From a virus: 28,620 nucleotides of DNA. The stretch's first letter is position 1. Every line of letters begins with the position of its first letter. A model generated the notes under the pieces. The model was not told the DNA's origin, did no database searches, and worked only from the letters and a program-made list of their open reading frames with translations. Positions 1-28,620 of the stretch are shown here, one piece after another. The position numbers and the translations under genes are program-made. The stretch lies in the IMG/VR virus record IMGVR_UViG_3300037150_000193, positions 1 through 28,620 of that record; one strand, written 5' to 3'.

Positions 1-1040
1 TGACTCACCGAACACATTTGCTCTTGAGATTGTGATTGCAGGGCATCCAGCGTTCCCAACGGAGTATTGACCTGAACAACCTCTTCGGTATCTTTATCGA
101 GCAACATCAGCCCTTTATTGCTACGCCCGAGAGTAAATAGCTCCGCGCGCGCGAAGAGATCCGTACCGTCGCAAGCCGGCCCTTCGCCGCCCTGCAAAAC
201 CTGATCCATCTTAGTTGCGAGAACGGTAATGCTGAAATTGTTGATGAGATCCGCTACGCTCTGCCTGGTGCGAAGCCAATTATTAACGTAAGGCTCCGCA
301 AGTTGGCTCAAACTGATCCCGCCAAAATTGAAGGCTGGTTTGAGCATATCCGGCAACGGCCTGGTGATAATCGTCATGAGGCGGGAAGAATGAATTTTCT
401 TACCGAGCATGAACCAAAAAGGTGGGTTGTAAAAATCAGGCGCGCTCGGATCGATAGCGTTATAAGAGAGCGGAGTTGTCCACATCGCCTCAACTGCCTT
501 AACTCGAATCTTCGCACCTTTCTTGATGGTTTTGTTGCTCAGAATGAGCGGGGTTTCCAAATCCTGATTGTCAATAACGAGTACGATTTGAGCGCGGCCA
601 AAATAACTATCGTGCTCTGCGGCCAAGGCGATTACATCCTTGAGCCCAATTTCGGTAATCGCTTGCTCTAACTTCGTGAGCTTGTCTTTGGTTTCATCGC
701 CGGCCGTCTCAGAGCTGTTGAGTGTAATCCATTCCCGAGTTACGGCCGTTGCCATCGCATTTGCAAACGCGCGGTACTCGGGGCGAGTGGCGAGAAAGGC
801 GAGATAGGGGTAACCGGGGAAGCCAACAACCTCAGGGCTCAATCCCCAAGCCGATAGCCCGTAGGTATATGCGTTGCTCGCAAACTCGCTATCCATAGCG
901 ATTGCCGGCTTCGTTCCTACGGGTACCACGCCTGGAAACAGCTCGGGGGCCTGTAGAGGAAAGCGCGGGGCTTCCTGAGCCTTTGTACGCGCCTTGCTAA
1001 CCGCTGATCGGAGACTGTTCGGCCTGGGTTTCTTCGGCAT
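1..1040 (-). CDS. Phage portal protein, DUF1073/HI1409 family (C-terminal part outside window)
   Basis: This is the vertex protein through which DNA enters the capsid and on which the terminase docks. About 346 N-terminal residues are visible and the rest lies beyond the left edge. The stretch FGGISLSQLAEPYVNNW followed by RTRQSVADLINNFSI is characteristic of DUF1073 portals, as is the earlier segment REWITLNSSE. The start is the ATG at 1040, preceded by a GGAG Shine-Dalgarno about ten bases upstream; it overlaps the upstream zinc-ribbon gene by 44 bases in another frame. It is the last visible gene of the leftward packaging operon terS-terL-portal, the usual order. The family assignment comes from recognised sequence pattern; the C-terminal part cannot be checked here. 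Confidence 0.88.
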   Translation of the reverse strand, partial: MPKKPRPNSLRSAVSKARTKAQEAPRFPLQAPELFPGVVPVGTKPAIAMDSEFASNAYTYGLSAWGLSPEVVGFPGYPYLAFLATRPEYRAFANAMATAVTREWITLNSSETAGDETKDKLTKLEQAITEIGLKDVIALAAEHDSYFGRAQIVLVIDNQDLETPLILSNKTIKKGAKIRVKAVEAMWTTPLSYNAIDPSAPDFYNPPFWFMLGKKIHSSRLMTIITRPLPDMLKPAFNFGGISLSQLAEPYVNNWLRTRQSVADLINNFSITVLATKMDQVLQGGEGPACDGTDLFARAELFTLGRSNKGLMLLDKDTEEVVQVNTPLGTLDALQSQSQEQMCSVS

Positions 1041-1227
1041 CGCTTCCGTACTCCTGAGATTCCTTGTAGAGTGTACCGCAATCCGCGCACAAAATAACGC
1101 GATGATCCTTCATTACTCCCTGTTCGGAAACTCGATAGATAGCCCTCAAAATCTCATCGCCAGGCCAAATATCATCGCCGCACTCATCACAATTACACGG
1201 AAGAGTGGCACGCGCCGAATCACTCAT
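997..1227 (-). CDS. Small zinc-ribbon protein, function unknown
   Basis: This 76-residue protein has two cysteine knuckles, CNCDEC near residue 11 and CADC near residue 47. That is a treble-clef or zinc-ribbon arrangement with a central hydrophobic strand. A reading frame runs further upstream, but the ATG at 1227 is preferred because it sits in an ATGAGTGA overlap with the stop of the preceding gene, a classical coupled start; the longer version would bury that gene. The tail is acidic (GSDAEETQAEQ). Its place between a 105-residue hypothetical gene and the portal suggests a virion or packaging accessory, which is inference from position only. No specific family was recognised. Confidence 0.7.
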   Translation of the reverse strand: MSDSARATLPCNCDECGDDIWPGDEILRAIYRVSEQGVMKDHRVILCADCGTLYKESQEYGSDAEETQAEQSPISG

Positions 1228-1537
1228 AACTGAAATCCCGCTTGAGAGAGGAGTAACAAACGAACCGAGGAACACGCGAGCGAAGTAAATCGAGCATCGC
1301 CTCAAATCCAAGAATCTCATCAACGAAATAAATCCGCCCGTCCCAAACCGCAAGCGCGGTCCATCCAACGCGATAGTAGAGCCGCGCGGTATACATCGGC
1401 GGGGGAGTGTTCGGGAAATCCATCGGTTGCCATTGAAACGTGTAGGGCATCTTATCAGCGATGTAATCCGCCCAACCCTCATAGACTAGCGGCCGAGGAG
1501 CGCAATTCATTTCAACCCATGTACGTTTAGGTCGCAT
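1220..1537 (-). CDS. Hypothetical protein, 105 residues
   Basis: I do not recognise this family. The protein is soluble, rich in aromatic residues (PYTFQWQPMDF, ARLYYRVGW), with a C-terminal half rich in Leu, Val and Phe, and no membrane segment or signal peptide. The ATG at 1537 follows the stop codon of the phosphoesterase gene directly and has a GGGGA Shine-Dalgarno six bases upstream. Its stop overlaps the start of the zinc-ribbon gene, so it is the middle member of a coupled trio phosphoesterase - this gene - zinc ribbon. Gene status is supported by the tight spacing at both ends and the ribosome site. Confidence 0.7.
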   Translation of the reverse strand: MRPKRTWVEMNCAPRPLVYEGWADYIADKMPYTFQWQPMDFPNTPPPMYTARLYYRVGWTALAVWDGRIYFVDEILGFEAMLDLLRSRVPRFVCYSSLKRDFSYE

Positions 1538-2416
1538 CTATCTCCCCGTTGCCAGTTTCCAGGCCGCTAAGTTTTTGTATGGAGTGAACGCATGAACCTT
1601 AGGATCGAGAACCACACAAGGGTATTGAGGTTGAGTGAAAATCGAGAAGTAACGCTCAGCGTAGAGCGAGCCTGTGTTGAGCGTGCCGGCAACCATCGAT
1701 AGGCGCTCTGTTGGGCCGTCATAGTAGTGCATGAAAGCTGGCGTATGAATATCGCCCATAAGCGCGATCTCTCGATCAATCCCCTGGAATCTCATGTACC
1801 GTTGGCCCGCGTGACAAGCGTTCAGATAGGAATAACCCCTGAACTTGTGACTGACGCCAATGCGATAGGTTTGCTTACCCACCTGAATATCAGCGTGGCC
1901 GATGCCATCGAAGTAAACCGCGCGCTTACCGAGCAACCATTTCATGACGCCAAAGCCGGCCTGTTTCTCGGTGCGCTCATCCTCATGGTTGCCCCAGGTA
2001 CAGAACGCAACCTTCGGGGAGATTTCCTTAAACCAATCTTCCACGAATTGCATTTGCTTTTCAGGAGAGAAAATCTGAGCGCATACCTCAGCCACGGATC
2101 GGAGCTTAATTGCCATCTCCGCAAGATCTCCGATGATGGCAATGTAAATCTGAGGATCAGCTAGGATTTGCTCAGTCATTTTGCGGAAGATCTTGTAATT
2201 TGTTCCCCGGCTCCCAATGTGCTGATCGGAGAAAGGGAGCAAGCAAATCGGGAGCTTGCCGTCGCCCAACTTTATTTTCGCGTGTTTCTGAGATACGCTC
2301 GCGCGCCGATAAAGCTCTTGGAGCTTAATGCTCGCCGTAGACCACTCCCGCCAACTGAATTCCGCTTTCTTTTTATTGGCGCGAACGGAGGTAACAACAG
2401 CATCTTTTAGTTTCAT
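1538..2416 (-). CDS. Calcineurin-like metallophosphoesterase
   Basis: This is a two-metal phosphoesterase of 292 residues. The metal-binding signatures are in order: SDQHIGS (Asp64, His66), GDLAE (Asp97), GNHED (Asn143, His144), VSHKF (His190) and GDIHTP (Asp222, His224, in place of the usual GHTH). The first fifty residues are basic and helical and may bind nucleic acid. The substrate is unknown; family members act on nucleic acids, nucleotides or phosphoproteins. It starts within an ATGA overlap with the 90-residue gene upstream and belongs to the leftward packaging operon. Similar phosphoesterases occur in phage genomes between terminase and portal genes, but a role in packaging has not been shown as far as I know. 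Confidence 0.85.
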   Translation of the reverse strand: MKLKDAVVTSVRANKKKAEFSWREWSTASIKLQELYRRASVSQKHAKIKLGDGKLPICLLPFSDQHIGSRGTNYKIFRKMTEQILADPQIYIAIIGDLAEMAIKLRSVAEVCAQIFSPEKQMQFVEDWFKEISPKVAFCTWGNHEDERTEKQAGFGVMKWLLGKRAVYFDGIGHADIQVGKQTYRIGVSHKFRGYSYLNACHAGQRYMRFQGIDREIALMGDIHTPAFMHYYDGPTERLSMVAGTLNTGSLYAERYFSIFTQPQYPCVVLDPKVHAFTPYKNLAAWKLATGR

Positions 2417-2685
2417 GGTTTTGATTGTCTCACAAATTCAGAGATGGCTTTCGGGTTCCCCCAATAGCGGCTCGCGGGAGTTTTTGTATTGTAATTTTTC
2501 AACGTTGGAGATTCAAAGAAATGGTTATAACGAATGGAACCGGGATTCACTTTTGCTCTTGCCGCCAACTCCTGAATCGTAAAAATCTCATCGACAGGAG
2601 AGCTATCGAGAAAATTCTTGACTCTAATGGTGGTGAGAGAGAGCGGCTGCTCGTAGGGCTTCCCATTTAGCTTTAATTTGGTCAT
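2413..2685 (-). CDS. Small putative DNA-binding protein, 90 residues
   Basis: The middle segment FTIQELAARAKVNPGSIRYNHF (counted as two adjoining helices) looks like a winged-helix or MerR/HTH-like fold: an ELA-x-RAK helix, a turn, then a recognition-like helix. The ends are basic (KLKLNGK at the start, VRQSKP at the end). The only plausible start is the ATG at 2685. It has no Shine-Dalgarno and lies six bases after a TATTAT -10 box, so it may be read from a leaderless transcript. It overlaps the phosphoesterase start by ATGA. The promoter carries a 16-bp palindrome, so the protein could be an autoregulator; that is inference. Confidence 0.65.
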   Translation of the reverse strand: MTKLKLNGKPYEQPLSLTTIRVKNFLDSSPVDEIFTIQELAARAKVNPGSIRYNHFFESPTLKNYNTKTPASRYWGNPKAISEFVRQSKP

Positions 2686-2691
2686 GGATAA

Positions 2692-2719
2692 ATAATAAGG
2701 GCTCAGGGATTATTGTCAA
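2692..2719 (-). promoter_or_regulatory. Strong sigma70-type promoter, leftward
   Basis: The -35 box TTGACA (2719-2714) is perfect and the -10 box TATTAT (2697-2692) differs at one position, with 16 bases between them. The predicted transcription start is at or within one base of the ATG at 2685, leaving no room for a ribosome site. It should drive the 2685-to-portal genes separately from the terminase promoter. Confidence 0.65.
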
Positions 2720-2736
2720 CCCCTGAGCCCTTATTA
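2693..2736. promoter_or_regulatory. 16-bp perfect inverted repeat overlapping the promoter (operator candidate)
   Basis: The arms 2693-2708 and 2721-2736 are perfectly complementary (core GGGCTCAGGG / CCCTGAGCCC) around a 12-base centre that contains the -35 box. One arm covers the spacer and the -10 box, and the other lies just upstream of the -35. As RNA it could form a strong hairpin that ends transcription of the upstream gene at 2802-3050, but there is no clear U-run. The placement over both promoter elements fits a repressor operator better. Confidence 0.55.
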
Positions 2737-2801
2737 CGCTCTAGCTTGTAACTCCGCGTTCCTCCATTTCCTCACCGCATTCGATGATTTAATTTGCTTC
2801 C

Positions 2802-3050
2802 CTACTTACCTTCGGGGCGCTTATCCAGACCCTTTTCTGCGAGGATGGCGGCCAAATCGTCAACATGTAAACAATCGCAAAGGCACGCTCTCGCGTTTGT
2901 TGGCTGTACCGGCGCGATATTTCCGTTGCAATAGTCGTTTCCCGGCGTTGCGCTATGCAATACACCGAAAGCCTCAATCGTAGCCCCGCTATATCCGAGA
3001 CTCACAATTTTGTCACCGTTCTTCGCTTCACGTCCGTTGCGATAGTGCAT
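2802..3050 (-). CDS. Small conserved phage protein, 82 residues
   Basis: The sequence begins MHYRNGREAKNGDKIVSLG and has GNDYCNGNIAPV in the middle and CLCDCLHVDDLAAIL near the end. This pattern resembles a small protein I have seen in several phage genomes, without an assigned function. The N-terminal half reads like a small beta-barrel (NGDKIVSL, GVLHSATPGNDY). Four cysteines at roughly residues 41, 56, 58 and 60 could bind a metal. The ATG at 3050 has a GGAGG ribosome site six bases upstream. It lies 41 bases after terL and ends before the palindromic promoter, so it is probably the last gene of the terS-terL transcript. Confidence 0.65.
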   Translation of the reverse strand: MHYRNGREAKNGDKIVSLGYSGATIEAFGVLHSATPGNDYCNGNIAPVQPTNARACLCDCLHVDDLAAILAEKGLDKRPEGK

Positions 3051-3091
3051 ATTCTTCCTCCGCGTCGAAATCTCGACTCGTTGATTTTACC

Positions 3092-5608
3092 TCATCGCTT
3101 CATCGCATTAGCAAGCGCCGCACCCGAGATCTTCAACCTGCCGAACAATGGATAGAGCCGGCGGAGAGCTTGCGAGAGCGCGTCCACTTGATCATCATGA
3201 GCGGCCGCCGGGAACGTTGTAAGCTCGCTCACCAGAGCTTTAACCCAAGGCGCAATGTCAGGATGCGGAAGGAAGATATTGCGCGCTTCCCATACACTCG
3301 TTACCGCGTGAGCGCGCGCGAGCTTCGATCCGTCAGGCTCAACCGCGAGCAATCCGAAAACTGTTTTCTTGAGGAAGTCGATCACCGCCGGCCCATTGGC
3401 TTTATCTTCAATCAGGATCTCGCGCGAGATCGGATCTTCTGAACGCAACGACGCAACCTCATCGGCCGTCTTTGTGAAGCTCATGCGAGCCCGGCGTTGA
3501 GCGAGTAAGTAAGCGTTCGCCCCTTTCTTGCCCCATTTTTGCCCAACAACGTAATCGGTACCGTCAGTATCTTTGAACGTGCAATCCCACGAATCGATCA
3601 CCTTATCGAAGCTCTTTGGGAGATCCTTCGGAAGATAGTATTGAATGCCGATTTCCTTGAATACGTTGCCTCCGAGCGCCTTAGGGCTCTGCTGATAAAG
3701 AGCTGACCACCAGTAATCTGAAAGCTCATGCTTAAACTCTAAGACTTGCTCCAACGGATGCAGCGCGGGAACGAGCGCGCCTTTGGGTAATGCGGGGTTG
3801 TAGCCTACTTCGTTCGGATCGTTAAGAGCTGGAAACCTCAAGATCGTCAGGCGCGGATTACCGGCGTACATCTCGATTACACGGCCACTCAAATCATCTT
3901 CGGCCCACCTGGTCGCCATGATGATCGTTCCTGAATTCGCGCTCATGCGCGTTTTGCTGGTGGATTGAAACCAATTCCAGATTTTTTCCTTCGTGACTAA
4001 CGATAGAGCTTCCTCGTTATTTTTGATCGGATCGTCAATGATGAAAATATCGGCCGGCTTGCCGGTAAATCCGCCCCCTACGCCATCGCTGATGTAAGAA
4101 CCCGCGCCGCTCGGCGAAGTGAACTCACCATTTCGATTGACGGTATATTTGCGTTTATCCATCGCAACGGGGAAGAGAATTAGATGCTTTGAGCCCGCCA
4201 GGTTGCGGCGAACATCCAGACTCATCGAAGATGAAAGGCTTGAAGAATAACTCGCCGCCGCGATGCGAATATTCGGCTGAGATCCCAACAGGAACGCCGG
4301 CAACTTACGCGATACCATCTCTGAGTTGTGAGTGGGGATCAGGGAGTGCCCGATCAGGTACATCCCATCTTCCCTGTCCACCTGAATGCAATGGCCTTGC
4401 TTCCCCCAATCCCCAAACTCAATCGATTTGATTGCAACTCGCCGTTTCTTGGAGAAAACTTTAATTTTCTTTCGTTCTAAGCGACAAGGAATTTCTAGAT
4501 CCGGGTTGAAGCCCACAACCCAGTAATCTCGCGTTCCCTGAATGCCGCTCGTGCTCAATTTCGGCGATTCCTTTACGATCGTTGCGCGCCAACCGAACGT
4601 TGCGACTAGCTGAGCGACACAATCCGCCAAACTGCGCTCAGCTGTTGTAAATACAACTCTCCCGTTTTCCTGATAAACGTATCCGTCAGTATCGATGAGC
4701 CCTGCAAGCAATTGAAGACGAGCGTCAATCGAGCTTGTCAAGTACTGATCGGGAATGAATTTGGACTTCCATTCTTTTGGCTTGGACGCTACTCCAGCCG
4801 CTTTGAGATCTTGCCAAAGCCCCTTAAAGGAAATCGTAAGAACGCCCGTCTCCTGGTGAGCCCAAAGCCCCATGACCGGGTAGCCATCCGCAGCAATCCC
4901 GTTCGCAACTTCAATATCCATCCAATCGCTGGAAATGCGAGGTGCGACTCGCGTGCCATCCCCAAGCCAAGCCCCGAGAGTATAGGGAGCAACAGGAAGC
5001 TTGCTCGCAACGCCACACAGTGGCGTAACGTGGGGCAACTGATAGTTAAAGCGAGAACCCCGCTCGCCCTGAATACCGCTAACAAGTAGAGGATTTGAGC
5101 GAACTGAGCGTCTCCCCAACGTCATCATTTGACGAGCCGATAAGACACAATCTCGCTTTAAATCTCGACTTCTCACAGCCCATTCGTGATTCTCGTGACA
5201 AAAGAAAACAGAGCCATCGGTCAGTTCGATTCGGCAATTCGAAGGGGATTTGCCGGAAACTGCAATTACTCGGCAAGTCGAGCCGTCTGGGGAAAACAGC
5301 TCGTCGCCCACAGCGAGTTCGCTGTGTGTCTTCCACCCACTCGCAGAGAGTACGGGAGTCGAGTCTTCAATTTGCTTGCCATGTTGCGGAGGAGCTTCGA
5401 GAATAAGAATCGGACGAAGGCCGGCGTTCACATCCTGAATGAATTTATCAAGCGCCGCACAAACAACCTCGGAGAACGCGCTTACCTTGAAATCAGGGGA
5501 AGTGTATTTGATGTAATCGAGCAATCGCTCGCAAGCTAAGCGCCTTTCGAGTAACCAGGCTCCCGCCGCCTGGGGGCATTCTTCCTCGGCTATTGTCTCA
5601 AGTTCCAT
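3092..5608 (-). CDS. terL: Terminase large subunit (TerL) interrupted by an intein
   Basis: This is the ATP-driven DNA packaging motor and headful/cos nuclease: 838 residues as translated, 488 after removal of the 350-residue intein. The P-loop is split. APPQHGK (72-78) is followed by the intein (79-428), and the motif resumes with Ser429, restoring HGKSEMVSRK. Walker B is IFIIDDP (Asp525, Asp526), and MATRW (about 564-568) looks like the coupling motif. The C-terminal RNase H-like nuclease has IDSWD (Asp672), LIEDK (Asp735) and HDDQVDAL (Asp805, Asp806, Asp809). Without splicing the ATPase site cannot form, so packaging depends on splicing. The ATG at 5608 has no ribosome site but has TATTAT seven bases upstream. 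It follows terS by 127 bases. Confidence 0.95.
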   Translation of the reverse strand: MELETIAEEECPQAAGAWLLERRLACERLLDYIKYTSPDFKVSAFSEVVCAALDKFIQDVNAGLRPILILEAPPQHGKQIEDSTPVLSASGWKTHSELAVGDELFSPDGSTCRVIAVSGKSPSNCRIELTDGSVFFCHENHEWAVRSRDLKRDCVLSARQMMTLGRRSVRSNPLLVSGIQGERGSRFNYQLPHVTPLCGVASKLPVAPYTLGAWLGDGTRVAPRISSDWMDIEVANGIAADGYPVMGLWAHQETGVLTISFKGLWQDLKAAGVASKPKEWKSKFIPDQYLTSSIDARLQLLAGLIDTDGYVYQENGRVVFTTAERSLADCVAQLVATFGWRATIVKESPKLSTSGIQGTRDYWVVGFNPDLEIPCRLERKKIKVFSKKRRVAIKSIEFGDWGKQGHCIQVDREDGMYLIGHSLIPTHNSEMVSRKLPAFLLGSQPNIRIAAASYSSSLSSSMSLDVRRNLAGSKHLILFPVAMDKRKYTVNRNGEFTSPSGAGSYISDGVGGGFTGKPADIFIIDDPIKNNEEALSLVTKEKIWNWFQSTSKTRMSANSGTIIMATRWAEDDLSGRVIEMYAGNPRLTILRFPALNDPNEVGYNPALPKGALVPALHPLEQVLEFKHELSDYWWSALYQQSPKALGGNVFKEIGIQYYLPKDLPKSFDKVIDSWDCTFKDTDGTDYVVGQKWGKKGANAYLLAQRRARMSFTKTADEVASLRSEDPISREILIEDKANGPAVIDFLKKTVFGLLAVEPDGSKLARAHAVTSVWEARNIFLPHPDIAPWVKALVSELTTFPAAAHDDQVDALSQALRRLYPLFGRLKISGAALANAMKR
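4325..5374 (-). other. Class 3 intein with LAGLIDADG homing endonuclease inside TerL
   Basis: Intein residues correspond to TerL 79-428. The first residue is Gln79, not Cys, Ser or Ala. Block A is QIEDSTPVLSASGW; block B ends CHENHEW (His141, Trp143); block F is GHCIQVDRE with Cys407 where Asp is usual; block G is IPTHN followed by Ser429. Trp at B:12, Cys at F:4 and Thr at G:5 (Thr426) are the signature of class 3 inteins, in which the block F cysteine starts splicing instead of residue 1. The endonuclease motifs are LGAWLGDGT (211-219) and LLAGLIDTDGYV (300-311), both with their acidic residue, so homing activity is probably intact. Insertion between Lys and Ser of Walker A is a typical intein site. 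Confidence 0.9.
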
Positions 5609-5624
5609 GAGCTAAATAATACAT

Positions 5625-5722
5625 GGAAGCGGAAAGCCCGCTCGCAACCGGCCCAAGAGGAGTAGGGCGCTGTACGAGCGGGCTATTTTGGCGCGGCCCG
5701 GAAAGAGGTTGCAATCGCTTCC
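5625..5722 (-). promoter_or_regulatory. Nested inverted repeats in the terS-terL gap
   Basis: The 127-base gap between terS and terL holds an inner pair, AGCCCGCTCG (5635-5644) with CGAGCGGGCT (5675-5684), and an outer pair, GGAAGCG (5625-5631) with CGCTTCC (5716-5722). A leftward transcript from terS would fold into a two-tier stem just upstream of terL. It could be an attenuator, an RNA processing site or a packaging-site element. A TATTAT box (5621-5616) follows, seven bases before the terL ATG. Confidence 0.4.
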
Positions 5723-5735
5723 GCGCTCTATGGTT

Positions 5736-6539
5736 TTATTTTACACCTTCAATTGTTTTAGGTCTAGCAAGCGGTAATTTAAGGCGGCCGGCCGCGATGG
5801 CCGCGAGCTGATCGTTGCTCAACTCATCCGCTGTAAATGCCGCAACGGGAATCGGGCCGCCCCCTGGGCCACTAATTTGCTTGCGGTCAATCGTCATTCC
5901 GAGAAATTTAGCTATATTTTCCAGCGCCCCATCCTGATCTCTGAACTTTACTTCGATGCCTTCCTTCGTTTGCTTGATGCCCGCGAATAGCCGGCGCGCC
6001 GGCCCGCTGAGCTTGCGAATGTCGTTGACCATGACGCGCGAGAACCCATCACCATGACAAACCGGGCAATCAGCGAGCGGCGGATTATGCGGCGAGTACC
6101 CGAAGCCTCCGAGCCCATCAGGCGCTACGCGCGCCGGGCATGGCTGAGCGCACTTCGGAGCGCATCGATGCGCGAGCGCGAGAGCAACCGCGTTCTCGTA
6201 TTCAAATTGCGTCCATTGATAGAGATGATTTACGCCGTGGCAATGCCGGCAACATTCGATCCGCAAATAAATTATTTCGCTCGGATCGGCTGAGTGAATG
6301 TCGCGCCATTCGTTGAGTACCCATTCGACGGTCAGCGCAGCGGCCTGGGCGAGTTCTCGCTGTCTCGCTTCGATGGCGGCCACTATGACAGGATTTAACA
6401 TAAGCTCCGAAGCGTGCTGTTGAGCCGAACGCGGAGAATACCCCGCGCGAATGGCGGCCTGAGTCCCATTAAAATCAATAGGATACTCAATCACAAAGCG
6501 CCGTTGGAGATCCGAACGAAGCTGTAATTGTTCATTCAC
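5736..6539 (-). CDS. terS: Terminase small subunit with cysteine-rich insertion
   Basis: This is the DNA-recognition subunit of the packaging motor. The N-terminal helix-turn-helix is of the Terminase_2 type: QRRFVIEYPIDFNGTQAAI followed by RAGYSPRSAQQHASELM (residues 12-47). A cysteine-rich insertion runs from about 95 to 162: CCRHCHG (96, 97, 100), CAPKCAQPC (126, 130, 134) and CPVCHGDG (158, 161), probably zinc-binding. The C-terminal half has GALENIAKFLG, a typical oligomerisation segment. At 267 residues it is longer than the usual 150-200, and the insertion accounts for the difference. The start is GTG at 6539; an in-frame stop lies six bases upstream, so no earlier start is possible. 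Neighbouring terL and portal confirm the role. Confidence 0.9.
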   Translation of the reverse strand: MNEQLQLRSDLQRRFVIEYPIDFNGTQAAIRAGYSPRSAQQHASELMLNPVIVAAIEARQRELAQAAALTVEWVLNEWRDIHSADPSEIIYLRIECCRHCHGVNHLYQWTQFEYENAVALALAHRCAPKCAQPCPARVAPDGLGGFGYSPHNPPLADCPVCHGDGFSRVMVNDIRKLSGPARRLFAGIKQTKEGIEVKFRDQDGALENIAKFLGMTIDRKQISGPGGGPIPVAAFTADELSNDQLAAIAAGRLKLPLARPKTIEGVK

Positions 6540-6545
6540 GACTCA

Positions 6546-6575
6546 ATCATCCACAAAATGACGGCTAATTGTCAA
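6546..6575 (-). promoter_or_regulatory. Leftward promoter for terS
   Basis: The -35 box is TTGACA (6575-6570) and the -10 is GATGAT (6551-6546), with an 18-base spacer. The -10 ends six bases before the GTG start of terS, predicting a leaderless or near-leaderless transcript. Iteron-like copies start 15 bases further upstream (6591). Confidence 0.5.
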
Positions 6576-6590
6576 TAGTTAGATAGACTC

Positions 6591-6866
6591 TTACCCCGTA
6601 GCGGCAACGGGGTAATAACGGGGTAAAGTAACGGGGTAATCATTTAACTCCTTTATTTTCTATAATATACTCTCTATATATTCTTCTAATACCCCGTCAC
6701 CCCGTTGCTATCAGTCGCACGCTACATAGCAGAAATGAATGTACAAAGTACAATAGTTAGATTGTAGTAGATACAACTAACAACTATCATCTAATAAATT
6801 TGTTACGTCGATGTACTCTTAGGGGGTACGACCTGAAGCGCTACGGGGTATCGGGCAATGGGGTAA
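6591..6866. repeat. Iteron-like CGGGGTAA repeats around an AT-rich core; only gene-free stretch over 300 bases (6540-6914)
   Basis: Copies of ACGGGGTAA lie at 6607-6615, 6618-6626 and 6631-6639, with shortened or variant copies at 6843-6850 and 6858-6866. Inverted copies lie at 6591-6599, 6690-6697 and 6699-6706. Between the clusters, 6640-6690 is almost pure A/T with pyrimidine runs and a TATAAT. A small dyad TGTAC-AAA-GTACA follows near 6741, and an imperfect dyad at about 6752-6788. The layout (iterons plus an easily melted segment, between divergent promoters) resembles a replication origin. A packaging-recognition site beside terS or an operator array are the alternatives. No gene is visible here. 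Confidence 0.6.
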
Positions 6867-6877
6867 CTATTTTCTAC

Positions 6878-6907
6878 TTGACAAATACTTGTTTTCATGT
6901 ATATGAT
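6878..6907 (+). promoter_or_regulatory. Rightward promoter of the accessory operon
   Basis: The -35 is a perfect TTGACA (6878-6883) and the -10 is TATGAT (6902-6907), spacer 18. The expected transcription start falls at 6914-6915, the A of the ATG of the first gene, so the transcript would be leaderless. It probably drives the whole rightward block to about 11180. Confidence 0.6.
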
Positions 6908-6914
6908 TGAAAAC

Positions 6915-7547
6915 ATGGAAATTATAAGCAGAGATCAAGCGCTTGCAAGCGGTCAACGTTATTTTTTCACGGGGAAACCTTGCCGGCGCGGTCATGTATC
7001 GAAGCGTTATACGCTCAATGGGGGATGTGATGAGTGCATTCATCCTCGATTTGCCGTACAACCGGAGACTCCTAGAATTATAGATATTCGTCAATCTGAT
7101 CCGGCCAGAACGGAATTGGAGCGCGCCAAGATTGATCTTCAACGTAAACGATTAGAGCTTCGTGAATCTCAGCAACAATTTCAAAGGCAAAATCGAACGG
7201 TTATTCAGGAGCGCCGGCAAGCCAGGCGCGATGCGCTCTCTCGTATGCTTTCAATTGCCGTGAGCTTCCCGCCCGATAAAACAGAGCAATTTTACGATGT
7301 GGCCTATGCTTGCGCCATTATTCGTTGCCCATCTCTTGAGCGTCAAGACGTGATCCTAAAATCTAAACCTAGGGAAACAAATCAACGAGTTAGGGCGTTC
7401 TCAAGTGATACACCAGCTCTGCAAGAATACGCTCGCTCTTTGTTTAGTTCATCTACCATAAAACCTATTATTTTGAAAAATTGGCCGGGACAGGAAATAG
7501 TGAAAGCTGAGGAAGATGGGGATTGGCCCCAAGGCGATCCACGTTAA
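6915..7547 (+). CDS. Zinc-binding protein with YFTGKPC-x-RGH motif and coiled coil
   Basis: This 210-residue protein has an N-terminal module SRDQALASGQRYFFTGKPCR plus RGHVSKRYTLNGGCDEC, a four-ligand zinc motif (Cys, His, Cys, Cys) common in phage proteins, often attached to HNH-type or DNA-binding domains. Residues about 65-105 are strongly charged and helical (ERAKIDLQRKRLELRESQQQ), a predicted coiled coil. A middle helical domain follows and the protein ends with the tail VKAEEDGDWPQGDPR, repeated in the next gene. Two in-frame ATGs lie upstream (6897, 6903), but they fall inside the promoter; the ATG at 6915 fits a leaderless start. Function unknown; it is the first gene of the rightward operon. 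Confidence 0.75.
   Translation: MEIISRDQALASGQRYFFTGKPCRRGHVSKRYTLNGGCDECIHPRFAVQPETPRIIDIRQSDPARTELERAKIDLQRKRLELRESQQQFQRQNRTVIQERRQARRDALSRMLSIAVSFPPDKTEQFYDVAYACAIIRCPSLERQDVILKSKPRETNQRVRAFSSDTPALQEYARSLFSSSTIKPIILKNWPGQEIVKAEEDGDWPQGDPR
7498..7547 (+). repeat. Copy 1 of a direct repeat encoding a shared C-terminal tail
   Basis: The first 32 bases (7498-7529) are identical to 7837-7868, and the remaining 18 match at most positions, including the stop codon. It encodes VKAEEDGDWPQGDPR at the end of the 210-residue protein. Confidence 0.9.
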
Positions 7548-7568
7548 TAACCGAAAGGAAAATTTAAA

Positions 7569-7886
7569 ATGAATTACCCAACCCCAACCCCAATCGAGCG
7601 AGTCTCCAACCGCCTCCTTAGTAGAAATGAACAGCGCACATTATTTGCAGATTGCAAATGGTCGTCAGATTGGCAAAAAATAGTGGTCTCAACCCCAAAA
7701 GGGCCAAAGTCTCTTGGGCGAAAAATTTTCAACATATATTTTGGGGGATTCACTTTCATGCTTGATGAGAACAACGAACGATTAACTAGGTCGGCTTGGG
7801 AAGCATTCAAGGCATTAGGTTGGGCTCGGACGCACGTAGTGAAAGCTGAGGAAGATGGGGATTGGCCCGAGGGAGATCCCCGTTAA
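7569..7886 (+). CDS. Free-standing copy of a module of the phage PrimPol/SF3 helicase
   Basis: This 105-residue protein aligns along residues about 14-80 with residues 324-387 of the helicase at 11247-13604. Both have NRLLS-x2-EQ-x2-LFA at the start, then FGG-[YF]-[ST]-FM-[ML]-D-x-NNER and R-x2-WEA-[YF]. In the helicase this segment links the PrimPol part to the SF3 ATPase. Here it stands alone, without catalytic motifs, and ends with VKAEEDGDWPEGDPR, the tail of the preceding protein. The ATG at 7569 has an AAGGAA ribosome site eight bases upstream. It may be a dominant-negative or helper version of the module, or a remnant kept by recombination; both are inference. Confidence 0.8.
   Translation: MNYPTPTPIERVSNRLLSRNEQRTLFADCKWSSDWQKIVVSTPKGPKSLGRKIFNIYFGGFTFMLDENNERLTRSAWEAFKALGWARTHVVKAEEDGDWPEGDPR
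7837..7886 (+). repeat. Copy 2 of the tail-encoding direct repeat
   Basis: This is the second copy of the 7498-7547 element, encoding VKAEEDGDWPEGDPR at the end of the helicase-module protein. The two copies lie 339 bases apart in the same orientation and frame relative to their genes. Confidence 0.9.
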
Positions 7887-7928
7887 ATGACGAACGCGCA
7901 TGATCGATGAAGATTTGGAGTGCCTAAA

Positions 7929-8012
7929 ATGGCTCCTGGTTACGAGAGAGCATTTCATTTACGGCCAATCGGCCAGTCGTTAGCCCGCTACGCTGAGGGA
8001 TATCCATTATGA
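7929..8012 (+). CDS. Very small putative protein, 27 residues
   Basis: The peptide starts MAPGYERAFHLRPIG and ends ARYAEGYPL. The ATG at 7929 has a TTGGAG ribosome site eight bases upstream, and its TGA overlaps the ATG of the next small gene (ATGA at 8009-8012), which is why I accept it. A competing frame starting at 7900 (ATGATCGATGAAG) encodes another 27-residue peptide ending at 7983 but has no comparable ribosome site. No family recognised. Confidence 0.4.
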   Translation: MAPGYERAFHLRPIGQSLARYAEGYPL

Positions 8013-8167
8013 CGTTCACGATTGACGGCGAGCAATGGGAGATCCCCCAGGGCTGGATAGAGCGCGCTCTCTGCGTTCGCAAGTTCCTCGGCATGAGCCC
8101 CAACGCCGCGCTCGCTGATGCCCTCAACCGATGGGTTCAGCATAACCCGAAAGTTGTAAAGATTTAG
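8009..8167 (+). CDS. Small putative protein, 52 residues
   Basis: The sequence begins MTFTIDGEQWEIPQGWIERA and then forms two amphipathic helices (LCVRKFLGMSPNAALADALN, RWVQHNPKVVKI). This could be a small helix-turn-helix or a protein-protein adaptor; the family is not recognised. It starts in an ATGA overlap with the preceding tiny gene. Only two bases separate its stop codon from the TTGACA at 8169. It is too short for most gene finders but has normal phage-like composition and a coupled start. Confidence 0.6.
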   Translation: MTFTIDGEQWEIPQGWIERALCVRKFLGMSPNAALADALNRWVQHNPKVVKI

Positions 8168-8168
8168 C

Positions 8169-8224
8169 TTGACACTCTACTAGTAATGTGAGACTCTAAG
8201 AGAGTCAGGGAAGAGGAGCCCTGA
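8169..8224 (+). promoter_or_regulatory. Possible promoter and hairpins upstream of the 8230 gene
   Basis: TTGACA at 8169-8174 is a perfect -35, but the -10 at a 17-base spacing (GACTCT, 8192-8197) is poor. GACTCT-AAG-AGAGTC (8192-8206) is a 6-bp hairpin. TCAGGG (8205-8210) pairs with CCCTGA (8219-8224), with the purine-rich AAGAGGAG in the loop. The second stem could present or mask the ribosome site of the gene starting at 8230. Confidence 0.35.
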
Positions 8225-8229
8225 GAGAT

Positions 8230-8583
8230 ATGCTGATCGAAACTTTGAAGAACGAACCTCACTTTTGCACTCCCGAGAGCTGCCCTGAGCCCGGCAAATA
8301 CTTTGTGACGGCTACGGGGGATAGCGGCCGGCATTTCTGGTGCATGGCCGGCCCGTACAGCTCTCACGCGGCCGCGCTCGCCAAGGTAGCGGAAGCCACG
8401 CGCATCGCTGATAAGCATGATGGCCGCGCGTGGTTCATGGCCTGGGGAACGGCTAAGCTGCCCGATGATTCAACCGAGATCGGCCGGCTTCAAAAGGCCG
8501 GCTATATGCCCACTGCTACGCCGAAGGAGAACAATTATGAATCCACGCGAAAAAGTAACGGGTACTACCAGCGACGGGCATGA
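8230..8583 (+). CDS. Hypothetical protein, 117 residues
   Basis: The central part GKYFVTATGDSGRHFWCMAG followed by PYSSHAAALAKVAEATRIAD looks like a small alpha/beta fold of the kind found in many phage proteins of unknown function (a short antiparallel sheet, then a helix). It has four cysteines, two of them close together (CTPESC). The C-terminal thirty residues (PTATPKENNYESTRKSNGYY) are low in hydrophobics and overlap the next gene by 47 bases. The ATG at 8230 follows a GAGAG purine run. No membrane segment or signal peptide. Confidence 0.65.
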   Translation: MLIETLKNEPHFCTPESCPEPGKYFVTATGDSGRHFWCMAGPYSSHAAALAKVAEATRIADKHDGRAWFMAWGTAKLPDDSTEIGRLQKAGYMPTATPKENNYESTRKSNGYYQRRA

Positions 8584-8764
8584 CATTTTTACGGGAGACA
8601 ATCTGCTCCTCCGCTGGACGTGGCTTTGTTGGGAAAAGACTCCCGCAAATGGCATATTTTCGATGTGGATAGAGACGCAGAAGAACGCGACTGGAAGGCG
8701 ACTTCCACACATCAGCATCATGTGCGGTCAATGGCTATTTCAAAGCGGATGGCTTTTTGGATAA
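8537..8764 (+). CDS. Hypothetical protein, 75 residues
   Basis: The protein begins MNPREKVTGTTSDGHDIFTG, with six tryptophans in 75 residues (RWTWLCWEK, GQWLFQSGWLFG). The frame is open upstream to 8417, but the ATG at 8537 has an excellent AAGGAG seven bases before it, and the upstream part is the shadow of the 117-residue gene. It overlaps that gene by 47 bases in another frame. The family is not recognised; the tryptophan-rich C-terminus could associate with a membrane or be a beta-rich core. Confidence 0.55.
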   Translation: MNPREKVTGTTSDGHDIFTGDNLLLRWTWLCWEKTPANGIFSMWIETQKNATGRRLPHISIMCGQWLFQSGWLFG

Positions 8765-8812
8765 TTCCCCATTTTTGAAACCAGCATAACCCAACAAAAA
8801 GGAAGGTGATTC

Positions 8813-9421
8813 ATGCTTTACACGAATCTGAAACTGCTGAGAGAAAACAACGCTTGTTCTTCGGGGCTCGCAACTCTGATAGCCTCTCTCCCGAAGAAAC
8901 ATACCGCAACGAAGCTCATTCCTTTAGGCCACATCCTCAAATCGAATGGGTTGAAACATGGGATTTGGGCTCTCAGAGCAACCACTAAAGACGCGCGCAA
9001 AATTGCAGCGAGAATGGCAATTGAATTTGCGCGCCAATCCCTCAAGAATTTTGAAAAGCTCTATCCTGAGGATAAGCGGCCGCGTACAGCTCTCGAAGCC
9101 GCTACAGATTTTCTTGATGGAAAAATAACGCTCGAAGAAATCGAGAGCGCGGCGAGCGCGGCGTGGAGCGCGGCGTGGAGCGCGGCGAGGAGCGCGGCGT
9201 GGAGCGCGGCGAGCGCGGCGAGGAGCGCGGCGAGCGCGGCGGCGAGCGCGGCGAGGAGCGCGGCGGCGAGCGCGGCGGAGAGCGCGGCGGGCGCGGCGGA
9301 GAGCGCGGCGGCGTGGAGCGCGGCGTGGGGCGCGGCGGAGAGCGCGGCGGAGAGCGCGGCGGTTAAAAAACAAGAGAAGATTTTCTTGAAAATTTTATCC
9401 GCGAAAAGTGGCCCAAAATGA
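8813..9421 (+). CDS. Imm5-like protein with Ala-Ser-Trp/Glu/Arg repeat tail
   Basis: This 202-residue protein has an N-terminal helical domain with WALRATTKDARKIAARMAIE, FARQSLKNFEKLYPEDKRP and RTALEAATDFLDGKITLEEI (about 52-110). This matches the pattern of proteins annotated as Imm5-like putative immunity proteins, also found in phages, where a DDKRP motif is followed by long alanine-rich repeats. Residues about 112-184 are nearly perfect repeats of SAA followed by W, R, E, A or G, a long alanine-rich helix. The tail is basic (KKQEKIFLKILSAK). The start has a GGAAGG ribosome site. A biological role in phages is not established, and the immunity label comes from other contexts. Confidence 0.7.
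   Translation: MLYTNLKLLRENNACSSGLATLIASLPKKHTATKLIPLGHILKSNGLKHGIWALRATTKDARKIAARMAIEFARQSLKNFEKLYPEDKRPRTALEAATDFLDGKITLEEIESAASAAWSAAWSAARSAAWSAASAARSAASAAASAARSAAASAAESAAGAAESAAAWSAAWGAAESAAESAAVKKQEKIFLKILSAKSGPK
9146..9360 (+). repeat. GC-rich tandem repeat inside the Imm5-like gene
   Basis: About 215 bases are built almost entirely from AGCGCGGCG units, some with an inserted TGG, AGG, GAG or GCG codon (9- and 12-base periods). The block is 75-80 percent G+C by eye, with strong G-over-C skew. All changes keep the reading frame, so length can vary in 3-base steps without a frameshift. Long open frames on the other strand and in +1 are by-products. Confidence 0.9.
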
Positions 9422-9615
9422 TAACACTCTCAATCCTACCCGTACTCGCGCTGTTCGCTTTCGGCTCCGCCGTGGGGGGTCTCATCCTCAACAATCGCCG
9501 CAACAAAGCGCGCCGGGCTGAGCAAAAGGAATGGAATGCTTTCTTCGCTCGGCTCGAAGAGGAAGAAAGCGCCAAGGCTGCCATCGATAACCTTAACTTC
9601 CCGTGGAAAGGTTGA
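9418..9615 (+). CDS. Small membrane protein, 65 residues
   Basis: One N-terminal transmembrane segment (about residues 3-26, LSILPVLALFAFGSAVGGLI) is followed by a positively charged stretch (NNRRNKARRAEQK) and an acidic amphipathic helix (ARLEEEESAKAAID). By the positive-inside rule the C-terminal part should face the cytoplasm. The ATG overlaps the stop of the repeat-protein gene (ATGA), so translation is coupled. The family is not recognised. A holin, superinfection-exclusion or spanin-like role are possibilities, but nothing in the sequence chooses between them. Confidence 0.6.
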   Translation: MITLSILPVLALFAFGSAVGGLILNNRRNKARRAEQKEWNAFFARLEEEESAKAAIDNLNFPWKG

Positions 9616-9666
9616 CCTAAAAGTTAGTGAGATATTATCTTCATGGGGAAGAGGAGCCCCTACACA

Positions 9667-9747
9667 ATGAACTTACAAGGCCAATGGAACTGGAAGATCG
9701 TAGTTGCCTTAACCGTAGCGGGATTGCTTGCGGGATTTCTGTTATGA
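9667..9747 (+). CDS. Transmembrane micropeptide, 26 residues
   Basis: The peptide is MNLQGQWNW followed by KIVVALTVAGLLAGFLL, a single membrane span occupying two thirds of the protein. A purine-rich GAAGAGGAG lies ten bases upstream of the ATG at 9667. An in-frame ATG at 9643 would add eight residues (MGKRSPYT). The stop overlaps the next ATG (ATGA at 9744-9747), linking it to the following membrane protein. Too short for family assignment; the coupled layout supports its being real. Confidence 0.5.
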   Translation: MNLQGQWNWKIVVALTVAGLLAGFLL

Positions 9748-9884
9748 AGAGTCGCCGCGCTCATGATCCTTTAGACTGCGCCATTCGTGAAGCTAATTTT
9801 CACGCTAACATCGTTCTCAGTTGCCTTATCGGAGCCGCCGCGCTCATCGTGGCTGTACTCTTCCTGATTTGGCGGGCGCTATGA
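9744..9884 (+). CDS. Small membrane protein, 46 residues
   Basis: An N-terminal cytoplasmic-type segment MKSRRAHDPLDCAIREANFH precedes a transmembrane helix (about residues 23-44, IVLSCLIGAAALIVAVLFLI) and a short WRAL end. The same frame is open back to 9627, but the upstream part lacks a ribosome site and the ATG at 9744 overlaps the stop of the micropeptide gene. Its own stop overlaps the next ATG. Together with 9418-9615 and 9667-9747 it makes three consecutive one-span membrane proteins; function unknown. Confidence 0.55.
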   Translation: MKSRRAHDPLDCAIREANFHANIVLSCLIGAAALIVAVLFLIWRAL

Positions 9885-10087
9885 CCGCCCCTGAGCTGTA
9901 CGAAGAGATGCGCGTTAGCGCGAATGAAGGCTCAACGGTGAGAGACTCGCTCGATTGGGCTTGCGGGTATTCGATGGCCGCATTCAACGAGCTTGGGGAA
10001 TTCCACTCTTGGAAAAGGTTGCCCGCGCGCATCAAAATCCAATTCACTGAGCGCGCGGAAGCCTGGTTGCAGCGGAGGAGTAAATGA
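9881..10087 (+). CDS. Hypothetical protein, 68 residues
   Basis: A soluble helical protein: MTAPELYEEMRVSANEGSTV, then DSLDWACGYSMAAFNELGE and basic C-terminal helices (RAEAWLQRRSK). The start is placed at the ATG overlapping the previous stop (ATGA at 9881-9884) rather than at 9821, because the longer form would read through the membrane gene in another frame. The stop overlaps the following zinc-ribbon gene. Not recognised as a known family. Confidence 0.55.
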   Translation: MTAPELYEEMRVSANEGSTVRDSLDWACGYSMAAFNELGEFHSWKRLPARIKIQFTERAEAWLQRRSK

Positions 10088-10305
10088 GCGAGCGCCATTA
10101 CTCCGAGGAGTGGGATCTCTCCACGATTCCCGCCGATGCCTGGGCGAGCGAGCATGGCCGCAGAAACCGCGCCAAGGCTCCGCGAGCCCCTAACCTCAAG
10201 CTCAAGCCATGCCCGAACTGCAGCGAGCCCCTAAGCGCGCGGGAACGCGATTACGGCGGTATCTGTCCGAAGTGCGGATCAAAAGGATTGGGGAGGAAGA
10301 AATGA
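10084..10305 (+). CDS. Small zinc-ribbon protein, 73 residues
   Basis: The C-terminal half is a zinc ribbon: CPNC (residues 43-46) and CPKCGSKG (about 63-70), separated by a charged loop. The N-terminal half (HYSEEWDLSTIPADAWASEH) is polar and probably flexible, followed by a basic stretch (GRRNRAKAPR) that could contact nucleic acid. It is coupled to both neighbours by ATGA overlaps. Such ribbons in phages are often transcription or host-takeover accessories, but no specific function is visible here. Confidence 0.6.
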   Translation: MSERHYSEEWDLSTIPADAWASEHGRRNRAKAPRAPNLKLKPCPNCSEPLSARERDYGGICPKCGSKGLGRKK

Positions 10306-10949
10306 GCATTCACATCAGTAAGATCGTAGTGCTATTGATGTTAACTGGATCGGCGTTTGGTCAACAATCTAAACCCTCACCGCCCAAGCAAGACATAAGA
10401 ACTGTTCATGGGGCTGACGGCTTGGATTATGTTTTTGATATGAACCATGCCGTGCGTTCACAAAACGGTGCTTCGATACCTCTCTATATCGGCCCCCCTC
10501 CCGTTGTACCTCAAAAAGGAAAGGAGTCATTCGTGGGATTTAATTGTCAAGGGGGTTTTGTGATGTTAGATAACACTGGCGCCCTTACAAGCGCATGGGG
10601 AGTCACCCCCCCAAATTCTGTTATAGGGCTGATCTCAAAAATGATTTGTGCAACACGAGACATAAGAACAATTGAGGCAGATAACGGAACGGTTTATACA
10701 TTCGACATGACTTTAGTTCGCCCCGCAGCGGTACCGGGCGGCTTTGAGGTAATGGTCCATGATAGTTCTCAAGAAAATTGGGAATTCACGGATATGGAGT
10801 TCGATTGTGCGGGTCACTTCGAGACATGGAGCCCGTTCTCTATGAGTATGAGTCAGAATGGGGAGATGAGCGAATGGATGTATGCTCCTCCGCGCTCAGT
10901 AGCCGGTAGAATTGCCGAGATGGTTTGCCGAAGGGAGCTTAGTCGATGA
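10302..10949 (+). CDS. Secreted/periplasmic protein made of two internal repeats
   Basis: This 215-residue protein has an apparent Sec signal peptide (residues 1-20, IVVLLMLTGSAFG with cleavage before QQ; no lipobox). The mature part is two divergent copies of a module. Each begins with DIRT, then a YxFDM motif, a central strand with [FD]-x-C-x-G-x-F, a W about twenty residues later, PP-x-SV-x-G-x-I, and ends with a MxC pair (KMIC, EMVC). Each copy therefore carries two cysteines that could form a disulfide. The start at 10302 overlaps the previous stop (ATGA); the longer frame from 10209 is a shadow. The first seven residues, MSIHISK, equal those of the next protein. An envelope role is inferred. 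Confidence 0.65.
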   Translation: MSIHISKIVVLLMLTGSAFGQQSKPSPPKQDIRTVHGADGLDYVFDMNHAVRSQNGASIPLYIGPPPVVPQKGKESFVGFNCQGGFVMLDNTGALTSAWGVTPPNSVIGLISKMICATRDIRTIEADNGTVYTFDMTLVRPAAVPGGFEVMVHDSSQENWEFTDMEFDCAGHFETWSPFSMSMSQNGEMSEWMYAPPRSVAGRIAEMVCRRELSR

Positions 10950-11179
10950 GCATCCATATCAGCAAAGCCTATTTTTGCCAGGATTGCGAATTTATCGGAG
11001 ATAACTCTAATCAATGCTCTCGCTGTTCTTCGGCGTCAATTCATCTTCTCCAAAACTGGTTAGATCGAGAGCCGGCGGTAACATTGGTGCATCCCCGCAC
11101 TTCGCGCATTGTCTCACATGAGTTTGACGGAGTAGCAACAGTATCTCCGCAGTTGATTCCCAATCGCCGCGCCGGTTAG
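10946..11179 (+). CDS. Zinc-ribbon protein, YFCQDC family
   Basis: This 77-residue protein has AYFCQDCEFIGDNSNQCSRC then SSASIHLLQNWLDRE. A CxxC pair, ten residues, a CxxC pair and a helix ending in LDRE or LNR form a widespread small zinc-ribbon family in phages and bacteria, without a firm function. The C-terminal thirty-five residues (VTLVHPRTSRIV onward) are outside the family pattern and overlap a leftward zinc-ribbon reading frame (11007-11246) on the other strand. The ATG overlaps the stop of the secreted protein. It is the last gene of the rightward operon; no clear terminator follows. Confidence 0.65.
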   Translation: MSIHISKAYFCQDCEFIGDNSNQCSRCSSASIHLLQNWLDREPAVTLVHPRTSRIVSHEFDGVATVSPQLIPNRRAG

Positions 11180-11246
11180 CCGAGATGTGGGAGCGCCGGC
11201 AAGAAATTTCTTGCTCCACCAGGTACGAACAGAAATTGCAGGGCAT
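11007..11246 (-). CDS. Possible small zinc-binding protein downstream of the PrimPol helicase
   Basis: The 79-residue frame begins MPCNFCSYLVEQEISC and has QCAKCGDAPM at residues 46-55, two CxxC pairs that could bind zinc, then an acidic tail. Its ATG (11246) directly follows the stop of the helicase gene, consistent with coupled translation. It overlaps the 3-prime two thirds of the rightward zinc-ribbon gene on the other strand, so one of the two may be only a shadow, or the operons may truly overlap tail to tail. I keep it at low confidence because of the adjacent start and the paired cysteines. Confidence 0.35.
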   Translation of the reverse strand: MPCNFCSYLVEQEISCRRSHISANRRGDWESTAEILLLLRQTHVRQCAKCGDAPMLPPALDLTSFGEDELTPKNSESID

Positions 11247-13604
11247 TTAAGCTCTCCCATGATGCGCCATAAACGGCATTGACGCGGCCGGCGTGGGCCG
11301 ATTAGTGTTTGCGGCTTCGTAGGCTTTCGCTACCGCGTGAGGATCGGTAATTTGAAGCGCGAGCGAATCGGTTTTGATATACAAACGCGGCTTGCCGCCG
11401 TCAGGTATCACGGTGTTATTTACGCGGCCGTCACTAAGCGCGGGATGCCAACGGTACCCGAGATTTTCAAGCATCTCTTTGCGGCGGTTATGCGTGATCT
11501 TTCCACGGAGCCGCATTCCCTCGATCAACTTATCCAGATAGATCGAAGAGATCCAACCCCCATTGAAACCAGGTAAGCCCTGGGCGACGGCTTCTAAGAT
11601 TTCTTGTTCGATCGATCCCGTGGAATTAAGGATAGCTTCGGCCGTGGTTGTAGTCTCGGGGGCGCGCTGGCACTCGCCGGCGGGATTGTAAGCAATGGGT
11701 ATTTGATATGTATGGAGAAATTCTGAGACGATTGCGTAACCGTCACCGCGGAGCCATCGGTAAAGGTTCGGAAAATAATCTCCCTGCATTCCATCTCGCG
11801 CGAGATCTTCCACGTTCTGCTGTGCCGAGAAAAGTAGGCAAAATCGGCGGTCGTTAGCTGTTTTCTTGATGCCATCTTTGTGATTGCTGTTAAAGATGAA
11901 ATTACCGCATATGTCAGCGCTCGTCTGGTCAACTCCTTTAGCTTCGATCTCAAGACCATCACCCCCGGTAATCATGGGTTTTAATTCTTCGATCACTTCG
12001 CGGCGCGCGTCAGGAACGTAAATATCCTCAACGGCGAAAAATAGTTTGTTCAGCATCCAGGCGTTGAATTCCTTCGAGAGCTTGGATGCTTTCGGCCAAT
12101 GCACATAGCGGCGCCCAATGGCTTCAGCAACGCATCGGGTAAACAGCGTTTTGCCGTTTCCCTCTACCCCTTGGAGGAGTGGAGCCCATTGGAATTTGAT
12201 TCCTTTATGTTGAACGCAAGCGGCCATATAAGAAAGCAGAATATCGCGATCCCGTTGATCGGGTAACACTTTTGCTAAATGGTCAACGAAGGGAGCCGGA
12301 TCTCCAACTTTGCGCGCAACCTCAATTGAAACGTAGATATTGACGAACGTTTGCCCGTTCCGCTCCACGATGTAAGCCGCCGGGAGATCCGGCCGGAAGC
12401 AAGTTCCGTTCACCTTGGGGTATTGGATGAGTTGCGATTGACTGTAAGCCTCCCAAGGATCTCGGGATATGCGCTCGTTGTTGTGATCCATCATGAACGA
12501 ATAGCCCCCGAAGTGAACCCGGAATTGCTCGGGCTTTAAGACTTGGCCTCCCGGTACCAGAACCCTATGGGAATCGGCGATATAGACGGTATTGGCGAAC
12601 AGGATCATTTGTTCGGCGATACTGAGGAGCCGATTACCCTCAATCGCCGCGCTTGCCGGCGCCTGAGGGCCTACAGGCGAGCCCGCGAGCGGCGGGGAGG
12701 GGCGCTTATCCTTCAATACGTCCACTTGGCGCGCCACGGCCCCTAGAATCGTTCGGGGAAGGTAATCTTCGCGCTCCCACTTATCTCGAGCGAGCCGGCT
12801 GGCCGGCATGAGCCGCCGGATGCGCTCGCAATCCTTACCCGTCCAAAAGGCGAGATGCTGAGCAAGGGCCGCATCGGCCGCGGAACAGTCATACGGCCGG
12901 CCGCTCTGATCGGGGTAAGCGCCGGCGAGAGCCTTCTCATCAGCAAGCCATAAATCGGCGAAGCTCGCGCGGTTGCCGAACGCTGCGGCCACCGAATGAG
13001 ATTGCATGGCGCGCCGGATAAGCTCAGCATCATCGGCCGGCCCGTACCATTCAGGATCGGGCTCAGTAGCCCACGCGGCGGTAGTTCCTTGCGAAGCGTC
13101 AGGTGGAAAATAGTAGCTCACCAGGCTCGGAAGAATAGCGGAAGCGTCAGCGTCCCAGGAACCTTGAGCGTTGATTCCCGTGAGAGCCACGAAGCGGCCA
13201 GATTCGTAAAATTCCAAACCCATCGCGTCGTTGCGGCATCCGTGAATGGGGGGTTTACCTGAGCCGAAGATATGAATTCCGCGCCCTGAACGGCTCACTT
13301 CCATATAGCAACCCGCAAGCATTTGACATAGCCGCAGAGCTATCGGGCTCCACGTCCCATCAGGCATCATGCAGTTGTCTATATCGAGGAAAAAGTAAGG
13401 ATCGTTCGGAGTGAACACGAACCCTACGCCGTAATCGGCTCCCCAAAGCATCGCGGTTGAGTGGGCGAATTCTTCATCCATCCAAATAGAGGGATCATGA
13501 GCGTTCGCCACTTGGCCTGTGCGCCAATCGAGGGGAAGTTTTTCAGTTTTTCCGGCGGCCTTGGGAACCGCTCGATAGATGATGAATTGCTTTAGAGCGG
13601 GCAT
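11247..13604 (-). CDS. PrimPol-SF3 helicase replication protein
   Basis: This is a 785-residue primase-polymerase fused to a superfamily 3 helicase, the general plan of NrS-1-type phage polymerases. N-terminal PrimPol motifs: FFLDIDNC (Asp74, Asp76), SRSGRGIHIFG (His111) and GLEFYESGRF (Glu131). A helix-bundle region follows at about 190-290. The linker module NRLLS to WEAY (324-387) is duplicated in the 7569 gene. The SF3 ATPase has Walker A GVEGNGKT (479-486), Walker B FAVEDIYV and the sensor segment FIFNSNHKDG. An open extension reaches 13718, but the ATG at 13604 follows the methyltransferase stop by one base. It probably primes and unwinds at the phage origin. Confidence 0.88.
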   Translation of the reverse strand: MPALKQFIIYRAVPKAAGKTEKLPLDWRTGQVANAHDPSIWMDEEFAHSTAMLWGADYGVGFVFTPNDPYFFLDIDNCMMPDGTWSPIALRLCQMLAGCYMEVSRSGRGIHIFGSGKPPIHGCRNDAMGLEFYESGRFVALTGINAQGSWDADASAILPSLVSYYFPPDASQGTTAAWATEPDPEWYGPADDAELIRRAMQSHSVAAAFGNRASFADLWLADEKALAGAYPDQSGRPYDCSAADAALAQHLAFWTGKDCERIRRLMPASRLARDKWEREDYLPRTILGAVARQVDVLKDKRPSPPLAGSPVGPQAPASAAIEGNRLLSIAEQMILFANTVYIADSHRVLVPGGQVLKPEQFRVHFGGYSFMMDHNNERISRDPWEAYSQSQLIQYPKVNGTCFRPDLPAAYIVERNGQTFVNIYVSIEVARKVGDPAPFVDHLAKVLPDQRDRDILLSYMAACVQHKGIKFQWAPLLQGVEGNGKTLFTRCVAEAIGRRYVHWPKASKLSKEFNAWMLNKLFFAVEDIYVPDARREVIEELKPMITGGDGLEIEAKGVDQTSADICGNFIFNSNHKDGIKKTANDRRFCLLFSAQQNVEDLARDGMQGDYFPNLYRWLRGDGYAIVSEFLHTYQIPIAYNPAGECQRAPETTTTAEAILNSTGSIEQEILEAVAQGLPGFNGGWISSIYLDKLIEGMRLRGKITHNRRKEMLENLGYRWHPALSDGRVNNTVIPDGGKPRLYIKTDSLALQITDPHAVAKAYEAANTNRPTPAASMPFMAHHGRA

Positions 13605-13605
13605 A

Positions 13606-14322
13606 TCAGCGGCAAGCCTTCTCGTACTCAGCAATTGCAATGCGAGTAGAGGCAATTTGAAAGTAGTTCGGATCTTGCTCGATTCCAATGAACTCTCGGC
13701 CTGTATTGACGCAAGCAACGCCCGTGGTTCCTGAGCCCATGCAATTATCGAGAACAGTGTCGCCTGGGTTCGTGTAAGTTTTGATGAGATATTCCATCAA
13801 GGCGACGGGCTTTTGAGTTGGATGGAATTCCGCTTTAATGTCCACATCAAATTTAATGACTGAACGCGGATAGCGAGTTTCGCAATTTTTTACTTCAGAA
13901 AAATTTACCGCCCCATAGCAATCTCCAGAATCCCCGGGTTTATGGGAATTAGAATAGGCTTTCCCTGTTCCCATTTGAGGATTATAAATAGGCTTTCCGA
14001 AAACGAGAACATCTTCATGGGCTCGCATTGGCCGTCGTTTAGCATCTAAGTGGCCTGTTGATTTATTTTTTTCCCAAATCCATTGATACTTGAATTGCTC
14101 TCGGTTGCTCATTACTAAAGCGGAAGTGAAAGGCTGAGCGGCCGTCAATACGATAGCTCCGCGCGCAACCCGGGAATACGCCGCCCATAACGCATCGAGA
14201 TGAATGATCGTATCCCATTTATTGTTTGTAGTCCCATACGGCAAATCGCAGAGGATTAAATCAACCGATGCGGGCGCGAGAGTGGGCATGATTTGAAGGC
14301 AATCGCCTTGTAGCAAGAGCAT
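13606..14322 (-). CDS. DNA methyltransferase 1 (beta-class amino-methyltransferase)
   Basis: This 238-residue SAM-dependent enzyme methylates an exocyclic amino group (N6-adenine or N4-cytosine). The catalytic motif is DLPYG (26-30), a DPPY variant. The cofactor-binding loop LDNCMGSGTTG comes near the C-terminus (191-201). The order catalytic - target recognition - cofactor defines the beta class. Residues 5-32 and 167-238 are nearly identical to the second methyltransferase at 17646-18386; the middle (about 33-166), which contains the target-recognition part, is only weakly similar. The ATG overlaps the stop of the upstream gene (TGATG). No restriction endonuclease of matching type is visible, so it is probably an orphan protective enzyme. 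Confidence 0.9.
   Translation of the reverse strand: MLLLQGDCLQIMPTLAPASVDLILCDLPYGTTNNKWDTIIHLDALWAAYSRVARGAIVLTAAQPFTSALVMSNREQFKYQWIWEKNKSTGHLDAKRRPMRAHEDVLVFGKPIYNPQMGTGKAYSNSHKPGDSGDCYGAVNFSEVKNCETRYPRSVIKFDVDIKAEFHPTQKPVALMEYLIKTYTNPGDTVLDNCMGSGTTGVACVNTGREFIGIEQDPNYFQIASTRIAIAEYEKACR
13611..13824. repeat. Direct repeat A, copy 1 (methyltransferase C-terminal part)
   Basis: These 214 bases match 17651-17864 with nine mismatches by eye, about 96 percent identity, in the same orientation, 4040 bases apart. A second block, 14228-14310, matches 18292-18374 with two mismatches (N-terminal coding end). The sequences between the blocks differ strongly. Confidence 0.93.
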
Positions 14323-14627
14323 CAGTCCACCATTGTTGCAGCGGCTTTATGTTTGATGATCGGTGAGAGAGCGCGCGCCGAAGGATCTCCCGCCGCTAAG
14401 CCCTGAGCAATTAGATCAAAGTATTCATGCTTGATGGCCGTTTTCATCAGCGTTCGGCGAACAACATCCATTGAGCCCAACCGTTGAGATACGAGAGAAT
14501 CAGCGCATCGCGCCTCATTGGCAATACGAGCGCGCGTGAGGGCCGCCCATCCACCAGGCTTGCGAGCTAGACGCATCGCGGCAATGAGAATTACTTCGCG
14601 GCGAGCTATGGGATTTAAGCGGCTCAT
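14322..14627 (-). CDS. TetR-like helix-turn-helix protein, 101 residues
   Basis: The segment REVILIAAMRLARKPGGWAA, then LTRARIANEARCADSLVSQR and LGSMDVVRRTLMKTAI (about 10-65), reads like the three-helix DNA-binding domain of TetR proteins: a first helix, an HTH with A-x-EA, and a recognition helix ending in the region where TetR has the FG-K motif. The large ligand domain is missing, so it is a free-standing HTH. It may regulate the leftward operon or act as a DNA-binding cofactor. It overlaps the VRR-NUC gene by ATGA and the methyltransferase by one base. Confidence 0.65.
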   Translation of the reverse strand: MSRLNPIARREVILIAAMRLARKPGGWAALTRARIANEARCADSLVSQRLGSMDVVRRTLMKTAIKHEYFDLIAQGLAAGDPSARALSPIIKHKAAATMVD

Positions 14628-15124
14628 AGACTACCTTCCCCGGTACAAAATCCCGCATCGCCGCCATCCGCTATCACTAGCTCGGCCCATTTGAGCTGAG
14701 CCGTTTCATGCTCATCGCCGGTAAACTTCCAACCGGGCCGTTTACATTCGCGCGAAAGGAATTGTGCGATAGTTGAGCCAACGAGAGCATCCGTAATCAA
14801 CAGTGGCCTCCATCCGATGAGATCTGCGCTCTTGATTATTTTGTTGAGTGCCGGCGAATCGTTCCCGAGTCCATATCTTACCGGAACCCCGCGTTTATCG
14901 AGGAGAGCCCCAACGTTGTTACGCCAAAGCCTCAAGCCTTTATGTGAGGCTTCGAGTCTCACCAGGGATTGAGTGAAAGCCTCATCCTTTTGGAATCCAT
15001 CAGAGGGATAGCGCTTCTCACTCGGGCAAGGAACATGATCGATGCCGAAAATATCTTTAAGCTCTTGCAGAGCTTCGAGAGATACGTCGTGACGGATAGC
15101 CCATTTGATTACGTCAGGATTCAT
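14624..15124 (-). CDS. VRR-NUC domain nuclease
   Basis: This 166-residue protein belongs to the PD-(D/E)xK fold, VRR-NUC type, often associated with phage replication and Holliday-junction processing. Motifs: RLEASHKGLRLWRNNVGA (57-74) with the conserved R-x-N-N-VG, SADLIGW (Asp101), SRECKRPGWK (Glu126, Lys128, the ExK pair) and GGDAGFCTGEGSL at the end. All catalytic positions are present. It lies between the MazG-like gene and the HTH gene with ATGA overlaps at both sides, upstream of the PrimPol helicase in transcription order, consistent with a replication/recombination role. Confidence 0.85.
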   Translation of the reverse strand: MNPDVIKWAIRHDVSLEALQELKDIFGIDHVPCPSEKRYPSDGFQKDEAFTQSLVRLEASHKGLRLWRNNVGALLDKRGVPVRYGLGNDSPALNKIIKSADLIGWRPLLITDALVGSTIAQFLSRECKRPGWKFTGDEHETAQLKWAELVIADGGDAGFCTGEGSL

Positions 15125-15540
15125 TTAGACGCCTTACGCCGCTTCAATTCCTCACGGTGAAACTTCGTAGCTGAGCGGCCGAAGAGATCGTTAATTCCAA
15201 CCACTGAATCAAGAGCTTTGGGCGCGAGCCGTTCCACTTCGGAGAGACAATTCAAAGCCCAAAGCATTCCGCCAAGGTTATCGTCAATCTCGTTTCCGTT
15301 CTCCATGAAATTGAGGAGATGCTCAACAAGATGGTTGAATCGATCCGCAACATACTCGGCATCGTTGATGCCTTGCCGCCACTGAACCGAGCCGTATTTC
15401 TGAGCACCAACGCTCATGCGTTTTGCGAGCCGGCGGATCGTGTGAGGGGAAATCAAATTGAAGTTAAGCGCCTTGAAAGAACTTTGAGCCGCGCTTGTTC
15501 CCGTGGTAACTTTCGTGGTTTCGCTGGCAATATGTCTCAT
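15121..15540 (-). CDS. MazG-like dNTP pyrophosphohydrolase (dATP/dGTP diphosphohydrolase N-terminal family)
   Basis: This 139-residue helical protein has LAKRMSVGAQKYGSVQWRQG, then AEYVADRFNHLVEHLLNFME and IDDNLGGMLWALNCLSEVER. The GA-x-KYG signature followed by helices with E and D ligands places it with the all-alpha nucleotide pyrophosphohydrolases annotated in phages as dATP/dGTP diphosphohydrolase or DUF5664. The expected reaction is dNTP to dNMP plus pyrophosphate. The usual R-H-L histidine is F-N-H here, with E-ID-D afterwards. It is coupled to both neighbours. With the HD phosphohydrolase at 18865-19404 it suggests active dNTP-pool control; substrate preference cannot be read from the sequence. 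Confidence 0.7.
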   Translation of the reverse strand: MRHIASETTKVTTGTSAAQSSFKALNFNLISPHTIRRLAKRMSVGAQKYGSVQWRQGINDAEYVADRFNHLVEHLLNFMENGNEIDDNLGGMLWALNCLSEVERLAPKALDSVVGINDLFGRSATKFHREELKRRKASK

Positions 15541-15827
15541 CAGTAGGTAGTAATTTCCCCTTCTTTACGGATTTGAATGTTGAACGGCATGAACGCGCGG
15601 CCGAATGTCAGTTGAGTAAGCATCAAATCGCCGCCGGCCGCGATGAGCGCGCGCTCCTCATCATCCAGGCGGAGCCTAACCACTATTCCTGAGTTTGGAA
15701 CGCGCTTGCCCTTGACTACGAAATCGAGAATCAAACCCCAAATTCGCGGCCGTTTCTTTTCGTCGCGCTCTATTACTTCCTGCATTCCGATTTGATCGGG
15801 AGTAAAAACCGGCGTAACCGATTTCAT
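15540..15827 (-). CDS. Hypothetical protein, 95 residues
   Basis: Unrecognised family. The C-terminal two thirds (GLILDFVVKGKRVPNSGIVV, RLRLDDEERALIAAGGDLML, TQLTFGRAFMPFNIQIRKEG) are rich in short beta strands with one helix and look like a compact domain. An in-frame ATG at 15836 lies immediately after the GGAAGAGG purine run, leaving no spacing, so the ATG at 15827, nine bases after it, is preferred. The frame extends to a TTG at 15869. A second frame (15676-15885) overlaps it but is considered non-coding. The stop overlaps the start of the MazG-like gene. Confidence 0.6.
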   Translation of the reverse strand: MKSVTPVFTPDQIGMQEVIERDEKKRPRIWGLILDFVVKGKRVPNSGIVVRLRLDDEERALIAAGGDLMLTQLTFGRAFMPFNIQIRKEGEITTY

Positions 15828-15900
15828 CGCAACCATCCTCTTCCGTGTCAATCTCGAAATATCCAACAAACGGATTATTCTGCATGACTCACCTACTTAT

Positions 15901-17646
15901 TCACTCATGAGCAAAGTATATTTCCGCGTTGATACTCCCGTCAATACCGAACTTGGAAAGCTCAGTAAGTATCTTCGTGCTAAGTTCATTAGCTTCGCGG
16001 CTCCCAAGTAACTGAGCATTACCTACATCGATACCAAAGCGAAAATAAAAACGCCGATAGCTCTCAGATTCCTTATGCCCTCTCGCGTGTTCCATTCCCG
16101 CAAACCAGGCAATAGCGTTTCGCAACGCTCGTTGAGCATCTTGCCGTTTCATGTGATTGGAGCGGCCGCCCATTTGCGCCTCAATTGAAAGCCCCTGAGG
16201 AGCGTAAAAATCCCCATCAATGCGCGAGATACTTCCACGGAGAGCCGTCAGGGTTGCGGCATCCAACTCAGTTAAATCGCCGTCAACGAACTCAGGGCTA
16301 CTCCGCGAACCGGGCTCAGGATAGAAACCGCAGTAAGGGCAACAACGATGAGTGCGCTCATAGGGTTGTAAGCAATCTCCGTTAGCGCAAACTCTGATCG
16401 GAATAGCGTCAGATTTCTTTGAACCTCTTTTATCTCTTCTATCGAGTGACCATTCCCGCCGAGCATCAGGGAGCCCATGCCGAAGAACATTATTAACATG
16501 GTCGATGATTATTGCGGTTGGCTTGTTACTCTCAGCAATCGCGCGCTTACGTCCATCGTTGCCGAGCGTATCCCAAATGGAACTTAGATATTCTGAAATC
16601 ATCAGGCGGAGAGCCCGCCCAAATTGTTGAGAGTAGAGCGCGAAGCTCTCAGTAGGCCGCGCGAAACTTACAACCTCGATAGCCGGCAAGTCGAAGCCTT
16701 CACCGAATAAATCAACATTCACCAGTTGAAGAATTTCCCGATTTTTGAAGCGCCGAAGAATGTTGGCTCGAAGAGAGTCCGGGGTTTTCGCGCTAACAAC
16801 TTCGGCGGGAACACCTTGCGCGCGATAGGCCGCCGCCGTCTCGCCGGCCGCTTCAACGTCAACGGCAAACGTAACCCCGAGCTTACCGGGAGTGAGACGC
16901 AAATAATGCTTGACGGCATCGCCGGTAATACTCGAAGAGTGTACGGCTTTCCTGAGTTGATCGGCATTGTAATCACCCGTAGCTTGACTTATTTTCACAT
17001 CATCTAGGTTCAAATCGGAAGGGGGAGCGAAGATCCTGTAATCGGTGAGATACCCCATATCGATAATTTCCCGCATGGTTGGGGCGAGAACCATTGCATC
17101 AACCAATCCATCAGCATGACGGCCCAGGCCGCGCCCATCAGCTCGCAGAGGGGTAGCCGTGGGAAAGAGCCCCCGAGCATTCGGGAACATCAGCGCGGCC
17201 CGCCCCCATTTATTTTCCTTTAGAACATGGTGACCCTCATCCTGAACCTCTAAGCGAATCTGTTGAAACCAAGGCTCGGCCGCCATCCTGACGATAGTGT
17301 CAACACCCCCAACTCCTGTTTTTGCGGTTGGATCGAGGAAGGTGTATCCAAGCTCGGCGACTTGTAGAGCCGTGATTACTCGCACCAGGGAGGAACCTTT
17401 GCGGGCTCCCGCTATTCGATGCCTAACGCCGTTCCGCGCGAGCGCAATGCTGATTTGGGAGACTAGCTCCTGACGGTGAGCAATGGCGATTGAGGCTCCC
17501 GGCTCATCGTAAAGAATTTTCGAGAGTACGACCGTCTTACCGCTACCAGTGGCGGCCACTGGCATTACATTCACGGCCCCATTACTCCAAGCGGAATAGA
17601 TGTTTTGCTCTAACCGTTGCTGGAAAGCTCGAAGGGGAACCGGCAT
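15901..17646 (-). CDS. SF2 DNA/RNA helicase (DEAD/DEAH type)
   Basis: A 581-residue superfamily 2 helicase related to the ResIII/UvsW-like group. Motif I is ATGSGKT (32-38), motif II DEGH (136-139), motif III TATP (163-166). The C-terminal RecA domain has VNVDLFGEGFDLPAIEVV (motif V region) and QQFGRALR (motif VI). A zinc knuckle, CANGDC and CCPYCG, lies at about 410-435, followed by an extra C-terminal domain with YRRFYFRFGID. The frame opens at a TTG, but the ATG at 17646 overlaps the methyltransferase stop (TAATG) and is preferred. It probably acts in branch migration, origin melting or repair; the partner is unknown. Confidence 0.88.
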   Translation of the reverse strand: MPVPLRAFQQRLEQNIYSAWSNGAVNVMPVAATGSGKTVVLSKILYDEPGASIAIAHRQELVSQISIALARNGVRHRIAGARKGSSLVRVITALQVAELGYTFLDPTAKTGVGGVDTIVRMAAEPWFQQIRLEVQDEGHHVLKENKWGRAALMFPNARGLFPTATPLRADGRGLGRHADGLVDAMVLAPTMREIIDMGYLTDYRIFAPPSDLNLDDVKISQATGDYNADQLRKAVHSSSITGDAVKHYLRLTPGKLGVTFAVDVEAAGETAAAYRAQGVPAEVVSAKTPDSLRANILRRFKNREILQLVNVDLFGEGFDLPAIEVVSFARPTESFALYSQQFGRALRLMISEYLSSIWDTLGNDGRKRAIAESNKPTAIIIDHVNNVLRHGLPDARREWSLDRRDKRGSKKSDAIPIRVCANGDCLQPYERTHRCCPYCGFYPEPGSRSSPEFVDGDLTELDAATLTALRGSISRIDGDFYAPQGLSIEAQMGGRSNHMKRQDAQRALRNAIAWFAGMEHARGHKESESYRRFYFRFGIDVGNAQLLGSREANELSTKILTELSKFGIDGSINAEIYFAHE

Positions 17647-18386
17647 TATCGGCAAGCCCTTTCGTACTCAGCAATTGCAATGCGAGTAGAGGCAATTTGA
17701 AAGTAGTTCGGATCTTGCTCGATTCCAATGAACTCGCGGCCTGTATTCACGCAAGCGACGCCCGTTGTTCCCGAGCCCATGCAATTATCGAGAACGGTGT
17801 CGCCTGGGTTCGTGTAAGTTTTGATTAGATATTCCATCAAGGCGACGGGCTTTTGAGTTGGATGAACTGAAGTAACGCTGCTCCCCGCGTTGCTGATGGA
17901 AATTATCGTTTTCGGATACCATTCGTCATACACTTTTCCTTGCGGAGCATTACTTACTCCGCCCATTATTTCTGTTCTAGCGTATTCAGTTTTTCCTCTC
18001 CGTTCAATTTTTTCAGGCGGCCTTTTTACCATTTGTGGATTGTAAGTGGGAGCATTTTTATAAAAAACAGAGATACATTCACTTTGAGCCATCGGCCTTT
18101 TCTTAGCAACGAGATGGCCCCTTGCCGTTACTTTATCCCACGTCCAATCATAACGATAATCTTTGATATTTGAGCAACGTAAAAAGCTGCTAAAAGGCTC
18201 ACTCCCAGTCAATACAATAGCTCCCCGCGAGAGCCGCGCATATTCCCTCCACAAAGGTTCAAAGGGAATGATCGAATCCCACTTACAAGCGGTAGTTCCA
18301 TACGGCAAATCGCAGAGGATTAAATCAACCGACGCGGGCGCGAGAGTGGGCATGATTTGAAGGCAATCGCCTTGGATTAGTCGCAT
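17646..18386 (-). CDS. DNA methyltransferase 2 (beta-class, paralogue of methyltransferase 1)
   Basis: This 246-residue enzyme shares with the 13606-14322 gene the QGDCLQIMPTLAPASVDLI start, DLPYG catalytic motif, HPTQKPVALMEYLIKTYTNP and the MGSGTTG cofactor loop through to the AEYE-x-ACR end. The middle (about 33-174) is different: WDKVTARGHLVAKKRPMAQ is recognisably homologous, but the specificity segment with PPEKIERRGKTEYAR and IMGGVSNAPQG is unrelated. It should therefore recognise another sequence. The ATG at 18386 is preferred over an in-frame TTG at 18404. It is the first gene of the leftward replication operon and diverges from the RAMA gene. Confidence 0.9.
   Translation of the reverse strand: MRLIQGDCLQIMPTLAPASVDLILCDLPYGTTACKWDSIIPFEPLWREYARLSRGAIVLTGSEPFSSFLRCSNIKDYRYDWTWDKVTARGHLVAKKRPMAQSECISVFYKNAPTYNPQMVKRPPEKIERRGKTEYARTEIMGGVSNAPQGKVYDEWYPKTIISISNAGSSVTSVHPTQKPVALMEYLIKTYTNPGDTVLDNCMGSGTTGVACVNTGREFIGIEQDPNYFQIASTRIAIAEYERACR
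17651..17864. repeat. Direct repeat A, copy 2
   Basis: This is the partner of 13611-13824 (nine mismatches over 214 bases). A companion block at 18292-18374 pairs with 14228-14310 (83 bases, two mismatches). Recombination between the A copies would remove the SF2 helicase, nuclease, MazG-like and HTH genes. Confidence 0.93.
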
Positions 18387-18443
18387 AAATCTCTCATTCC
18401 TCAATACTTAAAAATTTTTTCGCAAAGTGAGCAATATTGACCA

Positions 18444-18488
18444 TTGCCTATGAATCTAAAGTAGGATATATTGACGGTATCGTCAATA
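18444..18488 (+). promoter_or_regulatory. Promoter and palindromic operator upstream of the RAMA gene
   Basis: A -35-like TTGCCT (18444-18449) and a -10 TATATT (18467-18472) are 17 bases apart. An 8-bp inverted repeat TATTGACG-GTAT-CGTCAATA (18469-18488) covers the -10 and the start point. The core TGACG-N4-CGTCA recurs at 19427-19440 in the next divergent gap. A half-site-like TATTGACC lies at 18435-18442, nearer the leftward gene. The GGAGG ribosome site follows the operator immediately. Confidence 0.6.
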
Positions 18489-18502
18489 AGGGAGGTTCCA
18501 CC

Positions 18503-18868
18503 ATGAGCCGGGAATCATTTTTGAGCGCAAGAGTAATGAAGGAATTGAAGCGTCTACGCTTAGACGCCGATGCGATCCTCTGCAAGCATTTGAATATGCC
18601 GAGCGAGGGATTCTTAACCTCTGACGGGAAATATCTTCCCGAAGGAACCGTTCTGATCGCCTGGTTTAAGGAAAAGGCACTCGCGGCAGTAATCAAGAAT
18701 GGTGCTATCGAAGCTGGGGGCAAAACTTACTCCTCACTTTCAGGGGCCGCCGCTCACTTTACGGGCCGGCCTACAACAAACGGATGGGATTTTTGGTATG
18801 CTCGGCCTCCCGGAAAAACTGAATTCATCCCCGTTCAGAAAGCGGCTGAGCTGATGAAAGCGACCTAA
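18503..18868 (+). CDS. RAMA-domain protein, 121 residues
   Basis: The region about 34-99 has LTSDGKYLPEGTVLIAWFKE, then AAVIKNGAIEAGGKTYSSLS, GAAAHFTGRP and NGWDFW. This is the RAMA pattern (Restriction Enzyme Adenine Methylase Associated domain: L-x-PG-T, a G-x-I strand pair, a hydrophobic S-x2-AA helix and the NGW-x-FW end). RAMA domains accompany restriction and modification enzymes and are predicted to bind modified DNA. Residues 1-33 form a basic helical extension (VMKELKRLRLDADAILCKHL). The start at 18503 has GGAGG seven bases upstream; an earlier ATG at 18437 would run through the operator. It is transcribed away from methyltransferase 2, and its stop overlaps that of the HD gene. Confidence 0.75.
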   Translation: MSRESFLSARVMKELKRLRLDADAILCKHLNMPSEGFLTSDGKYLPEGTVLIAWFKEKALAAVIKNGAIEAGGKTYSSLSGAAAHFTGRPTTNGWDFWYARPPGKTEFIPVQKAAELMKAT

Positions 18869-19404
18869 TAAGTAAGAGCCGCAAACAATTCGAGAAACTT
18901 CCTTTCAGCCATTTCAGGAGACCACGGTACGATGATCTCTCGGAGTGGCTGAAAATTTTCTTCCCGCCATTTGGCCGGCCCCGGCCCCATTAAATCCCTC
19001 TTCTCAGTCATAAGCAACTCATTATCGGCTACCTTGACTTCTACGGGCTCGGCCGGCGAGAGCCCGAAGCGCGCGCAAACGCATTTCATCAAGGGTTCTT
19101 CGATTTCCCGGTAGGCATCTCCGAGTCGCGAATAATGCTTGATCGGCCCCGCGAGATCCACCAGGTAGGTTTCGGGCGCATCGTGAAGCAGCCCCCAAAG
19201 GCGATGAGGGGGCTTAACGTGTAAAGCCACTCTTACCGAATGCTCGGCCACTGAGTAGAATTTACGAACGTGGCCGGAATACCGGCATTGATTTGAGAGA
19301 GCGTGAGCAATATCCTCAACAACTATTTCCTCGGGCCGAGGATCAAGCGGCCAAAACTGAATGCCCGTGAAAGTTTGCAACCAATCGCCTTTTCGTTGCT
19401 CCAT
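18865..19404 (-). CDS. HD-domain phosphohydrolase (YfbR-like 5-prime-nucleotidase family)
   Basis: This 179-residue metal-dependent nucleotide phosphohydrolase has its ligands in order: DIAHALS (His34), SVAEHSVRVA (His55), GLLHDAPE (His74, Asp75, Glu78) and KVADNE (Asp127). The family dephosphorylates deoxynucleoside monophosphates or triphosphates. Segment TFTGIQFWPLDPRPEEI is typical of the phage branch. The frame opens at a TTG (19416), but the ATG at 19404 has a GAGG six bases upstream. Its stop overlaps the RAMA gene stop in a convergent arrangement with no space for a terminator. It diverges from the 19492 operon across a shared operator. Confidence 0.85.
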   Translation of the reverse strand: MEQRKGDWLQTFTGIQFWPLDPRPEEIVVEDIAHALSNQCRYSGHVRKFYSVAEHSVRVALHVKPPHRLWGLLHDAPETYLVDLAGPIKHYSRLGDAYREIEEPLMKCVCARFGLSPAEPVEVKVADNELLMTEKRDLMGPGPAKWREENFQPLREIIVPWSPEMAERKFLELFAALTY

Positions 19405-19423
19405 AATCCCCCTCAAAAATTAT

Positions 19424-19448
19424 TATTGACGGCAACGTCATTTATAGT
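19424..19448 (+). promoter_or_regulatory. Second copy of the TGACG-N4-CGTCA operator
   Basis: The word TATTGACG-GCAA-CGTCATTTA lies between the divergent HD gene and the recombination operon; the perfect arms are TGACG (19427-19431) and CGTCA (19436-19440). A TATAGT -10-like box (19443-19448) follows for the rightward genes; its -35 is weak (TTATTA, 19420-19425), as expected of a regulated promoter. Confidence 0.5.
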
Positions 19449-19491
19449 TTAAGGTGGTTCTCGTGTCAATCGAAACTTTGGAGGCAAAGTA

Positions 19492-20208
19492 ATGGAGATG
19501 CAGATTAAGGCCGATTTCTCAGCATTAACCGCAGAACAGCGAGAGCATTTGGCCGGATTTATTCTCACCTTTCCGCCGATACCTGACGGTATGAGCGGTA
19601 AGGCTCTTGAGAGCGACAATATCATTCGTATCCCCATCGAACCCGATGATCCCGCCGCCGCATTCGCAAGCGTGGGTTATCCGGTATCCGAAGCCGCTCC
19701 AAGCGTTATTATTCCGCCACCCCCGCCGCCGGAAGCGAGCATAGCACCCGCCGCCGCGCCCACCGTGGGAGTGATCGTCGATAAGAGCGGGCTCCCTTGG
19801 GATGGCCGGATTCACGCAAGCAGCAAGGCTAAGAATGCCGATGGTTCATGGCGCGGCAAGCGCGGAGTTGCCCCCGGCATTCTCGCTCAGGTTGAAACCG
19901 AGTTGAAAGCCCTGATGGCGATTCCCGCATCGGCTGGCCCCCAACTCGTACCCGCCCCTCCCGCGCCGGCCGCCGCTGTGCCGCCCCCGCCATCCGGCGG
20001 CCCTGATCCGTTGAGCGGATTTATCGGGCTCATGGGCCGGGCTTCGGCGGCCATGCAAGCCAAGAAACTTACCGAAGATGAAATCAAAACTTGCTGCAAG
20101 AGCATCGATCCGAGCCTGAGCGCGTTACCCTTGCTCGCAAACCGTCTCGATCTTGTTCCCTCCGTTGCTGCGCTGATTGATGGCATCATTGCAGGTCGTT
20201 CCGCATGA
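19492..20208 (+). CDS. Conserved phage recombination-operon protein with VDKSGLPWDGRIHASSK motif
   Basis: This 238-residue protein contains a segment at about 96-126, VDKSGLPWDGRIHASSKAKN followed by DGSWRGKRGV, which recurs in many phage proteins encoded next to single-strand annealing and SSB genes; its function is not established. Two Pro/Ala-rich low-complexity linkers (PPPPPPEASIAPAAAP at about 77-92 and a similar one at 152-168) flank it. The C-terminal helix bundle (KKLTEDEIKTCCKSIDPSL, NRLDLVPSVAALIDGII) completes it. The start has GGAGG seven bases upstream. It is the first gene of the rightward replication operon and overlaps the DUF2800 gene by ATGA. Confidence 0.75.
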   Translation: MEMQIKADFSALTAEQREHLAGFILTFPPIPDGMSGKALESDNIIRIPIEPDDPAAAFASVGYPVSEAAPSVIIPPPPPPEASIAPAAAPTVGVIVDKSGLPWDGRIHASSKAKNADGSWRGKRGVAPGILAQVETELKALMAIPASAGPQLVPAPPAPAAAVPPPPSGGPDPLSGFIGLMGRASAAMQAKKLTEDEIKTCCKSIDPSLSALPLLANRLDLVPSVAALIDGIIAGRSA

Positions 20209-21359
20209 GCGGAGTCCACGCATTCTTACCGCCTTCCTCCGCTTCATCGTGGGTTGAGTGTGCCTTATGGCCCACAATGAACGCGCGGTATCCGCGAGAA
20301 GCGAGCGCCGAAGCCGCCGAAGGCGATGCGGCTCACTGGTGCGCGTGGGAAATCCTTGCCGGCCGCGAGTGTAAGGAAGGCGCGGCCGCCCCTAATGGTC
20401 AAATCATCACCGAAGAAATGCTTGATGGAGCGGATTTAATTATCGAGACGGTTCAAAAACAGATGGGGATAATTCGTACTCCAATGGCGGCCTTGCGAGT
20501 TGAGCAAAAAGTTGCCGTCCCGTTCGGTACCGGCAATTTCGGAACCCCGGACTTATGGGCAATCTCAGCGGAGCTAAGGAATATTGCAATTTTTGATTAC
20601 AAATTCGGCCATCGGTTTGTTGATGAATGGTGGAATCCGCAAGGGCTCTGCTATCTCGCCGGCATCGTGGAAATTCTTTGCTCTGAATGGAAGATCGGCC
20701 CCGGCGCGTTCGATCAAATGGGCGTAACCGTGAGCTTTACCGTTATCCAACCGCGATGCTATTACAAGGGAAAGCCCGTAAGAACCCACACATTCAAACT
20801 GATCGAAGCGCGCGAGCATTTCAATCGGCTTGCGAACATGGCCGAAGCGGCAACAGTGGCCGCACCAGTGGCAACCACGAATACTCATTGTATCGATTGC
20901 CCTGGCCGTCATGCTTGTTCAGCTCTACAGCTCGCGGCTTACTCCGATGCTGAGGTTTCAAACGCTCGCTCGCCGGTAGATTTAACGCCGGAAGCGGCCG
21001 CGCTCGAATTGCGATTCCTCTCGCGCTCGCTGGATAGACTCGAAGCGCGCGTTGACGGTCTGAGGGAATTGGCGATTGCGAATTTACGCGCGGGAAAGCC
21101 GAACCCATATTTCCGCCTTGAGCCTGGTTTCGGCCGTAAGGCGTGGATTATTCCCGATGGTCAGGTTCTCGCAATCGGCCAACTTTACGGAAAGGATCTT
21201 TCAAAAACCGCCGTTATTACTCCGTCTCAAGCCAAGAAAGCCGGCGTCGATGAAAAAATTATCGATGCTAATAGTTTCATTCCATCAACCACGCTAAAAC
21301 TCGTTGCCGAAAATCCCGCCGATGCTCGAAAAGTATTCGGCCAACCTCTGGAGGGTTAA
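20205..21359 (+). CDS. DUF2800 RecB/Cas4-like nuclease with probable Fe-S cluster
   Basis: This 384-residue nuclease is of the PD-(D/E)xK superfamily. Motifs: GDAAHW (His44), FGTPDLW (Asp116), FDYKFG (Asp131, Lys133) and a downstream WWNPQGLCYLAG helix equivalent to the QxxxY motif. Cysteine 19 near the N-terminus and the C-terminal trio Cys229, Cys232, Cys238 (HCIDCPGRHAC) match the one-plus-three arrangement of the iron-sulfur cluster in Cas4 and AddB-type nucleases. It probably resects DNA to give single strands for the neighbouring SSB. It overlaps the upstream gene by ATGA and ends six bases before the SSB gene. Confidence 0.87.
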   Translation: MSGVHAFLPPSSASSWVECALWPTMNARYPREASAEAAEGDAAHWCAWEILAGRECKEGAAAPNGQIITEEMLDGADLIIETVQKQMGIIRTPMAALRVEQKVAVPFGTGNFGTPDLWAISAELRNIAIFDYKFGHRFVDEWWNPQGLCYLAGIVEILCSEWKIGPGAFDQMGVTVSFTVIQPRCYYKGKPVRTHTFKLIEAREHFNRLANMAEAATVAAPVATTNTHCIDCPGRHACSALQLAAYSDAEVSNARSPVDLTPEAAALELRFLSRSLDRLEARVDGLRELAIANLRAGKPNPYFRLEPGFGRKAWIIPDGQVLAIGQLYGKDLSKTAVITPSQAKKAGVDEKIIDANSFIPSTTLKLVAENPADARKVFGQPLEG

Positions 21360-21365
21360 ATCATC

Positions 21366-22292
21366 ATGGCTCAGGATCGTCTAAACATCAGCAGTAAAGA
21401 GGGCTTGCCGGTTGGCCGCATGGTTGCTGGCAATCTCTACACTCCAAATACGAAAGACTTTGACGGGAAGCCGCTCGTTACGAAAACCGGCCCGAATGCC
21501 GGTCAAGCGCGAGTGAGTTACTATCTCGGATTCGCAGTCAAAAAGATAGGCGAAAACCATTGGGCTCAAACTCCCTGGGGCGCAAAGATTTGGGAAGTGG
21601 GGCATCGCGCATTTCCGCAAGCTGCTCAACGGCCCGATTTCGCCTGGAAAATCGAGGATGGCGATTCGGCGGTTCCGAACAAAAAGGGCCGGAAGCCCTG
21701 CGAGAATGAAGGTTATCCCGGCCATTGGATTTTGAAGCTCTCAGGGGGTTTCGCGCCAAAGGTTTACCGTCAGGAAGCCGGCGGTTATGTTCAGGTCACG
21801 GAGCCGAACTACATCAAGCCTGGTTACTTCCTCGAAGCGTCTTTCAGCGTGGACGGCAACGGCAATCAGAATAACCCCGGCGTGTACCTGAACCTTCAAA
21901 TGGTCTGCTTCCGCGCCTATGGCCTCGAGATTGTCTTTGGGCCGAACGTTGAGGAAGCCGGGTTCGGCCAAGCCCCATTGCCGGCCGGCGCGAGCATGGC
22001 GCCCCTTGCGGCCGCTATACCCCTTCCTGGGGCCGCCGCCGCGCCCGCGCCGATACCTGTAGTGCCGAACCCCGGCTTCGTTCAGATGCCGCCGCCGGTC
22101 CCTACAGGTGCGGCGAATGGGAATGGTGCGCCTTTGCCGCCCGCTGGTGCCATCCCGGCGCCGCCTGTACCTGCATCCCCTTCTAACGGCCCGCAAATGA
22201 CCGCCAAGGCCGGCGGGATCACGCGCGAAGCCTACCTTGCCGGCGGTTGGACTGATGCTCAGCTCATCGCCAACGGATATATGACGGCGTAA
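21366..22292 (+). CDS. ssb: DUF2815-like single-stranded DNA-binding protein
   Basis: This 308-residue protein has an N-terminal OB-fold-like domain (about 1-190) ending with PGYFLEASFSVDGNGNQNNP and GVYLNLQMVCFRAYGLEIVF, which matches the DUF2815 family of phage SSBs (gp2.5-like). A long Pro/Ala/Gly linker (about 200-275) follows, then a short C-terminal module REAYLAGGWTDAQLIANGYM seen on several phage replication proteins. It probably coats ssDNA and recruits the polymerase; the usual acidic SSB tip is absent. GGAGGG lies ten bases before the ATG, in the end of the nuclease gene. A stem-loop follows the stop. Confidence 0.82.
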   Translation: MAQDRLNISSKEGLPVGRMVAGNLYTPNTKDFDGKPLVTKTGPNAGQARVSYYLGFAVKKIGENHWAQTPWGAKIWEVGHRAFPQAAQRPDFAWKIEDGDSAVPNKKGRKPCENEGYPGHWILKLSGGFAPKVYRQEAGGYVQVTEPNYIKPGYFLEASFSVDGNGNQNNPGVYLNLQMVCFRAYGLEIVFGPNVEEAGFGQAPLPAGASMAPLAAAIPLPGAAAAPAPIPVVPNPGFVQMPPPVPTGAANGNGAPLPPAGAIPAPPVPASPSNGPQMTAKAGGITREAYLAGGWTDAQLIANGYMTA

Positions 22293-22299
22293 GACAACC

Positions 22300-22319
22300 G
22301 GGAGCCTTTCGGGGCTCCC
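22300..22319 (+). terminator. Stem-loop after the SSB gene
   Basis: GGGAGCC (22300-22306) pairs with GGCTCCC (22313-22319) around a six-base loop. There is no U-run after it (ATACAATATT), so it is more likely an RNA-stabilising or partial terminator structure than a full stop, allowing high SSB and lower downstream expression. Confidence 0.5.
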
Positions 22320-22358
22320 ATACAATATTCAAATAATTCAAATTCAGGAGTTAGGACA

Positions 22359-23186
22359 ATGGCTGATGGAGTGCAATTCGTTGGCGAAGTTGGGAGGGCT
22401 GCAACGCAATACGCCGCTTATCCCGAGGACATTTTAATCGATCCTGAACTGAACGGCCGGCATGAGCATACCGGCGTTGAACAGCTCGCCGCCGATATTG
22501 CTCTGAACGGGCAACATCAGCCGGTCGTTTGCAGGAAAACCGATAGTGGAAAACCGATGCTCACTTTCGGCCATCGCCGCTATCGGGCGATTTGCTTGCT
22601 GAACGAACAGAACCCAAAGAGCCTCCGTAAAGTTCTCTTCGTCTACAAAAAGATGAGCGAAGGCGATGCTTTTATTACGGCTATCGGGGAGAATCGTTTT
22701 CGCAAAGACGTTTCGCCGATTGACGATGCGGCCAACATCGAAATTCTCCGCCGGCGATTCGGGAAAACCGACGAGGATATTGCGGCGATTTATTTTCCTG
22801 AGGCTATCGCTGATGAGGAAACGAAAGCCGCTCTCCGCTTCGTTAAGGATCGTTCCGCTCTGATCGAGTTGGCCCCCGAAGCCGCCCAGGCCGTCAGAGA
22901 TGGACGAATCAAAGTGACGGCTGCAAAGGCACTCTCAAAGCTCACCAGGGAGCAACAGAGAATCAAGGTATCGAAGGCCGGCAAGATCAAAGGGGCTGAC
23001 GTGAAAAGCTCCGAGCCGAAACCGGCGAAGGTGAAGAAAGCGCCCGAGCCCACTTTGTTGCTAAGGGTCGGGGCCGTTATCGGAAGCGTGGATTGGAGCA
23101 AACTTAAAGAGGATGAGGATACAATTCCCGTTGATGCCATTACCCTGATTGCGCTCAGGGATTACGTTGCGGATCTTCAAGGATGA
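22359..23186 (+). CDS. ParB/Spo0J-like protein
   Basis: This 275-residue protein has an N-terminal ParB/Srx-type domain: DPELNGRHEHTGVEQLAADI, NGQHQPVVCRK, TFGHRRYRA (69-77, the CTPase/nuclease-type motif) and GENRFRKDVSPID (110-122). An HTH-like helical region follows (about 123-200, RRRFGKTDEDIAAIYF), then a Lys-rich linker and a C-terminal helical domain. In phages such proteins serve as DNA-binding regulators, nucleases or partition factors. No ParA partner is visible, which argues against plasmid-type partition. The ATG has AGGAG eight bases upstream. It overlaps the PolB gene by ATGA. Confidence 0.82.
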   Translation: MADGVQFVGEVGRAATQYAAYPEDILIDPELNGRHEHTGVEQLAADIALNGQHQPVVCRKTDSGKPMLTFGHRRYRAICLLNEQNPKSLRKVLFVYKKMSEGDAFITAIGENRFRKDVSPIDDAANIEILRRRFGKTDEDIAAIYFPEAIADEETKAALRFVKDRSALIELAPEAAQAVRDGRIKVTAAKALSKLTREQQRIKVSKAGKIKGADVKSSEPKPAKVKKAPEPTLLLRVGAVIGSVDWSKLKEDEDTIPVDAITLIALRDYVADLQG

Positions 23187-25192
23187 TTCCCCCTCCGCCG
23201 TTAGGGAAGCCGGTAGCGATATGCGATACAGAGGCGTACCCTAACTATTGGTTGCTAAAGATCCGGGTCAGAAATGGCCCGGTTTTTACCTTTTCTCTTC
23301 GCGCCGGGCAATCCTTCGATCAAGGAACCTGCAAGCGAATCGAGTATCTTTTCCGCCTGTTCACAGTGATAAGTTTCAACGGCAATTACTACGATGTGCC
23401 GATGATCTCGGCCGCTCTATGCGGCTTCACTTGCGAACAGCTCAAATGGGTAAATGATGAAATTATCGTTCAACAGAAAAAGCCCTGGGAGCTTGGGCTC
23501 TCTACCGAGTGGCGACCGCCGGATCACATCGATGTAATGGAAGTTCTACCAGGCGCGGGAAGTCAAAAGCAATACGCCGGCCGCATCCACTGTAAGACGA
23601 TGCGGGATCTCCCCTATGAGCCTGACGCATATCTGAGCGAAGCTCAAATTCTCGAAGTCGATTCCTATTGCGAAAACGATTTGAGCGTTTTGGATGATTT
23701 GTTCGTTGCCTCCGAAGCCATGCTTTCGATGCGCGAGCATTTGAGCGCGCGTTACAAAATGGATCTTCGCTCAAAGTCTGATGCTCAGCTCGCCGAAGCC
23801 GTTATTAAGCGCCGATGTGAGGAAGCTATTGGCTCGCGGATCTTCAAACCCGAGATCGATTGGAACATCCGATTTCGCTACGAGCCGCCGGAATGGTTGA
23901 CCTTTCAGGGCGACGGGTTGAAGGCCGCCTTTGGGGCTATCAAGGAAGCTATTTTCACCTTAGGGCCAACCGGGGCAGTTGTCATGCCCCCGCAGTTGGA
24001 TGGGCTTGAAATTCCAATCGGTAAAGCGATTTACTCTCTCGGGATTGGGGGCCTTCACTCTAAAGACGGGGTAGCGGTCCATAAATCGGATTCGGAGTGG
24101 GTAATCCGAGACTATGACGTTGCGAGCTATTACCCAAATTTGATTCTGAACTCGGGCAAGTATCCCAAGGCTCTCGGGCCGATGTTCCTTGAAGTCTATC
24201 GAGCGTTGAAGGATGAGCGGCTTGCCGGTAAACAGAGGCAAAAGGAATTAGAGAAACAGGGGTTGAAGGGTACCCCCGAATGGCTCCGCGCCCAGGTGGA
24301 TAACGAAGGCGGAAAGATCATGATTAACGCAACCTGCGGAAAAACCGGGAACCTTTACAGCGTTCTTTTCGCCCCCGAGATGTTGATTCAAACCACGGTA
24401 ACGGGGCAGCTCGCGCTCCTGATGTTGATCGAGTGGCTGGAAATGCAAGAAATCGGTGTGATCTCAGCAAACACTGACGGGGTGATTATTAGGTGCCTTC
24501 GCTCCAAAATTCCAATTGTCGATAGCATCATTGAGTATTGGCAAAAAGTTACCGGCCTGGAGATGGAGAGTGGGGAGCTGAGCGCGATTTACTCCCGAGA
24601 CGTAAACTCGTACATTTCAATCAAGACTGACGGAACCACGAAACGCAAAGGGGAGTATTCTACGGCCGGGCTGATAGAGAAGAAAAATCCCGATGCTGAA
24701 ATTTGCGCCGATGCGGTTGCTGAATTTCTCTCGAAGGGAACGCCGATTCTTTACAGCATCGCGGCTTGCCGGGATATTCGTAAATTCGTCAAGATCCAAA
24801 AGGTTGCCGGGGGAGCCGTCAAGCTATGGGGAGAGGGGCCGCGCAAAAATGCCCTGGTGCGCGAGATGGAGCCGGTTCTAATAGCTCATGGGTGGACTAA
24901 ACAGGGCCGTAAATGGTCTCAAGGGCCAACCCTTTGCACCGATGCGGCCACGGCGTACAAGAGTTGCTTTCAACCTCAGCGGCCCGAATACATGGGAAAA
25001 GTTGTCAGGTTCTATTACGGAACGCATTCGCCTGGGCCGATAATCTATAAAACGAACGGGAACCTTGTCGGCAACAGTTATGGGGCTCAACCGTGTATGA
25101 CACTGCCCCCCGAACTGCCTTCGGATATTGACTATATTTGGTATGTCGATACGGCTGAAAAGATGCTCCGAGACGTGGGGTATTACGATTAA
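23183..25192 (+). CDS. Family B DNA polymerase with 3-prime-5-prime exonuclease
   Basis: This 669-residue replicative polymerase is compact for family B. Exonuclease motifs: CDTEAY (Asp15, Glu17), FNGNYYDVP (Asn66, Asp71) and SYCENDLSVLDD (Tyr162, Asp166). Polymerase: GIGGLHS (287-293), motif A RDYDVASYYP (Asp312), motif B GGKIMINATCGK (Lys378, Asn382, Gly386) and motif C SANTDGVI (429-435; Asp432), where the usual DTD is NTD. The last 150 residues carry the thumb and a C-terminal extension ending with YVDTAEKMLRDVG. The start overlaps the ParB-like gene. It works with the PrimPol helicase and SSB; priming is presumably by the PrimPol. I see no terminal-protein gene. Confidence 0.92.
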   Translation: MIPPPPLGKPVAICDTEAYPNYWLLKIRVRNGPVFTFSLRAGQSFDQGTCKRIEYLFRLFTVISFNGNYYDVPMISAALCGFTCEQLKWVNDEIIVQQKKPWELGLSTEWRPPDHIDVMEVLPGAGSQKQYAGRIHCKTMRDLPYEPDAYLSEAQILEVDSYCENDLSVLDDLFVASEAMLSMREHLSARYKMDLRSKSDAQLAEAVIKRRCEEAIGSRIFKPEIDWNIRFRYEPPEWLTFQGDGLKAAFGAIKEAIFTLGPTGAVVMPPQLDGLEIPIGKAIYSLGIGGLHSKDGVAVHKSDSEWVIRDYDVASYYPNLILNSGKYPKALGPMFLEVYRALKDERLAGKQRQKELEKQGLKGTPEWLRAQVDNEGGKIMINATCGKTGNLYSVLFAPEMLIQTTVTGQLALLMLIEWLEMQEIGVISANTDGVIIRCLRSKIPIVDSIIEYWQKVTGLEMESGELSAIYSRDVNSYISIKTDGTTKRKGEYSTAGLIEKKNPDAEICADAVAEFLSKGTPILYSIAACRDIRKFVKIQKVAGGAVKLWGEGPRKNALVREMEPVLIAHGWTKQGRKWSQGPTLCTDAATAYKSCFQPQRPEYMGKVVRFYYGTHSPGPIIYKTNGNLVGNSYGAQPCMTLPPELPSDIDYIWYVDTAEKMLRDVGYYD

Positions 25193-25560
25193 TGCCAAAA
25201 TTTAAGCATGGTACAACCACTCATCAAAACGGGGGATACCCTAGGCTTTCCGTTGGCCCTCAGCGGTATCGCTATGTCCATGTGTTAGTGGCCGAAGCCT
25301 TCCTCAGACGCCCCTTAAAAAAGGATGAACACGTTCACCATATCGACGGAGACGTTAGAAACCCAAAATGGACGAATCTACTCATCGTCAATCGGGAAAT
25401 TCACAATGCCGTGAGCAACCGCCAATACTACTATCTCAAGCAAAAATATGAGCAAGAGAATGCGGCCTGGTGGGCATATTTTGATGTGACAGGAGAAACC
25501 CCGAAGGAAGCGAAAGAGCGTCAGGATAAGGAAGTCGAATTCGATCCGGCCAACCTCTAA
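25192..25560 (+). CDS. HNH endonuclease
   Basis: This 122-residue HNH_3-type protein has GGYPRLSVGPQRYRYVHVLV, AEAFL, then EHVHHIDGDVRNPKWTNLLI (about 45-65), the catalytic His-His and Asn of the beta-beta-alpha metal fold, and NREIHNAVSNR. Such free-standing HNH genes in phages are often homing endonucleases next to conserved replication genes, or nicking enzymes in packaging. It begins on the last base of the PolB stop (TAATG), so it depends on PolB translation. It ends with a 4-base convergent overlap with the leftward membrane-protein gene. Confidence 0.87.
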   Translation: MPKFKHGTTTHQNGGYPRLSVGPQRYRYVHVLVAEAFLRRPLKKDEHVHHIDGDVRNPKWTNLLIVNREIHNAVSNRQYYYLKQKYEQENAAWWAYFDVTGETPKEAKERQDKEVEFDPANL

Positions 25561-26231
25561 AGGATCGGCGGTTCCAAACTCTTCACATACTGAGCGCCGG
25601 CCCATACGGTAGCCCAAAATCCAAGTTTGACTTTATCGGGATGTAAGAGCTGGTGAGTTTTCCAAGCCGCATCGGAGAGCATGGAATCGCCGCTCGCGCT
25701 CATGCCGTCAACGTGTTTCTCGAAATCCGCGATATAAGGGTTGTTGATCTGAGCGTTCGCGCTCTTAACGGCGGTATCCGCGTCCACCAGGAGCGGCTTT
25801 GCCGCCGCGATGGACTCGTTAGCCGTCTGGATAGTCACCGTGGCCGCCCTGAGGCTCTCTGTTGCGCCGTTGGCCGTTCCCGTGAGCGCATCGGCCGTAC
25901 CGTTCAGGTGTGCCGCTAATCCATCAACGGCCGCCATATCGTGTTCAGCCGCGACGGCAACATCTTTCTCCTGGTATTGGCTCGTTACGAGAATATCCCC
26001 AACCTTCACCATAGCCTTATCGGCGTTCGCCAAGGTTCCGCAAGGATGGCCGTCGCCGCAAGGACGATTGATCGTATCGAGTGCCGCGTTGAGCTTCGAG
26101 AGCGTTGGGGCCGCCTGGTAGCCGTCAACCGCGGCAATGAGATGATGGCATAAACCAAAGCCGCCCCAAACCGTGAGGCTCAGGGCGACGATGATGGAAA
26201 CTCCAATCGAATTGAGAATCCAACGGTTCAT
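25557..26231 (-). CDS. Membrane-anchored Ala-rich coiled-coil protein (lysis region)
   Basis: In this 224-residue protein an N-terminal transmembrane segment (about 6-34, LNSIGVSIIVALSLTVWGGF) is followed by a long Ala/Thr/Asp-rich helical region (about 60-165, HLNGTADALTGTANGATESL, TVTIQTANESIAAAKPLLVD), likely a periplasmic coiled coil. The pair CGDGHPCG at about 58-65 may form a disulfide. A C-terminal hydrophobic patch (KLGFWATVWAGAQYV) ends it. Its place after holin-like genes suggests a spanin or lysis accessory, but it is longer than most i-spanins and no partner o-spanin was seen. Confidence 0.6.
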   Translation of the reverse strand: MNRWILNSIGVSIIVALSLTVWGGFGLCHHLIAAVDGYQAAPTLSKLNAALDTINRPCGDGHPCGTLANADKAMVKVGDILVTSQYQEKDVAVAAEHDMAAVDGLAAHLNGTADALTGTANGATESLRAATVTIQTANESIAAAKPLLVDADTAVKSANAQINNPYIADFEKHVDGMSASGDSMLSDAAWKTHQLLHPDKVKLGFWATVWAGAQYVKSLEPPIL

Positions 26232-26235
26232 TGAG

Positions 26236-26625
26236 TTAAGCGTTAGGTGCGTAAGTTGCCAAAAGGCCGGTGATAATGCTCAAGAAAGCATTGGCCTTTG
26301 CAACGCTTGTTGCACTGGTAATGTGACCCTCGGTAAGCAATTTGGCAAAGTTGCTTTTAACGGCTGTCAGAAAAGTTCCGACGCTAGTAACGTTGCCCGT
26401 GGCTAACATATTTGCCACTGTCCCAAGATCCCCCTGAATGACGGTAATGATGGGATCAACAATCAAAGCGGCCGCCGGATCGACTTCAGCGAGAACCGCT
26501 TCAAAATAAGGCGCAGCCGTATTGAGATCGGCGAGCGCGGCTGCTGCGTCTTTTGGGGCATTTTTGAAAACCTTCGCAAACCAGGTTTTTACATCATCGA
26601 AAATACTTACAATTTCGTTTGCCAT
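26236..26625 (-). CDS. Hypothetical Ala-rich helical protein, 129 residues
   Basis: The protein is nearly all alpha-helical and moderately hydrophobic: FDDVKTWFAKVFKNAPKDAA, FEAVLAEVDPAAALIVDPII, NVTSVGTFLTAVKSNFAKLL, KANAFLSIITGLLATYA. No single segment is long and apolar enough to be a clear membrane span. It starts after a GGAAGG ribosome site and lies four bases before the membrane-protein gene. The family resembles small proteins in phage lysis regions, but I cannot assign a function. Confidence 0.6.
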   Translation of the reverse strand: MANEIVSIFDDVKTWFAKVFKNAPKDAAAALADLNTAAPYFEAVLAEVDPAAALIVDPIITVIQGDLGTVANMLATGNVTSVGTFLTAVKSNFAKLLTEGHITSATSVAKANAFLSIITGLLATYAPNA

Positions 26626-26648
26626 TGGATTTACCTTCCTTCTCGGGT

Positions 26649-26888
26649 TTAGGCCGGTTCTACCGGCGTCAAAGGGTTTTTGGGGAGCGGCATTGGCTCC
26701 GCGCTCTGAGAGGATTTTGCAAGGGCTTGCCCTGTAAGCAACCCGATGCCGGCCCCTATCACTCCGCTTGCGCCATCGCCGCTGATCCCGTAGACGTGCG
26801 ATACAACAGCGTAGCCCATCCCGAGAGCGATTACAAGAATCGCAATCCAGGGGGTATTGAGCGAATTAAGAGCCGCGATAAGTTTCAT
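26649..26888 (-). CDS. Putative holin, two membrane segments
   Basis: This 79-residue protein has two predicted transmembrane helices (about 13-33, PWIAILVIALGMGYAVVSHV, and about 40-56, GASGVIGAGIGLLTG), then a polar Pro-rich tail (EPMPLPKNPLTPVEPA). Size, topology and position just after the XhlA-like gene fit a class II holin. Its ATG overlaps the stop of the XhlA-like gene by one base. No endolysin was found in the window; it may lie beyond the edges. Function is inferred from topology and context. Confidence 0.55.
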   Translation of the reverse strand: MKLIAALNSLNTPWIAILVIALGMGYAVVSHVYGISGDGASGVIGAGIGLLTGQALAKSSQSAEPMPLPKNPLTPVEPA

Positions 26889-27118
26889 TAGAAATGGAAC
26901 CCGCCTGCGTGAACAACAGCATCAGCCACTATGGTAACGAAAATTCCAACGAGCAACCAAACGATCTTGCCTAAATTTCCAGAAATTCTCGCAAGGGTCG
27001 TTTCAGCAGTTGTAACCCTACTGGCAAGACACGGGTCATTTTTTCCGCCGTCAACCATGACGAAATTATGAAGTCTTTCGAATTCATCAGCGAGATGTTC
27101 CAAATCAGCCACTCTCAT
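26888..27118 (-). CDS. XhlA-like hemolysin/holin-accessory protein
   Basis: This 76-residue protein has an N-terminal charged helical region (ADLEHLADEFERLHNFVMVD), a second helix SRVTTAETTLARISGNLGKI, and a C-terminal transmembrane segment (about 50-70, VWLLVGIFVTIVADAVVHAG). Amphipathic coiled coil plus a single C-terminal span is the XhlA design, a membrane protein that works with a holin. It overlaps the tail-fibre gene by ATGA and the holin candidate by one base, forming a lysis cassette. Confidence 0.6.
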   Translation of the reverse strand: MRVADLEHLADEFERLHNFVMVDGGKNDPCLASRVTTAETTLARISGNLGKIVWLLVGIFVTIVADAVVHAGGFHF

Positions 27119-27942
27119 GTACCCACGAATTCAAGTTGACCGTAAACGTATGCTTGATTACTACCACTTTGGCCGGCGAGTACGTTAGTGGTTGGAATGT
27201 TCATTTCGACGGTTAAAACGTCACTTGCCGCGGAAATGACAATGGCATCAAAGGGATAGATCAAAGGTACATTAGAAACCTGGGGGAATTGCGAACAGAA
27301 TTTCGCAAGCGCACTGTTTTTGTAAACAGCAACGCTCATATTTTGTGCGGCGGGAGCCGGTAAATAGATGGCCCCTGAGATCCGATATGCGCCAGCCCAT
27401 TTAGCTACGAACGCCTGGGCTCCCGCATTCCAAAGACCGAGCGTATCTTGTTCTACCGTATCCCAAAGAACCTTTGCATTTCCAGCAACGAGCGTTTGTT
27501 GCGCGCTCGCATACACGCTCGCAAACGCGCTATCGGGTACCCACCCCGCGTCGCCCGTATCCGGGTCTGTCATGTTGTTGTCAGTGGTTGAGAACCAATA
27601 CCCGTTACCACTCGCGCGGAGAACGCGCGCGCCCTCAGGATAACCGCCAACAGCGGTAGCAAACGTAGAATCGTAGGGCCATCCCGCGCCGGCGCTCTTC
27701 CACCAATCAATTGCCGTAGCTTCGTTTAGAATTCCGTTCATATCCAAACCGCTCATGACTACACCCCCCGGAATTGGAGTCATGGTAAGCGGCGGAAAGC
27801 CGTCGTTATAAGATGCCGCACCAGGAGTAATGCCCGTTTGCGATGGAACCGGAATTGTTCTCTTACCTCCGTAGCCGCCGGACGGAGCGGCATTCACGGC
27901 AAATGCTTCAACTATCTTTGGTGGAGCGTTGCTGAGTTGCAT
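27115..27942 (-). CDS. Tail fibre or receptor-binding type protein
   Basis: This 275-residue protein begins MQLSNAPPKIVEAFAVNAAP, with SYNDGFPPLTMTPIPGG and GVVMSGLDMNGILNEATA (about 45-80). This resembles the N-terminal attachment segment of phage tail-fibre-like proteins (GFPP, GG-x2-P-x-G-D-MNGIL). WFSTTDNNMTDPDTGDAGWV follows, a carbohydrate-module-like beta strand region, and the C-terminal 100 residues are beta-rich (AYRISGAIYLPAPAAQNMSV) like a C1q/TNF-type tip. The frame is open to 27990, but the ATG at 27942 follows a GAGGGGG ribosome site and overlaps the previous stop (TAATG). It follows the DUF2612 gene, as expected for a fibre gene. Confidence 0.78.
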   Translation of the reverse strand: MQLSNAPPKIVEAFAVNAAPSGGYGGKRTIPVPSQTGITPGAASYNDGFPPLTMTPIPGGVVMSGLDMNGILNEATAIDWWKSAGAGWPYDSTFATAVGGYPEGARVLRASGNGYWFSTTDNNMTDPDTGDAGWVPDSAFASVYASAQQTLVAGNAKVLWDTVEQDTLGLWNAGAQAFVAKWAGAYRISGAIYLPAPAAQNMSVAVYKNSALAKFCSQFPQVSNVPLIYPFDAIVISAASDVLTVEMNIPTTNVLAGQSGSNQAYVYGQLEFVGT

Positions 27943-28502
27943 TAAATTACCCCCTCGGAAAATACTCCATTTCCCATTGTAGTTACCCAAGGTTGCCCCA
28001 TTTCAGCGAACCCGATAACCGGAAATTCCTCAGTTAAGATGTTAGCCTGAACGCCAGCCCCTCTGAGAAAAATAGTAGAACCCGTAATAATTTGGATCTG
28101 AACATCCGTGAGCAAAAACTCGAAAACATAGAGAAGCGCCATGCCCCCGAGATCCTGAACGTAAGCGCGAACGCCGCCTCCGAGCCAATTTTGCAAAAGC
28201 TGATTGATCGACGGAGCCGAATCAATCGAGATATTGCTCAGAGCCTTGAGCAAGATGAGTGAGCGAAAAGCATCATCGTCCAAATAGGTAACAGGATCGG
28301 TGAAAATCTCCCGCGAAACCCCTACGATTTCGCCCCAAATATCGAGCCCGAATCCAATGGCAGTATCGACGTTCCAAACCACGTTGTAAAAGTTGTCAAT
28401 ATCCGCGCTCGGATCAATGTACTCATTCATGTTACAAATGAGCTTAACGAGCGTTGTTGAATTTCCGTACTGGCTGCATATCGTTTTCTCAATATCACGC
28501 AT
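27942..28502 (-). CDS. DUF2612 baseplate/tail protein
   Basis: This 186-residue protein includes FGLDIWGEIVGVSREIF (about 52-68), YLDDDAFRSLILLKALSNIS, IDSAPSINQLLQNWLGGGVR, AYVQDLGGMALLYVFEFLLT and a C-terminal FLRGAGVQANILT segment. This is the DUF2612 pattern, a structural protein encoded between the baseplate J-like gene and the fibre gene, comparable in position to P2 gpI. It suggests a contractile-tailed phage, though DUF2612 alone does not prove it. The start at 28502 is 45 bases after the upstream stop. Confidence 0.85.
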   Translation of the reverse strand: MRDIEKTICSQYGNSTTLVKLICNMNEYIDPSADIDNFYNVVWNVDTAIGFGLDIWGEIVGVSREIFTDPVTYLDDDAFRSLILLKALSNISIDSAPSINQLLQNWLGGGVRAYVQDLGGMALLYVFEFLLTDVQIQIITGSTIFLRGAGVQANILTEEFPVIGFAEMGQPWVTTMGNGVFSEGVI

Positions 28503-28547
28503 TTTGGGCTACCTTTTCTCTTTGCGTTTTCCGGTATAGTCTTGGCG

Positions 28548-28620
28548 CTACACGAGAGTGACCGTAATATTGCCCGCGTCAAGAGTGGGCTCCTGATCGA
28601 TTCCAACCTGAACCTCAGTG
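28548..28620 (-). CDS. C-terminal end of an upstream tail gene, probably baseplate J-like (partial)
   Basis: Only the last 23 codons are visible (TEVQVGIDQEPTLDAGNITV ending TLV-stop). The pattern of a final beta strand after a short acidic turn, just before a DUF2612 gene, fits the end of a baseplate J-like protein, but this is chiefly positional inference. The rest lies to the right of the window. Confidence 0.45.
   Translation of the reverse strand, partial: TEVQVGIDQEPTLDAGNITVTLV

Follow-up and report, generated by a model that had tools for sequence, protein, structure and literature searches.

Inteins of class 3 are recognised by a Trp-Cys-Thr (WCT) triplet, that is, Trp at position 12 of block B (B:12), Cys at position 4 of block F (F:4) and Thr at G:5; they require no Ser, Thr or Cys at residue 1, and they have His at G:6 and Asn at G:7 followed by Ser or Thr at +1. 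In the DnaB-1 intein of Mycobacterium smegmatis, which splices via a branched intermediate at block F, mutation of His65, Trp67 or Cys118 each abolished splicing (PMC5222942), and three WCT inteins in which the F:4 Cys was replaced lost all splicing (PMC5222942). In the structure of MchDnaB1, the Cys, His and Thr residues form a protease-like triad (PMC7664689). A survey from 2020 counted 1,701 class 3 inteins, 82.5% of which carry LAGLIDADG motifs (PMC7891396). Among mycobacteriophages, inteins reside most often in the large terminase subunit (TerL), and the Lys-Thr site in its P-loop has been called classic (PMC5050341).

TerL class 3 inteins at the P-loop are found in Porphyromonas phage005b (PP754928), Streptomyces anulatus plasmid CP109520, Bacteroides phage B124-14 and Gordonia phage Verity. 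Here we describe a further one, located in a 28,620-base stretch of DNA (the window) that constitutes the incomplete IMG/VR virus record IMGVR_UViG_3300037150_000193. With a probability of about 0.95, we take it to be a class 3 intein that splices in cis, contains a LAGLIDADG homing endonuclease and occupies the classic P-loop site of a phage TerL.

An intein within the Walker A motif of TerL

The precursor and its parts are arranged as follows.

3092-5608, minus strand: TerL precursor ORF, 838 aa (N-extein, intein and C-extein; Terminase_6C, TIGR01630, phrog_38)
5375-5608, minus strand: N-extein, residues 1-78, ending at Walker A ...APPQHGK, delimited by empty-site TerL homologues
5375-5395, minus strand: Walker A segment APPQHGK, residues 72-78, parted from Ser429 by the intein
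4325-5374, minus strand: class 3 intein of 350 aa (residues 79-428), including the LAGLIDADG endonuclease
3095-4324, minus strand: C-extein, residues 429-838, whose first residue (Ser+1) is the Walker A Ser

The ORF matches the TerL families Terminase_6C (4.3e-16), phrog_38 (1.6e-84) and TIGR01630, and domain matches together with empty-site homologues identify a phage terminase large subunit with an N-terminal ATPase bearing Walker A and an RNase H-like nuclease. It is open through both exteins, and the insert lies in frame between Lys78 and Ser429, so that Walker A reads APPQHGK/S, where the slash marks the insertion point. A sequence comparison revealed about 50 TerL homologues from other viral contigs in which the same site is empty, with 0 extra residues; their identity is 60-71% to the C-extein and mostly 51-72% to the N-extein. 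In one of them (L180), APPQHGK/SEIVSRKLP is read straight through, and across the 42 bases that surround the insertion point, empty alleles agree at up to 36 positions (L182, L200). Agreement on both the protein and the DNA level is the pattern expected for insertion at a conserved coding site. With the intein limits fixed by these homologues, it becomes clear that Walker A is split between Lys and Ser, as the original prediction had proposed, and the spliced length of 488 aa given there equals the sum that we calculate from an N-extein of 78 aa and a C-extein of 410 aa. Since the intein breaks Walker A, it is sound to expect from the sequence that ATP-driven packaging should depend on splicing. 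The intein-bearing TerL is the only one in the record, which is incomplete, so that a second TerL could lie elsewhere. Matches of the C-extein to Pizza proteins proved to be low-complexity-like alignments to repeats and were set aside.

Other inserts occur in related terminases. In three close TerL relatives (L191, L192 and L212), the same GK/S site holds a different intein of about 318 aa that ends in TVCIQVDSPSHLFLAGRSMTPTHN; the site has therefore been invaded more than once. Two further relatives (L229 and L230) have an insert of about 317-325 aa elsewhere in the C-extein, which probably marks a second intein site.

Class 3 signature, endonuclease domain and predicted fold

The diagnostic segments of the intein are the following.

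5372-5374, minus strand: Gln79, intein residue 1, codon CAA
5180-5197, minus strand: block B core with His138 (B:7), His141 (B:10) and Trp143 (B:12)
4955-4987, minus strand: LAGLIDADG motif 1, PYTLGAWLGDG, with P130, Y131, G134 and W136-G140 (intein numbering) invariant in 38 family members
4682-4711, minus strand: LAGLIDADG motif 2, LLAGLIDTDG, whose two Asp do not vary among 38 family members
4388-4390, minus strand: Cys407 at F:4, the presumed initiating nucleophile, aligned to Cys118 of 6bs8
4325-4333, minus strand: block G Thr426-His427-Asn428 (THN), the C-terminal splice site

In intein numbering, given here in parentheses, these residues are Gln79 (1), His138 (60), His141 (63), Trp143 (65), Cys407 (329), Thr426 (348), His427 (349) and Asn428 (350), with Ser429 at +1. 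A phmmer alignment of intein residues 5-68 and 328-350 to the M. smegmatis DnaB-1 class 3 intein 6bs8 pairs His63 with His65, Trp65 with Trp67, Cys329 with Cys118, and the C-terminal Thr-His-Asn with its counterpart; likewise by phmmer, His63, Trp65 and Cys329 line up with the corresponding residues of 6rix. The alignment with class 3 inteins, run as a check, thus places Cys407 on their F:4 Cys, and a location outside block F is ruled out. The WCT triplet consists of Trp65, Cys329 and Thr348, residue 1 is the non-nucleophilic Gln1 exactly where it had been predicted, and the C-terminal junction reads THN/S. None of His63, Trp65, Cys329, Thr348, His349 and Asn350 varies across an alignment of 38 relatives. 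The class 3 assignment made in the original prediction from Trp143, Cys407 and Thr426 therefore stands, as the triplet coincides with that of a proven class 3 intein, and residue 1, Ser+1, the tree and the fold comparison all agree with it.

By analogy with the characterised relatives, Cys407, helped by His141 and Thr426 (the counterparts of the MchDnaB1 triad), would attack the peptide bond between Lys78 and Gln79 to give a branched thioester at block F. The N-extein would then be transferred from Cys407 to Ser429, cyclisation of Asn428 aided by His427 would release the intein, and an O-N shift would yield the 488-aa TerL with Walker A restored.

Both LAGLIDADG motifs are intact, as had been predicted, and the motif region matches LAGLIDADG_3 (2.3e-9) and Hom_end (6.5e-5) in Pfam. 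Asp139, Lys205, Asp228 and Asp230 of the intein are invariant in the 38-row alignment, and the domain combines the two helices and acidic residues of a LAGLIDADG homing endonuclease with a matching predicted fold. Empty terL alleles exist in related phages as possible targets; judged from characterised relatives, the endonuclease probably cuts such alleles where the conserved codons of Walker A lie and thereby allows homing.

This conservation bears directly on a reading in which the intein has decayed and no longer splices, within a dead or duplicated terL. Decay does occur, as the only earlier class 3-like intein without the F:4 Cys is a pseudogene (PMC3196547), but here the ORF is intact across both exteins, all clade-invariant splicing and LAGLIDADG residues are kept, and the interrupted Walker A belongs to the only TerL of the record, which makes this reading very improbable. 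Even less probable is a class 2-like intein, in which Ser+1 would attack the N-terminal junction directly and Cys407 would be dispensable: a non-nucleophilic residue 1 is indeed shared with class 2, but the class 2 inteins known by 2014 were all orthologues of Mja KlbA with Ala1, Ser G:6 and Cys+1 (PMC4031507), whereas the present intein has Gln1, His G:6, Ser+1 and the full WCT triplet, whose F:4 Cys could not be replaced in any of the three WCT inteins mentioned above without loss of all splicing (PMC5222942). On signature and conservation, both readings were rejected in favour of a splicing class 3 intein.

An AlphaFold2 model based on the 38-row alignment is confident over its whole length (pLDDT 94, pTM 0.91). 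Its best full-length structural match is PI-SceI (1ef0, 1vde; Z 27.8), which resembles it in the whole HINT plus LAGLIDADG architecture. In contrast to the present class 3 intein, PI-SceI is a class 1 intein of yeast VMA1. The model also matches I-Tsp061I and I-DmoI. The best mini-intein matches are the class 3 structures 6riy (Z 18.5) and 6bs8 (Z 18.3), at 1.8-1.9 A, which count as tied because Z differs by less than 1; the gap to the lower-scoring class 1 intein gp41-1 (6qaz, Z 15.7) is larger. That the closest mini-intein folds of the model are class 3 DnaB inteins supports the class 3 assignment. These Mycobacterium DnaB-1 mini-inteins (6bs8, 6rix/6riy; PMC5222942, PMC7664689) share with the present intein, apart from the fold, the WCT triplet, His B:10, THN/S and insertion at GK/S, but they are without an endonuclease domain, reside in a different host gene and have Ala aligned at B:7.

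The terminase clade, its residue 1 and its serine variants

In tblastn, the intein matches 702 phage records, a count far beyond chance, and in 686 of these the match covers 80% or more of the intein. Alignment-based scans retrieved at least 496 viral stretches and 114 bacterial or archaeal stretches; in the genome collection, a single-sequence scan gave no match and the alignment query gave these 114. The inteins of phage005b, CP109520, B124-14 and Verity align over the full length with 36-38% identity and agree in gene, GK/S site, WCT, His B:7 and LAGLIDADG endonuclease; differences lie in sequence divergence and in residue 1, which is Glu in B124-14 and Leu in Verity. The combination of Gln1 and WCT at GK/S is already present in phage005b and CP109520. 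With the TerL1-a P-loop inteins of mycobacteriophages (PMC5050341) the likeness is one of insertion site, which follows the Lys of Walker A and precedes its hydroxyl residue; their hosts belong to the Terminase_1 family with Thr in place of the Terminase_6C match found here.

In a tree of 115 inteins, the intein falls inside a clade of 84 rows (SH-aLRT 99), in which terminase P-loop inteins bearing His at B:7 predominate and every member has WCT except for four cases with Ser at F:4. Outside of it are DnaB-type and other Ala1 inteins as well as the single class 1 type sequence (L016), on a long branch; with only one class 1 sequence, the tree backs clade membership more firmly than class 3 monophyly. 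The present intein sits on a long branch (0.95) and is at most 49% identical to any relative, so that, on sequence alone, a subtle loss of activity is possible. The intein is one more well-formed and diverged member of a known and abundant TerL class 3 family.

Within this family, Gln at position 1 is routine. Residue 1 of the 80 distinct His B:7 clade inteins is Leu in 38, Gln in 27, Glu and Ala in 6 each, and Asn, Ser and Lys in one each. Gln1, the second commonest start after Leu, is therefore no exceptional feature, contrary to the rarity implied originally. Most rows closest to the present intein in the tree begin with Leu or Ala, and its Gln1 probably has an origin separate from that of the other Gln1 groups. 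His138 in block B is present as predicted; however, it is not unusual but the clade norm, since B:7 is occupied by His in 92 of 172 relatives and this His is conserved to at least 90% in the 38-row alignment, and we do not regard it as an anomaly. Block B of the TerL clade thus reads HxxHxW, compared with TxxH in DnaE-type class 1 and the DxxH reported for class 3. We consider it unlikely, though conceivable, that His B:7 activates the N-terminal junction; if so, its role would be a clade-specific variation on class 3, common to at least 80 distinct inteins including the present one.

In four distinct inteins of the TerL clade (L043, L053/L264, L064/L263 and L073/L075/L260-L262), F:4 is occupied by Ser, encoded by TCA, TCT or TCC, and not by Cys; the intein of L043 lies at positions 1486-2520 of this related viral contig. 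All four retain Trp, Thr, Asn and the two His residues and are located within long TerL frames that are open on both sides. Three contigs with the L073/L075/L260-L262 version agree without a difference over 5 kb, so that this version is no sequencing error. Thr+1 occurs in 4 of 4 Ser F:4 inteins and in 6 of 76 Cys F:4 clade inteins (Fisher p 1.3e-4, for sequences that are related and not independent). In the tree, three of these Ser F:4 inteins group together in one clade, and L043 stands apart. Cys at F:4 of class 3 inteins has been reported without exception in the literature, the one earlier class 3-like case being the pseudogene mentioned above, which is also without His B:10 (PMC3196547). 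As the 2020 survey chose inteins by Cys F:4 (PMC7891396), Ser F:4 inteins would have been missed. These TerL inteins may represent a naturally occurring, serine-based form of class 3 splicing. As members in intact TerL genes, they could serve to test the class 3 need for cysteine, and we regard this finding as worth more than the window itself.

Other features of the record

Two N6/N4 DNA methylase genes (13606-14322 and 17646-18404, minus strand) have near-identical ends (220 nt at 95% and 206 nt at 78%) and different middles. This suggests a duplication in which the middle, presumably responsible for target recognition, was exchanged. At 8813-9421 (plus strand), an Ala-Ser-rich protein built from a 12/9-base repeat of the GAGCGCGGC type weakly matches the Imm5-like immunity proteins of Pfam (2.5e-6). 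Two neighbouring ORFs share a common 50-nt end (7498-7547 and 7837-7886, plus strand; 92% identical) that encodes VVKAEEDGDWP(Q/E)GDPR. A free-standing HNH_3 endonuclease ORF (25192-25560, plus strand; 3.7e-7) is located immediately after the DNA polymerase gene.
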